This document shows positions 1 through 64,000 of a stretch of DNA of 64,000 bases, in pieces; within the stretch, counting starts at the first letter, position 1; every line of letters starts with the position of its first letter. Below the pieces are notes generated by a model. That model saw nothing but the letters and a program-made list of their open reading frames with translations, ran no database searches and was not told where the DNA came from. The stretch lies in contig NZ_CP152020.1 of assembly GCF_038624605.1 (NCBI RefSeq), positions 2,597,312-2,661,311 of the forward strand. The letters run 5' to 3'. Source of the stretch: Psychrobacillus sp. FSL K6-4046. Lineage in GTDB: Bacteria > Bacillota > Bacilli > Bacillales_A > Planococcaceae. The translations under genes and the position numbers were made by a program.

Positions 1-1125
1 CTTTATAGCATCTTCGACCGCTAAGCCAGCTACAGGAGGAACTTCTATCTTGTCCGGTTTAAACAACCCAGGGAAAGCTACGATGATGATTAATGCTAGC
101 AAGATAAGGCCAGCTATTATCCCTGTTATTATTTTCCATTTACTTCTTTTCTTCTTTGGTTTTGTTTGTTCAGGAGGCTTATCCTCCGTTTGTAATTTTT
201 TAGTTTCTGCAACATCTTCAAAAGAAACAGGCTCTTTAATAACCGGAAGAACCTTCGTAGCTCCATCGTCTACAGGAACAACAAATTTTGGTTCATTGGA
301 CCTTTCTGGTGACATGGCAGTTGATAAGTCTCTTTCCATTTCCTCTGCAGAACGGTACCTGTTTCTAGGATCTTTTGCAGTTGCCTTTAGGACAACATTT
401 TCTAGGCTTTGTGGTATGACTGGATTGATAGCTCTAACCGATGGAGTTTCCGCCTGTAAATGCTTCAATGCAATGGATACAGCTGACTCTCCTGAAAAAG
501 GAAGCTGTCCAGTTAATAACTCAAACAACACAATTCCTAGCGCATAAATATCCGATTCCCTAGTAGCAGTACCGCCACGGGCTTGTTCTGGAGACAAATA
601 ATGCACGGTTCCTAAAACGGAGTTAGTTTGTGTATAGGAAGTCGCACTTAAAGCCATCGCTATGCCGAAATCAGTTATTTTCACGTTTTCTTGTTCATCC
701 AATAAAATATTTTGTGGTTTTATATCCCGATGAATAATATGATTATTGTGTGCATTAGAAATAGCCGAAGTTAGCTGCTTCATAATCGTAATTGTTTTAA
801 CGGGCGAAACCGGGGCATTATGCTGTATGTATTGTTTTAATGTTTCACCTTTAACATGTTCCATAACTATATAGTGAATATCTTCATCTTCTCCTACGTC
901 GTAGATATTAACTATATTAGGGTGAGTAAGGCTTGTGGCAGAAAGTGCTTCTCGCTGAAAGCGACGACGCAGTTCTTCTTCATTAGAAAAATCATATCGC
1001 AAAACCTTAATTGCGACGTCTCTGTCTAAGATCATATCATGTCCCAAATATACGTTGGACATGCCGCCTCCACCAATCATCTCTAGCAACTTATACCTGC
1101 CGCTAATTCTTTTGCCGATTAACAT
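1..1125 (-). CDS. prkC: Serine/threonine protein kinase PrkC, C-terminus cut by window edge
   Basis: Membrane-anchored Hanks-type kinase that senses muropeptides and phosphorylates growth and germination targets. The open frame runs from an ATG at 1125 off the left edge (375 codons visible). I read a glycine-rich loop GGGGMSNVY, catalytic loop HRDIKPQN, the DFG motif, a basic juxtamembrane stretch KPKKRSKWK, one hydrophobic membrane segment, and the beginning of an extracellular PASTA region (EVPPVAGL). Its ATG lies 2 bp after the prpC stop, with the ribosome site GGAGG inside the end of prpC, so kinase and phosphatase are translationally linked. The remaining PASTA repeats lie outside the window. 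Confidence 0.95.
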   Translation of the reverse strand, partial: MLIGKRISGRYKLLEMIGGGGMSNVYLGHDMILDRDVAIKVLRYDFSNEEELRRRFQREALSATSLTHPNIVNIYDVGEDEDIHYIVMEHVKGETLKQYIQHNAPVSPVKTITIMKQLTSAISNAHNNHIIHRDIKPQNILLDEQENVKITDFGIAMALSATSYTQTNSVLGTVHYLSPEQARGGTATRESDIYALGIVLFELLTGQLPFSGESAVSIALKHLQAETPSVRAINPVIPQSLENVVLKATAKDPRNRYRSAEEMERDLSTAMSPERSNEPKFVVPVDDGATKVLPVIKEPVSFEDVAETKKLQTEDKPPEQTKPKKKRSKWKIITGIIAGLILLALIIIVAFPGLFKPDKIEVPPVAGLAVEDAIK

Positions 1126-1127
1126 CC

Positions 1128-1865
1128 TTACACCTCCTCATCCTTATTCGTTAACAAGATCAGGGATATATTATCTTCTCCGCCTGACTTATTAGCTTCC
1201 TCTACTAATTCATCTCCCATTTCGTAAAGAGATTTCTTTGAGTATAGCAAGTGCTGTATATAGGATTCACTTATTTTGTTACTTAAACCATCTGTGCAAA
1301 AAAGAAAATATGAATTCGCTGCAAATTCTACTTCAAAAAAATCAGGGTGAATAGTTCGTTCGGTTCCGACTGCTTTCATAATTGCATTCTTCATAGGGTG
1401 TGTTTTTGCTTGTTCTTCATTTATCTCCCCAGAGTCGAGTAAGACATTTACAAAAGAATGGTCTCTTGTAATTTGCCGAACCAAGTTTTGTGTAATTTGA
1501 TAAACGCGACTGTCCCCAATATGAGCTATAATCCCTTTGCTGTTTTCAAACAAACCTGCAATTAAAGTTGTTCCCATACCCTCACACCCTGTATTAGAGG
1601 ATGAATGTTGGGCGATTAGTTGGTTAATGGTTTGAAACGTGTACATTAACCAATCTTTTGCTGGAACAACAGAAGGATTGTAAGCATGAAAATACTTTTC
1701 GAACTCAGTAATAGCCATCTCACTAGCTACATCTCCAGCATTATGACCACCCATTCCGTCCGCTACAACAGCTAAAATACGACCATCCTCACGTTTAAAT
1801 ACACCTACACGATCCTCATTAATGGTTCTTTTCAAGCCTACATCAGTTTTAACAACGAACCTCAT
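1128..1865 (-). CDS. prpC: PP2C-type protein phosphatase PrpC (Stp)
   Basis: Metal-dependent Ser/Thr phosphatase that reverses PrkC phosphorylation. The 245-residue protein is a single PP2C domain with the metal-binding motifs VVADGMGGHNAGD near residue 35, GDSRVY near 117, DHSFVN near 136 and GGEDNISL near 228; length matches the family. It lies directly upstream of prkC in one transcription unit. In B. subtilis rlmN separates rsmB from prpC; here only 38 bp separate them and rlmN is absent. Confidence 0.95.
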   Translation of the reverse strand: MRFVVKTDVGLKRTINEDRVGVFKREDGRILAVVADGMGGHNAGDVASEMAITEFEKYFHAYNPSVVPAKDWLMYTFQTINQLIAQHSSSNTGCEGMGTTLIAGLFENSKGIIAHIGDSRVYQITQNLVRQITRDHSFVNVLLDSGEINEEQAKTHPMKNAIMKAVGTERTIHPDFFEVEFAANSYFLFCTDGLSNKISESYIQHLLYSKKSLYEMGDELVEEANKSGGEDNISLILLTNKDEEV

Positions 1866-1903
1866 TTATCCCTTCACCTCTTCATAGATAGAGCCCGTTG
1901 CAA

Positions 1904-3256
1904 TCAGCTCTTTTTTTGAAAAACTGCCACAAAAAATCCATCACTTCTCAGGTCTTGAGGAAACAGCTGTAACATACCATCCTCTTCTTGTTGCTTTATA
2001 TTCTTTACAACGTCTGGAAAACTTTTTAGTTCCATATCTGGATGTTTTTCCATAAATAACTTGGCCGTACCTTCATTTTCCTCACGGTCCACTGTACACG
2101 TACTATAAACTATTAAACCATTTGGCTTTAAAAGTGTATATGCTTCGTCTAATAATTTTAGTTGTATCGGCTTCAGTGAATCGAAATCCTTTTCACTTTT
2201 CGTATATTTAATGTCAGGCTTTCTTTTCATGACCCCTAGACCACTACAAGGAGCATCAACTAAAATACGGTCAAACGTTTGCTCTGGAAATAACTCTGAC
2301 GCTTGGCGTGCATCTTTTTCAACTGTTTCAATAAAACTAAAGCCTAGTCTTTCAGCATTTTCTTTTACTAATTTCAATTTATGCTGGTGAATATCCATCG
2401 CTACAAGCTTTCCAGTATTTTTCATTTTTTCAGCTATATGTGTCGTTTTTCCGCCTGGTGCAGAGCACATGTCTAATACGGTCATTCCTGGTTCTGCTTG
2501 AAGAGCATAGGCCGGGATCATAGAGCTTTCGTCTTGAATGGTAACAAAACCTTTTTGAAAAGCTGTCGTTTTAGCTGCTTGGCCATTGAACAAATAAATA
2601 CACTCTGGAATAACTTCGCTCTTTGCCACGACATATCCTTCTTGAGTCATTAAATGCATAACTTGTTCTACTGTTCGCTTGAATAAATTAACACGTAAAG
2701 TAGTCACAGGAGGCTCGTTATTTTCTTTAAGCATTTGCTCAGTTGTTTCAAAACCATATTCGGAAATAAATCGTTTCACCATCCACATTGGGTGACTAGT
2801 CTCGATAGAAAGTCTCTCTACCTTGTCTTGAATCTCTTCCGTGGAACGGACGCCTTCTCGAAGGATCGAGCGTAAAATACCATTAATTACACCGGAAATT
2901 CCCTTATGTCCTCTTCGCTTAGCAATGTTAACCGCTTCATTTACAGCTGCATGGTCTGGAATTCTCGATAAATAGTGTATTTGATATAAGGACAATCGAA
3001 GAAGTTGTCTAACCCAGTCATCCAGCTTACCTTTTATAAAGGGCTGAAGGTAGTAATCTAATGTCATTTTATGTTGAAGCGTTCCATAAGTTAACTCGGT
3101 TAATAAGGCTCGATCTTTTGGTTCAATGTCATACTTTTCAATTGTTTGATGTAGCAACAAGTTACTATAAGCTTGTTGTTTTTCAACAGCCATTAGTATA
3201 GTTAATGCTGCATCTCTTACATTACCTGTCCATATTTTTTCATTCTTTTTTGTCAT
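1904..3256 (-). CDS. rsmB: 16S rRNA (cytosine-967-C5)-methyltransferase RsmB
   Basis: Methylates C967 (E. coli numbering) of 16S rRNA using S-adenosylmethionine. The 450-residue protein has an N-terminal NusB-like RNA-binding domain (about 1-140) and a C-terminal Rossmann methyltransferase domain with the SAM motif VLDMCSAPGGKTTH, the catalytic-site motif DAPCSGLG and the second cysteine motif STCTVDREENE. Its start overlaps the fmt stop by 4 bp, consistent with coupled translation in the def-fmt-rsmB order typical of Bacillales. Confidence 0.95.
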   Translation of the reverse strand: MTKKNEKIWTGNVRDAALTILMAVEKQQAYSNLLLHQTIEKYDIEPKDRALLTELTYGTLQHKMTLDYYLQPFIKGKLDDWVRQLLRLSLYQIHYLSRIPDHAAVNEAVNIAKRRGHKGISGVINGILRSILREGVRSTEEIQDKVERLSIETSHPMWMVKRFISEYGFETTEQMLKENNEPPVTTLRVNLFKRTVEQVMHLMTQEGYVVAKSEVIPECIYLFNGQAAKTTAFQKGFVTIQDESSMIPAYALQAEPGMTVLDMCSAPGGKTTHIAEKMKNTGKLVAMDIHQHKLKLVKENAERLGFSFIETVEKDARQASELFPEQTFDRILVDAPCSGLGVMKRKPDIKYTKSEKDFDSLKPIQLKLLDEAYTLLKPNGLIVYSTCTVDREENEGTAKLFMEKHPDMELKSFPDVVKNIKQQEEDGMLQLFPQDLRSDGFFVAVFQKKS

Positions 3257-4194
3257 TCAAATTTGTCTCCTATTCGCAATTTAGAACCTACGCCTCGCAA
3301 ATAGTCATTTGCAGACATTTTTTTCTTCCCAGCCGGCTGTATCTCATCAATTCGGATAGCTTCTCCCAAACCAGTTTGAACAACAAAATAATCTGTTTCA
3401 ATTTTTACGACTGTCCCTGGTAATTCCATTGTATCTGTATCAATCGTGTCTGCTTTCCAAAGCTTCACTGTTTGTCCATCTAATGTGGTATATGCTACAG
3501 GCCACGGATGAAGACCACGGATTTGATTGTGAATTTCTATTGCAGACTTAGTCCAATCTACTCTTTCCTGTTCGCGTGAAATATTTCTTGCATAGGTAAC
3601 TAGAGACTCATCTTGGACAATTCGTTCATTTCTGCCCGTAATGATTAATGGCAATGTTTCCTTTAAAAGGAGAGTTCCTACTTCACTTAGTTTGTTAAAC
3701 AGAATTCCAGTATCATCTAGATGTGTAATAGGAATTTCACGCTGAGAAATGATATCCCCTGCATCGAGTTTTTCCTCCATATACATAATAGTGACACCTG
3801 TTTTTTCTTGTCCATCTATAATTGCTTGGTGTATTGGGGCTCCTCCACGATAGGCTGGAAGTAAGGATGCATGCACATTGATACAACCGTATTTGGGAGC
3901 TTCTAGTAATTCTTTCGGTAAAATTTGACCAAAGGCAGCAGTGACAATCAAGTCTGGCGCCAGGTTAAGGATTTGATTGAGTTCCTCAGATCCCTTTAGC
4001 TTGTTTGGCTGAATGATTGGTAATCCAAGCTCTAAAGCCTCTTCCTTTACCGGAGGAGGAGTTAACACTTTTTTTCTACCTACTGGTCGATCAGGCTGAG
4101 TCACAACAGCACTAATCTCGTAGCCTTCCTCAACTAGCATGCGTAAGATTGGTGCTGAGAAAGCAGGTGTGCCCATGAATACGATAGAAGTCAT
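3253..4194 (-). CDS. fmt: Methionyl-tRNA formyltransferase
   Basis: Formylates initiator Met-tRNA using 10-formyltetrahydrofolate. The 313-residue protein shows the formyltransferase core with the catalytic Asn-His-Asp set (NVHASLLPAYRGGAPI and the LDAGDI loop) followed by the C-terminal OB-like tRNA-binding domain beginning near residue 205. It overlaps def upstream and rsmB downstream by 4 bp each, so def, fmt and rsmB are likely coupled in translation. Confidence 0.96.
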   Translation of the reverse strand: MTSIVFMGTPAFSAPILRMLVEEGYEISAVVTQPDRPVGRKKVLTPPPVKEEALELGLPIIQPNKLKGSEELNQILNLAPDLIVTAAFGQILPKELLEAPKYGCINVHASLLPAYRGGAPIHQAIIDGQEKTGVTIMYMEEKLDAGDIISQREIPITHLDDTGILFNKLSEVGTLLLKETLPLIITGRNERIVQDESLVTYARNISREQERVDWTKSAIEIHNQIRGLHPWPVAYTTLDGQTVKLWKADTIDTDTMELPGTVVKIETDYFVVQTGLGEAIRIDEIQPAGKKKMSANDYLRGVGSKLRIGDKFE

Positions 4195-4682
4195 AGCTCA
4201 TCCTCCTGTTCATTCTCCAACTCTTCCATATCAACATAACGAATTATTTTAGAGGTAAATAAAATACCGTGTAAATGATCAATTTCATGTAAAATTGCTC
4301 TTGCTTCGTAGTCCTCTGCCTCTAACTCATATAAAGAGCCATCACGATCTTGAGCCTCTACCTTCACATAAAATGGACGCTCTACCTCTCCATAAATGTC
4401 AGGAAAACTTAGGCATCCTTCCACTTCCACTTCTGATCCACCTATTTCGACTACTTCGGGATTAATCATTTCAATTACCTCTTGACCTTCTCCTAAGTCT
4501 ACAATCGCCACTTGGATGGCTTCTCCAACCTGGGGCGCAGCAAGACCGATACCATCTGAAGCAATCATTGTGTCATACATATCGTCTAGTAGCTTACCAA
4601 GTTTCTCATCAAATGCATGAACTTCTTTACATTTTTGGGTTAATATTTCATTAGGGTGTGTAACGATTGATCGAATTGCCAT
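4191..4682 (-). CDS. def: Peptide deformylase
   Basis: Removes the formyl group from nascent polypeptides with a metal held by one Cys and two His. All three family motifs are visible: GIGLAAPQVG near residue 45, EGCLSFP near 89 (metal Cys) and HEIDHLHG near 132 (metal His pair and catalytic Glu). At 163 residues it is a type-1 enzyme of ordinary length. It is placed between priA and fmt, the standard order. Confidence 0.97.
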   Translation of the reverse strand: MAIRSIVTHPNEILTQKCKEVHAFDEKLGKLLDDMYDTMIASDGIGLAAPQVGEAIQVAIVDLGEGQEVIEMINPEVVEIGGSEVEVEGCLSFPDIYGEVERPFYVKVEAQDRDGSLYELEAEDYEARAILHEIDHLHGILFTSKIIRYVDMEELENEQEDEL

Positions 4683-4707
4683 TTCTAAATTCCTCTTTTC
4701 AAACAGC

Positions 4708-7119
4708 CTATAAAATAGTGGAGGGATCTAAGTCTACTGTAAGTATAACCCCTTTTTTTATCCACTCCGTACGGTAAATTTTAATCAGTTGCTGTAGTTT
4801 TTCTATTAATAGTGGTTCTTGTTTGTATTTTATCAAACATTGGTAGCGATATCTATTTTGTATCTTGCTAATTGCGCTTGCAGTCGGCCCTATTACCATA
4901 CTCGTGCTCGATAGATTACCTCGTAACCAATCGGTAGCAAGCTTCGCGTATTCTGCTGCAAGAAGAACATTTTCATGCGTAACTTGCACTAATGTCACGT
5001 AATAGAATGGTGGATATTCATATTGCTTACGCATAATCATTTCATTATGATAAAAGGGCTCGTACAGTTGGTCCTTAGAGTACTCTATCGCATAGTGCTC
5101 AGGGGTATACGTTTGGATGAATACAATACCTTCCTTATCGTGTCTTCCTGCTCGACCACTTACCTGTGTCATTAGCTGAAATGTTTTTTCAGCAGCTCTA
5201 AAATCCGCAAGGTGGAGAGTAGTATCGGCATTCAAGACACCTACCAAAGTGATATTAGGAAAGTCCAGTCCTTTTGCTATCATCTGTGTTCCTAATAGAA
5301 TGTCTGCCTCGCCATCTCCAAACTGTTTCAGAATGCGTTCATGCGATCCCTTCGTTCTAGTAGTATCAACATCCATTCGTAAAACTCTGGCATAAGGAAA
5401 TAATTTAGTAATTTCCTCTTCTACCTTTTGCGTACCTGTGCCAAAAAAACGGATATGTTCACTCTGACATTCCGGACACTGATGAGGCACTGGCTCCTCA
5501 TGTCCGCAATAATGACATTTTAATCGTTCGCCTTCTCGGTGATACGTTAAAGAAATATCACACTGGTCGCATTCTACAACTGTTCCACAATCTCTACAAA
5601 GAACAAAAGAAGAGAAACCTCTCTTATTTAAAAAGAGTACAATTTGTTCTTTCTTTTCTAGTTTTTCTCGAATGGCATCTGCTAAAGGAACACTAAACAT
5701 AGAACGGTTCCCACTTTTTAGCTCCGCACGCATATCCACTATATTGACGGTTGGTAAAGCTTGCTCTTTTGCCCTCATTGTTAAAGTTAGTAAAGTGTAT
5801 ACCCCTTTTGATGCACGTGCATAGGATTCTAAGGAGGGGGTGGCACTGCCTAAAATAACCGGGCATTTATGATACTCACTTCTCCAAATTGCAACATCTC
5901 TGGCATGGTAGCGCGGTGTATCCTCTTGCTTATAGGAGGACTCATGTTCCTCATCTAAAATAATGACACCTAAATCCTTAAATGGAGCAAATACTGCTGA
6001 TCTAGCTCCAACAACAACCATTACTTCACCACGCCAAATTTTACGCCACTCATCAAACTTCTCGCCGGTTGATAGGCCACTATGCATTACTGCCACCTGG
6101 TCCCCGAAGCGCAGCTTGAAACGTCGTGTCATTTGGGGTGTCAATGAAATCTCAGGTACCAGCATTATTGCTTGTTTTCCTTCTGCTATAGATTTTTCTA
6201 TTGCATGAAGATAGATTTCTGTTTTACCGCTGCCTGTTATACCGTGCAATAAAAAGGTAGTGTTTTCTCTATTATTTTGAGCATTTGTAATTTTAGATAA
6301 TGCAGCCTTCTGTTCATTAGTTAGCTGTACTCGGTTATCACGATCTTGATAGTCAAGTGAAGTAATCTCCCGATACACCTCTTCTTGCTCTTTCACTAAT
6401 ATCTTTTTATTAATAAGTGCATGAACAGTAGCATTACTAACAGCGGCAGTCTGAATTATTTCTTGCATAGTGAAAGAGTTTTGTTCTTGTGCTAGAAGCC
6501 ACTCAATCAATTCTTTTTGTTTTACTGCTTGTTTGGTGAGTTTATTTAGTTGATCTATTATAAATTCTTTATCTTCAACCAGCGTATATTTAGTAACTGT
6601 TTTAACTCTTGTTTGCTGCTTAATAATATTTTCGAGCAATAGACTACCTTCTGTTAAATGCCTTTTCATCACACGTAGCATTCCTGCTTTTTCAAAAGCT
6701 TCATAAGGAAGAACTTCTTTCTTTCCAAAAAGCGCTAGAATCTCTTCATCTAATTGGGTAGAGTCAACTATCTTAATATTTTTTTTATAGGATGCTCGTA
6801 AGGCAGCTGGAAGCATTACTTGAAGAGCGTCAATTTCATAGCAAAGAGTTTTCTTTGTCATCCATTTAGACAACTCTAGCAATTCTTCCGTAATAACTGG
6901 CTCAACATCTATAATCGATAGAACTTCCTTAAGTTTTGTTCGATCTATATCTGTTTCTCCTTTGATATTGGTAATAAACCCTTGCACTTTTCGATTACCG
7001 AAAGGAACATGAACCCGGCTACCTCGTTCTACTAAGTCTTCCAAATGTTCAGGTACTACATAATCAAACGGGCGGTCAATCGGATATGCAGCTACATCAA
7101 CAATAACCTCTACAATCAT
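4708..7119 (-). CDS. priA: Primosomal protein N' (PriA helicase)
   Basis: Superfamily 2 3'-5' helicase that restarts stalled replication forks by recognising branched DNA and loading the replisome. The 803-residue chain has an N-terminal DNA-binding domain, Walker A GITGSGKTEIYL near residue 294, DEEH box, a zinc-binding insertion with four CxxC pairs (CRDCGTVVECDQC and CHYCGHEEPVPHQCPEC, about 510-555) and the helicase C-terminal motifs ending in QVSGRAGR. It overlaps the coaBC stop by 4 bp. Confidence 0.97.
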   Translation of the reverse strand: MIVEVIVDVAAYPIDRPFDYVVPEHLEDLVERGSRVHVPFGNRKVQGFITNIKGETDIDRTKLKEVLSIIDVEPVITEELLELSKWMTKKTLCYEIDALQVMLPAALRASYKKNIKIVDSTQLDEEILALFGKKEVLPYEAFEKAGMLRVMKRHLTEGSLLLENIIKQQTRVKTVTKYTLVEDKEFIIDQLNKLTKQAVKQKELIEWLLAQEQNSFTMQEIIQTAAVSNATVHALINKKILVKEQEEVYREITSLDYQDRDNRVQLTNEQKAALSKITNAQNNRENTTFLLHGITGSGKTEIYLHAIEKSIAEGKQAIMLVPEISLTPQMTRRFKLRFGDQVAVMHSGLSTGEKFDEWRKIWRGEVMVVVGARSAVFAPFKDLGVIILDEEHESSYKQEDTPRYHARDVAIWRSEYHKCPVILGSATPSLESYARASKGVYTLLTLTMRAKEQALPTVNIVDMRAELKSGNRSMFSVPLADAIREKLEKKEQIVLFLNKRGFSSFVLCRDCGTVVECDQCDISLTYHREGERLKCHYCGHEEPVPHQCPECQSEHIRFFGTGTQKVEEEITKLFPYARVLRMDVDTTRTKGSHERILKQFGDGEADILLGTQMIAKGLDFPNITLVGVLNADTTLHLADFRAAEKTFQLMTQVSGRAGRHDKEGIVFIQTYTPEHYAIEYSKDQLYEPFYHNEMIMRKQYEYPPFYYVTLVQVTHENVLLAAEYAKLATDWLRGNLSSTSMVIGPTASAISKIQNRYRYQCLIKYKQEPLLIEKLQQLIKIYRTEWIKKGVILTVDLDPSTIL

Positions 7120-8324
7120 AGAGTCTCATCTTTCTCTAGCTCGATTATCATGCGGAATAACTGAAGGGCTAGCTCCTTCTTACTGGTTTGTGGAAAGTGA
7201 ATATCGATATCATTCTTTCCAACAAGAGTTACGGCATTCGTTTCTGTCCCAAAACCAGAACCCTCTTCTGTCACATCATTAGCTATTATATAATCTGCAT
7301 TTTTCTTTTTTAACTTACCTTTTGCATAATGCACAACATCATTAGTTTCAGCTGCAAAGCCAACTAATATTTGACTTGTTTTACGTTTTCCCAACTCTGA
7401 TAATATGTCCGTAGTTTTTTCCAAAGCGATTGTAACTTCCCCCTCTTTTTTCTTCATCTTTTGAGGGTGTATTTCTTTCGCCTTATAATCCGCTACTGCT
7501 GCTGTTTTCACTACTATAGAGGCTGTTTCAAAATGATTAAGGACTGCAAGAAACATATCCTCTGTGCTTTCGACGTTTACTAGCTTTACATTTTGAGGAG
7601 CATCTATTGCAACTGGACCTGAAATGAGAATAGTCTCTGCTCCTAATTTAGAAGCAGCCTCTGCCATAGCATATCCCATTTTACCGCTTGAAAAATTAGT
7701 TAAAAATCGAACAGGATCTAGCTTTTCTCTTGTAGGACCTGCAGTTACGACTACCTTTTTCCCTTTTAGAGGTAAGTCTTTCGGAGAAAAATGTGTTTCG
7801 ACTAACTCTACAATTTTTTCTGGTTCTTCCAATCTTCCCTTTCCAACGTAACCACATGCTAAAAAGCCTTCAGATGGCTCGATAAATGAATATCCGTCTT
7901 TTGAAAGCTGTTCAATATTCCGTTTTACTGCTGGATGGTCGTACATATGTACATTCATAGCAGGCGCAATCCAGACATCTGCCGTTGTTGCTAAAAGAGT
8001 AGTGGTAACCATATTGTCCGCTATCCCATTAGCAAGCTTGGCAATAGTATTAGCTGTTGCAGGAGCAACGAGCACCAAATCCGCCCAATCTGCTAAATCT
8101 ATGTGTGCAATAACCTGCGAATTTTTTTCATCAAACGTGTCATAGTATACATCATTTCTTGACATCGCTTGAAAACTTAATGGTGTCACAAATTCCATAG
8201 CGGATGGTGTCATCATTACCTTCACTTCTGCGCCAGCCTGCGTTAGCTTACTTACTAGCGCAACTGCTTTATAAACTGCAATCCCGCCTGTCACACAAAC
8301 AAGAATTTTCTTAGAAGTTATCAT
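7116..8324 (-). CDS. coaBC: Bifunctional phosphopantothenoylcysteine decarboxylase / phosphopantothenate-cysteine ligase
   Basis: Performs two consecutive steps of coenzyme A synthesis. The N-terminal flavoprotein CoaC half (about 1-180) has ILVCVTGGIAVYKA and the substrate motif PAMNVHMYDHPA; the CoaB half (about 185-402) has the nucleotide-binding motif VVTAGPTREKLDPVR, NFSSGKMGYA and KTAAVADYK. Length 402 is typical. A hairpin at 8350-8383 lies between rpoZ and this gene, so part of the upstream transcription may stop there. Confidence 0.96.
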   Translation of the reverse strand: MITSKKILVCVTGGIAVYKAVALVSKLTQAGAEVKVMMTPSAMEFVTPLSFQAMSRNDVYYDTFDEKNSQVIAHIDLADWADLVLVAPATANTIAKLANGIADNMVTTTLLATTADVWIAPAMNVHMYDHPAVKRNIEQLSKDGYSFIEPSEGFLACGYVGKGRLEEPEKIVELVETHFSPKDLPLKGKKVVVTAGPTREKLDPVRFLTNFSSGKMGYAMAEAASKLGAETILISGPVAIDAPQNVKLVNVESTEDMFLAVLNHFETASIVVKTAAVADYKAKEIHPQKMKKKEGEVTIALEKTTDILSELGKRKTSQILVGFAAETNDVVHYAKGKLKKKNADYIIANDVTEEGSGFGTETNAVTLVGKNDIDIHFPQTSKKELALQLFRMIIELEKDETL

Positions 8325-8349
8325 TTATTAATCCCCTCTCTAAACAACA

Positions 8350-8383
8350 ACCTCCCAAAGAACAGATACATTCTTTGGGAGGT
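8350..8383 (-). terminator. Terminator-like hairpin between rpoZ and coaBC
   Basis: A perfect 13-bp inverted repeat (8350-8362 with 8371-8383) with an 8-base loop. On the minus strand it is followed by a short GT-rich tail rather than a clean T-run, so it may be a weak terminator or a processing site of the gmk-rpoZ message. The remainder of the 160-bp gap (8384-8484) shows no gene. Confidence 0.5.
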
Positions 8384-8484
8384 GTCTTTTCATCCGATTC
8401 GCCTTGGCGTTTACTCCTAAGGTATCCGTTGAGGCATTTAACTATTACTTTAGCTGATGTCTAACGCAAGCTAAATAGAGTTAC

Positions 8485-8709
8485 TTATACTTCATCCTCG
8501 TATACAGCATTTTCGTTAGTGGATTCGATTTTAAGCTCTCCAGCAGCTACTTCCTCAAGTGCTTTACCAACTTGCTTCGCTGAAACGTAAATACCTAGGC
8601 GCTCTCCGCCTTCTTCTTGTAACTGGCGTGCTCTTTTAGAAGCAACGCTTACTAATGAATACTTTGAATCGATTTGGTTTTTTAATGAATCTACTGATGG
8701 ATATAACAT
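8485..8709 (-). CDS. rpoZ: DNA-directed RNA polymerase omega subunit
   Basis: Small RNA polymerase subunit that aids assembly by holding beta-prime. The 74-residue protein begins MLYPSVDSL, with the conserved segment SLVSVASKRARQLQ and an acidic C-terminus typical of Bacillales omega. It follows gmk after a single base, the universal gmk-rpoZ pairing. Confidence 0.93.
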   Translation of the reverse strand: MLYPSVDSLKNQIDSKYSLVSVASKRARQLQEEGGERLGIYVSAKQVGKALEEVAAGELKIESTNENAVYEDEV

Positions 8710-8710
8710 T

Positions 8711-9352
<642 letters not shown>

Positions 9353-9389
9353 CTATCTCCGAATACTAACTTTAATACATACTTTACTG

Positions 9390-9398
9390 ATTATAACA
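9390..9398 (-). promoter_or_regulatory. Candidate extended -10 promoter of the gmk operon
   Basis: The minus strand carries TGTTATAAT, a perfect TATAAT (9395-9390) preceded by the TG dinucleotide of an extended -10, about 60 bp upstream of the gmk start. No good -35 hexamer is seen, as is allowed for extended -10 promoters. The 343-bp divergent gap (9332-9710) also holds the rqcH leader. Confidence 0.45.
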
Positions 9399-9523
9399 CA
9401 AGTCCTCTATAAAATGATAAGATTAAAAGAAAAGCAAGGACTTGTTTATTACTTTAGCTATATTAACAATTTTTAGATTTTAACGTTTGAGATAGTTTTG
9501 CTTAAAGATATACAAGTTTAAGC

Positions 9524-9710
9524 TATAATTGAGTTCTCATGATAGAGAAACTAATCGGTGAGAGGATAAACTCGCCTATGCAGGTAGTTTTTTAGTCCAC
9601 TCTTCTTATTCCAATTGTAAAAAAATCATATTCTCTGCATTTTTACCAAACTAACATAGTTTAATCAATTTTAAATGAATATAAAAAACTGTTTTGAAAG
9701 AGGAATTATT
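9524..9710 (+). promoter_or_regulatory. rqcH promoter -10 and hairpin-containing leader
   Basis: A TATAAT at 9524-9529 would start transcription near 9536 and give a leader of about 175 nt. Inside it, around 9553-9592, GGTGAG pairs with CTCGCC across an 8-base loop, flanked by ACTA and TAGT, and is followed by TTTTTT. This looks like an intrinsic terminator ahead of the gene and could be an attenuator. It matches no riboswitch class I recognise; no good -35 box is visible. Confidence 0.35.
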
Positions 9711-11405
9711 ATGGCTTTTGATGGATTATTTACCATTTCAATGAAAACTGAATTACAACAAATTGTAACAGGTCGTATTTCTAAAATACACCAACCAAAT
9801 GCACAAGAAATACTTATGCAAATACGAGCTCAAGGGAAAAACTTTAAACTATTGTTTTCTGTACACCCTTCTTATTCTCGAATACAACTCACTCATGAAT
9901 CGATCGATAACCCAGCTACTCCTCCACTGTTTTGTATGGTACTTCGCAAGCATCTAGAGGGCGGAATCATTACTGCGGTTCGCCAACATGAAACGGATCG
10001 AATTATTATACTAGAAGTACTAAGCAAAAATGAAATCGGGGATGATATTACCCGCGAGGTTCACATGGAAATAATGGGCCGTCATAGTAACCTGTTATTA
10101 GTAGATCCTAGCAGAAACTTGATCCTAGAAAGCATTAAACACTTATCTCCTTCGATGAATAGCTATCGAACCATTTTGCCTGGTCAGCCCTATATTGCAC
10201 CACCTACACAGAACAAGCTGAACCCACTAGTATATTCCGAGGATTTAACAAATGTGATTTTCAATACATCAGACCCTAAAGAAATAGTAGAGAAGATTTC
10301 AGGGTTTTCTCCACTTCATGCGAAGGAATTGATATATCGCATGAACGAAATTACTAATACTACTGAAAAGCTGGATGTTTATAAATCCTATATAAGTGAA
10401 TTTATGCAAGGTGGTACCTCAAAGCAAATCGTAGAGATAAACGGTAAAACTTATTATTCACCTAATGCTTTAAATCATTTAGATGGCACTAAGTTTGACG
10501 AACAAAATTTAGGCAGCTTGTTAGACCGTGTTTATTTTGCCAAAGCTGAACGTGATCGAGTGAAGCAGCAAGCCGGCGATTTAGAACGATGGCTACAAAA
10601 TGAACTAAATAAGCTAAAGTTAAAAATGAAGAAATTAAAAAAGGATTTCGAACAGGCTGAAAAGCTAGATACATTCCAATTGTACGGAGAATTGCTAATG
10701 GCAAATGCATACGCAATTGATAAAGGTTTGTCCGAAGTGGAATTAGTTAACTATTATGATGAAAATGAAAAAACGGTTGTCATTCCATTAAATGATAGAA
10801 AGACAGCCACCCAAAACGCTCAAAGTTACTACAACCGCTATACAAAAGCAAAAACTGCCTTATTAAAGATTGAACAGCAGCTAGAAATAACCCAAGATGA
10901 CATCGCCTATTTTGAGCTATTGCAACAACAAGTCATGCAGGCATCTCCTACTGACATCGAGGAGATTCGAGAAGAGTTAATGGAGCAAGGCTTGCTGAAA
11001 ATGCGCGCTTCGAAAAAGAAGAAAAAGCCTGTAAAACCAACACCTGAAAAGTATATTGCCTCTGACGGCACAGAAATTTCAGTTGGTAAGAACAACAAGC
11101 AAAATGATTATGTGACATTTAAGCTAGCGAAGAAAACGGATACTTGGCTGCATACGAAGGATATACCTGGTTCTCATGTTGTTATACATTCAGATAACCC
11201 ATCTGAAACAGCCCTATCAGAAGCAGCAAACCTGGCAGCTTATTTTAGTAAAGCCCGTGAATCTTCTTCGGTGCCAGTTGACTATACAGTAGTCAAACAA
11301 GTGAAAAAGCCAAATGGATCGAAGCCTGGCTTTGTCATTTACTTCGAACAAACTACTTTGTTCGTTACACCAGATGAAGAAAAAATTAGACATATGAAAA
11401 AATAA
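9711..11405 (+). CDS. rqcH: Ribosome quality control protein RqcH (NFACT family)
   Basis: Binds obstructed 50S subunits carrying peptidyl-tRNA and recruits tRNA-Ala to add C-terminal alanine tails. The start is the ATG at 9711 (MAFDGLF), preceded by GAGG at 7-base spacing; an in-frame ATG at 9675 has no ribosome site. The 564-residue protein has the NFACT-N domain with the Asp-Arg pair (D96-R97 in HETDRIII), HhH region, long central coiled coil (about 270-345 and 370-420, Lys/Glu rich) and the C-terminal NFACT-R domain with DTWLHTKDIPGSHVVI. It corresponds to B. subtilis YloA and, as there, is opposite in strand to the gmk block. The RQC-linked gene ylmH is also in this window. Confidence 0.95.
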   Translation: MAFDGLFTISMKTELQQIVTGRISKIHQPNAQEILMQIRAQGKNFKLLFSVHPSYSRIQLTHESIDNPATPPLFCMVLRKHLEGGIITAVRQHETDRIIILEVLSKNEIGDDITREVHMEIMGRHSNLLLVDPSRNLILESIKHLSPSMNSYRTILPGQPYIAPPTQNKLNPLVYSEDLTNVIFNTSDPKEIVEKISGFSPLHAKELIYRMNEITNTTEKLDVYKSYISEFMQGGTSKQIVEINGKTYYSPNALNHLDGTKFDEQNLGSLLDRVYFAKAERDRVKQQAGDLERWLQNELNKLKLKMKKLKKDFEQAEKLDTFQLYGELLMANAYAIDKGLSEVELVNYYDENEKTVVIPLNDRKTATQNAQSYYNRYTKAKTALLKIEQQLEITQDDIAYFELLQQQVMQASPTDIEEIREELMEQGLLKMRASKKKKKPVKPTPEKYIASDGTEISVGKNNKQNDYVTFKLAKKTDTWLHTKDIPGSHVVIHSDNPSETALSEAANLAAYFSKARESSSVPVDYTVVKQVKKPNGSKPGFVIYFEQTTLFVTPDEEKIRHMKK

Positions 11406-11410
11406 ACAAA

Positions 11411-11439
11411 GTGACTGGTAGGATAACTCTATCAGTCGC
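11411..11439 (+). terminator. rqcH terminator hairpin, gene-proximal copy (left target duplication)
   Basis: The 29-bp sequence contains the stem GACTGGTAG/CTATCAGTC (one G-T pair) with loop GATAACT. It is repeated exactly at 12091-12119. This copy has lost its T-run because a mobile element starts at 11440; the T-run follows the second copy. Confidence 0.85.
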
Positions 11440-12090
11440 AGACTGTAGACAAATTCAAAGAAATTGGAGATTGTCTACAGTTTTTTCTATTTACCATACA
11501 TACTAAGAAATCATCGATTTCCGCTATAGGCGCTACGCTTTCCACGGGCACGGCCTCAGCCTTCTCCCTCGCTGCGCTCAGTCCGGGTGCTTCGGCTCGT
11601 GCTGTTCCCGTAGGAGTCTTCGCACCTTCCGCTCCAATCGACTTGTATCGGCTACTAGAATAGGGTGTCCTTATACATTTCCCATTATTCTGAGGCGATG
11701 ATAACCATGATGACGAGCAATCAAATGAATGAGCGTGAACAACTTGTACCTAAGGACCACCTGATCCGCAAGCTGGATGCTGCCATTAATTTTAACTTTA
11801 TTTATCCATTAGTAGAACATCTATACTCTGCTGTTGGCCGACCAAGCATCGACCCTGTCGTACTGTCACAAATGACATTTATTCAATATACATTCGGAAT
11901 CCGTTCCATGCGTCAAACGATTAAAGAAATCGAAAGGAATATGGAGTATCGTTGGTTTTTAGGATTCGGATATCTTTGAACAGATTTTCTACCGCATCTT
12001 CAACACTCAAAGGGAAGTCGCATACCATTCCTTTGAAAATGACAAAATGCCTCGAGAGATGAAACACTCGAGACATTTTGTCTTCACTAT
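11440..12090 (+). mobile_element. Decayed IS1182-family element inserted in the rqcH terminator
   Basis: A 651-bp insert bounded by exact 29-bp direct repeats. The left end starts AGACTGTAGACAAA and the right end TTGTCTTCACTAT is its imperfect complement (10 of 13). From the left: a terminal hairpin followed by TTTTTT (11441-11488), a GC-rich hairpin region (about 11520-11645), a remnant transposase reading frame, and a 3' hairpin with arms GACAAAATG and CATTTTGTC (about 12041-12082). The transposase lacks most of its length, so the copy cannot move by itself. The same family occurs at 41902-42730. Confidence 0.85.
11707..12045 (+). pseudogene. IS1182-family transposase remnant
   Basis: The reading frame starts at the ATGATG pair at 11707 (MMTSNQMNEREQLVPKDH) and shows the N-terminal transposase domain: VGRPSIDPVVLSQMTFIQYT and RWFLGFG. 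It stops at 11979. About 20 codons are missing after GFG, and the next conserved segment (DIFEQIFYRIF) continues in another frame from about 11962. The catalytic core and C-terminus are deleted. Full-length family members are roughly 450-500 residues, so less than a quarter remains. Confidence 0.85.
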
Positions 12091-12119
12091 GTGACTGGTA
12101 GGATAACTCTATCAGTCGC
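12091..12119 (+). terminator. rqcH terminator hairpin, distal copy with T-run (right target duplication)
   Basis: Exact second copy of 11411-11439, here followed by TTTTTT at 12120-12125. This is the original terminator geometry, now 680 bp from rqcH. From 12126 to the rraA ribosome site the DNA is AT-rich with no gene. Confidence 0.85.
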
Positions 12120-12219
12120 TTTTTTGTCTTGAAAACTATTCCTTTTAAATTTTTGCAAATATTTAAAATAAGTAGTAAATTGGTAGAAATATATTTTTTA
12201 AAACCAGGAGGTTAAATGA

Positions 12220-12702
12220 ATGACATTTAGCACAGCAGATTTATGTGATGAATATTCAGGCGAGATCCAAGTCCTAGGTTCTGAATTTAAATCCTACGGT
12301 AAAAAAACTAGCTTTTCTGGTCCCATTTGTACTGTTAAAGTTTTTGAAGATAATATTTTAATAAATCAAGCATTAGAAGACATTCCAGTGGGAAGCGTTC
12401 TAGTCGTGGACGGTGGAGGATCTAAAAAGTGCGCCCTAATGGGAGACCGTTTAGCTGGAATAGCCGAAAATAGAAACCTTTCCGGGATTGTGATTAATGG
12501 ATGCGTGAGAGATTCAAAGGAACTAACTGAGCTTAACATAGCCATTCTAGCCCTCGGAAGTAATCCTTTAAAAAGTAAAAAAGAAGGAACAGGTGAAGTG
12601 GATATACCACTGTTTTTCTTAGGCATCGATTGGCATCCAGGAGATTATTTATATGCAGACGAAGATGGAATAGTAATTGCAAAAAGAAAATTGGTAGACT
12701 AA
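12220..12702 (+). CDS. rraA: RraA-family protein, probably a metal-dependent 4-hydroxy-4-methyl-2-oxoglutarate aldolase/oxaloacetate decarboxylase
   Basis: The 160-residue chain aligns along its length with the RraA fold: STADLCDEY at the start, VLVVDGGGSKKCALMGD in the middle, GDYLYADEDGIVIA near the end. E. coli RraA inhibits RNase E, but Bacillales rely on RNase Y and J. The sequence contains a complete D-X20-R-D-X2-E motif (D of MGDRL to RDSKE), the metal/substrate signature of the HMG/CHA aldolase group that E. coli RraA lacks, so an aldolase role is more likely than an RNase regulator. Start ATG at 12220 has AGGAGG 8 bases upstream; an ATG at 12216 stops after four codons. It stands alone, with its own terminator. 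Confidence 0.8.
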   Translation: MTFSTADLCDEYSGEIQVLGSEFKSYGKKTSFSGPICTVKVFEDNILINQALEDIPVGSVLVVDGGGSKKCALMGDRLAGIAENRNLSGIVINGCVRDSKELTELNIAILALGSNPLKSKKEGTGEVDIPLFFLGIDWHPGDYLYADEDGIVIAKRKLVD

Positions 12703-12709
12703 AAGTTTG

Positions 12710-12740
12710 CGTGCGAAATAAATTTCGCACGTTTTTCTTT
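12710..12740 (+). terminator. rraA terminator
   Basis: Stem CGTGCGAAAT/ATTTCGCACG with a 2-base loop core followed by TTTTTCTTTT, just after the rraA stop. Confidence 0.85.
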
Positions 12741-12808
12741 TGAAGTCATATCTTTCCTTTTCTTTTACATATAATTTTATGATGAATCGAAAGAAGTGGA
12801 GGAAGTGC

Positions 12809-13999
12809 ATGGATGTTTTTGTAAGACAAGGAGATTCCCTCTATTACTTTAGTCAGTTGTTTGATATTCCCCTACAACTAATTCTCGATTCCAACCAGAA
12901 TATATCCCCTCAAAACCTTTTCATTGGACAACAAATTCAAATACCAGGATATGTAGGATTAGCTTATCAAATTAGAAGAGGAGAATCACTTTGGGCTATT
13001 GCACAGAGTAGAAAAATATCAGTAGAGGGTATTCTTTTAGCTAACCCAAATATTACCCCAACCTCATTACAAGTCGGACAAACGATTAAAATCCCTTTGA
13101 GAATTACTTGGAGAGTAGTCACCGGTAAAAGAAATTATGATTACAATTCCTTAGTCATTGATATTCGACGCCTTCAAACCGTGTATCCATTTTTAAAAAT
13201 TTCTTCTATTGGCAACTCTGTTATGGGCAAAGAACTCCAGGAAATAGTAGTTGGGAATGGAAACAAGCGAGTCCATTTTGATGGTTCCTTTCATGCCAAC
13301 GAATGGATTACAACTCCTATCATCATGACCTTCTTAGATGACTATTTACTTTCACTGACTAATAGGAACACCATTAGAGGAATTCAAACTACACCTTTGT
13401 ACGAACAAACTTTTCTTTCCATAGTGCCCATGGTTAATCCAGACGGAGTGGATTTAGTAATTAATGGTCCACCATCCGACGAGCCTTATCGAAGTAATGT
13501 GATTGAATGGAATAAGGGAAGTACTAACTTTTCAGGGTGGAAGGCCAATATAAACGGGGTAGATTTAAATGATCAATTTCCTGCGTTATGGGAGCTAGAA
13601 AGAGATCGGAATCCTAAATCTCCAGGACCAAGAGATTATGGCGGGGAAGCTCCATTAACACAGCCCGAAGCTATCGCAATGGCAGATTTAACGAGAAGAA
13701 GAGATTTCGTTCGAGTACTCCCTTTTCATACCCAGGGTCAAGTCATTTACTGGGGATTTGAAAATCTTCAGCCTCCCGAAAATGAAGTTCTAGCCATACA
13801 ATTCGGTGAAGCGAGCGGCTACATTCCAATAGAAACTACCAATAGCTACGCGGGCTATAAGGACTGGTTTATCCAAGACTGGAGAAGACCTGGTTTTACT
13901 ATCGAACTAGGCATTGGTACGAACCCCCTACCACTAACCCAATTTGATGAAATTTATGAAGATGCATTAGGCATTTTTCTTGCAGCACTGTATTTGTGA
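12809..13999 (+). CDS. LysM-containing M14 gamma-D-glutamyl-L-diamino acid endopeptidase (Enp1-like)
   Basis: Zinc peptidase that cleaves gamma-D-Glu-diaminopimelate bonds in peptidoglycan peptides; the Enp1 protein of Lysinibacillus sphaericus is the named prototype. The ATG at 12809 (MDVFVRQGDS) is chosen because GGAGG precedes it and the protein then begins directly with a LysM domain, giving 396 residues. Two LysM repeats (about 2-45 and 50-95, each ending in an IPG/IP motif) precede the carboxypeptidase-type catalytic domain: zinc ligands HANE near 163, further ligand LPFH near 306 and catalytic Glu in FTIELGIG near 371. No signal peptide is seen, as reported for cytoplasmic sporulation-linked members. 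Monocistronic with a strong terminator. Confidence 0.9.
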   Translation: MDVFVRQGDSLYYFSQLFDIPLQLILDSNQNISPQNLFIGQQIQIPGYVGLAYQIRRGESLWAIAQSRKISVEGILLANPNITPTSLQVGQTIKIPLRITWRVVTGKRNYDYNSLVIDIRRLQTVYPFLKISSIGNSVMGKELQEIVVGNGNKRVHFDGSFHANEWITTPIIMTFLDDYLLSLTNRNTIRGIQTTPLYEQTFLSIVPMVNPDGVDLVINGPPSDEPYRSNVIEWNKGSTNFSGWKANINGVDLNDQFPALWELERDRNPKSPGPRDYGGEAPLTQPEAIAMADLTRRRDFVRVLPFHTQGQVIYWGFENLQPPENEVLAIQFGEASGYIPIETTNSYAGYKDWFIQDWRRPGFTIELGIGTNPLPLTQFDEIYEDALGIFLAALYL

Positions 14000-14095
14000 G
14001 GAGCAACATAAGAGGATTGGACATAACTCTCCTTAAAACAACATGTAGTAATGGAGAGACGTACTACAAGAAATCAGTGTCTTTTCAAAGAAATA

Positions 14096-14135
14096 AAACC
14101 GTGAAATCATGTTGCAGATTTCACGGTTTTTTAAT
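14096..14135 (+). terminator. Terminator of the LysM-M14 peptidase gene
   Basis: Perfect 13-bp stem (14096-14108 with 14117-14129) with an 8-base loop and TTTTTTAATTT tail. A second palindrome, CCTAGCTTA/TAAGCTAGG at 14149-14173, follows and touches the start of the dispersed repeat. Confidence 0.9.
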
Positions 14136-14167
14136 TTAATAGTTATGTCCTAGCTTATTAAAACTAA

Positions 14168-14552
14168 GCTAGGTTAAAGGGTAGGGTTGATTTATGATGC
14201 AAAGAAATCTTAAATCAGAGAGTAGAATTGATTTTTCGCACCAGCCGGACGCTTTCCTCGGGGTGAGCGATAAGCCATCACCCATCGCTTGCGCGCGTGG
14301 TTGTGATGGCTTATCTGTCTCACTCATCCCGTAGGAGTCGCCGTCTGGCACTCCAATCAATAAACGGGAACAGCTTTAGAATCGATCGCTAAAAAATTTA
14401 CTCGCATAAACAAAGCCGAAAAACTGTACCCAATCCCAATTTCACCATCTATTTATAATCTTAATAATCATTTGAATGTCCCTTTTATAATGTTTACAGT
14501 CACTATAAAAAAGAATGGTTAGTCAAAATCATCCATTAACTTTAACAAAGCT
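14168..14552 (+). repeat. 385-bp noncoding dispersed repeat, copy 1
   Basis: Closely similar (estimated by eye above 85 percent) to the reverse complement of 60883-61265. It contains a large imperfect hairpin at about 14236-14358: outer arms with CCAGCCGGACG and CGTCTGGC, and a central perfect 13-bp stem GATAAGCCATCAC/GTGATGGCTTATC. The second half (14358-14552) is unstructured and ends in the conserved block TAAAAAAGAATGGTTAGTC. No reading frame is conserved between copies, so the minus-strand frame across 14169-14360 is not a gene. From 14553 to 14686 nothing is visible. Confidence 0.85.
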
Positions 14553-14686
14553 TAAAACAATAAAGTGACTTATCGTAAATAGCAGTTGCATCCGACTAGA
14601 GTGGAAACAAATATAATTAAAGGTGTACAAATTTCGTTATTTCTTAGAGGATGTGCATGTGCTTCCATAGAAATAGCAATTATGAT

Positions 14687-15625
14687 TTACTTTAATAATT
14701 CATCAATCCATCCCTGTACCTTCAAACCCTCTTCAAAGGAAACTAATGTAGACTTTTCACCGATCCTCGATTGATGACATGCTTCAATTATTCCATCAGA
14801 CACTGTAGATGGAGTGATTTGTACTGCCTCTTTATCCAATTCACTTTCCCATAACTCGGACCAGTTTCTAATCGTGATAACCTTTTTCGTTCCAAATACT
14901 TTAAACTCTAGTCGTTCTTCCTGCCCTATCCCTGATAAGCCATTCAAAACAATAGGAATATCACTATCCGTTTTTGCCAAGGCAGAGACACCAAGTTCGC
15001 AAAGCTCTGCATCCTGAGGATATGTCGTATGATGTGCTGTTATCGTGAAATTCCCAAATAAACGATATAAGAGTTGTAAATAATGTGGAAATACCTCTCT
15101 TATAAAACCACCTTGCGCACGAGATGCGATCCATGCATTTTGTTGCCACTTTCTAGGCCAATGAGGGAAGTATGTATGTAGCTCAATTTTAAGGATATCC
15201 CCTAATGAACCATCTGAAATCGATTGTTGTAGACTATGTATAACTGGACTGTACATTAAAGGAAAATGCATGGCTGTATGTACGTTTGCCTTGGTCACGG
15301 CTTTAACCATTCTTTCTCCATCTTGCGCATCGTGTGCTAGTGGCTTTTCAGAAAGAATATTTAATCCATAGGCTGCTGCCTTTTCTGTAATCGGTGCGTG
15401 GCTAACTGGGGGTGTTCCTATATAAATCCAATCAGGCTTTGTTTCTAGTAGTTCTTCTAGCGTAGAGGCTTCCGGTAGCGTATACTTTTCAGCAACTTCT
15501 CTCAGTCTTTTTTTATTTTCATCAAAAACAGATAAAATTTCACAATTAGGATTAGTTTTTATTTGGTTAATGATACGTTCTCCAACTATCCCCGTTCCGA
15601 TTAGTGCAAAAGTAGTCTTTGTCAT
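14687..15625 (-). CDS. Gfo/Idh/MocA-family NAD(P)-dependent oxidoreductase
   Basis: Two-domain dehydrogenase of the glucose-fructose oxidoreductase type; substrate unknown, usually a sugar or cyclitol. The 312-residue protein starts with a Rossmann motif (FALIGTGIVGERI, residues 6-18) and has the family signature ILSEKPLA near residue 91, where Lys is the usual catalytic residue, then the mixed alpha/beta C-terminal domain. It overlaps the upstream hydrolase gene by 4 bp, so the two form an operon. Nothing nearby names the substrate. Confidence 0.85.
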   Translation of the reverse strand: MTKTTFALIGTGIVGERIINQIKTNPNCEILSVFDENKKRLREVAEKYTLPEASTLEELLETKPDWIYIGTPPVSHAPITEKAAAYGLNILSEKPLAHDAQDGERMVKAVTKANVHTAMHFPLMYSPVIHSLQQSISDGSLGDILKIELHTYFPHWPRKWQQNAWIASRAQGGFIREVFPHYLQLLYRLFGNFTITAHHTTYPQDAELCELGVSALAKTDSDIPIVLNGLSGIGQEERLEFKVFGTKKVITIRNWSELWESELDKEAVQITPSTVSDGIIEACHQSRIGEKSTLVSFEEGLKVQGWIDELLK

Positions 15626-16503
15626 CCTAATAACTCCTCTTCATTTTTCTTCATTTTTTGTTGCATAACCCACTTTTTAATTTCTAAAGCTGTTTGTTCT
15701 GGTTGATCCCATTGAATCATATGTCCAGCGTTTTCCATAGCTATTATTGCCAATTCACTTATTGATTCTTCTAGCTGCTTAAATCCAACACCTCGGGCTT
15801 TATCAAGAGTTCTCGGCAATGTTGCATGCAAGAGTAAAAGTGGCACTTGAATGTATGGGTAGGCACTTGTGAAAGGCTCAGTGAAAAAGGCTTTAATAAT
15901 AGAAAGAATAGTAAACTTAGAGGGAATTAAAGTGAAAAGGTTGTTCTCCTTGTAAAATAGTGTCCGAACATATTTTTCTTTTCGGTCATCCCACTTGCTT
16001 GTATACTCCTTATATTCTTTTAAAACTGTTTCCCATTCTACTAAAGTAGATTGATCCATATATGTATTCCAACCGGAAAGTGCAACTTCATATGTCATCT
16101 CTGGTTGATTGACAGGAAAGGTATATCCTCCATCCAACATTATCACACCTAATATATTCTCCGTGAATAACTTACTGTAGTGCAGTGCAATATCAGCTCC
16201 CCAGGAATGTCCCAGTATATAAAAAGGCTTATCAGTTATTTGTCTAATTAATTTTTGAAGCCACTGAGCCAATGATGAGAATAAATAGTCACTTTCCCTA
16301 CTTAGTGGACTTGTAAGTCCGTGCCCAGGTAGGTCGACCATAATAAAATAAAAATCCTTCTCCAATAATGTTGAAAGTTGATCAAATGTATATGGTGCAT
16401 TTCCAGCTAGGCCATGTAAACAAACAATTAAGGGATTTCGTCGATCACCCACTTCATAAAAATTAATCGCATTACAACCATCTGATAATAGTATATTTTC
16501 CAC
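15622..16503 (-). CDS. Alpha/beta-fold hydrolase
   Basis: A 293-residue alpha/beta hydrolase with oxyanion motif VCLHGLAGN near residue 29, nucleophile elbow GHSWGAD (Ser near residue 99) and the catalytic His in ENAGHMIQWDQP near 256. No signal peptide. Substrate cannot be told from sequence. Translational coupling to the Gfo/Idh oxidoreductase suggests a shared small-molecule pathway. Confidence 0.85.
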   Translation of the reverse strand: MENILLSDGCNAINFYEVGDRRNPLIVCLHGLAGNAPYTFDQLSTLLEKDFYFIMVDLPGHGLTSPLSRESDYLFSSLAQWLQKLIRQITDKPFYILGHSWGADIALHYSKLFTENILGVIMLDGGYTFPVNQPEMTYEVALSGWNTYMDQSTLVEWETVLKEYKEYTSKWDDRKEKYVRTLFYKENNLFTLIPSKFTILSIIKAFFTEPFTSAYPYIQVPLLLLHATLPRTLDKARGVGFKQLEESISELAIIAMENAGHMIQWDQPEQTALEIKKWVMQQKMKKNEEELLG

Positions 16504-16570
16504 TAAACAACCCCCTACCCACTACTATATATTCGATTTACCTATGTAAATACCCTTTTCTCATATAATA

Positions 16571-16610
16571 AAAATAAGCCTGACAGTTAATGAACTGTCA
16601 GGCTTATTTT
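16571..16610 (-). terminator. Terminator downstream of the DnaQ-type exonuclease gene
   Basis: An 18-bp perfect inverted repeat with a 4-base loop, ending in TTATTTTTATTAT on the minus strand. It lies just after the exonuclease stop and separates it from the hydrolase gene. Confidence 0.9.
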
Positions 16611-16625
16611 AAAACCCCTATACTT

Positions 16626-17348
16626 TTAGAGCCTGGCGAGACGGTGATAGACGTCACTTAACGTTTCGCAGCCGATTTCTTTGGCTTTTTTAACATAAAT
16701 ACTCCATAGCTTAGCTGTCATTTTGGCATCTCCTAGAGCATGATGTCGTCCAATAATAGGAATTTCGTTATGAACACATATGTCTTCCAGCGTCACAAAA
16801 TTTAAATTAGGCTCTATCACCTTTAAAAGGAAAGAAGTATCTACAATCCGATGCTTAAAGGGCTTACGAAACAAGGTTGAGCTTGCGTGCTCCATAAAAT
16901 TTCGTTCATGAGTAGCATGATGTGCCACTAATGTGCAATCTTGTTTGAATTGAAGGAATTGGATGAATACATCCGAAAGCGGCATGGCATTGCTTACCTG
17001 TTCATTTGTAATTCCTGTCAATTGAACAATAACATCAGGTATTTTTTGGTCGGTGTGGATGAGCGAATAAAACACCTCATCCTCAATTATTTGATCACCT
17101 CGCATCTTTATTGCCCCTAGAGAAATAATGGTATCTCCTTTTTCAGGAGAAAACCCCGTCGTTTCGATGTCAAAGACTACTACCTTTAAATCCATAAGCG
17201 GAACATCAAGTACATATTGTTGATTCATTTCCTTTTCCAAGTTACGTAAATAGGCCATTTGCTGAGCATTTTGAATATCACCAATTCCAACATTGTTACG
17301 TTTTCCTTGTAGTCCTCTTAATATTTGCATAAACGGTTCAAATGCCAT
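16626..17348 (-). CDS. 3'-5' exonuclease, DnaQ/PolC epsilon type
   Basis: DEDD-superfamily nuclease. In the 240-residue protein, ExoI is FDIETTGFSPE near residue 60, ExoII lies in LVAHHATHERNFM near 135, and ExoIII is RHHALGDAKMTAKL near 205, the DEDDh form. The start is the ATG at 17348 (MAFEPFMQIL), 8 bases after AGGG; GTG and TTG codons just upstream are alternatives. It follows the DUF294 nucleotidyltransferase by 16 bp, so the two are one unit. DNA or RNA may be the substrate. Confidence 0.85.
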   Translation of the reverse strand: MAFEPFMQILRGLQGKRNNVGIGDIQNAQQMAYLRNLEKEMNQQYVLDVPLMDLKVVVFDIETTGFSPEKGDTIISLGAIKMRGDQIIEDEVFYSLIHTDQKIPDVIVQLTGITNEQVSNAMPLSDVFIQFLQFKQDCTLVAHHATHERNFMEHASSTLFRKPFKHRIVDTSFLLKVIEPNLNFVTLEDICVHNEIPIIGRHHALGDAKMTAKLWSIYVKKAKEIGCETLSDVYHRLARL

Positions 17349-17364
17349 CGCCAACACCCTTTTT

Positions 17365-18315
17365 TTAACTAGTTAAAGCAATTACTTCTTCATGTAGCCT
17401 TTTTCCATCCTTCAGTATTCGCTTAATCTCTTTACGCTCTTCCTTAGACAAATTATGAATCCTTAAGTAATGAGTGTCTGTATAATTCTCTATTTGAATT
17501 AAAGAAATACGATACTTTAACAAATCCAAGAAATTTCTATCACAGTTTTGTAGCATTTTATCGTATTTACTTAAACGCTTTAATTGAACAATCCTACTTA
17601 ACGTAGAAGTCTCATAGATGCCTTCCTTTATGGATAATAGACGCACTGCATTTACATACGGCAAAAAGGCGGCATATTTCAAGTTGACACATCCCTGATA
17701 CTTACCATGCTGCTCCACTAAAATCTGCCCCACTGGTCCTATAACATTTTTGACATGTTCAATATTGGCAGAAAACCGACTCAATAAAGAAGAATGACCT
17801 AGCTGAAATTGATAGATAAAAAGTTTTAATTCATTAATATAGCATTGATCTCCACATAAAGTACGAGCATCAAAAAAAATCTGAAGATGTCTAATAGCCT
17901 CCCAGCTTTCTTCTCTCATCCATCCCTCAAGCTGACTTTTCCAGTGCCCCGCAGACTTGCACCATAATGGGTTAGAACTCATAACGTTCCCTTGACAATA
18001 TGGATACCCTACAGCATGCAACCCGAATGCTAGCTCCTCTCCCAGCACTTTAAAATATTCCTCATATTCTTTGTCCGACTTTTCATATATAATTCCATGG
18101 TCCTGATCACTGATTAAACCTTGCTCTCTTCTACCTCCACTGCCCGTTATAAACCATGTGAAGTTACAGGGCGGGTCCTCTTTTAGTTTACTTTTAGCAA
18201 TATACATCACATGTTGCATGACTTGATCATGAAAATCATTGAGAGAGATGGTATCTTTCAAATAGGACATGATATTTTGGTCCTTCCACTCTCTTAAGGA
18301 TTCATAGGTTTCCAT
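17365..18315 (-). CDS. DUF294-type putative nucleotidyltransferase (GlnD N-terminal-like)
   Basis: The 316-residue protein has the polymerase-beta-like nucleotidyltransferase signature GSGGRREQGLISDQD (about residues 58-72), with the paired catalytic Asp in DQD, and a C-terminal helical DUF294 region. Related domains occur in GlnD (PII uridylyltransferase) and in CBS-DUF294 signalling proteins; this one has no CBS, HD or ACT domain. The ATG at 18315 follows AGGGAG by 7 bases. It lies between amt and a DnaQ-like exonuclease; a strong terminator separates it from amt. What it modifies is not known. Confidence 0.8.
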   Translation of the reverse strand: METYESLREWKDQNIMSYLKDTISLNDFHDQVMQHVMYIAKSKLKEDPPCNFTWFITGSGGRREQGLISDQDHGIIYEKSDKEYEEYFKVLGEELAFGLHAVGYPYCQGNVMSSNPLWCKSAGHWKSQLEGWMREESWEAIRHLQIFFDARTLCGDQCYINELKLFIYQFQLGHSSLLSRFSANIEHVKNVIGPVGQILVEQHGKYQGCVNLKYAAFLPYVNAVRLLSIKEGIYETSTLSRIVQLKRLSKYDKMLQNCDRNFLDLLKYRISLIQIENYTDTHYLRIHNLSKEERKEIKRILKDGKRLHEEVIALTS

Positions 18316-18335
18316 GACCACACTCCCTTTTATAC

Positions 18336-18362
18336 AAAAAGCCTCTGAAGCAGAGGCTTTTT
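18336..18362 (-). terminator. amt terminator
   Basis: Stem AAAAAGCCTCTG/CAGAGGCTTTTT with a 3-base loop between the amt stop and the DUF294 gene. Any transcription of the downstream genes from the amt promoter must read through it. Confidence 0.9.
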
Positions 18363-18380
18363 GACGTTTATTTATTTGTT

Positions 18381-19649
18381 TTAGTTAGTACCTTTCGCTT
18401 CCTCTAAAACCATTTGTTCTGGATAGCCATAATTCCCGTGCTCACTCATATCCAGACCCATTATTTCCTCTTCTTCTGTTACTCGGATACCACCCATGAC
18501 TTTCTTCATTATAAACAGAATAGCATATGATACGGCGAAAGCGAATGCTCCGCAAGCTGCAACTCCCATTAATTGAACTAACAGCTGATCTACGCCACCA
18601 CCATAAAACAAACCAGGTTTCCCTGTCGTCGCAAGCTCGGTTGTAGCAAAGAAGCCGGTAGATAAAGTACCCCAAATACCAGCAGTTCCATGAACAGAAA
18701 GTGCATAAATTGGATCATCAATTTTTCTCTTTTCAAAGAATCGTGCACTATAAAATACAAGTACCCCAGCTATTAAACCAATTACAACTGACGCCCATAC
18801 GTCTACGAATGCACACGATGCCGTAATAGCAACTAAACCAGCTAATGCTCCATTTAAAATAGTAGGAATATCTGATTTCCCTAAAGCTACCCAGGAGATA
18901 AATGTTGCCGCAACCGCTCCTGCTCCTGCTGCTAAAGCAGTATTTAATGCTACATACCCAAAGAATGCTGCATCAACGGAAACCGTACTACCCGCGTTAA
19001 ACCCAAACCAACCAACCCACAAAATTAGTACACCTAATGCAGTATAAACTTGGTTATGACCCGCTAAGTTATTAGAAGAACCATCTTTGTTAAATTTCCC
19101 TATTCTAGGTTTTAGTATCATCGTTGCCGCAAGAGCTGCAGCTGCACCAGTTAGATGTACTACTGTAGACCCTGCAAAATCTTGTTTTCCATGTTCAGCT
19201 AACCAGCCGCCTCCCCACACCCAATGAGCGATTACTGGATAAACGATTATGCCGAAAAGAATAGTGAAAATTACGTAAGCAGACAGTTTAGCACGTTCGG
19301 CAAACCCTCCAAGAGCAATCGTTATTGCAATACCAGCAAATGCTAATTGGAAAACAAAAAATACGGTAGGAGAAACACTTGCTCCATCCTCTCCTCCACC
19401 AGCATAGAAGAAGTCTGTCATTCCTACGAAGAAGTTAGCATTCCCTCCAAATATAAAACCATATCCTACTGCCCAAAATACTAATGATGCCAACCCAAAA
19501 GTAAAAATGGTTTTACCGGCAACGTGCCCAGCATTCTTCATTCTTGTTGAACCAGCTTCTAAAAGTATAAATCCACCAATCATAAAAATAACTAAAATTG
19601 CAGCAACCATGGTCCATAAGCTGTTCATCAAATACATTACATCTTCCAT
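18381..19649 (-). CDS. amt: Ammonium transporter, Amt/MEP/Rh family
   Basis: Trimeric membrane channel for ammonium. The 422-residue protein has about 11 hydrophobic segments with family motifs: GGFILLEAGSTRMKN near residue 25, FAGSTVVHLTGAAAALAA near 155 (twin-His pore region) and the second His in SVHGTAGIWGTLSTG near 315. The companion PII gene glnK, which follows amt in most bacteria, is not here; a GlnD-like nucleotidyltransferase gene is in its place. Two operator-like palindromes of the TnrA/GlnR type lie upstream. Confidence 0.95.
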   Translation of the reverse strand: MEDVMYLMNSLWTMVAAILVIFMIGGFILLEAGSTRMKNAGHVAGKTIFTFGLASLVFWAVGYGFIFGGNANFFVGMTDFFYAGGGEDGASVSPTVFFVFQLAFAGIAITIALGGFAERAKLSAYVIFTILFGIIVYPVIAHWVWGGGWLAEHGKQDFAGSTVVHLTGAAAALAATMILKPRIGKFNKDGSSNNLAGHNQVYTALGVLILWVGWFGFNAGSTVSVDAAFFGYVALNTALAAGAGAVAATFISWVALGKSDIPTILNGALAGLVAITASCAFVDVWASVVIGLIAGVLVFYSARFFEKRKIDDPIYALSVHGTAGIWGTLSTGFFATTELATTGKPGLFYGGGVDQLLVQLMGVAACGAFAFAVSYAILFIMKKVMGGIRVTEEEEIMGLDMSEHGNYGYPEQMVLEEAKGTN

Positions 19650-19671
19650 TTTGACCCCTCCTATTTCTTTA

Positions 19672-19710
19672 TGTTACATCTCTTAACATTACATGTAAGA
19701 AAACATAACA
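19672..19710. promoter_or_regulatory. Two tandem TnrA/GlnR-type operators upstream of amt
   Basis: The 17-bp palindrome at 19694-19710 (TGTAAGAAAACATAACA) matches the consensus TGTNANAWWWTMTNACA at all but one position. A second at 19672-19688 (TGTTACATCTCTTAACA) has both half-sites intact but a divergent centre. Their centres are 22 bp apart, two helical turns. They start 23 bp upstream of the amt ATG. Confidence 0.75.
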
Positions 19711-19728
19711 TCATTTATTTATATTCTT

Positions 19729-19756
19729 ATTTTACTTAATACAGAATGAATGTCAA
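19729..19756 (-). promoter_or_regulatory. Candidate sigma-A promoter of amt
   Basis: TTGACA at 19756-19751, a 16-bp spacer, and TAAAAT at 19734-19729. Transcription would start near 19721, so both TnrA/GlnR-type sites would be downstream of the start. The rest of the 432-bp gap up to 20081 shows only the GH68 terminator; the plus-strand frame at 19750-20007 has no ribosome site or recognisable product. Confidence 0.55.
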
Positions 19757-20020
19757 TACATTTTTCTGAATTTATTTTATTTTATGTTAACTTTCATTAC
19801 ATAATTGTGTTTATCGGCAATAACAGGCTTGTTAGCTACATTTCTTCATACTTTGTACTTTTTAGAATCATGAATAGCTTACATGTATTTAGAGTAACTT
19901 GTACCAGCTTGATGTCTTCTAGCGATTCCATTCTCTTATGTTCGCTTTGGCCATTTTCTATCGGGCAGATGCAAGAATTCATACCTTCTCTCCATCTATT
20001 GTTTTAGAAATATGTCTCAT

Positions 20021-20052
20021 ATAAAAAGATCCGACTCCATAAAGGAGCCGGA
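20021..20052 (-). terminator. Terminator of the GH68 gene pair
   Basis: Stem TCCGGCTCC/GGAGTCGGA (one G-T pair) with loop TTTAT, followed on the minus strand by TCTTTTTAT. Confidence 0.85.
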
Positions 20053-20081
20053 CTGAAGACTAAATTTTATATTTAATTTTT

Positions 20082-21995
20082 TTACCTGTTTCTACATCCA
20101 CAGTTAGGGTCATCGTAAAATCTCTTTCTATCTGGTTTCGGAAACGTGATACAGTCATAATCGTCATGCTTATCCTTACATTCACAATCACCTACCGAGT
20201 AGCAGTCATCATCGTGTTTATGCTTAGAGTTTTTCCAATAGTTATCTTCCTTCCAAGACTTATGACTTCTAGGATAGGACGGTTTGCTATGGTTTTTTCC
20301 GCATCTATAACATTGCCCATTAGAATCGTAATTGTCATAATCACACTCATCACTTCTATCATGGTTGCAATCCTCATTGTCTCTGTCTTTCCCGTGTTGA
20401 TGGTTACATTGACAATCGTAATTGTCTTTGCCTCTATTACGATGATGGTTACAATTACAATCACCATGATCTTTACAGCGGCAATCATGATCGTGTTCGT
20501 TTCCACCATTACCGTTTTCTGCACCATTTCGGCAACACTTCGGACTTTCCGTTTCAGATACCATAACCAAGCCGTACTCGTATTCAGCTACAATTTCTGT
20601 TGTTCTACCTGAAACTCTTAATTGAAGAGTAGGCGCAAGAGTTCCACCAAAATGAGCTCTTCGGAATGATTCAGGTAAATCAGCAAGCTCATCTGTCGTT
20701 ATTCCCTGTAAATCGAATGTATCGATAAAGCTTAGTACAGAGAAATCAGGTAACACTAACCAAGAATAGGCCTGATTCGGTTCAGAAACTGGATTTGCTA
20801 TAACTAAACCACCAGAGTTTAATGGTTGATAATTCCCTCTTAATGACCCTGCAACAAAACCATATAAACCATCTGGTCCAGGTCCATTAGTTAAACCAGG
20901 AGCAAACGTAAATCTATGACTATCTGTAAATAAATAGTACAAACCGTTCCTTACAATAAGGTGTGGACGTTCTGTCTGCTGATTTGTACAACCCGCCTCT
21001 AAGAGAGCCGGAAGTAATTGCCAAGAAGTGTACTCATTGTTTCTTAGTAGGGAAATTCCAATATTTCCAGTGTAAAGCCTTGCTTCCTCTGGCACTCCAG
21101 GTCCACAATCAATGTCTAAGTTGTTTCCCGCGATATTACCTTCAAACAATAAATACTCGCAGCCTGTTGCTGGATCTTTAAAGAACCAAGGATCACGGAA
21201 AGCGTAGATAATACTACTTCCACCCGCTTCAGATTGTTCTTGCGTTTGATAAAGCACTCCGTCTGGCTCTAAAATTATTTCATGTGGCGCGAAGTTAACT
21301 AGCTCGACACCATCTAAATTGGATCTAAAGTTACTGCTTGTTAATGCAATGCGTTGTTCAAAAGTTACTTGAGCTTCACCACGTCTACCGGAGGTTGTAT
21401 AGAAGTAATAGATTCTTCCTCCGTCGATGATTGCAGATCCTGCCCATTGTCTTGATCCAAATGCAGTACCCTCTTCAAAAACTAGTCCACCTTGTATCCA
21501 ATTTAAGCCATCTCTAGAATAGAAGTATGCGATTCTCGCTACGTCATGTCTGTTATCTGGCAATACACTTCTAGGTGCAGATAAGGCAAACAGGACTCTC
21601 CATCCACCAGGAAGTACAGCTATAGAGCCATCTTTTTCTTGAAGTGGCCACATATCCCATATCCACAAATCATCTGAAATTCGAGGGAATGGTTCTTGTA
21701 TAACAGGAGCGCTATTAGAAGCAGTAATTCTAATTTGCTCTGCTTGCGCCCTCGTCCAAGCCGAAGGGACCGCGTCAATACTTTGGTTTAAGCATCTTTT
21801 AAAATCTCTTTGTGGGTTGTAGTCACAAAATCTTTTAATATCATTGTTGTTAAATGATCTGTATTGAGTAGTTCCAGAATTAGTTGCAGCACTTGGGAAA
21901 TTTCTATTAGATGAACCTCCAGTTATTGGAGATAGCATTTCATTACCTGACCCAGCGATTGGAACTCTCTGACCCATATCTCTTTTTTTTGACAT
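20082..21995 (-). CDS. GH68 (levansucrase/inulosucrase/invertase family) protein with Cys/His/Asp-rich C-terminal tail
   Basis: GH68 enzymes act on sucrose, hydrolysing it or building fructans. The 637-residue protein has the beta-propeller domain from about 50 to 480 with the three catalytic carboxylates: nucleophile D114 (LWIWDMWPL), stabiliser D268 (FRDPWFF) and acid/base E342 (QQTERPHL). There is no signal peptide; the first 50 residues are Ser/Gly/Asn rich and look disordered. From residue 486 a 152-residue tail carries 18 cysteines among many Asp, His, Asn and Lys, resembling spore coat or exosporium proteins more than any GH68 module. Ribosome site AAAGGTG. It lies 121 bp after its paralogue with no terminator between, so the two are probably cotranscribed. 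Confidence 0.85.
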   Translation of the reverse strand: MSKKRDMGQRVPIAGSGNEMLSPITGGSSNRNFPSAATNSGTTQYRSFNNNDIKRFCDYNPQRDFKRCLNQSIDAVPSAWTRAQAEQIRITASNSAPVIQEPFPRISDDLWIWDMWPLQEKDGSIAVLPGGWRVLFALSAPRSVLPDNRHDVARIAYFYSRDGLNWIQGGLVFEEGTAFGSRQWAGSAIIDGGRIYYFYTTSGRRGEAQVTFEQRIALTSSNFRSNLDGVELVNFAPHEIILEPDGVLYQTQEQSEAGGSSIIYAFRDPWFFKDPATGCEYLLFEGNIAGNNLDIDCGPGVPEEARLYTGNIGISLLRNNEYTSWQLLPALLEAGCTNQQTERPHLIVRNGLYYLFTDSHRFTFAPGLTNGPGPDGLYGFVAGSLRGNYQPLNSGGLVIANPVSEPNQAYSWLVLPDFSVLSFIDTFDLQGITTDELADLPESFRRAHFGGTLAPTLQLRVSGRTTEIVAEYEYGLVMVSETESPKCCRNGAENGNGGNEHDHDCRCKDHGDCNCNHHRNRGKDNYDCQCNHQHGKDRDNEDCNHDRSDECDYDNYDSNGQCYRCGKNHSKPSYPRSHKSWKEDNYWKNSKHKHDDDCYSVGDCECKDKHDDYDCITFPKPDRKRFYDDPNCGCRNR

Positions 21996-22116
21996 ATATT
22001 TTCACCTTTTCTTATTTTCAATTCAATCAAATGAATGGTTGTACGAAAATCTAATTTAATCTAATTTGAAAAATTGACCACTCATATAATCAAATGTTAT
22101 TTATAATTTTTCTTAC

Positions 22117-23673
22117 TTAACGTCTGTGATGATTCTCAGTAGAGTAATCATCATTACATTCTCTGCATTTCGGACTTTCTGTTTCTGATACCATCATTAG
22201 TCCATACTCATAAACATCTATAATCTCCGTATTCCTACCACTTACAGCTAACTGTAGTGTTTGAGCTAGCGTCCCGCCAAAATGCTCAAATTGAAATTGT
22301 TCTGGTAAAAAACCGACTTCTTCTATAGGAATACCTTGTAAATCAAAATTATCTATAAAGCTTAGGACTGAAAAGTCGGGTAATACAAGCCAAGAATAGG
22401 CCTGGAATGGCTCGGAAGGAGGATTAGAAACTACTAGACCGCTTCCATTTAGCGGTACGTAATTTCCACGTAAGGATCCTGCTACAAAACCGTACAACCC
22501 GTCTGGCCCAACAAGACCTGGTGCAAATGTTGAAGCATGAGTATCAGTGAAAAGATAGTACAGTCCGTCACTCACTACTATGTGAGGACGTTCAGTTTGT
22601 TGGTTCGTACATCCTGCTTCTAAAAGTGCAGGGAGTAGTTCCCAACTGGAAAAGCTGTTATTACGAAGTAATGCTATTCCTATATTGCCTGTATATTCTG
22701 CAGCGTCTGCTGGAACTCCAGGTCCACAGTCTACATCTGCTGACGTACCGGCTATATTTCCTTCAAACAATAAATATTCACACCCTGTCGCAGGGTCTTT
22801 GAAGAAGAAGGGATCACGGAAGGCATAAATTATTCCTCCACTAGATTGTTCTTCTGTCTGGTAGAGAATACCGTCTGGTTCTAGGATTACTTGATGAGGG
22901 GCAAAGTTTACTAATTGCACACCATCTAAGTTAGAAATATAATCACTGCTCGATAATGCAATTCGCTGCTCGTAAGTGATTTGAGCTTCTCCTCTTCTAC
23001 CAGTAGCTGTATAGAAGTAATAAATACGACCATCATCATCAAGCATTGCTGAGCCCGCCCACTGTCTAGACCCTAAAGCTGTACCTTCTTCGAATACGTA
23101 ACCTCCCTGGATCCAGTCAAGTCCGTTTCTCGAATAAAAGTAACTGATTCTTGCAACATCATGTCTTTTTCCTGGTAGAACACTACGAGGGACAGATAAA
23201 GCAAATAACACTCGCCAACCACCAGGTAACACTGCGATTGAACCGTCTTTTTCTATTAACGGCCACATATCCCATATCCATAAATCGGCTGATATACGAG
23301 GGAATGGGGCTTCAATTAGCGGTGCAACATTAGTAGAATTAATTCGAATTTGTTCTACTTGGCTCCTTGTCCAAACAGATGGAATCGCGTCGCGGTTATA
23401 TTCAAGGCAACGTCCGAAATCTCTTCTAGGGTTATAGTTACAAAACTGACTAATTTGTTTGCCATTAAAAGTTCGATAACGAACATTGTTATTTCCAGTG
23501 GCTCCAGAAGGAGAGTTCCGATTAACAGAAGCACTCGGCATTATATTTGCGGATTCTATTCTCGAGCTTCTAACAGGAAATTGTTGCGAAGTTAGTTTAT
23601 ACCTATTTTTATTTGAGCGATGTTCATGTTCCCCAAGTCTATTAAAATGTTTTTCATCATTTTCTTTTGTCAT
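22117..23673 (-). CDS. GH68-family protein, tandem paralogue with short tail
   Basis: The 518-residue protein resembles its downstream neighbour closely over the catalytic domain (roughly three quarters identical by eye), with D135 (WIWDMWPLI), D287 (FRDPFFF) and E361 (QQTERPHI) all present. It also lacks a signal peptide; the first 70 residues are polar and low in complexity. The C-terminus ends shortly after ESPKCRECND, so the long Cys-rich tail of the neighbour is missing. A sigma-K-type promoter lies 36 bp upstream. A role at the spore surface is inferred from this promoter and the Cys motifs; sucrose-acting activity from the family. Confidence 0.85.
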   Translation of the reverse strand: MTKENDEKHFNRLGEHEHRSNKNRYKLTSQQFPVRSSRIESANIMPSASVNRNSPSGATGNNNVRYRTFNGKQISQFCNYNPRRDFGRCLEYNRDAIPSVWTRSQVEQIRINSTNVAPLIEAPFPRISADLWIWDMWPLIEKDGSIAVLPGGWRVLFALSVPRSVLPGKRHDVARISYFYSRNGLDWIQGGYVFEEGTALGSRQWAGSAMLDDDGRIYYFYTATGRRGEAQITYEQRIALSSSDYISNLDGVQLVNFAPHQVILEPDGILYQTEEQSSGGIIYAFRDPFFFKDPATGCEYLLFEGNIAGTSADVDCGPGVPADAAEYTGNIGIALLRNNSFSSWELLPALLEAGCTNQQTERPHIVVSDGLYYLFTDTHASTFAPGLVGPDGLYGFVAGSLRGNYVPLNGSGLVVSNPPSEPFQAYSWLVLPDFSVLSFIDNFDLQGIPIEEVGFLPEQFQFEHFGGTLAQTLQLAVSGRNTEIIDVYEYGLMMVSETESPKCRECNDDYSTENHHRR

Positions 23674-23708
23674 AACTTACACACCTTTAATAGATTTTCG
23701 TACTTTGC

Positions 23709-23737
23709 TATCATATGTAGAGCCAAAAGAAAGGTTT
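23709..23737 (-). promoter_or_regulatory. Sigma-K-type promoter of the GH68 pair
   Basis: On the minus strand, AAAC (23737-23734), 16 bp, then CATATGATA (23717-23709). This fits the mother-cell sigma-K pattern AC-N16/17-CATAnnnTA exactly. The start of transcription would be near 23702, giving a 30-nt leader with ribosome site AAAGGTG before the ATG at 23673. Confidence 0.7.
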
Positions 23738-23797
23738 GAGTAAAATTATTAAACCGTAAGAAAATTGTGTATCTAGTTTTTATAGGTGATTACCACG

Positions 23798-23833
23798 AAA
23801 AAAGGGCAATCTCATGAGAGATTGCCCTTTTTT
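23798..23833. terminator. Bidirectional terminator
   Basis: A 16-bp perfect stem AAAAAAGGGCAATCTC with its complement and loop ATGA, with A/T runs on both sides. It probably ends the methyltransferase transcript (minus strand). The rest of the 328-bp gap shows nothing else but the GH68 promoter. Confidence 0.85.
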
Positions 23834-24001
23834 AAGGTATATAAATTAGGTTTAATCATTAGTTTAGATAAATTTAATATAAGAAAAAAATAATTTAGAA
23901 GGATTATTATTTATCACTATGTCCAGCGACAGTCTCCCCACTACACAACTCGTTAAACTGTTCTAGCTTAGCTTTAAAAAATCTATTCTACTTAATTAAC
24001 A

Positions 24002-24751
24002 TTACTTTTTCAGTCGAAAAACAATGAAGTCGGGACTTCTAAAATCCTCACGAAATGATGGGTACTTCTTCAACATTTCCTCAGATGGGGTAGGCTCTAC
24101 TATCTCTTCTATTAAAAATCCAGCTTCACAGATGGCTTTTACATAACTTGTTAATGTGCGGTGATAGAAGATTACCTGGTCCATCCCTCTTTGCTCATAG
24201 GCTCCCTCATAAAAATAGTTATCTACTTTCCAATATAATTTTTTACCGTCATGCCCTTTCTCCCATCCACTTTTTGGAGTTTGAAAACAAGGATGTAAAA
24301 TAGAAAAGATAAAAATCCCACCCTCTCGAAGAACACGATAAATCTCATTAAATGCTTGCTGATAACCTTCTAAATCCTGGATCACCATATTAGAAACAAC
24401 TACGTCATAAGTTCCTTCCATTATAAAATGTAAATTTTCACAGTTAGATTGTTTAAATTCTATATTGAGTTCTGATGTTGTTCTACTTTTTGCTATTTCA
24501 ATCATCTTTGATGAATAGTCAATAGCTGTTACAGCTGCTCCTGCTTTCTCCATCAGTCTACTTAAATACCCTTCTCCACAACCAGCATCTAGTACTTTTT
24601 TGTTGTTTAAATTCCCCATAAGACTAAACAAGGTTGGATTTAAATATACCTCTTTATGTGGATCTCCATGCTCCAGATGATTGGCTGCATATTTTTCAGC
24701 AAACTTGTCCCACCTCTTAATAGAATCTTCAGAAGTCATATTTTTTACCAT
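24002..24751 (-). CDS. Class I SAM-dependent methyltransferase
   Basis: A 249-residue methyltransferase with Rossmann motif VLDAGCGEGYLSR near residue 54, acidic motif AIDYSSKM near 76 and YDVVVSNMVIQDLEGY in the post-II region. The substrate is a small molecule or quinone-like compound at a guess; the family is too broad to say. The gene stands alone, with GGGAG upstream of the ATG at 24751. Confidence 0.8.
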   Translation of the reverse strand: MVKNMTSEDSIKRWDKFAEKYAANHLEHGDPHKEVYLNPTLFSLMGNLNNKKVLDAGCGEGYLSRLMEKAGAAVTAIDYSSKMIEIAKSRTTSELNIEFKQSNCENLHFIMEGTYDVVVSNMVIQDLEGYQQAFNEIYRVLREGGIFIFSILHPCFQTPKSGWEKGHDGKKLYWKVDNYFYEGAYEQRGMDQVIFYHRTLTSYVKAICEAGFLIEEIVEPTPSEEMLKKYPSFREDFRSPDFIVFRLKK

Positions 24752-24849
24752 AATAGCGCCACTCCCATTCTAATGTAATAACTAGTAATTCGCCTTTCAT
24801 AAAAGAGTTCCTGCTAATAGTATTTCCCAGAAAATAATTAAGAATAAAA

Positions 24850-24878
24850 AAAGAGCTTACTGGATTAATCCAGTAAGC
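24850..24878 (-). terminator. odhB terminator
   Basis: Stem GCTTACTGG/CCAGTAAGC around ATTAAT, followed on the minus strand by TCTTTTTTTATT. Confidence 0.9.
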
Positions 24879-24925
24879 CTCCAAAAAACTTAAAATGTAA
24901 ATATTAATACTCCACCTGAACTCTC

Positions 24926-26149
24926 TTAAGATTCCAGCATAAGATCCTCTGGATTTTCGAGCAATTCTTTTACCATTTTCAGAAAGCCTACTGAATCTTT
25001 TCCGTCTATTACACGGTGATCATAAGAAAGAGCTACATACATCATAGGTCTTATTTGAATTTCACTTCCAACCGCTATCGGTCGTTTTTGAATGGTATGC
25101 ATTCCAAGGATACCAACTTGTGTTCCATTTAATATCGGGGTAGACATTAAGGAACCAAATACACCCCCGTTTGTAATAGTGAAGGAACCACCCGTCATAT
25201 CCGAAAGTGCTAGCTTGTTATCACGCGCCTTTTTAGCCAGTTCTCCAATATCCCCTTCAATTTCTGCAAAGTTTTTACGATCCGCATCACGAACGATTGG
25301 CACTACTAGACCCCCTTCTGTTGATACAGCAATACCAATATCAAAGAAGTTATTTTTAACAATGTATTCTCCATCCAGCTGTGAATTAACATAAGGATAT
25401 TTTTTCAAAGCAGCTACGACTGCCTTAGTGAAGAACGACATAAAACCTAGACGTACCTGGTTGTCTTCGAAAAATTTATCTTTTTTACGAGAACGCAAAG
25501 CCATCACATTCGTCATATCTATCTCATTAAACGTCGTTAACATTGCAGTGCTTTGTTTGACCTCTAATAAACGTGAAGCGATTGTTTGTCGTCTACGAGA
25601 CATTTTTTCGCGAGTCGTACGACCATCATCTGTTGGAGCAGAGACAATTTTAGCTGGCTCTGCTATTTGTTTTGAGCCATGGGCTGATACATCTTGAACA
25701 CGAACACGCCCCATTGGATCAACAGGAGACACTTCATTTAAATCAATACCTTTTTCCCTTGCCATCTTACGCGCGGCAGGGCTAGCAATAGGTCTACTTG
25801 TGTCTGAGGTAGTTTCAACCTTTGTAATTGGTGCATTTTCTGCCTTTGGTATATCTGGAGCTTTTTCCTCAACCTTTACTTCCTCTGCCTGAGGTTGGGC
25901 AGCAGAAGTTCCAGATCCTGCACCGACGATTGCAATAACCTCTCCTACCTGAACTGTATCTCCTTCACCAAATAACAGCTCACTCACTACTCCCGCTTCC
26001 TCGGATATAACTTCAACGTTTACTTTATCTGTTTCGAGCTCAACTATAAACTCGCCTTTTTCAATGGTATCACCTGGTTTTTTTAACCACTGGGCAATCG
26101 TGCCTTCTGTAATAGACTCTGCCAATTCCGGAACTATAATTTCTGCCAC
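24926..26149 (-). CDS. odhB: Dihydrolipoyllysine-residue succinyltransferase, E2 of 2-oxoglutarate dehydrogenase
   Basis: Transfers succinyl groups from lipoamide to CoA in the TCA cycle. The 407-residue protein has one lipoyl domain (1-75, lipoyl Lys in ELETDKVNVE), an Ala/Pro/Glu linker, a peripheral subunit-binding domain (about 120-155, SPAARKMAREKGIDL) and the catalytic domain with the His-Asp active site YDHRVIDGKD near 379. It follows odhA by 28 bp. No E3 gene is adjacent, as usual. Confidence 0.96.
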   Translation of the reverse strand: MAEIIVPELAESITEGTIAQWLKKPGDTIEKGEFIVELETDKVNVEVISEEAGVVSELLFGEGDTVQVGEVIAIVGAGSGTSAAQPQAEEVKVEEKAPDIPKAENAPITKVETTSDTSRPIASPAARKMAREKGIDLNEVSPVDPMGRVRVQDVSAHGSKQIAEPAKIVSAPTDDGRTTREKMSRRRQTIASRLLEVKQSTAMLTTFNEIDMTNVMALRSRKKDKFFEDNQVRLGFMSFFTKAVVAALKKYPYVNSQLDGEYIVKNNFFDIGIAVSTEGGLVVPIVRDADRKNFAEIEGDIGELAKKARDNKLALSDMTGGSFTITNGGVFGSLMSTPILNGTQVGILGMHTIQKRPIAVGSEIQIRPMMYVALSYDHRVIDGKDSVGFLKMVKELLENPEDLMLES

Positions 26150-26177
26150 TTAAACTTCCTCCTTTTAGTTCTATTGC

Positions 26178-28973
26178 TCACAAACTTTTTAATGCTTCTT
26201 CAATAATTCTTCCTTGTTCTACTTTATAAGTATCTGCGTCGCCTTCAGCCGGACTTGAGCGATGCACTCGTCCTGTATAAGCAATGCTTCTTCCATCTGC
26301 CATCTCTAATAAATACGGGAGAGCATAATTCCAAGAACCCATATTTTGAGGTTCTTCTTGAGCCCATGTCAATAACTCTACGTTTGGGTAACGTCCTAAT
26401 ATATACAAAATTTCATCCTTAGGGAATGGATAAAGCTGTTCCACACGAATGATATGCAAATAATTAAAATCAGTGCCGCTTTTTACTTTTTCCGCTAAAT
26501 CAATTGCCATTTTCCCACTAGCAAAAACAATTTTCTTTACCTCGTCTGGTTGGCCACCAAGATTCGGTTGTTCAATCACTGCTTGGAATTTACCATCCAC
26601 CAATTCAGAGACATCAGCACCAACCAAAGGATTCCGTAAAAGTGATTTAGGAGAGACGATTAGTAGCGGACGCACAAATTCTTCATTCAAAGATTCTGCT
26701 TGTCTGCGTAATATATGGAAGTAATTTGCTGCGCTTGAAAGGTTAGCTACAGTCCAGTTATTTTCTGCTGAAAGCTGTAGGTACCTCTCTAATCTAGCAC
26801 TTGTGTGCTCTGGGCCTTGCCCCTCGGCCCCGTGTGGAAGCAGCATTACTAGACCTGACTTCAATCCCCATTTCGCTCGAGCAGAACTGATAAAGTTATC
26901 AAACATTACCTGTGCCATGTTAGCAAAATCCCCATACTGTGCTTCCCAAATCGTTAACGTATTCTTATCCTCTAGTGTATATCCGAATTCATAGCCTAAA
27001 ATAGCAGCTTCTGTTAATGGGCTGTTATGAACAACAAAAGAGGCAGCAGAATCGCTAATAAAATGCATTGGTATAAGTTCTTCTCCTGTTTTCTCATCAT
27101 GTAGTACTAAATGTCTGTGAGAGAACGTCCCGCGTTGGGCATCCTGTCCACTTAAGCGTATCGAATGTCCATCTTGCAAAATAGTTGCAAACGCAAGTGT
27201 TTCGGCGTGTCCCCAGTCTATCTTTCCGCTTCCGGTAAAGGGCTCTTCCCTACGTCTAAGTATCTTCTCTAATTTTTTGAATGGTGTGAACTCCTTGGCC
27301 CAGGTTAAAAGTTCTGCGTTAGCCTTACTTAGCTTTACTTCCTCAACACCAGTCTGTATATCAGGATACCCGTCTAATACAACCTGCGGAATCACTACCT
27401 CGTTTGCAGTTGTCTGCGGAAGTTCTTTGACCCTGTCATATGCCTCCTGCATTTCCTTTAATATTGTCTCATCTAACATCTCAACTTGGGACTGATTAAG
27501 TACCTTTTCTTCTACAAGTTGGTCACCATAAATTTGCCTTACAGTTGGATGTTTATGGACAATGTGATACATCAATGGATTAGTAATGGATGGTTCGTCC
27601 ATTTCATTATGACCATATCGACGGTAACCAATAAGATCAATAACTATATCCTTACTAAATTGTCGACGATATTCAAAAGCAAGCCTTGCTACTTCTAACA
27701 CAGCTTCCGGCTTGTCAGCATTTACGTGGATGACTGGAACCTCAAATCCTTTTGCAGGATCCGAGGAATAATTCGTAGAACGAGAGTCGAATTGCTCTGT
27801 AGTGAATCCAATCATATTGTTAGCAATAATATGAATGGATCCACCTGTTTGAAAACCACGTACTCGGCTGTAGTTTAATACCTCTGTTACTACACCTTGC
27901 CCTGGAAAAGCGGCATCTCCATGAACTAAGATTGCAAATGCTGCATTCTTATCCTGCTTCGGATAACCAGGTATGTCTTTTACCTCTTGTGCAGCTCGAG
28001 TTTGACCAGTCACTACAGGACTCACTACCTCAAGATGGGATGGATTATAGGCCAGCTGTACTGTGACGCCATTATTTGAACGATAGGTAGCCCCTTTATG
28101 ATATTTCACATCACCAAACCAGCCTTCTGCAATCTCTAAAGATCCGTCCTTAGGTAAGAATGCCTTAGACGGTACATGAGCGAACTCAGCAAACATCATC
28201 TCATACGGTTTATTTAATACATGCGTCAAGACGTTTAATCGGCCACGGTGGGCCATTCCGATATTCACCTGTTTAGTTTTTGTTATCCCAGCCTGATTAA
28301 CTAATTCATCGATTAAAACAACTAATGCATCAAGCCCTTCTATAGAAAAGCGCTTAGCTCCTACAAACGTACGATGAATAAACTTTTCAAATCCTTCAAT
28401 TTTAGTTAAACGTTCTAGTAACTCTTTCTTTTCTTCTAATGAATGGCTTTGATTTAAAGCATTTCCTTCAATTTTATCTTGCAGCCATTGTCTCTCCTTG
28501 GAGTCTGTGATATGTGTAATTTCAAAAGCAATACTTTCCGTGTAAACAGACCTTAGATAATTGATAGCCTCAAGTCCATTACGTATGTCTTTAGGAGGAT
28601 TAGTAATTATAAGAGCTGCCGGTACATCTACTAAGTCCTGTTCAGAGAGGCCATAGAACTCCATACTAATTTTCGACGGATCCTGTTTCCCATTGTTAAG
28701 GGGGTAAATGTTAGCATTTTGGTGCCCATGTGTACGAATAGCATCTGCGAGCCGAATAGCTCGAAGAATTTTATCTAAGTTGTTGTTTATATTACCTGAT
28801 ATCGATTTAGTCTCACTTTGACCCAAAGAATCGACTGGTGAACCATATTGTTGAAACAATGCTGCTATTTCCTCTTCTACGTCATCAGGTGATTGTACAT
28901 ATAAATCGTATTGCTCTAACAGGTATGCTAAATTGGGTCCTTGAAATTGATTCCATGGATAATTGTTATTCAT
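26178..28973 (-). CDS. odhA: 2-oxoglutarate dehydrogenase E1 component
   Basis: Thiamine-diphosphate enzyme that decarboxylates 2-oxoglutarate and passes the succinyl group to OdhB. The 931-residue chain shows the N-terminal E2-binding peptide (YLLEQYDLYVQSPDDVEEEI), the MAHRGRLNVL motif near 240, a ThDP-binding GDAAFPGQG motif near 340, and the transketolase-like pyrimidine domain with GQDAQRGTFSHRH near 615. It is of normal Bacillales length. An upstream dicarboxylate transporter ends 41 bp before the start with no terminator, so the three genes may be cotranscribed. Confidence 0.96.
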   Translation of the reverse strand: MNNNYPWNQFQGPNLAYLLEQYDLYVQSPDDVEEEIAALFQQYGSPVDSLGQSETKSISGNINNNLDKILRAIRLADAIRTHGHQNANIYPLNNGKQDPSKISMEFYGLSEQDLVDVPAALIITNPPKDIRNGLEAINYLRSVYTESIAFEITHITDSKERQWLQDKIEGNALNQSHSLEEKKELLERLTKIEGFEKFIHRTFVGAKRFSIEGLDALVVLIDELVNQAGITKTKQVNIGMAHRGRLNVLTHVLNKPYEMMFAEFAHVPSKAFLPKDGSLEIAEGWFGDVKYHKGATYRSNNGVTVQLAYNPSHLEVVSPVVTGQTRAAQEVKDIPGYPKQDKNAAFAILVHGDAAFPGQGVVTEVLNYSRVRGFQTGGSIHIIANNMIGFTTEQFDSRSTNYSSDPAKGFEVPVIHVNADKPEAVLEVARLAFEYRRQFSKDIVIDLIGYRRYGHNEMDEPSITNPLMYHIVHKHPTVRQIYGDQLVEEKVLNQSQVEMLDETILKEMQEAYDRVKELPQTTANEVVIPQVVLDGYPDIQTGVEEVKLSKANAELLTWAKEFTPFKKLEKILRRREEPFTGSGKIDWGHAETLAFATILQDGHSIRLSGQDAQRGTFSHRHLVLHDEKTGEELIPMHFISDSAASFVVHNSPLTEAAILGYEFGYTLEDKNTLTIWEAQYGDFANMAQVMFDNFISSARAKWGLKSGLVMLLPHGAEGQGPEHTSARLERYLQLSAENNWTVANLSSAANYFHILRRQAESLNEEFVRPLLIVSPKSLLRNPLVGADVSELVDGKFQAVIEQPNLGGQPDEVKKIVFASGKMAIDLAEKVKSGTDFNYLHIIRVEQLYPFPKDEILYILGRYPNVELLTWAQEEPQNMGSWNYALPYLLEMADGRSIAYTGRVHRSSPAEGDADTYKVEQGRIIEEALKSL

Positions 28974-29014
28974 TATTACACATCCTTATATTTTTATAAC
29001 TAATCCCACTTGTC

Positions 29015-30472
29015 TTAAAGAAGACCAACCCATTGCCAATAAGTCATGCTGAAGACAATGATTAATAAGTATCCTACTATAGTGATTGGAAGACCAGATT
29101 TCAAAAGGTCCTTTGTTGTGAAGGCACCGGTACCATATGCAAGCATATTTTGGGGTGCGCTTACAGGTAGCAAGAAACCGAAGCAAACAACAAACTGTTG
29201 GATTAATACAAGACCAGGACCGTTAAATGAAGTTGGCTGCATGGAGACCACTAAAGCGATAACAATAGGTATAAAAGCGGAAGCCAAGCTCGTAGCACTT
29301 GCAAATCCTAAGTGAATCAAAATATTAAATAACGAAAGGACCATGATAATAAAAATAAGAGGCATTTCTGTCAAACCGACTGCTTCTAAAGTATTTTGCG
29401 ATAACCAAGCAGCTCCTTCCGTTTGTAAAAGCACTGTACCCATTGATATCCCAACTGCAAATACTACAAGAGTTCCCCATGGAATCTTATTTTGCACTTC
29501 TTTCCAAGAAAAAATACCAATTCCAGGTAAGAGCATAACCATGACCGCTATAAAAGTCACTGTCGTTGAATCTAGTGGGTGAAGTATACCTTCTGTTGCC
29601 CAAAGAATTAGCAATGCGATGGAAATAATGATTAATCTTTTTTCTTTCCCTGTTATAGGACCCAAATCTCTTAATTGATCTTTAATAACTACGTCACCGT
29701 TTTCTAATTCCGATAGCTCTGGTTTGATAAGCTTATTCATTAGAAAAAATAGTAAGATAGACATCAGTATGGACCAGGGACCAGCATATATAAACCATTG
29801 CCCCCAGGTAATATTAATGCCAAAAGTTTCTTCAATAAATCCAAGAGCAACCATGTTTTGGGCTGCAGCTGTTTTAATACCAACATTCCAAATAGATATA
29901 GACTGCACTGCCGTAACTATTAATAAAGCGGAAAGCCTACTTGTTTTAGGTAAATTAAAAGCAGCTACTATTCCTAAAAGAATAGGAAGAATTGTACCCG
30001 CCCGAGCTGTAGCACTAGGAACAAATAGAGCTAATACAATACTTACAACAATTGTCCCAAAAACTAAACTCTTGGTTTTTGTACCAACTTTGGACATGAT
30101 GAAAAGGGCTAACCTTTTGTGTAATCCCGTAAGCTCCATCGCTGCTGCGATAAATGTAGCACCGGCTACTAATCCGACTGCAGAAGAACTAAACCCACCT
30201 AACGCAAGCTTTAATGCACCTGATGTCGTGTAATCTACTGTAGGATCATCAATAGTTGGAGCAAGACCTATAAATACGGAAATGAGCACAATTATTATGG
30301 AGGCACTTACAGGAAACGATACAGCCTCTGTAACCCACAGAATTACTGCTAACGCAAGTATTGCCAGAGCTCTCTGCCCAGCAACAGGAAGTCCTTCAGG
30401 ATTTGGTAACAAAATAATGATAAGAAATACTGCAAAAGCCAGAAGAACAAATAACATTTTATTTTTTTTCAT
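29015..30472 (-). CDS. DASS/SLC13-family anion:sodium symporter
   Basis: A 485-residue membrane protein with about 12-13 hydrophobic segments, related to sodium-dependent dicarboxylate carriers (CitT/SdcS type). Family features include ILWVTEAVSFPVSAS near residue 45 and two inverted half-repeats, although the usual Ser-Asn-Thr motifs are replaced (SISIWNVGIKTAA and PVSAPQNMLAYGTG). It precedes odhA, which fits uptake of a TCA-cycle dicarboxylate, but the substrate is inferred. Confidence 0.82.
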   Translation of the reverse strand: MKKNKMLFVLLAFAVFLIIILLPNPEGLPVAGQRALAILALAVILWVTEAVSFPVSASIIIVLISVFIGLAPTIDDPTVDYTTSGALKLALGGFSSSAVGLVAGATFIAAAMELTGLHKRLALFIMSKVGTKTKSLVFGTIVVSIVLALFVPSATARAGTILPILLGIVAAFNLPKTSRLSALLIVTAVQSISIWNVGIKTAAAQNMVALGFIEETFGINITWGQWFIYAGPWSILMSILLFFLMNKLIKPELSELENGDVVIKDQLRDLGPITGKEKRLIIISIALLILWATEGILHPLDSTTVTFIAVMVMLLPGIGIFSWKEVQNKIPWGTLVVFAVGISMGTVLLQTEGAAWLSQNTLEAVGLTEMPLIFIIMVLSLFNILIHLGFASATSLASAFIPIVIALVVSMQPTSFNGPGLVLIQQFVVCFGFLLPVSAPQNMLAYGTGAFTTKDLLKSGLPITIVGYLLIIVFSMTYWQWVGLL

Positions 30473-31239
30473 CTTTTCTTCTCCTCTACTTCTATAAATT
30501 TACAAATAGACTAACTAAGAATGAATCTTTACTTTGCGATTAAACATACTTGTGGATAAAATAATAGGTGAACTTAAAGCACCTCTGTATACTTATCTGC
30601 TGTATTTTGTCCTAATTTATCCTTATTAATCATTCCATCTTCTTCTATTGTCATACACGATATTTTAACTTTTAAGTTTTGGAAATCGCCTCTTTCTCTT
30701 AACTACTCTCTTACTGGGACTTCACTTTTAGGACCTTAATAATTTGTTCATACAAGTTTCTAAATTATCTTGTAATCAAAAAAACTTTTTATACCTGAAA
30801 TTCCCAAGTAAAGTTTCATAAATTGCAGGAGTTTTGATGCTGTTTCATTTAAAAGAATAGGTTTAATATTATTAATTGTGAATAATTTCACAATAACGTA
30901 AGTATAACTCTTTTGTATTTTTTTGTTATACTATTATTCTTTTTTTCATTATTAATTCATAAATTATTAATCGATTGTTCATAATTTTGTCATTTTTTTA
31001 TTATTTGTATATAATTTAATTTTATTTTAAATTTAGTAAGCAGCTGGCAGTTGGACGCGTAAATTTCTAAGTTATCCCTTGTATTAAGCGTTCGCGCTGT
31101 CATCGCTTATACAGCTCACGTCTCCTACTGGAGACACCTGCTACTGATATCAATACATGTAAAAAATAATCCACTATTTTTCCAAATTTATGAGAGAATA
31201 AATAGAAGAGTTTTATGCGGATAAAAAGGAGGATGTTCA
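30473..31239. other. 767-bp divergent intergenic region
   Basis: Very AT-rich gap between the minus-strand transporter and the plus-strand lipoprotein gene. I see no conserved gene or RNA. A GC-richer patch at about 31040-31135 contains short inverted repeats (AAGCG/CGCTT and GTCTCC/GGAGAC) and may be a degenerate repeat unit. Promoters for both flanking genes must lie here but none stands out. Confidence 0.4.
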
Positions 31240-32949
31240 ATGGAGTTATTTAAACGCGGATTCCCTATATTTTGTTTTTTAATTCTTCTCACTGCATGTG
31301 GTAATGATTCCGAAACATTGAATAATCCAATACCAACAGAACCTAACATCCCTGTTCCAATAGAAAAAGTTGAAGCTGATCCTTATGAAATTTTAGTTCA
31401 GGAAAAAAATAAAAGCATAAACCTTATTCCGCTGGATCTCACTTCCTCTTATGCAAGTGAACTAGGGCTCACCTTTTATGAACCAAAATATGAGAAGTTT
31501 TCTGCTAACGGTGAAGTTACTATTGCAGGTGAGATAAAAAAGGCTGACGAACTAAAATCTAACTACATATGGATTAATGTCCAAACAGAAAATGAAAATA
31601 GTTATATTCAGGAACAGGACTATTTTGTTCCAATTAGTGATGGTAAATTTAAAAAAATCATTCATTTTTTTAACGGTGAGGGAACGTATAAGATTAAAGT
31701 ACAGATACCGAGCACAGAACGAGAAAACCATTACTATGATACAGCAAACTTTGAAGTTCTAAATGTAAACCCAAATAGAATTAGAGATGTTGCCTATACA
31801 CCTATTGGTTTAGAAGCCGGACTGATCCTTAATACAGAGGTCGGCTATGTAGAAGAAGACGGTATTTATACATTGCAAGGGAACTTACAGAATGGTGGAT
31901 TATACGAGGATATTATGGTTCGGCTATCAAAAGACGGTCAAACGTGGAGTAATGTTATTCCAATAAAAAAAGGTCAATTTACTGCCAATATTCCACTTTT
32001 ATTTGGCAAAGGCTTGCATAAGCTAGAAGTTATGATTCCCGATTTAGAGAAAGATAACTTTTACAAGACTGCAACAGATTTGCTTATAGAAAATACATCA
32101 TTAGAGATATTGGAACCAATCTCTTATTCTTCCCTATATGCTGAACGCGGGATAAATCTGGTTGAGCCTGTCAGTGGAGAAAAGACAACAGGACACACGT
32201 TTTACATTAAGGGTTTTATAGATCCAGAAGCTTCACTATCAAAACAAACTACCCATCTCTATGTGCAAACTCAAAAAGGTGAAGATCATGCTCTAGAGGT
32301 CATCCCCATCCAAGACTTTACATTTAACGATTATTTTCATTTAAGATTTGGCCCTGGAGAATATGAAGTATCTATTAGCGTCCCTGAGATTACTGAAACT
32401 AAAAATGATTTCTTTAGATATTATGAGGTTGCTAAGTTCGATATAATTTCTTCAGCTGAACAGGATAAACGAGATATTCTTCCTTCAAGAGGCATTGAAT
32501 CTGATGCACCACAAATTATTGACCTAGCAAACAGCCTTACAAAAGGGAAAACTTCCGAATTAGAAAAGTCAAAAGCTATTTATGAATTTGTAGCTAACAC
32601 CATCTCTTATGACGTAGTTAAATTCCAAAATGACGACTTTAAATGGGATGACAGTGCCTTAAAAACTTTAAATTCTCAAACGGGGGTATGTCAGGACTAC
32701 GCCTACCTTACGATTGCACTCTTACGTGCAAGCAATATCGAAGCCCGATTTGTAGAAGGATACACTATAGATCGACATGCATGGGTAGAGGCTAAGGTCG
32801 ATGATCGGTGGGTCACAATGGATCCTACATGGGGTGCAGGCTACCTAAATGACAACAAGGAATTTATAGCTAGTTTTAGTGATGATTATTTTGACCCTGA
32901 GGAAGAAGATTTTCAAAAAACTCATACTCGCATTGGTTTAGTATATTAG
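31240..32949 (+). CDS. Lipoprotein with three tandem beta repeats and a C-terminal transglutaminase-like domain
   Basis: A 569-residue exported protein. A short signal peptide ends in the lipobox LTAC (Cys about residue 20). Three related repeats of about 115 residues follow (about 60-180, 185-290, 295-410), each with an Y-x-x-x-GL opening, an I.V(Q/R) strand and a FG.G.(Y/H)....(I/V) (P) finish. The C-terminal domain (about 430-569) has the Cys-His-Asp triad of the transglutaminase/protease superfamily: TGVCQDYAYL, DRHAWVEA and VTMDPTWG. Such domains either cross-link or cleave; here the target is unknown, presumably at the outer membrane face. Monocistronic, with GGAGG before the ATG. Confidence 0.85.
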   Translation: MELFKRGFPIFCFLILLTACGNDSETLNNPIPTEPNIPVPIEKVEADPYEILVQEKNKSINLIPLDLTSSYASELGLTFYEPKYEKFSANGEVTIAGEIKKADELKSNYIWINVQTENENSYIQEQDYFVPISDGKFKKIIHFFNGEGTYKIKVQIPSTERENHYYDTANFEVLNVNPNRIRDVAYTPIGLEAGLILNTEVGYVEEDGIYTLQGNLQNGGLYEDIMVRLSKDGQTWSNVIPIKKGQFTANIPLLFGKGLHKLEVMIPDLEKDNFYKTATDLLIENTSLEILEPISYSSLYAERGINLVEPVSGEKTTGHTFYIKGFIDPEASLSKQTTHLYVQTQKGEDHALEVIPIQDFTFNDYFHLRFGPGEYEVSISVPEITETKNDFFRYYEVAKFDIISSAEQDKRDILPSRGIESDAPQIIDLANSLTKGKTSELEKSKAIYEFVANTISYDVVKFQNDDFKWDDSALKTLNSQTGVCQDYAYLTIALLRASNIEARFVEGYTIDRHAWVEAKVDDRWVTMDPTWGAGYLNDNKEFIASFSDDYFDPEEEDFQKTHTRIGLVY

Positions 32950-32959
32950 TATGAGCGGA

Positions 32960-33145
32960 GCTGCCTCCTCGCTTTTTTCATTTGCCTGTCGGGGCAAACA
33001 CAGGGGCTTACGCTTTTCTATTTGGCTAGCTTCAGCCCCTTGCCCCTCGGGGTCAAATGGATAAAAGCTCCGGTGGCTGTGAGGCTGCCTCCTCGCTTTT
33101 TCCATTTGCCTGTCGGCGCAAGCACAGGGGCTTACGCTTTTCTAT
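32960..33145 (+). repeat. Two direct copies of a 62-bp repeat
   Basis: Units at 32960-33022 and 33084-33145 share the order GCTGCCTCCTCGCTTTTT, CATTTGCCTGTCGG, CACAGGGGCTTACGC. The 61-bp spacer includes CCCCTTGCCCCTCGGGGTC. The core CATTTGCCTGTC unit is found again in reverse at 60823-60860. Noncoding. Together they fill most of the gap between two convergent genes. Confidence 0.8.
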
Positions 33146-33153
33146 ATATAAAT

Positions 33154-33192
33154 AAAGAGGATGGTTGTGGTTTATTCACAACCATCCTCTTT
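33154..33192. terminator. Convergent terminator between the lipoprotein gene and psiE
   Basis: A perfect 16-bp stem (33154-33169 with 33177-33192) and 7-base loop between two convergent genes; AAA/TTT at both stem ends lets it serve either strand, though no long T-run follows. Confidence 0.65.
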
Positions 33193-33256
33193 GCAACATT
33201 TATAGAGGTTTTATTTATTTTTTTAGGAATAATTTCACGACTTAAATAGGTATTTT

Positions 33257-33730
33257 TCATGCATTCGTTTCTCCCAAGTTTGATGGATTTTCTCTTTCCC
33301 TTCCTTTTATAAACCATGGGTTACTAGGTCTTTCAAGTGGTGTAATATTCATAATAAAATAACCAACAATTAAAATTAGAATAACGAGTGAGTAAAAAAG
33401 AGTATCAATTGGATGGTCATGCTCTACGATGATTAGACGGATCATTGCTGTGATGCCTACATATAAAAAATATCTAAGCGGAAAGTGGTAGTCTTCTTTG
33501 AAGTACTTCACGATCATAGTGATGAATTCAAAATACAAAAAGAATATGAGGATATTAGCAAGGAACATTTTATAATTGCTCGGACCTACCGTGAGCAACA
33601 CCTTTATAAAAATCGTCAGCTCCTTCACTAACAAAAAGGCCAGTATAAAGGCCAAGAAGACTAAGCAGAGGTTTAAAAACATTTGCAAGGCTTTTGGGAT
33701 GATCGATAACACAGCTGTAAATTTAACCAT
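33257..33730 (-). CDS. psiE: PsiE-family membrane protein
   Basis: Homologue of the phosphate-starvation-inducible protein PsiE; biochemical role unknown. The 157-residue protein has four predicted membrane segments (about 12-35, 50-72, 82-100, 108-128) and the family block FEFITMIVKYFKEDYHFPLRYF followed by RLIIVEHDHP. No phosphate-regulon operator could be identified by eye. It appears to be monocistronic. Confidence 0.85.
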   Translation of the reverse strand: MVKFTAVLSIIPKALQMFLNLCLVFLAFILAFLLVKELTIFIKVLLTVGPSNYKMFLANILIFFLYFEFITMIVKYFKEDYHFPLRYFLYVGITAMIRLIIVEHDHPIDTLFYSLVILILIVGYFIMNITPLERPSNPWFIKGRERENPSNLGETNA

Positions 33731-33857
33731 TCAATTCCCCCTTTTTTATAATATATTATTATAATGTAAGGTTACCTAACATGTCTACAGTGAAATTTCA
33801 GAATATTTTTTTTAAAATCACACTACGTATCCCTACATACTGTATTTTGGAAGAAAA

Positions 33858-33897
33858 AAGAAGTGCTACCCCAATATGACAAAGCGTAGCACTTCTT
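33858..33897 (-). terminator. Terminator of the LysR-type regulator gene
   Basis: Stem AAGAAGTGCTAC/GTAGCACTTCTT with a 16-base loop and TTTTTTC tail on the minus strand. Confidence 0.85.
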
Positions 33898-33923
33898 AGA
33901 AATAGTTGTGGAAAATCAAGCCT

Positions 33924-34802
33924 TTACTCGATTAATTCTACAAATTTAGTGGCGGCAGTTGATAATGGAACCCTTTTTAGAAAGCACACTCCTATATTTC
34001 TTGGCGGTATACTCTCTTTTAACTTCACCTCTTTAAGCATACCTTTTCTTAAATAATCTCCCGCAAATTGCTTAGTAACACAAGCAATACCTAAGTTAAT
34101 TTTTGCGAATTCCAATAGTAAATCATGAGAACCTAACTCAAATTCAGGTGATATTTTTACACCCTTTGAAAGCATATATTCTTCCACATATCTTCTCGAG
34201 ACTGATTTTTGTTCAAGGAATATTAATGGAAATTTTACAAGCTTGTCCAAACTAATTGGCTTTGACAAGACTTTATCAAACTTTTCCCCATATACAAAGA
34301 TGTCTTGTACCTCTAGACAAGGCCGTTGTCCCAAGCTATCATCATCTATCGGAAAATTACAAAGAGCAATGTCTACTCCTCCACTCTTTAAAATATTGCA
34401 AAGCTCTATGGTCGTACCATTTACAATGGTGAATTTAATACTAGGATATTTATTATGGAACTCCTCTAAATAAGGGAGCAAGAAAAATCTTGAAATTGTA
34501 TCTCCAACTCCAATTTTAAGTTCCCCTGCAGTAAGGTTTTTAAATTCTAAAATTTTCTCCTCACCAGTATCAATGAGCTTTAAAGCAGAGCTAGCATATT
34601 CAAAAAGCACAGAGCCTTCTGTTGTTAAAGTAACTCCTTTTGTCGTTCTGTAGAATAATCTGGTATCTAGTTCTTTCTCCAGTTGCATTATGGCCTGACT
34701 AACTGCGGATTGACTCATAAAGAGATCTTTTGCAGCCTTCGAAAAGCTATTATTTTTACTTACCATGCAAAATATTTTATATAAATCCAGTTTCCCTGAC
34801 AT
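33924..34802 (-). CDS. LysR-family transcriptional regulator
   Basis: The 292-residue protein has the N-terminal winged helix-turn-helix (about 5-62, AAKDLFMSQSAVSQAIMQLE) and a periplasmic-binding-like effector domain (about 90-292). It is divergent from the CofE-like gene with a 112-bp shared intergenic region, the usual arrangement for a LysR regulator and its target. The effector is unknown. Confidence 0.9.
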   Translation of the reverse strand: MSGKLDLYKIFCMVSKNNSFSKAAKDLFMSQSAVSQAIMQLEKELDTRLFYRTTKGVTLTTEGSVLFEYASSALKLIDTGEEKILEFKNLTAGELKIGVGDTISRFFLLPYLEEFHNKYPSIKFTIVNGTTIELCNILKSGGVDIALCNFPIDDDSLGQRPCLEVQDIFVYGEKFDKVLSKPISLDKLVKFPLIFLEQKSVSRRYVEEYMLSKGVKISPEFELGSHDLLLEFAKINLGIACVTKQFAGDYLRKGMLKEVKLKESIPPRNIGVCFLKRVPLSTAATKFVELIE

Positions 34803-34839
34803 ATAAGCACCTCTTATATCTATTATAATATATATTAAT

Positions 34840-34868
34840 TTTACTTATATCACTGTATTACGTAGAAT
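34840..34868 (+). promoter_or_regulatory. Candidate promoter of the CofE-like gene
   Basis: TTTACT at 34840-34845, a 17-bp spacer and TAGAAT at 34863-34868, 47 bp before the start codon. It lies in the divergent region where the LysR protein would bind; the AT-rich palindromic stretch ATAATATATATTAAT just upstream is a possible binding site. Confidence 0.4.
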
Positions 34869-34914
34869 TACAAGTGGTAATAATATATTTATAATAGTTG
34901 AAGGAGCGTTCAAT

Positions 34915-36105
34915 TTGGAAAGAGTAGTGGGAACAGTTGTAAGAGGTCTTCGTGGCCCAATTATAAATAATGGTGATAATATTGAAGAAATAGTAGTAAA
35001 TAGTGTATTAAAAGCATCAGAAGTGGAAGGCTTTTCTATCAACGATCAGGACATTGTGACCGTAACTGAATCTATCGTTGCCCGCGCTCAAGGAAACTAC
35101 GCTAGTATAGACCAGATTGCCACTGACGTTCATTCGAAATTTGGAGATGACACACTAGGTGTTATTTTTCCAATTCTAAGTCGTAATAGATTTGCAGTAG
35201 TACTCCGTGGAATAGCAAAAGGTGCAAAGAAAATAGTCTTAATGCTAAGCTATCCTTCTGATGAAGTCGGCAATCATCTTGTAGAAATTGACGAGTTAGA
35301 TGATAAAGGCGTAAACCCTTGGACAGATGTCCTTACAGAGAAACAATTCCGCGACTACTTTGGCTATAAGCTACATCCTTTTACCGGAGTAGACTACATT
35401 GCATACTATAAATCGTTAATAGAAGAATATGGAGTGGAATGTGAAGTCATTTTCTCTAACAACCCAAAATCTATTCTAGACTATACAAAAAATGTACTTG
35501 CTTGTGATATTCACTCAAGATTTAGAACGAAGAAAATATTAAAAGCAAATGGTGGCGAAAAAATTTATAGTCTAGACAACATATTATCGGAATCCATTGA
35601 TGGAAGTGGTTTTAACGAGGAATATGGTTTACTTGGATCGAACAAATCGACAGAAGACACGGTGAAGCTTTTCCCTCGCGATTGCCAACCAATCGTTGAT
35701 AACATTCAAGAAATTATAAAAGAAAAAACAGGGAAAAATGTAGAAGTAATGGTATATGGAGATGGAGCATTTAAAGATCCTGTAGGACATATTTGGGAGC
35801 TAGCTGATCCCGTTGTTTCACCAGCCTTCACATCTGGATTAGCCGGAACTCCAAATGAAGTAAAATTAAAATATCTTGCAGATAATAACTTCGCTCACTT
35901 AAGAGGAGAAGAATTAAAGCAAGCAATTACTGAGCATATTAATAACAAAGAAGACAATCTTGTTGGAGCAATGGAAGCTCAAGGTACAACTCCACGTAGA
36001 TTAACTGATCTTATTGGTTCTCTGTCAGATCTTACTTCCGGTAGCGGAGACAAAGGTACACCAATGATTTATATTCAAGGATACTTTGATAACTACACTA
36101 AATAA
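34915..36105 (+). CDS. CofE-like protein (coenzyme F420-0:L-glutamate ligase family), function unassigned
   Basis: The 396-residue protein shows the F420 ligase fold (COG1478 type): an N-terminal RGLRGPIINNGDNI, TESIVARAQGNY, and a C-terminal VMVYGDGAFKDP...WELADPVV block. It is much longer than archaeal CofE (about 250 residues). Bacillales are not known to make F420 and no cofC, cofD or fbiC-like gene is in the window, so it probably ligates an amino acid to another acid substrate. Start is TTG at 34915, with AAGGAG 8 bases upstream; no ATG fits. Regulated, by context, by the divergent LysR gene. Confidence 0.75.
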   Translation: MERVVGTVVRGLRGPIINNGDNIEEIVVNSVLKASEVEGFSINDQDIVTVTESIVARAQGNYASIDQIATDVHSKFGDDTLGVIFPILSRNRFAVVLRGIAKGAKKIVLMLSYPSDEVGNHLVEIDELDDKGVNPWTDVLTEKQFRDYFGYKLHPFTGVDYIAYYKSLIEEYGVECEVIFSNNPKSILDYTKNVLACDIHSRFRTKKILKANGGEKIYSLDNILSESIDGSGFNEEYGLLGSNKSTEDTVKLFPRDCQPIVDNIQEIIKEKTGKNVEVMVYGDGAFKDPVGHIWELADPVVSPAFTSGLAGTPNEVKLKYLADNNFAHLRGEELKQAITEHINNKEDNLVGAMEAQGTTPRRLTDLIGSLSDLTSGSGDKGTPMIYIQGYFDNYTK

Positions 36106-36153
36106 TAAAAAATTAATAAACGAGGCGGGTGTAAAACTCTCCTCAAAATAAAA

Positions 36154-36191
36154 AGCCATGAAAATTCTACGGATGTAAAATTTTCATGGCT
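36154..36191 (+). terminator. Terminator of the CofE-like gene
   Basis: Stem AGCCATGAAAATT/AATTTTCATGGCT with a 12-base loop followed by TCTTTC. Confidence 0.85.
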
Positions 36192-36293
36192 TCTTTCAAT
36201 TATCTGGAGTTATTTACGGTTACAGCGAGTTGTGAAAAAACTGTACTTAGCTACTGTCTCTAATAAGTCAGTTTTTGATTTCTTTAAGTCTAT

Positions 36294-36638
36294 TTAAAAC
36301 TCTTCATTAAAGACGTCTTTTGGAATCTCTGGCTTAGAAGCTTCTATCATTAAAATAACAGCAGTAATGATATGCATAATCATTCCTACAATAGGTATGA
36401 AGCCAATGCAAGAGGTTACTATTCCTAGTATACTCCCTGTCGTAGTTCCTCTGCCTTCTTTTTTTGTAATCACTAGAGTAACTATATGCAGTGCCAGCAT
36501 AATTAGCAAAGGAATCCAGGCCAAGCTCAGAATTATGATTCCTCCAAGAACTGGTATACCTAGTACAGCCTCTAATCCTCCTGTAACCCATTTCAATATT
36601 TTTGAATTTGACATATTCTCTACATCCTCTATTTTCAT
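36294..36638 (-). CDS. Small membrane protein of unknown function
   Basis: A 114-residue protein with three hydrophobic segments (about 23-38, 39-57 and 68-95) separated by a short basic loop TKKEGRGTTTG, in the manner of DUF4190/DUF4064-like proteins. I do not recognise it further. The ATG at 36638 is preceded by a weak ribosome site; it has no operon partner. Confidence 0.6.
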   Translation of the reverse strand: MKIEDVENMSNSKILKWVTGGLEAVLGIPVLGGIIILSLAWIPLLIMLALHIVTLVITKKEGRGTTTGSILGIVTSCIGFIPIVGMIMHIITAVILMIEASKPEIPKDVFNEEF

Positions 36639-37134
36639 TTTTTTATAATTATTAAGAATATAACATAACCAGAGAGGGATGTCTTAACTTTCTTATGATT
36701 TATTACCCATTTAATCCAATACAGATTTTTAGTTTTTAATTTATTTAGTCGAAATAATACTTCATGAGAAAGGAAATATCCATTCTATTTCTCCAAAGCC
36801 CATGTCAATGCACGTAATAAAGGTCATCCCATACTATTAGAATGCCCAACTCTAACACACTTATTAATGCGTAAATATTACCCTCTAATAACATTTTTAA
36901 ATTTACTAAATTATCAAAATAAACAGTATTAAGTAATAGTTTATTACTATATAATTCTATTAAGCCCAGTGGTAATATGTCAAGCGAAAAAAAGAAATGA
37001 ATTGGAAATTACTTAAGTGATACTTTCCAAATGAACACTTTTTGCGCATACCAAATAAACCTCTCATTTTTCTGCTTTTAAAAAAGAAAAAAATGGAAGT
37101 TATTTAACGGGTGAAAGGTTGTGAGTTGGTTAAC
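36639..37134. other. 496-bp AT-rich intergenic region
   Basis: No gene, RNA or clear terminator. It borders the 3' side of the IS110 transposase gene, and the element's right end must lie near 37080-37134, but no terminal repeat marks it, as is normal for IS110 elements. Confidence 0.4.
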
Positions 37135-38370
37135 TCAGTCTCTCCTTTCTGGTGGTATGTACAGCTGATTCGTGCGTAGTAGCGAATGCACGAGGCGTAC
37201 TAGTTTTCTAGCGGTTAAGACGAGAGCGCGTTTATGTTGGTGCTTGGTTACTTCTTGGTATTTCTTTTGATAAAAGGCTTTATATTCAGTGTCATATTTA
37301 CGTACCGCATCTGCTGCTTGTACAAGATAATACCGTAGGTATTTATTGCCGGTTCGCATCCGGCTAGTATTTTCGGCTTCAAATTCGCCAGATTGATACT
37401 GTGTCCAAACGAGTCCAGCATATTTCGCTAATGCGTGGTGGTCATCAAAACGCTTGATATCTCCAATTTCGGCGAGCAAGCCGGCTGCGTACACGGGTCC
37501 AATGCCTTTTACGGAAGTTAATGTTTGGGTGAAACCTTTCATCATACGCTCGATTTCCTTATCCAAACGTTTGACTTGGGATTCCATATGGCGAATCGTA
37601 CTTAAAATCACGGATAGTGAGATGTTAACGGGATCAGCCATGGCCTTGTCTAATCGAAAGGAATTACGTGCAAGCTTTTGAAGATATTTAGCGATTTCTT
37701 CTGGCTCGGCAAAACGTTTTTTGCCTTTCTCCTGTAAGAACTCAACCAGTTCTTCTAAAGGCATCTCGGCAATGGTTTCCGGATCTAGCTCTTCAATGAC
37801 AGCGAGACTGGTCGTACCGAATGTATTCGAGAACGGGTTATCTTGGCGTAGGCCACTAAACTTTAAAAACAGTTGGTTCATCATGTAGGTTTTATTACGT
37901 GCAACTTCATGCATTAGATGGAATCGGGTACGTGTTAAACGACGAAGTGCTTCATATTGTAAGGTTTCTTGCATTTCATGTGGCAGACGTCCAAAGCGTA
38001 AATGATCCGCAATTACCCAGGCGTCAATTCGATCGTTTTTCGGTAACGTATCGTACCCCTTTTTAAAGCGAGATACTTTACGTGCATTTAACATATAAAC
38101 CGCTGTTTGAAACGTTGGTTCATAATTGTGCAATTGATTCTTTAAATAATGAGCAACGTGCCAGCTATACTGGTCTGTCGCTTCTAATCCAATTTTAATA
38201 TGTTCGCACTGATTTTTTTCCGCTGTTCCTAAAAGCTTTTGAATTAAGGTGTTCGCACCTTCTGTATCATTGGAAACAGAAAAATCAGCGAGCGTATGTC
38301 CCTCTCCATGCATGAAATGGACATGATGGGAGCGCAAACTCACGTCGATACCGACTAGCATTTGTGACAT
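37135..38370 (-). CDS. IS110-family transposase (bridge-RNA-guided recombinase type)
   Basis: A 411-residue DEDD recombinase. The N-terminal RuvC-like domain begins LVGIDVS and has GLEATDQY and NDRIDAWVIADHLR; the C-terminal Tnp domain has SVKGIGPVYAAGLLAEIGD and a Ser in TQYQSGEFEAENTSR, the expected catalytic serine region. It appears intact. The ATG at 38370 (MSQMLVG) is preferred since AGGAGG lies 8 bases upstream; a GTG 9 bp further upstream is in the ribosome site. Long noncoding DNA precedes the gene, as in IS110-group members. Confidence 0.92.
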   Translation of the reverse strand: MSQMLVGIDVSLRSHHVHFMHGEGHTLADFSVSNDTEGANTLIQKLLGTAEKNQCEHIKIGLEATDQYSWHVAHYLKNQLHNYEPTFQTAVYMLNARKVSRFKKGYDTLPKNDRIDAWVIADHLRFGRLPHEMQETLQYEALRRLTRTRFHLMHEVARNKTYMMNQLFLKFSGLRQDNPFSNTFGTTSLAVIEELDPETIAEMPLEELVEFLQEKGKKRFAEPEEIAKYLQKLARNSFRLDKAMADPVNISLSVILSTIRHMESQVKRLDKEIERMMKGFTQTLTSVKGIGPVYAAGLLAEIGDIKRFDDHHALAKYAGLVWTQYQSGEFEAENTSRMRTGNKYLRYYLVQAADAVRKYDTEYKAFYQKKYQEVTKHQHKRALVLTARKLVRLVHSLLRTNQLYIPPERRD

Positions 38371-38403
38371 GCCAATCACCTCCTAAGGTGGGATTAATCA
38401 AGA

Positions 38404-38655
38404 TTGTCTCAGACCTGGGTGCCCATCAGAATCATCGATGTCTGCCTCGTTATTAGCAATCAAAGTGAAAGAAGACCAAAATGAGCGCTACACTCTCTTC
38501 TTCCTCAGCGTCGCAGCCAGTGGTTAGACCTTCCATAATGAACGATGGGTAGCAGGCTTATTAAGCAGTGCACTAAGTGCCCGCAAGGGGGAAAAGCTAT
38601 TTCCTGTGTCAACCTTGTCCGTTCCATTGTCTCATGGGCACGGTCTGAGAGAAAA
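38404..38655 (-). ncRNA. Candidate IS110 bridge RNA region
   Basis: The noncoding 5' region of the transposase is closed by an inverted repeat: 38407-38426 with 38634-38650 (CTCAGACCGTGCCCAT pairs with its imperfect complement). It encloses about 210 nt with several local stems. IS110-group elements encode a structured bridge RNA in this left-end position. Exact ends and the target- and donor-binding loops could not be fixed by eye. Confidence 0.45.
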
Positions 38656-38673
38656 GTAGATTGAAATAAAAAA

Positions 38674-38713
38674 GGACGAAGTACTGAAATGGAGCATCCT
38701 CCAATCTTCGTCC
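38674..38713 (-). terminator. Terminator-like hairpin at the IS110 outer edge
   Basis: Stem GGACGAAG/CTTCGTCC followed on the minus strand by TTTTTTATTTC. It faces transcription entering the transposase region from the right. It may mark the element's left boundary or belong to the tldD leader. Confidence 0.5.
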
Positions 38714-38719
38714 AAACGA

Positions 38720-38967
38720 TATGAAGTTAGGCAACTCAAATAAGCAGGTAAGCACCTGTCAGCTTTATTTAGTCATGTTAAAAATAGACTTTTCCTTTTT
38801 GGCTCCCTCGGTAAAGCAGGGGTCAAACAGGTAAAACATAAAAAGGGTGAGGGAGCCAAGAGGCGACCACTTCCTATAGGAAATCCAACAGATCCTCCAG
38901 CTGTCCGGATCAACTGGAAATTCTATCGGAAAGAGCTCTTATTACTAATATACGAGGGGGGAATTAT
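38720..38967 (+). promoter_or_regulatory. Structured noncoding region before tldD
   Basis: Contains a hairpin AGGT-AAGC-ACCT with flanking AAATAAGC/GC..TTTATTT (about 38738-38770), and a long-range stem GGCTCCCTC (38801-38809) with GAGGGAGCC (38849-38857). No T-run follows the second, so it is not a simple terminator. It matches no riboswitch class I know. The ribosome site GAGGGGGG precedes the tldD ATG. Confidence 0.35.
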
Positions 38968-40356
38968 ATGTTAAAACAGTCCATTATAGAAAACGTATTG
39001 GAGGCAGCACTTTCTACCGGAGGAGATTTTTCAGAGATTTTTGTAGAAGATAAATACGTGAATCAATTAGTACTACAAAGCAACAAACTAGAAAAAAGTA
39101 ATTCGGGTAGAGATTTTGGTATTGGTATTCGTATATTTTTAGGGTTACAGAGTATTTATACGTATACTACTGATTTTTCAGAAGAAGGTTTAATACAAGC
39201 AGCCAAGCGAGCAGCCCATGCCATCCAAGGCGGTTCTGCTGGAATCATTCATCCACTTCAAAAAGAAATTATTCAGCCACTACATACTATTGCTTTAAAG
39301 CCTCGTAGTGTAGAAAATCTTAGAAAAGTATCTGTCATGAGACAAGCAAATGATATTGCCAGAGGCTTTGATCCTCGTATTAAACAGGTAGGAATACGCT
39401 ATATAGACGAGGAACAGAATGTTTTAATCGCAAATTCAGAAGGAAAGTTTGTAGAAGATACTCGTGTATATAGCCGACTATCTATTCAAGCCACTGCTTC
39501 TGATGGTATTGAAATGCAGACTGGCTTTTATGGTCCAGGGGCTCATGCTGGGTTTGAATTCATAGAAAATCTTAACTTAGAACATTATGCCGGAGAGGCG
39601 GCTCGTATCGCAGTAAATATGCTTGGTGCTGAGGAATGTCCTAGCGGAAAGTTCCCAGTTATTATTGACAACGAATTTGGAGGAGTTATTTTTCATGAGG
39701 CATGCGGTCATGGCCTAGAGGCTACATCGGTTGCCAAAAACAATTCTGTTTTTGCTAATCGAATAGGTGAAAGAGTTGCTCCTGACATTGTATCCTATAT
39801 TGACGATGGTACATTACCTAACGAATGGGGTTCATTAAATATTGATGATGAAGGTGAAAAAACTCAAAAGAACGTATTAATTGAAAATGGTATTTTGAAA
39901 GGCTATCTGATTGATAAATTTAATGCTAGAAGAATGAATGCAAAGCCAACGGGTTCTTCACGTCGACAATCATATAGATACAACCCTACGTCACGAATGA
40001 CTAACACATTTATCGCACCTGGGTCTTCTACTCCGGAAGAAATAATAGCTTCTACAGAATATGGAATCTATGCTAAATATATGGGCGGTGGGCAAGTTAA
40101 CCCTGCCACTGGAGACTACAACTTCGCAGTTATGGAAGGTTATATAGTTAAGAATGGAGAAATAGCTCAACCAATCCGTGGTGCTACGCTAATTGGAAAT
40201 GGGGCAAAGACATTACAACTAGTAGATCGTGTCGGAAATAATCTTGCTCACGGTGCTGGAATGTGCGGTTCCATTAGTGGAAGCCTTCCAGTTAACGTAG
40301 GACAGCCCATGATTCGTGTAAGTGAAATCACTGTTGGTGGAACAAAGGGGGAATAA
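38968..40356 (+). CDS. tldD: TldD-family metalloprotease
   Basis: Zinc-dependent half of the TldD/TldE protease, which in enterobacteria trims unfolded peptides and matures microcin B17 and the antitoxin CcdA. The 462-residue protein has the zinc motif FHEACGHGLEATS near residue 237 and conserved GDYNFAVMEGYIV and GAGMCGSISGSLPV near the end. It overlaps tldE by one base. No RiPP precursor or toxin-antitoxin gene is seen nearby. Confidence 0.92.
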   Translation: MLKQSIIENVLEAALSTGGDFSEIFVEDKYVNQLVLQSNKLEKSNSGRDFGIGIRIFLGLQSIYTYTTDFSEEGLIQAAKRAAHAIQGGSAGIIHPLQKEIIQPLHTIALKPRSVENLRKVSVMRQANDIARGFDPRIKQVGIRYIDEEQNVLIANSEGKFVEDTRVYSRLSIQATASDGIEMQTGFYGPGAHAGFEFIENLNLEHYAGEAARIAVNMLGAEECPSGKFPVIIDNEFGGVIFHEACGHGLEATSVAKNNSVFANRIGERVAPDIVSYIDDGTLPNEWGSLNIDDEGEKTQKNVLIENGILKGYLIDKFNARRMNAKPTGSSRRQSYRYNPTSRMTNTFIAPGSSTPEEIIASTEYGIYAKYMGGGQVNPATGDYNFAVMEGYIVKNGEIAQPIRGATLIGNGAKTLQLVDRVGNNLAHGAGMCGSISGSLPVNVGQPMIRVSEITVGGTKGE

Positions 40357-41702
40357 TGATGAATACAACAGACTTTCAAAAAGAGCTGCTTAAACAAGCA
40401 AAAGCCACTGGATTTTCTGAAGCAGAAGCTTACTACGAAAGATCAGATTCGTTTAAATGTATGATTTTTAATGGAGAAGTAGATAGTTATGAAACTTCTG
40501 AAGAAGCTGGCATAGGGTTTAGAGGTCTGTATAACGGAAACATGGGCTATGCTTATACAGAAAAAATAGATGAGAGCTCGATTGCCTTCTTAGTAGAAAA
40601 AGCTAAGGCTAACGCTGATATCTTAGATGAAAGTGATAATTCTTCTATTTTCGAGGGAAGTAAAGAATATGTCCAACATAGCTTTTATAATCCTGAATTA
40701 AAGAAGATAGGAATTCCTGAGAAAATTGAGCTTATAAAAGCCATTGAACAAAAAGTACTGGCATACGACCCAAGAATAACTACTTTAAACTATTGCATGC
40801 TAGAAGATTTTAATTCCGAACGATTAATGATTAATAATAAAGGCCTCTCTTTGCAGGATGAACGAAACGGACTTTATATTTTTGTATCGGCAGTTGTAAA
40901 AGCTGATAATGAAATGAAAACTGGACACGTTATTAAAATGACTCGTGATTTTCATACTTTAAATGCTGATGAAATTGCTACTGAGCTAGCAAAAGAAGCA
41001 TTATCTTATTTGGGTGGTAAAACCATCCCTAGCGGTAAATACCCGGTCGTATTCAGACATGATGCCGCTGCTTCTCTCTTAGCTATCTTTTCTGAAATTT
41101 TCTCGGCTGAAAATACTCAAAAGGATCAATCCCTTTTAAAAGGAAAAGTTGGAGAGAAAATAGGATCAGATTTGCTGACTCTTATAGACGACCCTTTCCA
41201 TCCTGATGCTTTTTCTGGATCTTCGTTTGATGGCGAAGGAGTAGCTACCAAAAAACGAACAATTATTTCTAATGGAACATTGGAAACTATTCTACACAAT
41301 CGGAAGACTGCTAAGATTGATGGCTGCGAGTCCACTGGAAATGCATATAAGTCCTCTTACAAAGGTACTTTAACTATAGCACCGCAAAATTTATATATTG
41401 CTCCTGGGGAGCAAAACAGAGAGCAGATATTAGGTAATCTTCCAAATGGCATTTATATAACTAATTTATCTGGGCTACACTCTGGAACAAATACGATATC
41501 AGGTGACTTTTCAGTGGAGGCAACAGGTTATCATATAAAAGACGGTAATATCGAATCACCTATAAACCAAATGACTATTGCTGGAAACTTCTATTACCTT
41601 ATGAAAACTATAGATGCCATTGCATCAGATCTTACCTTTCAACCTGGAGGTTATGGATCACCCTCTCTATTAGTAAAAGAGCTTGCTGTAACAGTAGACT
41701 AA
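40356..41702 (+). CDS. tldE: TldE/PmbA-family protein
   Basis: Non-catalytic partner of TldD, 448 residues, with the same fold but lacking the HExxxH zinc motif (the matching position reads VFRHDAAASLLA). Family blocks FNGEVDSYETSEEAGIGFR near residue 35 and GCESTGNAYKSSYKG near 325 are present. The start ATG overlaps the tldD stop region (ATAATGATG), so the two subunits are coupled in translation. Confidence 0.9.
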   Translation: MMNTTDFQKELLKQAKATGFSEAEAYYERSDSFKCMIFNGEVDSYETSEEAGIGFRGLYNGNMGYAYTEKIDESSIAFLVEKAKANADILDESDNSSIFEGSKEYVQHSFYNPELKKIGIPEKIELIKAIEQKVLAYDPRITTLNYCMLEDFNSERLMINNKGLSLQDERNGLYIFVSAVVKADNEMKTGHVIKMTRDFHTLNADEIATELAKEALSYLGGKTIPSGKYPVVFRHDAAASLLAIFSEIFSAENTQKDQSLLKGKVGEKIGSDLLTLIDDPFHPDAFSGSSFDGEGVATKKRTIISNGTLETILHNRKTAKIDGCESTGNAYKSSYKGTLTIAPQNLYIAPGEQNREQILGNLPNGIYITNLSGLHSGTNTISGDFSVEATGYHIKDGNIESPINQMTIAGNFYYLMKTIDAIASDLTFQPGGYGSPSLLVKELAVTVD

Positions 41703-41730
41703 TAAATCTAGCATTCTTTGACTAAATAGG

Positions 41731-41762
41731 GAAAGAAGTAATCTCACTTCTTTCTCTTTTAC
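41731..41762 (+). terminator. tldD-tldE terminator
   Basis: Stem GAAAGAAGT/ACTTCTTTC with a 6-base loop followed by TCTTTTA. Confidence 0.75.
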
Positions 41763-41869
41763 TTATGGTACAAAAATCTGTAAGCATCTTTAGAGGTTGC
41801 TTTGATTCAAGGACAGCTCAACTAGGATAAATGAGGCAAATGATTATGAAATTGATTCATCCATTTAAA

Positions 41870-41901
41870 AATCGCCTCTCCATTAAAAATGAGAGGCGAT
41901 C
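41870..41901 (-). terminator. pyrE terminator hairpin, distal copy with T-run (left target duplication)
   Basis: Stem GCCTCTC/GAGAGGC, read on the minus strand and followed by GATTTTTAAA. The 32-bp segment is repeated at 42731-42762 with one mismatch. This copy holds the original T-run and is now about 860 bp from pyrE. Confidence 0.85.
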
Positions 41902-42730
41902 CAGAGTGTAGACAAAAGGGTTGGAAATCGAAACGATTTCCCACCCTTTTGCTATTATCACAGTTTACATTCTGGAAAAAGAGCTAATTCAGCTCTCGAT
42001 TTTGTTTGTTTTACGCCATTTTTGGCGTTTTCCAGGTCCAGCTGGCCAACTTCTTAAGATTTAAGGCAACAAAAGTTAGCATCGCCTGCATGGACAATAT
42101 TTTAAGACCCTTTAAGGTTGTCCATCGCATACCATGCTTTTCTTTGGCATCGGCAAAGACACGCTCGATCGTCTCTTTACGCTTCCCGTAAATTCCTTTC
42201 ATTTCATAGTTATGACGTAAGTCCTCAGCTACATCCAAATAGTCTTGCCAGATAGGACATTGAATCATCTTTTGTTTATTCATACTCTGCGTGCATTGGT
42301 CAATCACTGGACACGTGGCACAAATAGAAGGAGTTGAGGCATACTGGCGATAACCTTGTGGTACCAACTGTTCAATAGTCAAGATTTCAAATTGTGCGCG
42401 TTCATTGGTTTGATTTTTCGTCATCATATCCATCACCTCATTCATTTTATAGGAGGCCCCGTTGATTGGAGCGAAGAACGGCGACTCCAGCGGGAACAGC
42501 GCGAGCTGAATACCCTGGACTGAGCGCAGCGAGGGAGTTTCAAGGAGGGAAAACTAAGGACGTCACATCGTGTGACAACGTTTTCCTGACCAACATCCTG
42601 TTGGCCTAAGCCGTGCCCGCGGAAAGCGTCCGTTCGTAGCGGAAATCAACTCTTCCTCGCGTTACTTCTATTTTAAAAGAAAAAAGACTGTAGGCAAAAT
42701 CCAAAATTTTTGGAGTTTGTCTACAGTCTG
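41902..42730 (-). mobile_element. Internally deleted IS1182-family element inserted in the pyrE terminator
   Basis: About 829 bp bounded by 32-bp direct repeats. Terminal repeats: CAGAGTGTAGACAAA (left) and the complement of TTTGTCTACAGTCTG (right), one mismatch. Reading on the minus strand from 42730: a terminal hairpin ending in TCTTTTTTC (about 42686-42730), the GC-rich hairpin region (about 42460-42655), a shortened transposase gene and a 3' hairpin (41914-41953). Orientation relative to pyrE equals that of the 11.4-kb copy relative to rqcH. Confidence 0.88.
42011..42427 (-). pseudogene. IS1182-family transposase with in-frame internal deletion
   Basis: The frame begins at 42427 (MMTKNQTNERAQFEIL) and runs to the normal C-terminus. 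After about 22 N-terminal residues (ending EQLVPQ) it jumps to the C-terminal region GYRQYASTPSICATCP, which has the four-Cys block CATCPVIDQC, then ETIERVFADAKEKHGMRW and MLTFVALNLKKLASW. About two thirds of the protein, including most of the DDE core, is missing, yet the frame is open over 139 codons. Confidence 0.85.
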
Positions 42731-42762
42731 AATCGCCTCTCCATTAAAAATGAGAGGCAATC
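42731..42762 (-). terminator. pyrE terminator hairpin, gene-proximal copy (right target duplication)
   Basis: Hairpin directly after the pyrE stop (42769). It lacks a T-run; the mobile element begins within a few bases, and the element's own terminal hairpin and T-run (to about 42680) probably end the pyr transcript. Confidence 0.85.
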
Positions 42763-42768
42763 ACTTTC

Positions 42769-43397
42769 TTATTTTAATAACCCTTGCTTTAAATCATTAT
42801 GCCACTTAGTAAGCATCGGAATATCGGCTTCTGTAATAGATCCTACTTCCTGCGCCACATTAACCAAAGCTTCAAAGTTAGTCAGGCTGACAAAGTCAAT
42901 CTCTGCTTCTTTAAATGATTCCTCCGCTTTTGGAAGTCCATATGTAAAAATACTTACAACTCCAAGTACTTCTAACCCAGCTTTTTGAAGCGCTTCAACA
43001 GCTGTTAAGCTACTTCCTCCAGTGGAAATTAGATCTTCGATGACTACTACCTTCTGACCTGTCACTACTTTCCCTTCGATTTGCTTTCCTCTACCATGCT
43101 CCTTTGCCTTAGAGCGTACATACATCATAGGAAGCTCTAATACATCACTTACCCATGCCGCATGAGGAATCCCTGCTGTCGCCGTTCCCGCCAAGGCTTC
43201 AGTTTCTGGAAAGTTCTTTTGGATTGCTTCAGCAAGACCTTTTGCAATCTCCTTGCGAACGACCGGAGAAGACATCGTTATACGATTATCACAATAAATG
43301 GGTGATTCAATTCCCGATGCCCACGTGAAAGGATCGTTTGGTTTTAATTCTACTGCTCCTATTTCAAGAAGTGCTTTTGCAATTTTATGTTCAGGTG

Positions 43398-43401
<4 letters not shown>
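42769..43401 (-). CDS. pyrE: Orotate phosphoribosyltransferase
   Basis: Makes OMP from orotate and PRPP. The 210-residue protein has the PRPP-binding motif [14 protein letters not shown] near residue 115 and an [11 protein letters not shown] segment near 68. Start is the ATG at 43401 (MTPEHKI), after GGGAGG and overlapping the pyrF stop as ATGA; an earlier in-frame ATG at 43416 sits before the ribosome site. Last gene of the pyr operon. Confidence 0.95.
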
Positions 43402-45788
<2,387 letters not shown>

Positions 45789-45792
<4 letters not shown>

Positions 45793-48700
45793 GCACGGAC
45801 CTCCTGTAACTTCATCGTATCCGTAGAGAAGCTCATCGATTCAATTACTCGAACCATTGCCTCTGCTGTATCTAGAGAAGTTAAGCAAGGAATTCCATTT
45901 TCAACAGACTCTCTACGAATTCGGAAGCCGTCACGCTCGGGCTGCATGCCTTTTGTTAAAGTATTAATAACAAATTGCGCTTCCCCTTTTTGAATAACAT
46001 CAAGTAAAGTAGTTCCCTTAGAACCAATTTTGTCAACAATATCTACTGGAATACCTGCCTCTTGAATTGCTTTAGCTGTACCCTCAGTTGCAATTATACG
46101 GAAGCCAATTGCGTGGAAACGCTTAGCGATATCTGTTGCTTCTTCTTTGTCTTTATCAGAAATCGTCATTAGCACTGAGCCATGATCCTTAATTTCCATT
46201 CCTGCAGCTACTAGGCCTTTATAGAGGGCTTTTTCTAATGTTATGTCTTTACCCATAACCTCTCCAGTCGATTTCATCTCTGGCCCTAGGGTAATATCTA
46301 CACGGCGCAGCTTAGCAAAGCTGAATACAGGGACCTTTACATATACTCCTGGACTATTTGGTGCAAGCCCTGTTTTAAAGCCTTGCTCTACAATGGATTT
46401 TCCTAAAATTGCCTTTGTTGCAATATTTGCCATTGGAATCGATGTAATTTTACTTAAGAAAGGTACCGTACGGCTTGAGCGTGGGTTTACTTCAATTACA
46501 TAAACCTCGTCTTTGGAAATTACATATTGAATATTCATCAGACCTACTATTTTTAAGCCTCTTGCCAGTCTCGTTGTATAATCTACCAATGTGTCTATAT
46601 GTTTTTGTGATAGCTTTTGTGGTGGATATACAGCGATTGAATCACCTGAGTGCACTCCTGCTCGCTCAATATGCTCCATGATACCTGGTATTAGAACATT
46701 CTCTCCATCACAGATTGCATCGACTTCTACCTCTGTACCAGTTAAGTAACGGTCAATTAAAACGGGCTTTTCGGGGCTAGCTTCAACCGCGTTTTCCATA
46801 TAGTGTTTAATTTCATCTTCATTGTAAACGATTTGCATTGCTCGACCACCTAAAACATAAGAAGGTCTAACTAATACCGGATAACTAATTTCATTAGCTA
46901 TTTCAATAGCTTCTTCTACAGATACTGCTGTCTTACCTAGCGGCTGAGGAATTCCTATTTCGTGAAGAGCAGCCTCAAATTTATTGCGATTTTCTGCTCG
47001 ATCGATATCTTCTAGAGTAGTGCCTAATATTTTTACGCCTCGTTCTTCTAACGCTTCCGCTAGGTTGATCGCTGTTTGACCGCCAAACTGTACAACTACT
47101 CCTTTTGGCTTTTCAAGGTCCACGATGTGCATGACGTCTTCTACCGTTAATGGCTCAAAGTACAATTTATCTGAGATGGAGAAATCGGTAGAAACTGTTT
47201 CTGGATTATTATTAATAATAATCGCTTCATAGCCTGCTTCTTTGATGGCCCATACAGAGTGAACTGTTGCATAATCAAATTCAACTCCTTGCCCGATTCT
47301 AATTGGACCAGAACCAAGTACGATGACACTTTCTTTATCCGTTCGAATGGATTCGTTTTCCTCTTCATATGTCCCGTAGAAATAAGGAGTTTCTGATTCA
47401 AACTCTCCTGCACAAGTATCTACCATTTTGTAAACTGGTGTAATTCCATGTTCCTTTTTAAAGTTATATACTTCTATTTCTTTCACGTTCCAGTACTTTG
47501 CTATTGTTTTATCAGCAAAGCCCATTCTTTTTGCTTTATAAAGAATTTCTTGATTAAACGGATTCTCTTGTATTACCTTTTCATATTGCACGATGTTCTG
47601 TAATTTGTTTAAGAAAAACAGATCTATTTGAGACCATTCATGTATTTGCTCGATGCTCACACCACGGCGAAGTGCCTCTCCTATAAAGAATAAGCGCTCA
47701 TCTCCTGCGCGACGAATTCTTTTGGCAATCCATTCGTCTGTTATGGATTCGCTGTTCTTCATTTCCAAATGGAAGTGACCTGTTTCTAATGAACGAACAG
47801 ATTTTAAGATTGCCTCTTCAAATGTACGTCCTAGCGACATTACTTCTCCGGTTGCCTTCATTTGTGTTCCAAGGTTACGTTTTGCTGATTCGAATTTATC
47901 GAACGGCCATCTAGGAATTTTTGCAACAATATAGTCTAAAGCTGGCTCGAAGCAAGCGTATGTCTTTCCAGTTACAGGATTCATCATTTCATCTAGTGTA
48001 AGTCCTACTGCAATTTTTGCTGCAAGCTTCGCGATTGGATAGCCAGTTGCCTTTGATGCAAGTGCTGATGAACGACTTACACGTGGGTTAACTTCAATAA
48101 TATAGTACTGGAAGCTATATGGATCTAAAGCAAGCTGCACATTACATCCACCTTCGATTTTCAGCGCACGGATAATCTTTAAGGAAACATTTCGAAGCAT
48201 TTGGTTTTCACGGTCCGACAATGTTTGTGTCGGAGCTACTACAATCGAGTCTCCCGTATGAATGCCTACTGGGTCAACATTTTCCATATTACAAACAACG
48301 ATTGCATTATCAGCTGAATCTCGCATTACTTCATATTCAATCTCTTTGAAGCCAGCAATCGATTTTTCTAGTAGACATTGAGTCACAGGGCTGTACTTTA
48401 AACCACTAGTTACGATTTCCACTAGATCTGTATCATTGTGACAAATACCTCCCCCGGTTCCTCCTAAGGTAAAGGCCGGTCTTACTATTACTGGGTATCC
48501 GATTCGCTCTACAAACGCCTTTGCTTCGTCTAGGTTGTGGATAATATCACTTTCCGGTACTGGTTCATTCAATTCATTCATTAACGTACGGAATAAGTCA
48601 CGATCCTCTGCTTTATGAATCGCCTCTAGTTTTGTACCAAGAATTTCAATTCCTAACTCATCCAATATACCTGATTCATCTAATTGAATCGCCATGTTCA

Positions 48701-48986
48701 AACCTGTCTGTCCTCCTAAAGTTGGAAGGATTGCATCTGGACGCTCTTTGCGAATGATCTTACTCACAAATGGAAGAGTAATAGGTTCAATATATACTTT
48801 GTCTGCAATTTCTGTATCTGTCATAATAGTTGCTGGATTTGAGTTTACTAATATTACTTTGTAGCCTTCTTCTTTAAGGGAAATACATGCTTGTGTCCCC
48901 GCATAGTCAAACTCTGCAGCTTGACCGATAACAATTGGACCAGATCCGATTACTAAAATAGTTTCTATATCTTTACGTTTAGGCAT
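45789..48986 (-). CDS. carB: Carbamoyl-phosphate synthase large subunit, pyrimidine-specific
   Basis: Makes carbamoyl phosphate from bicarbonate, ATP and ammonia supplied by CarA. The 1065-residue protein has two ATP-grasp halves (about 1-400 and 550-930, each opening with [14 protein letters not shown]-x-IGQ), an oligomerisation domain between them and a C-terminal regulatory MGS-like domain. Corresponds to pyrAB of B. subtilis. Its start lies within the carA stop region (8-bp overlap). Confidence 0.97.
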
Positions 48987-50079
48987 GTGAAGTCTCCTTT
49001 TTGCTTTCTTTATTCATTAGTTCAATAAATTGATCAAATAAGTGGGTTGAGTCTTCTGGACCGCATGACCCTTCTGGATGAAACTGTACACAAAATACGG
49101 GATATTTTTTATGTCTTACACCTTCAATTGTCCCATCATTTAATGCTAGATGAGTAATTTCTAAATCCGTGTTAGAGATTGAATCTGCATCAATCGCATA
49201 GCCATGATTTTGTGAAGTTAGCTCTGTTCTTCCAGTAGTTAAATCTTTTACTGGATGATTTCCACCTCGGTGACCAAATTTTAGTTTGAAGGACGTTGCA
49301 CCACTTGCTAGTGAAATTAACTGATGACCTAGACAAACTCCGAAGATTGGAACATTTCCGATTAGACCTTTTACCATTTCAATAGACTCTGGTATATCTG
49401 TCGGATCCCCAGGGCCATTAGAAAGCATCACTCCATCAGGGCGCATAGCTAAAATCTCTTCAGCAGATGTATTAAAGGGTACTACAATAACGTCACAATC
49501 ACGTTTATTTAACTCTCTTAGTATTCCATGCTTCATACCGAAGTCTACTAATACAACTCGTTTACCTCGCCCTGGACTTGGATAAGGTCTCGTAATAGAA
49601 ACCTGCTCCACTACGTTTTTAGGAATATCAGTAGATTTTAACGTTGCCACGGTTTCTTCCACATTCACTTCTTCTCCAGCAGCTGTTAGCGTTCCTTTTA
49701 GAGAACCGTGCTTACGAATAATGCGTGTCAGCTTTCGAGTATCTATTCCTTCAATTCCTGGAATATTTTTTAAAGTTAAAAATTCATTCAATGTACTTTG
49801 GTTACGGAAGTTAGATGGGTTCTCTGCTAGCTCCCGAACTACAACCCCAGACAAGGCGATCTCTATTGCTTCAAAATCATCTGGATTAATACCGTAATTA
49901 CCTACCATCGGATACGTAAAAGTAAGTATTTGACTACAGTTGGATGGATCTGATATAGACTCCTGGTAACCGGTCATAGCAGTTGTAAAAATTACTTCTC
50001 CAATAGTCCCTAATTCACTACCAAATGCATTTCCTTTAAAAACAGTACCGTCTTCTAATATTAAATATCTTGTTTTCAT
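48979..50079 (-). CDS. carA: Carbamoyl-phosphate synthase small subunit
   Basis: Glutaminase that feeds ammonia to CarB; 366 residues. The C-terminal class I amidotransferase domain has the nucleophile Cys in [12 protein letters not shown] near 245 and the His-Glu pair in [13 protein letters not shown] near 340. Start ATG at 50079 (MKTRYLI), 7 bases after GGAGG and overlapping the pyrC stop; the ATG 18 bp upstream precedes that ribosome site. B. subtilis pyrAA equivalent. Confidence 0.96.
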
Positions 50080-51356
50080 GCCTGTTCCTCCTGCCATACT
50101 ATTTCTCCGTTATAAATCGTTACTTGTGGCCAACCTGTACAAACCCATCCATCAAACGGAGTATTTTTTCCTTTAGAAAGGAATGCTTCTTTATCTATTT
50201 TTTGTTCTTTTTTTAAATCTACTAATACTAAATCAGCTGGAGCTCCTACTTCTAGCTTGCCAAATTCAAACCCAAATACGTTTGCTGGCTTGATGGTCAA
50301 ATAATCTAGCAGTTGCTTTAATGACCACGCCCCCGTTTTTACGAAATGAGTATACAGTAATGGGAATGCCGTCTCTAATCCAACTATTCCAAAGGGAGCC
50401 TTTTCGAAACCATGTGCTTTTTCTTCATCTGTGTGAGGGGCATGATCTGTTGCTATAAAATCTAAAGTTCCATCTAACAATCCCTCACGTAAAGCCATCA
50501 TGTCGTCTCTACCTCTTAGCGGAGGATTCATCTTCCAAATTGCATCATTTGCTGGAATATCCTCCTCGCAAAGTAATAAATGATGTGGACTTACTTCTGC
50601 AGTAACATGGATGCCGGCTTTCTTAGCGTCTCGAATCACTCGAACAGATTCCTTTGTACTTACATGGCAAACATGATAATGTGCTCCTGCTGCTTCAGCT
50701 AATAATATATCTCTCGCAATATGTACCGATTCTGAAACCGAATGGATTCCTTTTAATCCAAGCTCTTCATTTCGCTTTCCTTTATGCATTACCCCACCGT
50801 ACAAAAGGGAATTATCCTCACAGTGAGCTACAACAGGAATAGTATGTTTTGCTGCCTCTTGCATCGCTTCCAGCATAGTTCCAGCTGTTTGTACACCGAC
50901 TCCATCATCTGTTAAAGCAAATGCACCAAGTTCTTTTAGTGCGGCTATATCTGTACGTTCTTTACCTGCTTGACGTATGGTAATAGAAGCATAAGGAAGT
51001 ACTCGAACTAGTGCATTTTTATCTACTAAATCTAATACATGAGAGAAGTTTTCTACTGTATCTGGAACTGGACGAGTATTTGGCATCGCACAAATCGTAG
51101 TATATCCCCCTTTTGCAGCAGCCTTAGTTCCTGTTTCTATTGTTTCTTTATGCTCTCCACCTGGCTCACGTAAATGAACGTGCACATCGATAAAGCCAGC
51201 GGACAGTAACATTCCTTTACCATCAATCACTTGCGCATCTTCTAAAGTAGGAGTAGGCGTAATTTCAGCTATTTTTCCGTCTTTTACTACAACTGAGGTA
51301 GTTTGTAATTCACCTGATTTGTTTACTAGTTGGACGTTTTGAATAATTTTTGTCAT
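50076..51356 (-). CDS. pyrC: Dihydroorotase
   Basis: Zinc amidohydrolase that closes carbamoyl-aspartate to dihydroorotate. The 426-residue class I enzyme has [15 protein letters not shown] near residue 58, metal His residues in VVAHCED and [11 protein letters not shown], and IATDHAPHT near 303 with the catalytic Asp. It starts 1 bp after the pyrB stop region. Confidence 0.96.
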
Positions 51357-51357
51357 T

Positions 51358-52236
51358 TTATTCTCTCCCTTTTAAGATCATCTCGATAACAGCCATTCGG
51401 ATATAAACACCATTTTCCATTTGCTTAAAAATTCTAGAACGTTCACACTCTACTAATTCACTAGCTATTTCCACGTCACGGTTAAAAGGGGCAGGGTGCA
51501 TAATGATTGCTCCATCTTTCATCCTTCGTTCCCGATTTACTGTAAGGCCATAAGACTTGTTGTACGCTTCCTTTGAAAAAGAAGCCAAACCATCGTGACG
51601 TTCATGTTGTACGCGAAGCATCATTAATACATCACTTGTTTCTATCGCTTCCTCAAAACTATTAATAGTTTCAAATTCTCCTTGCCACTCAGGAGGACAG
51701 ACAAATTGAACGGTAGCTCCTAGTCTAGTAAGAGCTTGAGCATTAGACCTTGCCACCCTGCTATGCACTATGTCCCCTACTATCGTGACAATTTTATCCT
51801 CTAAAGTACCAAACTCCTGCCAGATCGTAAAAATATCTAACAGACTTTGAGTCGGATGATTTCCAGTGCCATCTCCGCCGTTAATGATTGCAGGCTTTAC
51901 ATTACCTATCAGCTCTTCAAAATAGTTGTTTTGCTCATGTCTTATAACTAGTGCATCAAGTCCTATAGCTTCCAGTACCTTTACTGTGTCATATAATGTT
52001 TCACCTTTTAACGTGCTTGAAAATCCAGCTTCAAACGGCAGCACATCGATTGGGAGCCTTCTTTCTGCCATTTCAAAGCTCATCTTAGTTCTAGTGCTCG
52101 GCTCAAAAAAGAGATTTGCCATTGTATATTTATTTTTTAAAGTAGAGGCTGCGCCTGTTCGGAATGCTTCGGCTTGTTCTAATATTGCAATTATTTGTTC
52201 TACAGATAATTCCTTCATTGAGACTAAATTTTTCAT
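51358..52236 (-). CDS. pyrB: Aspartate carbamoyltransferase catalytic subunit
   Basis: Joins carbamoyl phosphate and aspartate. The 292-residue protein has the carbamoyl-phosphate motif [13 protein letters not shown] near residue 45 and HPTQSLLD near 128. Start ATG at 52236 ([10 protein letters not shown]) is chosen: the ribosome site AAAGGCGG is 6 bases upstream, whereas the open frame back to 52293 runs through the attenuator hairpin. No regulatory PyrI subunit, as usual in Bacillales. Confidence 0.95.
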
Positions 52237-52381
52237 AAATATCCGCCTTTCTATAAAAAAAACCTCTTGAAAAAGCTCAAGAGGGTTCGTCAAAGCATGA
52301 TCAAAGAAGAGATTTTTTACTAAAATTCTCTTTTCAATCTGAACCCTTCGTTGACTCTCTGTTCAACTTTTTAAAAGGTCA
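52237..52381 (-). promoter_or_regulatory. PyrR-dependent attenuator between pyrP and pyrB
   Basis: On the minus strand, a PyrR binding hairpin with loop ACAGAGAG closed by GTTGA/TCAAC (52366-52350) matches the CNGNGAG loop consensus. It is followed by a terminator hairpin CTCTTGAGC..CAAGAG with a run of eight T (about 52286-52254). UMP-bound PyrR would favour termination. Confidence 0.8.
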
Positions 52382-53704
52382 TTATTCTATTGTCTCGTTA
52401 CCTGATGCTTGTGCTTCTTTTTTACCTGGTAGTATCCAGTTTAAAACTACACCAACGATTGCTGCTAGTGCCATACCTTCCACACTCAAAGCCTCTGTAA
52501 CAATAAATTTAGCTCCACCTATACCGATTACAAGGATTACCGACGCAATAACTAGATTTCTGCTATTCCCAAAATCAATATTTGCCTCTACTAGCATTCG
52601 CAATCCGCTAGAAGCGATAATTCCGAATAGAAGGATCGATACTCCACCGAGTACTGCAGTAGGTATCGTTGTGATTAGAGCCATGCCTTTACCAAAGAAA
52701 GACAGTAGTATAGCGATCACAGCCGCACCCATTATGACATACACACTATATACGCGAGTAATTGCCAATACCCCAATATTTTCACCATAGGTTGTCTTTG
52801 GAGGTCCGCCGATTAAGGCACTAGCAAATGTTCCAAGACCATCCCCTAGAAGAGATCGATGTAAACCTGGTTCTTTGATGTAGTCTCTATTAACTACCTT
52901 CCCTAATACTAATTGGTGGCCAATATGTTCCGAAATAGTAACAATGACAATTGGTACCATAATGAGCAAGATTCTAGAAGTAACTTCAAAGTCATAATGA
53001 ACACCTGGTATTAAGAAATCAGGTAACGCTAGTAAGCTAGCCTCTTTAACTGGTGTAAAATCTACAATACCAATGAGGATAGAGTAGAGATATCCAACTA
53101 CTAAGCCTATTAAAATTGGCATTGTGCTAATAATATTTTTAAAAAAGATTGTACAAATGATTGCTGTAAACAATGTCACTAGCGCTGCTGAAAAATGTAA
53201 AAAGCTATATTCTTTTAAACCAGTTTCTACATTTGTAATATTCATGGCCATGTCCACTGCTACTCCTGCTAATCCAAGACCAATAACCATGATTACCGGA
53301 CCAACAACGATTGGTGGTAATAGCTTCATAATCCACTTATAGCCACTCTTCCAAATGATCAGTGACACTACACCATATACCAAACCGACGAATACTGCTC
53401 CAATCATGGCATTTCCCGGGTCTATAGCTTTACCTGTTGATTCATTTAATCCATTTGAAGCAACTAGTATAGGCGCTATAAAAGCAAAGGAGGAACCAAG
53501 ATACGCTGGTACTTGAAATCTGGTTATCATTAAAAAAATGATAGTTGCTATACCACTGGTTAGCAATGCGATAGCGGGACTTAACCCTACAAGCTGAGGT
53601 ACTAATATTGTTGAGCCAAACATTGCAAACATGTGCTGAAAGCTTAAAGTAATCAGCTGTCCACCTGTAGGCTTGTCATTTACATCTAATATTGCCTTTG
53701 ACAT
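52382..53704 (-). CDS. pyrP: Uracil permease
   Basis: Uracil:proton symporter of the NCS2/NAT family, 440 residues with about 14 membrane segments. Family features: QHMFAMFGSTILVPQLVG near residue 27 and the signature segment TISEHIGHQLVLGKV near 260 with GGPPKTTYGENIG near 298. It follows pyrR by only 22 bp, leaving no room for the attenuator found there in B. subtilis. Confidence 0.96.
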   Translation of the reverse strand: MSKAILDVNDKPTGGQLITLSFQHMFAMFGSTILVPQLVGLSPAIALLTSGIATIIFLMITRFQVPAYLGSSFAFIAPILVASNGLNESTGKAIDPGNAMIGAVFVGLVYGVVSLIIWKSGYKWIMKLLPPIVVGPVIMVIGLGLAGVAVDMAMNITNVETGLKEYSFLHFSAALVTLFTAIICTIFFKNIISTMPILIGLVVGYLYSILIGIVDFTPVKEASLLALPDFLIPGVHYDFEVTSRILLIMVPIVIVTISEHIGHQLVLGKVVNRDYIKEPGLHRSLLGDGLGTFASALIGGPPKTTYGENIGVLAITRVYSVYVIMGAAVIAILLSFFGKGMALITTIPTAVLGGVSILLFGIIASSGLRMLVEANIDFGNSRNLVIASVILVIGIGGAKFIVTEALSVEGMALAAIVGVVLNWILPGKKEAQASGNETIE

Positions 53705-53726
53705 TTAAGTCGCCACCTTTTTTGGT

Positions 53727-54447
<721 letters not shown>

Positions 54448-54454
54448 TGTAATC

Positions 54455-54483
54455 AGTATATCTGACTATTCTTCTTTTGGCAA
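54455..54483 (-). promoter_or_regulatory. Sigma-A promoter of the pyr operon
   Basis: TTGCCA at 54483-54478, a 17-bp spacer, and TATACT at 54460-54455. It overlaps the last codons of rluD, so the pyr operon starts within the end of the upstream gene. Confidence 0.75.
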
Positions 54484-55392
54484 TGCTGTTTTTCTCAAAT
54501 CTTGCAATAAATCCGTGAAATCCTCTGGTAGTGGGTATGAGAATTCTAAGTATTCCCCGGTTCTAGGCTGTATAAACCCAAGAACTCCCGCATGTAAAAC
54601 CTGTCCATTAAAGTTTAGTGTTTTCTTTGGACCATATTTGGGATCCCCAGCTAAAGGATAACCAATATACTTCATATGAACACGGATTTGGTGTGTTCTA
54701 CCAGTTTCTAACTGACATTCCACTAAAGTATATTTGTTAAAGCGTTCTAATACACGGAAATGAGTTACAGCATGCTTACCATTATCAACGACTGCCATGT
54801 TTTGACGTTCTTTTTTGTCTCGGCCAATCGGTGCATCAATTGTACCTTTGTCATGAGCAATGTGGCCATGAACAAGTGCTGTATATTTACGAGTAACAGT
54901 TTTCTTTACAAGTTGGTCTACTAAAGAAACATGGGCAACATCGTTTTTAGCTACCATTAAAAGGCCTGTCGTATCCTTGTCAATACGGTGGACAATTCCC
55001 GGTCGTAATACTCCGTTAATACCAGAAAGGTCCTTAATTTGATGCATAAGACCATTAACAAGCGTACCGCTAAGATGTCCGGGAGCCGGATGAACTACCA
55101 TACCTCTTGGCTTATACACTACTAATACATCCTCGTCTTCATAAACGATTTCAAGGTTTAAGTTTTCTGCCACTATGTCTAGCTCAACTACTTCAGGAGG
55201 TGTGACAATAATAACATCGCCTTCTTTTACCTTGTAGCTTGTTTTGGCAGGCTCGTTATTAACTAATACACTACCATCTTTTATAAAATTTTGAATTTGT
55301 GTACGAGACCAGTCTGTATCAAAAGAAGCAATTGCTTTATCAATTCTCTCTTTTTCTTGTTCCTTTTCAATAATAAACGTTAATTCTTCCAT
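54466..55392 (-). CDS. rluD: 23S rRNA pseudouridine synthase, RluD family
   Basis: Converts uridines in 23S rRNA to pseudouridine. The 308-residue protein has an N-terminal S4 RNA-binding domain (about 15-75) and the catalytic domain with HRIDKDTTGLLMVAKN near residue 137, whose Asp is the nucleophile. B. subtilis ylyB equivalent; starts at the lspA stop. Confidence 0.94.
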   Translation of the reverse strand: MEELTFIIEKEQEKERIDKAIASFDTDWSRTQIQNFIKDGSVLVNNEPAKTSYKVKEGDVIIVTPPEVVELDIVAENLNLEIVYEDEDVLVVYKPRGMVVHPAPGHLSGTLVNGLMHQIKDLSGINGVLRPGIVHRIDKDTTGLLMVAKNDVAHVSLVDQLVKKTVTRKYTALVHGHIAHDKGTIDAPIGRDKKERQNMAVVDNGKHAVTHFRVLERFNKYTLVECQLETGRTHQIRVHMKYIGYPLAGDPKYGPKKTLNFNGQVLHAGVLGFIQPRTGEYLEFSYPLPEDFTDLLQDLRKTALPKEE

Positions 55393-55889
55393 TATTTCAC
55401 CTTTTTCTTTTCAGCTCGTTCTTCTTGTAGTATAAAAATAATTACTACTACAACTCCTATAGTCAGGGCAGCATCTGCAATATTAAAAATCGGAAAATCA
55501 TAGTTAACAATTGGAATGAGCACATCTACAAAATCAACTACTTCGCCTTTCCAAAGTCGATCTATAAAGTTACCAATTGCTCCACCTAGTAAAAGCATTA
55601 ATCCTACTTGAAAAACAGGTTTCCCTTTTGCTTCCTTATGGAAGTAATAAATAATTGCAGCGATTACAATTATAGTAACTACCGCAAAAAACCCTATTTG
55701 TCCTTGGAGCATACCCCACGCGGCACCACGGTTACGATGTGAAAGCAGTGCAAAGTAAGGGTCCCAAATCATAATTTGCTCACCAAGCGTCATATTTTTA
55801 ACAACAAGCCATTTTGTCCATTGATCTAAGGCAATAACAAATACTGCTAGTCCATAAAATTTCCACACATTAATTCCCCCGATAATCAA
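55392..55889 (-). CDS. lspA: Lipoprotein signal peptidase
   Basis: Aspartic membrane protease that cleaves prolipoproteins before the lipid-modified cysteine. The 165-residue protein has four membrane segments and the two catalytic Asp motifs GNFIDRLWKGEVVDF near residue 110 and FNIADAALTIG near 137. It cuts proteins such as the transglutaminase-like lipoprotein at 31.2 kb. The real start could be the ATG at 55868 (MNVWKF... not exactly placed); 55889 gives normal length. Confidence 0.93.
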   Translation of the reverse strand: MIIGGINVWKFYGLAVFVIALDQWTKWLVVKNMTLGEQIMIWDPYFALLSHRNRGAAWGMLQGQIGFFAVVTIIVIAAIIYYFHKEAKGKPVFQVGLMLLLGGAIGNFIDRLWKGEVVDFVDVLIPIVNYDFPIFNIADAALTIGVVVVIIFILQEERAEKKKVK

Positions 55890-56177
55890 ATAAGCCTTAA
55901 CGACCTCTCTCGTCTGTAGTAATGAATATTACATCCAACTTATAATTATTAAAAAGATTTTTGCTGAATAATATTAAACAATCTACAATAGTTTACCATA
56001 GAAACCTATCTTACGTAAAAGAGCATCTATAGATTATACAAAGAAAAGTTAGGCTTCTCTTTAAACGTCCTGGGAAACTCTGTGTTATATAATACTTTGC
56101 TGTTTATGCAAATACTATACTAGCTCCTATAAAAAGGTGCCCTAATTAACAGGTTCGCTATATAATCACTCTCGTTA

Positions 56178-56220
56178 TAAAAAAAGCGAGTACGTAAACG
56201 ATAATCGTTCACGTACTCGC
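56178..56220 (-). terminator. ileS terminator
   Basis: Near-perfect stem GCGAGTACGTGAACGAT/ATCGTTTACGTACTCGC followed by TTTTTTT. The rest of the 396-bp gap (55890-56285) shows no gene; ylyA, which is here in B. subtilis, is absent. Confidence 0.93.
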
Positions 56221-56285
56221 CTTTATTCTTTTTGACTGTGGTTTTCGGTGCCTATGAATTTACATAAAGGACATCTATAAATTTA

Positions 56286-59048
56286 TTATACGTAATGTTT
56301 TTCTACAACTTCTGCACAACGAGTACATAAAGTCGGGTGAGCTTCGCTTTCTCCTACTGTTTCAGCAATAGTCCAGCAGCGTTCACATTTTTCACCATCT
56401 GCTTTTTCTATTACAACAGATGAATGCTCAAGCACTAAACTGTTTGCTGGAGCATCAGATTGGGAGCCTCCCAGAACAAACTTAGATACGATAAATAATT
56501 GTGCAAAGTCAATTGCATCAGTATCGAACAATACTTTATATTCATCACTAACATATAACGTAACTTTTGCTTCTAATGATTTACCAATTGTCTTCGCATT
56601 ACGAGATTCCTCAAGCGCTTTAAGAACATCATCACGTAGTTCCATGATTTTTTCCCACTTAGGAGCAAGAGCTTCGAAAGCTGGGTATTCAACAGCATCT
56701 GGCATGTCAGTTAATTGGACACTTTCTTCCTTCTCATGCTCCAAATAAGCCCAAAGCTCATCTGTTGTATGGGGAAGAATTGGAGTTAACAGTTTCAATA
56801 AAGCTGAAAGTGTATCATACATGACGGATTGCATTGCACGACGATCTTTGTCATCTGCTCCATAAATATATACAACATCTTTTGCAATATCTAAATAGAA
56901 CGAGCTTAACTCTCCAGATACGAAGTTATTTACTGTGTGATAAACGGTCGCAAAATCATAGCGCTCATAAGCTGCTCTAACAGTCTTAATAACTTCTTGT
57001 AATTTCATGTACATGTATTGATCTACTTCACGTAAATCTTCAAATGCCACACGATTGCTTGCTGGATTGAAATCACTGATGTTCCCATGTAAGAAGCGAA
57101 GTGTATTACGGATTTTACGATATACCTCTGTCACTTGCTTAATAATTGCATCTGAAACTCGAACGTCAGCAGTATAGTCTACTGAAGCAACCCATAGTCG
57201 TAAAATGTCAGCACCTAACTGGTTCATTACTTTTGCAGGAACAATTACATTTCCTAGTGATTTACTCATTTTACGACCATTTCCGTCTAAAATAAATCCG
57301 TGACTTAGTAGCCCTTTGTATGGTGCATGACCATGCATAGCTGTACTTGTGATTAAAGAAGAGTTAAACCACCCACGATATTGGTCAGAACCTTCTAAAT
57401 ATAAGTCTGCTGGGAATACCAAATCATCACGTTCTTCTAAAACACCATGGTAGGAAGATCCAGAGTCAAACCAAACGTCCATAATATCTGTCTCTTTTGT
57501 AAAGATACCATTTGGGCTATGTGGATGTGTGAATCCTTCAGGAAGCAAGTCTTTCGCTTCTCTTTCAAACCAAATATTCGAACCATGCTCACGGAAAAGA
57601 TTTGATACATGAGCAATTGTTTCCTCTGTTAAAATCGGTTCTCCATCCTCTGCGTAAAACACTGGAATTGGCACACCCCATACACGCTGACGAGATATAC
57701 ACCAATCTCCACGGTCACGAATCATATTATATAAACGCGTTTCGCCCCATGCTGGTGTAAATTTAGTGTTACGGATAGATTGTAATAATTCATCTCTAAA
57801 TGCCTCAATTGAAGCAAACCATTGTGGTGTTGCACGGTAAATAACAGGCTTTTTCGTACGCCAGTCATGTGGATATGAGTGAGTAAAGAATGTAAGTTTC
57901 TCTAATGCTCCTGCTTCTTCTAATGCTTCTGTAATTGCTTTGTTGGCTGTATCATAGAATAACCCTTCGAAGCCTGGTGCTTCTGCTGTCATTACTCCAC
58001 GCTCATCTACTGGACAAAGCACATCTAGACCATAAGCTTTCCCTACGTAAAAGTCATCTTCCCCGTGTCCTGGTGCCGTATGAACACAACCAGTACCAGA
58101 TTCAGTAGTTACGTGTTCACCTAGGATTATTAAAGAATCACGGTCATACAAAGGATGTTTAGCAACTAGACGGTCCATTTCTTGACCAAGAATTGTACGT
58201 TCAATAGAATACTCTTCCCAGCCCAGCTCAGCTGCCACTGATTCTACCAAGTCTTTCGCTACAACATATTTATTTTCATTTGCTTGCACTACGACATACT
58301 CCACTCGTGGATGCAATGAAATAGCAAGGTTTGCTGGAATTGTCCATGGAGTTGTAGTCCAAATAATAAACTTGGTACCTTCTTCTAATACCCCTTTACC
58401 ATCTGTAACAGCAAAGCTTACATAAATGGATGGAGATTTTTTATCTTGATATTCAATTTCGGCCTCTGCTAACGCTGATTCACTTGAAGGTGACCAGTAA
58501 ACAGGCTTCAATCCTTTATAAATGTATCCCTTTTTAGCCATCGCACCAAATACCTCGATTTGGCGAGATTCAAATTCAGGCTTTAAAGTCACATAAGGAT
58601 TTTCCCAATCTCCACGCACACCCAAACGTTTAAACTGAGTACGTTGGTTGTCAATTTGTTGATAGGCATAATCCTCACATAGCTTTCTAAATTCAGCCAA
58701 TGATAATTCTTTACGCTTAACACCTTTGTTTGTTAAAGCCTGTTCAATTGGAAGTCCGTGAGTATCCCAGCCTGGCACATAAGGAGCATGATAGCCAGTC
58801 ATTGATTTGTGACGAACGATCATATCTTTTAGAACTTTGTTTAAAGCATGCCCAATATGAATATCACCGTTTGCATACGGAGGACCATCATGCAGGACGA
58901 AAAATGGACGATCTTTCGTTCTTTCTAAAACCTTCTTGTAGATGTCCTGTTCTTCCCATTTTGCTTGGATATCTACTTCTTTGACCGGTAGGTTTCCTCG
59001 CATAGGAAAGTCTGTTTTTGGCATTAATAATGTGTCTTTGTACTCCAT
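56286..59048 (-). CDS. ileS: Isoleucyl-tRNA synthetase
   Basis: Charges tRNA-Ile. The 920-residue class Ia enzyme has the HIGH motif [13 protein letters not shown] near residue 58, a CP1 editing domain with TWTTPWT near 230, the KMSKS motif [10 protein letters not shown] near 594 and a C-terminal zinc finger CERCW...CTRC. Start is the ATG at 59048 ([12 protein letters not shown]), after AAGGAGG; the in-frame ATG 18 bp upstream overlaps that ribosome site. Controlled by a T-box leader. Confidence 0.97.
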
Positions 59049-59341
59049 TTGTTCTTCCTCCTTCATTTTTCGCAGGTACTGGTATATTTACAAATAAAAA
59101 AACCCCTCATCCCAAAAAGGGACGAGAAGTTATGCTCGCGGTACCACCCTACTTGCGATCACCCAAAGTAATCGCCGCTTAGTATGTCATAACGGGACAT
59201 ATCCGAAGACACTTAAAAAATTCAGTGTCCTTGCTCCAAAGTGATCTTCTAAAACGCTTCATTGCTTGAGCTTCCACCATCCCCAAGTCGCTTGACTGAA
59301 ATCATTTTTAGACGTCTTTTTCAATGCATGTATATATGATA
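59049..59341 (-). promoter_or_regulatory. T-box leader of ileS
   Basis: Contains the T-box core AGGGTGGTACCGCG near 59154-59140, which pairs with uncharged tRNA, then a terminator stem CTCGTCCC/GGGATGAG with a long T-run (about 59130-59093). The specifier ATC (Ile) is read at 59245-59243 in GAAGATCACTTTGGAGC, within Stem I. Uncharged tRNA-Ile should permit read-through. Confidence 0.93.
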
Positions 59342-59348
59342 TGAAATT

Positions 59349-59377
59349 ATTATAGGAAATGTACGGCCAGCCGTCAA
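59349..59377 (-). promoter_or_regulatory. Sigma-A promoter of ileS
   Basis: TTGACG at 59377-59372, 17-bp spacer, TATAAT at 59354-59349, immediately downstream of the divIVA stop. No divIVA terminator is visible, so read-through into the T-box leader is likely too. Confidence 0.85.
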
Positions 59378-59385
59378 GAAATCTC

Positions 59386-59895
59386 TTATTCCTCTGTAGC
59401 AGAAATACGATCGACAGCAGTAGAATCTACATCATACTCCATCAAATGATTCCAATCGTCTGTATTAATAAGATCTAATTGAGCCTCTACTAGCATTTTA
59501 AAGCGATTTCTAAACACTTTAGACTGTTTCTTCAATTCCTCTATTTCTAAAGCAATTCTCCGAGCTTTAGATAGAGCTTCATTGACAATACGGTCTGCAT
59601 TTTTTTCTGCCTCTTTTACAATAAGCTTTGCTTCTTTTTGAGAGTTTCGTCTTACTTCCTCAGCAGCCTCTTGGGCAACAACTATGGATTTATGTAAGGT
59701 TTCTTCTATAGTGGTGAAATGGCCAACCTTTTCACTAGATGACTTCAATTTAAGCTCTAACTCTTTTTTTTCTTTGATGAGTATCTCTAAGTCTTTCATG
59801 ATTTGATCCAGAAATTCGTTTACTTCATCTTCGTTATAACCTCTGAATCCTTTACTGAACTCTTTGTTATGTATATCAAGTGGTGTTAGTGGCAT
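59386..59895 (-). CDS. divIVA: Cell-division and polarity protein DivIVA
   Basis: Membrane-curvature-sensing coiled-coil protein at poles and septa that positions MinCD and, in sporulation, the chromosome origin. The 169-residue protein has the lipid-binding domain [27 protein letters not shown] (1-60 region) and two coiled coils (about 28-60 and 70-140). Start is the ATG at 59895 (MPLTPLDI), 9 bases after AAGGAG. Confidence 0.95.
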
Positions 59896-59989
59896 CCTAT
59901 CCATCTCCTTTACATACTAATCTTCTTCCCTCTATTATACATTTCCGGCAGGTTGAAAACATCTAAATTTCAAATTTAATTTAAGGAAA

Positions 59990-60778
59990 TCACTTTTTTG
60001 GCTCTAATCTACCAATTTGCAGTCTAATTTTGTCTTTTTTTGTTCTCCCTTCAATCATCAATAACTTTAATCGACCAAATCCTCTTACAGAGATGAGATC
60101 TAACTCCTGTAACTCTAAGGATGTTTGTTCTTTTACAGTGAAATTGACCTTTACTTTTCCACCTTGAATGATAGAAGCAGATTTTTGCCGAGAAATATTG
60201 AAAATAGATGAGATAACTGTATCCAGCCTTAAAGAGCTAACCGTATGATTTTCAGAAGTCCATATTTCTTGCTGTCTAAAATAATTAGCCGGATCTTCTA
60301 CTACTTCCATATGAACTTTAACCTTACCAATACTGACGAAATTTGCTCTAACGTAGTCAAGAACCTCTGTAGCAACTACAAACTGAATAGATCCTTCCTC
60401 CACACGAATATCACCAAACTTACTTCGATCAATCCCTAAGGACATCATCGAACCGAGTACATCTTGATGCTTTAATGTTACAAATTTTTGTGGATATTTT
60501 ACTTCCACTACGGTCATATTATAATCAGATTCCGCTGGTTCGAAATACGAGGGATAAAGTAGTATCCTTTTTCTCTCCGCGTCCTCTAAAGCACCAGCAG
60601 AGCTAGACTCAATTATTTCATATTGCCCACGTATAGACTCCACGATAAATTGTTGTCTTGGGTCTAAGAAATCCGTTAGCTTTGGCGCATAACGATCCTC
60701 AACCTCTCTCATCATACTAACCGTTTGCTCGATAAAAGGTTGCTCTTCTTTCCTAAAATGCTGTAATAAATGTTCCAT
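59990..60778 (-). CDS. ylmH: YlmH, S4-domain RNA-binding protein
   Basis: 262 residues with an N-terminal region of YlmH type and an S4 RNA-binding domain near 180-240 (LRLDTVISSIFNISRQKSASIIQGGKVKVN). B. subtilis YlmH has been reported to act in ribosome-associated quality control with RqcH; rqcH is also in this window. The upstream gap carries a dispersed repeat that separates it from ylmG. Confidence 0.92.
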   Translation of the reverse strand: MEHLLQHFRKEEQPFIEQTVSMMREVEDRYAPKLTDFLDPRQQFIVESIRGQYEIIESSSAGALEDAERKRILLYPSYFEPAESDYNMTVVEVKYPQKFVTLKHQDVLGSMMSLGIDRSKFGDIRVEEGSIQFVVATEVLDYVRANFVSIGKVKVHMEVVEDPANYFRQQEIWTSENHTVSSLRLDTVISSIFNISRQKSASIIQGGKVKVNFTVKEQTSLELQELDLISVRGFGRLKLLMIEGRTKKDKIRLQIGRLEPKK

Positions 60779-60822
60779 ATAATCAAGACCTCACTGAAAT
60801 TTATAATTAGAAAAGCACAATC

Positions 60823-60860
60823 GCCTGTCTCTGCCTCGACAGGCAAATGGAGAAAAGCAC
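60823..60860 (-). repeat. Partial copy of the 62-bp repeat of 32960-33145
   Basis: GACAGGCAAATGGAGAAAAGC is the reverse of the core at 33095-33115 and 32975-32990. It lies next to the end of the 385-bp repeat copy 2. Confidence 0.65.
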
Positions 60861-60882
60861 AGAAAAACTTTTTTTAGTTAGC

Positions 60883-61265
60883 TTTGTTAAAGTTATTGGT
60901 TGATTTTGACTAACCATTCTTTTTTATAGTTACTGTAAACATTAAAAAAGGAACTTTCAAATGGCTAAAAACATAAATAGATGATGTAAATGGGGTTGGT
61001 GACAGTTTTTCAGCTTTGTTTATGCGAGTAAATTGATTAGCGCTTTATCGATCCTAAAGCTGTTCCCATTTATTGATTGGAGCGCCAGACGGCGACTCCT
61101 ACGGGATGAGTGAGACAAATAAGACATCACAACCACGCGCGTAAGCGATGGGTGATGGCTTATCGCTCACCCCGAGGAAAGCGTCCGGCTGGTGCGAACA
61201 ATCAATTCTACTCTCTGATCTAAGATTTCTTTGCATCGTAAATCAACCATAACCTTTAACATAGC
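60883..61265 (-). repeat. 385-bp noncoding dispersed repeat, copy 2 (inverted)
   Basis: Reverse-oriented counterpart of 14168-14552, with the same conserved blocks: TAAAAAAGAATGGTTAGTC near one end, the hairpin arms CCAGCCGGACG/CGTCTGGC, and GATGCAAAGAAATCTTA near the other. In this copy one arm of the central stem has drifted (GATGTCTTATTT in place of GATGGCTTATC). It makes up most of the 576-bp ylmH-ylmG gap. Confidence 0.85.
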
Positions 61266-61329
61266 CTTTTAGTTTAGTTAAATTGCTTGCCTTTGTTTAA
61301 CCCGAGGGGACAAGAATAAATAATATATT

Positions 61330-61353
61330 TTAAAAAAACCTCACAAATGTGAG
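61330..61353 (-). terminator. ylmG terminator
   Basis: Stem AACCTCACA/TGTGAGGTT followed by TTTTTTAAAA on the minus strand. It splits ylmG-sepF-ylmE from ylmH-divIVA. Confidence 0.85.
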
Positions 61354-61354
61354 G

Positions 61355-61615
61355 TTAAATGTAATGACCTAGAGATATAATCCCTCTCATAGCTATATTA
61401 AGAACAAATATAGCAACAATCGGTGAAATATCAATCATACCTATTGGTGGGATAATCTTACGAAAGGGCTCTAAGTAGGGCTCACATATTCTCCCTAAAA
61501 ATTGTCCTACCGTAGATTCTTTCACATTAGGTACCCATGACATAAAGATATAAATAATCAACGCAAATGAGTAAATTTGTACTAATTGTGCCAATAAAAA
61601 TAAAATCAAATCCAT
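61355..61615 (-). CDS. ylmG: YggT-family membrane protein YlmG
   Basis: 86-residue protein with two membrane segments (about 3-25 and 62-84) flanking the conserved [32 protein letters not shown]-type loop (SWVPN and [12 protein letters not shown]). Family linked to cell-division gene clusters; the exact role is unknown. Confidence 0.92.
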
Positions 61616-61631
61616 TATAATAACTCCTCTA

Positions 61632-62114
61632 TTAATCTAGATCGTTGTAGTAGTAATCCGATATTGAGCCCGCTACTTCTACCGAATCAGGGGCACATAA
61701 GAATATATCTGTTCCTATTCTTTGAATGTCTCCACCTAAAGCATATACTGTTCCACTTAAAAAGTCGATTATTCTAATTCCTTGTTCCTTGTCAATACGT
61801 TGTAAATTAACTATAACTGCTTTTTTGTTCTTTAAATGCTCTGAAATGTCTTGTGCCTCAGCATAGACTCTCGGTTCAATTAAAATTACCTTTGAGGACT
61901 TTTGCATATTTTGAATACTGACAAGATTCGTAGCAGCAGTTTCCTTAGGAGCAGCATTAAATTTGCGTTCTTTAGGATATGATGATTTTACTGGCTGTTG
62001 TCGTACTTGTTCTGGTTCTACTGCACGATTTTGTGTTCTAGGTTGCTGAGGTGTTGTAGTATCTTCATCCTCTTCTAAATAGAAGAAGTTTTTTACCCAA
62101 TTCTTCATACTCAT
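61632..62114 (-). CDS. sepF: Cell-division protein SepF
   Basis: FtsZ-binding protein that bundles protofilaments and anchors them to the membrane by an amphipathic N-terminus. In the 160-residue protein: N-terminal amphipathic helix [13 protein letters not shown], a disordered Gln/Pro/Arg linker (about 20-65), and a DUF552 domain (about 70-150, [18 protein letters not shown] and [19 protein letters not shown]). Overlaps the ylmE stop by ATGA. Confidence 0.95.
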
Positions 62115-62800
62115 TCATCCTCCTTGTCTTTGCCGACTAATGCTGTTCCTATTCGTATAAATGTAGCTCCCTCTTCAATAGCTATTTCGTAATCTCCGGA
62201 CATACCCATGGATAGCTCCTTACATGGGGCGTGTGGAAGTTGTTTTGCAGCAATTCTTAGTTGAAGCTCTTTTAAGCTACGGAAAACGTTTCGTATTAAA
62301 GCCTTATCTTCCGTATTCGGTGCCATTGTCATTAGACCGACTACACGTATATGTGAATAATCCTTAAGAGTGTCAATAAACAATTCAGCTTCTTCCATAG
62401 ATAGACCATGCTTGGATTGTTCCTCAGAAACATTCACTTGAACAAAGCAATTTTTAACATTGTCTGCTCTTTTTTCAATTTCCTCGGCCAAGCTTTTACG
62501 ATCTAAGGAGTGCAAATAATCTATCTCATTGATTACCGATTTTACTTTCCTAGTTTGCAATGAGCCTATGTAGTGCCATTTTACGTTAGCTGAAATAGCT
62601 TCTAATTTTCTTTTAAGTCCTTCAGGTCTATTTTCTCCAAGATGCAATATTTCATTTTGAATAACTTCCTCCGTACGTTCTACTGAAACTTCCTTTGTAA
62701 CAGCAATAAGTGTTACATCGTCAAAATTTCGATTAGAGCGTACACAGGCTTCTTCAATATGCTTTTGAATGTTAATTAAATTATTATGAACATTTGACAT
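62111..62800 (-). CDS. ylmE: YggS-family pyridoxal phosphate homeostasis protein
   Basis: PLP-binding barrel protein that buffers free PLP and affects amino-acid pools. Motifs: LIAVTKEVS with the PLP Lys near residue 36, LGENRPEG near 54, HYIGSLQTRKVK near 76, LSMGMSGDYEIAIEEGATFIRIG near 195-217. Start ATG at 62800 (MSNVHNN) is preferred over 62818, which lacks a ribosome site. In B. subtilis ylmD precedes it; here the 74-bp gap excludes ylmD. Confidence 0.93.
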   Translation of the reverse strand: MSNVHNNLINIQKHIEEACVRSNRNFDDVTLIAVTKEVSVERTEEVIQNEILHLGENRPEGLKRKLEAISANVKWHYIGSLQTRKVKSVINEIDYLHSLDRKSLAEEIEKRADNVKNCFVQVNVSEEQSKHGLSMEEAELFIDTLKDYSHIRVVGLMTMAPNTEDKALIRNVFRSLKELQLRIAAKQLPHAPCKELSMGMSGDYEIAIEEGATFIRIGTALVGKDKEDE

Positions 62801-62874
62801 TTTAAACCAACTCTTCATCTAGTGTTTTGTTCATTGTATCAATGAAATGGCGTTTTATCAATAAAGAACAGTAC

Positions 62875-63114
62875 CTATTCTCTGTTTTTAGCAACAATTA
62901 TTACATCTTTTCCAATAACAGCTATATTTTGTACGCTAATTTTTTTCGTTTCCCTTTTTTTATTGAAAAATGTGGGGTATGCCCCATTAGTTTCTACAAT
63001 AAAGGAAATGATATGACCTGTTTCTTTATCTATTTCTGCATCCACTATAAAGCCCAGTAATTGCCCTGAATTAGCCTCAATGACTTCTTTTTGTTGCGCA
63101 TCTGAAAACTTCAA
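62875..63114 (-). CDS. ylmC: PRC-barrel protein YlmC/YmxH
   Basis: 79-residue PRC-barrel domain protein (MKFSDAQQKEVIEANSGQLLGFIVDAEID), a sporulation-associated family commonly next to sigG; molecular role not established. GGAGGGG ribosome site upstream. Confidence 0.9.
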   Translation of the reverse strand: MKFSDAQQKEVIEANSGQLLGFIVDAEIDKETGHIISFIVETNGAYPTFFNKKRETKKISVQNIAVIGKDVIIVAKNRE

Positions 63115-63157
63115 CAGTTCCCCTCCTTTTTAATAGTATATTCATGAAAATAGAAAA

Positions 63158-63186
63158 AAACGCTTTTTCTGACGAGAAAAAGCGTT
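63158..63186 (-). terminator. sigG terminator
   Basis: Stem AACGCTTTTTCT/AGAAAAAGCGTT with a 4-base loop and TTTTTTT tail on the minus strand, between sigG and ylmC. Confidence 0.9.
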
Positions 63187-63194
63187 AAGGATTG

Positions 63195-63977
63195 TTATTT
63201 AGGATTTAACTGATTTTGAATAGTAGATAAAGCACTTTTCTCTAGTCTTGAGATTTGAGCCTGCGAGAGACCCAGGTCGGTAGCTATTTCGGTTTGTGTC
63301 GCACCAAAGTATATTCTTTTCGTTAATATTTTCTTTTGTCGCGAGTCTAAGTTTTGAAAACTCTCTTTTACCGTAAAATAAGTAACCCATTGATCTTCTG
63401 ATACATCATTATCACATAATTGATCCATCATATAAATAGCATCTCCTCCATCACTGAAAATTGGTTCTTGAAGAGAGACAGGATCTTGAATTGCATCTAG
63501 CGATAGTAATATATCTTCTACTGGTATCTCAAGTATTTTAGACAAATCCTCTAATGTCGGTTCTTCCAAATGTTCGTTAATATATTGTTCCTTGGCTTTC
63601 ATAGCCTTATAAGCAATATCTCTTAATGATCTAGAAACTCTTACAGAATGGTGGTCACGCAAATGTCTTTTTATCTCACCAATGATCATAGGCACTGCAT
63701 ATGTGGAAAAACGCACATTATGTTTTAAATCAAAATTTTCAATGGACTTTATAAGCCCTATGCAACCTACCTGGAATAAGTCATCTGCTTGCTCGCCTCT
63801 ATAAGCGAAGCGCTGTACTAGACTTAAAACTAATCTTAAATTACCCATTACCAATTCATCTTTAACCGAATCTTCGCCAGCTTGTAAGCGAATAAATAAT
63901 GCTTTCATTTCTTCGTGGGTTAGTAAAGGAAGCTTTGATGTGTCAATGCCGCATAATTCAACTTTTGTTCTCGTCAT
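63195..63977 (-). CDS. sigG: Forespore sigma factor SigG
   Basis: Late forespore RNA polymerase sigma factor. The 260-residue protein has the SigG-specific N-terminal segment VELCGIDTSKLPLL (anti-sigma contact region), region 2 with DDLFQVGCIGLIKSIENFD and FSTYAVPMIIGEIKRHLRD, region 3 and region 4 with TQTEIATDLGLSQAQISRLEK. Length and sequence identify SigG rather than SigF. It proves that the organism sporulates or descends from a sporulator. The upstream sigE region is outside the window. Confidence 0.96.
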   Translation of the reverse strand: MTRTKVELCGIDTSKLPLLTHEEMKALFIRLQAGEDSVKDELVMGNLRLVLSLVQRFAYRGEQADDLFQVGCIGLIKSIENFDLKHNVRFSTYAVPMIIGEIKRHLRDHHSVRVSRSLRDIAYKAMKAKEQYINEHLEEPTLEDLSKILEIPVEDILLSLDAIQDPVSLQEPIFSDGGDAIYMMDQLCDNDVSEDQWVTYFTVKESFQNLDSRQKKILTKRIYFGATQTEIATDLGLSQAQISRLEKSALSTIQNQLNPK

Positions 63978-64000
63978 AGATCTTCCTCCGGACTTTTTAA

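Follow-up and report, generated by a model that had tools for sequence, protein, structure and literature searches.

Two adjacent genes of Psychrobacillus sp. FSL K6-4046, here called A and B, encode GH68 proteins without signal peptides. Judged from their sequences, they are probably fructansucrases that are made in the mother cell under sigma-K control, anchored in the spore coat or crust, and cleave sucrose at the spore. Absence of a signal, a polar N-terminal extension and a tail co-occur in 15 homologues that form one tree group in which a sigma-K-type promoter recurs, and this pattern therefore goes beyond chance. No description of spore-surface fructansucrases was found in the open-licence literature, which was searched by titles and abstract starts.

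The GH68 gene pair

The following features were identified in the window, which is the whole analysed stretch of 64,000 nucleotides.

20029..20053, minus strand: terminator-like hairpin directly after B (terminator scan)
20082..21995, minus strand: gene B, GH68 fructansucrase of 637 aa without signal peptide, with a Cys-rich tail (ORF and PF02435 match)
20085..20540, minus strand: Cys/Asp/His-rich tail of B, residues 486-637, 18 Cys
20550..21758, minus strand: GH68 catalytic domain of B (approximately residues 80-482), triad D114/D268/E342
21759..21995, minus strand: polar N-terminal extension of B (residues 1-79), motif SPI-x-GG-x-SN-x-NFPS, Cys pair C57/C68
22117..23673, minus strand: gene A, GH68 fructansucrase of 518 aa without signal peptide, first of the pair (ORF and PF02435 match)
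23374..23673, minus strand: polar N-terminal extension of A (approximately residues 1-100), Cys pair C78/C89
23709..23735, minus strand: sigma-K-type promoter AC-N16-CATATGATA, its AAAC starting at 23737 (motif match; geometry from PMC517825)
23798..23833, no strand assigned: two-way terminator-like hairpin upstream of A (found by eye; absent from the terminator scan list)

Both proteins matched PF02435 over the catalytic domain above the cut-off of 27 bits (292.8 bits, E = 5.7e-87 for B; 292.2 bits, E = 8.9e-87 for A), while a search of NCBIfam gave A only weak hits to unrelated families and B none. A previous sequence-only reading had assigned GH68 catalytic triads to the two paralogues. These residues were confirmed and are intact in B (D114/D268/E342) and A (D135/D287/E361), and the D/D/E triad comes with RDP and ER motifs in both proteins. 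In the predicted structure of B, which has the GH68 propeller fold, most of the catalytic domain reached a pLDDT >90. The best solved match was the Halalkalicoccus jeotgali inulosucrase 7bj4 (Z 56.8, rmsd 1.5, 394 aligned residues, 50% identity). By sequence, A and B are intact GH68 fructansucrases, and their activity on sucrose is predicted.

The haloarchaeal GH68 enzymes, with the H. jeotgali inulosucrase (7bj4, 7bjc) as the closest solved structure to the B model, also possess two catalytic-domain Cys that align with C316/C355 of A. They differ in coming from archaea, which form no spores, and for the Halomicrobium enzyme a signal was predicted by PRED-TAT but not by SignalP 5.0, as stated in PMC8066391. 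The same source proposes HX(H/F)T as a marker of inulosucrases. This mark is present in B (HRFT) but not in A (HAST); it fits 12 of the 15 members of the group described below and several secreted relatives too. By this mark, the product of B would be of the inulin type, and that of A may differ. The only GH68 match of Pontibacillus chungwhensis BH030062 is a member of this group and presumably the P. chungwhensis protein that PMC8066391 discusses as a possible source of the haloarchaeal genes and a putative inulosucrase; the main text of that paper does not contain the word "spore".

A distinct group of GH68 proteins without signal peptides

In an 87-row tree, from which four double-domain proteins >800 aa (L097, L107, L108, L118) had been omitted, A and B belonged to one group of 15 proteins from 11 genomes (support 99/98). 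All 15 lacked a hydrophobic start (score at most 0.49) and carried a polar N-terminal extension and a tail. Secreted Bacilli GH68 proteins, both SacB-type levansucrases and the tandem GH68 proteins of other Bacilli, share the catalytic domain, the triad and the sucrose-type active site with the group, but all 53 that were extracted had hydrophobic, signal-like starts (score ≥1.35 after rounding). At least six of the 11 group-holding genomes also carry other GH68 genes, of which those extracted have hydrophobic starts. Start codons were picked by a script using ATG preference and a ribosome-binding match. Three GH68 matches yielded no usable start in this extraction, namely L036 (weak, in a Psychrobacillus genome), L041 (a frame broken by a stop) and L047, and the contigs L004 (5.5 kb) and L006 (4.2 kb) are short and may represent contamination.

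For A and B, the earlier claim that neither has a signal peptide was borne out. The start regions contain no hydrophobic segment according to a hydrophobicity score (not SignalP), which sets both proteins apart from ordinary secreted Gram-positive levansucrases with their N-terminal signal peptide. Furthermore, in-frame stops precede the ATG by two codons in B and by one codon in A, and the upstream frame is thus closed to any longer, signal-bearing start.

The tail of B likewise proved to be as first described, with 152 residues and 18 Cys. It is mostly of low confidence in the structure model and thus predicted to be disordered, and the N-terminal extension of B is predicted to become ordered, with helical structure, at around residue 50. 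Protein A ends in a tail of 23 residues with 2 Cys. Across the group, the tails are Cys/His-, Lys- or Arg-rich and contain between 1 and 23 Cys, with single-Cys tails in Terrilactibacillus (Lys-rich) and G633 (Arg/Asp/His-rich). Tail Cys are absent from all 53 other Bacilli GH68 proteins (50 tails extracted; the remaining three have no Cys in the last 40 residues). Three Cys, comprising the pair C57 and C68 in the N-terminal extension and C279 in the catalytic domain (B numbering), occur in all 15 group proteins and in none of 20 aligned others. A query with the N-terminal extension and tail of B retrieved only A and B from the window genome at E values up to 10, and hence no general targeting signal was shown in this genome, although the test is weak as low-complexity tails are hard to find.

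Promoter and sporulation context

The sequence-only reading had also placed a sigma-K-type promoter 36 bp upstream of the pair. The element, AAAC-N16-CATATGATA, is indeed present upstream of A, but its -10 ends 35 nt before the ATG. Gene A thus has the type of promoter expected of a coat or crust protein, as a sequence match rather than a mapped start. We rejected this match as evidence on its own, because the pattern occurs at chance level in the window (4 found versus 7.3 expected) and in the genome (8 matches versus 5 for the reversed pattern). One of the eight genome matches belongs to gene A, three have no ORF ≥45 aa starting within 250 nt, and four lead to genes not recognisable as spore genes by eye.

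The evidence lies in the cross-species pattern, since the window on its own holds no more motifs than expected by chance. Of the 15 group genes, 8 have the element AC-N16-18-CATANNNTA no more than 200 bp from the start, compared with none of 47 controls (Fisher test, p = 1.9e-6, with related genes treated as independent), and it occurs in five of eight lineages once near relatives are merged. The seven group genes without it include three second genes of pairs and four true misses (L004 A, L121, L005, L006). The controls comprised 45 Bacilli and two non-Bacilli genes (L010, L013); from the 53 other Bacilli genes, seven with too little upstream DNA and one just under the score limit (L057) were omitted. 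Sigma-K motifs have a gap of 14-16 and differ from sigma-E motifs in the fourth base of the -35, which is C instead of T (PMC517825). The minus-strand interval from the upstream hairpin to A contained no sigma-70-like match. The best sigma-K-like gene of the window genome scored 277.3 bits, below the family cut-off of 298.65, as was the case in every control genome including B. subtilis. A 5' leader hairpin was seen in Pontibacillus, Terrilactibacillus and Sporolactobacillus and was absent from the window leader; it was rejected as a conserved element with z-scores of ten leaders ranging from 0.11 to -1.88.

SpoIVA is encoded in all 11 group-holding genomes. As it was present in all 23 genomes searched, it has no power to separate these from other genomes. 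Occurrence of the same proteins in non-sporulating relatives, which had been named as an argument against a spore function, was not observed among the genomes with a hit, which this check covered. The CotZ family was present in 9 of 11 group genomes and in 3 of 12 genomes whose GH68 proteins all bear a signal (Fisher test, p = 0.012, uncorrected for kinship). The promoter element also precedes cotY/cotZ-family genes at 9 of 21 loci examined and at 7 of 14 loci of group-holding genomes, with all seven in the Pontibacillus family, and cotZ of the window genome has a -10 only. This control covered 300 bp and spacings of 15-17, and a script chose the most Cys-rich ORF per locus; the choice fell on one and the same ORF for L144 and L148, and the ORF of L153 is doubtful. 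Gene neighbourhood was set aside as a functional guide. The group gene adjoins UDP-glucose dehydrogenase, epimerase, GalU-like and glycosyltransferase genes in Sporolactobacillus, which presumably resemble B. subtilis spore polysaccharide genes, and glycosyltransferases and a nucleotidyltransferase in Terrilactibacillus; the neighbours in Pontibacillus and the window appear unrelated by eye.

Proposed sucrose cleavage at the spore surface and alternative readings

A vegetative role, with A and B exported or released without a signal peptide for sucrose use or biofilm formation, is quite unlikely. A missing signal by itself is no spore mark. The levansucrases of Zymomonas, Erwinia and Pseudomonas are exported or released without one, and Gram-negative levansucrases follow the haloarchaeal enzyme among the solved structures closest to B. 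However, paralogues in the same genomes have signal-like starts, tails of this kind were confined to the group among the extracted GH68 proteins, and A has a sigma-K-type promoter and no sigma-70-like match nearby. In addition, GH32, the only other sucrose enzyme family searched for, gave no hit in three genomes, those of the window, its sibling and Rummeliibacillus, and the lack of a hit in the window genome makes vegetative sucrose use less likely. We regard it as very unlikely that the proteins are structural coat components that reuse the GH68 fold and no longer its catalysis. Their tails change faster than the catalytic domain, as would be expected of structural coat parts, but the triad is kept in 15/15 group proteins, 28 of 30 examined positions are identical in all of them, and the catalytic domain is under purifying selection (dN/dS 0.03-0.05; for two pairs with Rummeliibacillus dS was saturated and no ratio could be formed).

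Expression under sigma-E instead of sigma-K, yielding an earlier mother-cell product that still ends on the spore, is likewise improbable. Both regulons have the same -10 sequence (PMC517825), but the detected sites have AC at -35, the base marking sigma-K, with the reservation that AC was built into the search pattern and the AT variant was not counted. Spore-surface sucrases might instead mainly produce germinant glucose and fructose and not fructan, which we consider rather unlikely. The evidence on location is the same for this role as for fructan synthesis, hydrolysis of sucrose is a further activity of GH68 enzymes, and B. subtilis uses both glucose and fructose as co-germinants; the retention of GH68 rather than a plain invertase would favour transfer.

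According to the favoured reading of A and B as spore-anchored fructansucrases, the mother cell would make both proteins late in sporulation under sigma-K and would place them on the outside of the forespore rather than secrete them. There, the outer coat or crust, possibly its CotY/CotZ layer where present, may capture and cross-link the Cys-bearing polar extension and the Cys/His- or Lys-rich tail, so that the mature spore would carry an immobilised sucrase. Arriving sucrose would then be cleaved, with release of free glucose and transfer or polymerisation of fructosyl units. The most likely role is to surround the spore with a layer or glue of fructan, followed by the supply of sugars that may aid germination. 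The sequence-only reading had envisaged a mother-cell enzyme attached by its Cys tail. Across 11 genomes, the absent signal, the promoter with AC at -35, the group-specific Cys, the low-complexity tails and spoIVA speak for sigma-K expression and for a spore-type design without secretion, but support for the Cys tail as the anchor is partial, because the tails differ in chemistry, down to the single Cys of Terrilactibacillus and G633.

A mother-cell-made enzyme in the crust has a counterpart in the B. subtilis exoribonuclease KapD, which is held by CotY (PMC11736430) and differs from A and B in its RNA substrate and lack of a GH68 domain. The Cys-rich crust proteins CotY and CotZ, with the promoter element they share at some loci, are scaffold proteins without an enzyme domain; CotY forms disulfide cross-links (PMC4950064).

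More tentatively, dormant spores of several Bacilli could be catalytic particles, whose immobilised fructansucrases convert environmental sucrose to free glucose and a capsule of fructan without metabolism and thereby build or remodel the spore's own polysaccharide shell after the death of the mother cell. The group lends itself to simple tests, including in species that gave no hit for GH32, an enzyme that would blur a sucrose assay. If the proposed location is correct, a group of fructansucrases has shifted from secretion to the spore surface. This would represent a natural form of the enzyme display on spores that is otherwise engineered in biotechnology, and would connect the adhesion, protection or germination of spores with habitats rich in sucrose, for instance plants and foods.

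Distribution of the signal-less GH68 group

Both neighbouring GH68 paralogues proposed by the sequence-only reading are present as open reading frames in the window, flanked by two hairpins:

20082-21995, minus strand: gene B, GH68 protein of 637 aa, PF02435 match across the domain
22117-23673, minus strand: gene A, GH68 protein of 518 aa, PF02435 match across the domain
Directly 3' of B: terminator-like hairpin, found by hairpin scan
Upstream of A: two-way hairpin, read by eye in the sequence

Beyond the upstream hairpin, a sigma-70-like match at 24013-23985 was the sole one on the minus strand of the stretch scanned. A and B are the two GH68 matches of the window genome (3.886 Mb, one contig). 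Among named relatives, Psychrobacillus sp. BL-248-WT-3 is the nearest, with 99% identity in A; its genome is given as the window's species (genome G135; coordinates same as G626).

A first scan yielded 30 loci, of which seven (L003-L009) carry group members. Further searches covered 261 genomes of the family, 398 of the class, nine of the P. chungwhensis family and 249 of the Sporolactobacillus order. Pooled, these searches yielded 15 signal-less proteins from 11 genomes, with two members each in the window genome, a second genome of its species (the sibling), Rummeliibacillus and genome G699, and one each in Sporolactobacillus, Terrilactibacillus, one Bacillaceae bacterium and four Pontibacillus-family genomes. 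The group is rare. GH68 matches occurred in 4/261 family genomes, three of them with members (window genome, sibling and Rummeliibacillus) and the fourth (G125) with no more than a weak match of a different kind. Of the class genomes 22/398 matched and the window genome alone held the group; 15/249 genomes of the order sample matched at 1e-30, seven of them in the group and six of these known before. In a midpoint-rooted tree of 87 rows the 15 members formed one group (support 99/98), and the group trait required one change, where shuffling gave a mean of 14.0. In Pontibacillus-family genomes and genome G639, the loci L097, L107, L108 and L118 each encode one protein (852-1082 aa) that combines a signal-like start with two GH68 domains.

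Protein architecture and catalytic domain

The earlier claim that A and B lack an N-terminal signal peptide was borne out by a simple 15-residue hydrophobicity score, used rather than SignalP, whose maximum near the start was ≤0.49 in all 15 group proteins versus ≥1.35 (rounded) in 53 extracted Bacilli GH68 proteins from outside the group. None of these 53 proteins has a tail Cys. Within the group, the shortest tail is that of A (23 residues, 2 Cys) and the Cys-richest that of Rummeliibacillus B (23 Cys); the Terrilactibacillus tail is Lys-rich and that of L105 Arg/Asp/His-rich, each with one Cys. C57, C68 and C279 (B numbering) were found in 15/15 group rows versus 0/20 others. The signal-less, tailed architecture is shown for the whole group.

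The catalytic triad is intact in A and B, as claimed. An AlphaFold2 model of B built from 35 sequences had 377 residues with pLDDT ≥90, a helical N-terminal segment that is ordered from roughly residue 50 onwards, and a tail largely below 50 pLDDT. Its best solved match was the Halalkalicoccus jeotgali inulosucrase 7bj4 (Z 56.8, rmsd 1.5, 394 residues), which carries the name levansucrase in the sequence table. Among 30 positions checked, active site included, 28 were invariant in 15/15 members, the variable ones being 112 (I/V) and 341 (T/L). Catalytic-domain dN/dS was 0.032 for A and 0.052 for B between window and sibling, and 0.039 between two Pontibacillus; tail values for the same pairs were 0.10-0.20. 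This intact sequence under selection, with its low catalytic-domain dN/dS and near-invariant active site, argues that the group proteins are kept as enzymes.

HX(H/F)T is a proposed inulosucrase mark (PMC8066391). It is present in 12/15 group proteins, including B, and in several secreted relatives; in the three A-type proteins S replaces F. With the motif in B and the S variant in A, the products of the two may differ. A P. chungwhensis GH68 was published as a putative inulosucrase, in an account whose main text does not mention spores (PMC8066391). Among the open-licence papers listed by literature searches, no title or abstract opening described spore-surface GH68 enzymes.

Promoters and spore context

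Mother-cell promoters combine a 5-nt -35 and a 10-nt -10 element across a gap of 14-16, with C (sigma-K) or T (sigma-E) at the fourth -35 position (PMC517825). The sigma-K-type promoter originally proposed is uninformative from the window motif alone, with four matches in the window versus 7.3 expected (not above chance) and, for a stricter form, eight in the whole genome versus five for the reversed control. It does recur across species: 8/15 group genes have AC-N16-18-CATANNNTA in the 200 bp before the start, versus 0/47 GH68 genes with a hydrophobic start (Fisher 1.9e-6, kin treated as independent), or 5/8 lineages with near relatives merged, at a per-gene chance of 0.3 to 2% (spacing 15-17). 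The seven misses are three second genes of pairs, gene A of L004, and the genes of L121, L006 and L005, the last with a near match (CATAACATG) instead of the full site. As positive control, 9/21 cotY/cotZ-family loci had the element (300 bp, spacing 15-17), at -65 to -70 in eight of them and at -198 in the ninth. For group-holding genomes this was 7/14 loci, these seven all in the Pontibacillus family; the window genome cotZ has the -10 only. Short inverted repeats with weak z-scores were seen just past the -10 in the L007, L008, L104, L009 and L005 leaders.

SpoIVA occurred in 11/11 group-holding genomes, and the refuting case of a member in a non-sporulating relative was not seen among them; it also occurred in 12/12 genomes with signal-bearing GH68 only, so that its presence does not discriminate. 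The sigma-K-like gene of the window genome scored 277.3 bits, below the family cut-off, as did those of all control genomes including B. subtilis. The CotZ family was found in 9/11 group genomes versus 3/12 signal-bearing-only genomes (Fisher 0.012, genomes treated as independent). Sporolactobacillus and Terrilactibacillus, the two without CotZ, are the ones whose tails are Lys-rich, a hint from two cases that tail chemistry varies with the scaffold at the surface. CotY is disulfide-linked within the coat (PMC4950064). KapD is an enzyme that CotY keeps in the crust, so such retention is possible (PMC11736430).

Two sigma-factor genes related to sigma-K lie at 63195-63977 and just past the right edge of the window; our guess is sigG and sigE. 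A 132-aa ORF with 9 Cys (L157:17445-17900), which in genome G633 lies some 8 kb away from the GH68 gene, has a sigma-K-like site 60 bp upstream and a start that we take to resemble endospore appendage proteins.

Sucrose metabolism, gene neighbourhoods and proposed role

GH32 enzymes are the usual route of sucrose and fructan breakdown. Apart from GH68 cross-hits, none were found in the window genome, sibling and Rummeliibacillus; the remaining 8/11 group genomes have GH32. At least six group genomes carry additional GH68 genes. The extracted ones begin with signal-like segments, so in these genomes the spore-type gene comes on top of secreted GH68 genes.

In L005:265-5769 the Sporolactobacillus gene lies directly 3' of UDP-glucose dehydrogenase and epimerase genes, near a GalU-like gene and two glycosyltransferases, possibly a spore polysaccharide cluster. 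In L009:8474-13292 the Terrilactibacillus gene adjoins three GT2 glycosyltransferases and a nucleotidyltransferase. In G699 (L155:16464-18851), an ammonium-transporter-like gene and its follower, a few kb from the GH68 pair, resemble by eye genes beside the window pair, and gene order thus looks partly common to both genera.

Deposition on the spore and cross-linking we infer, as we do the activity, product and role of the group. Most likely, judging from sequence, these proteins represent a fructansucrase group that was redirected to the spore surface, away from secretion.
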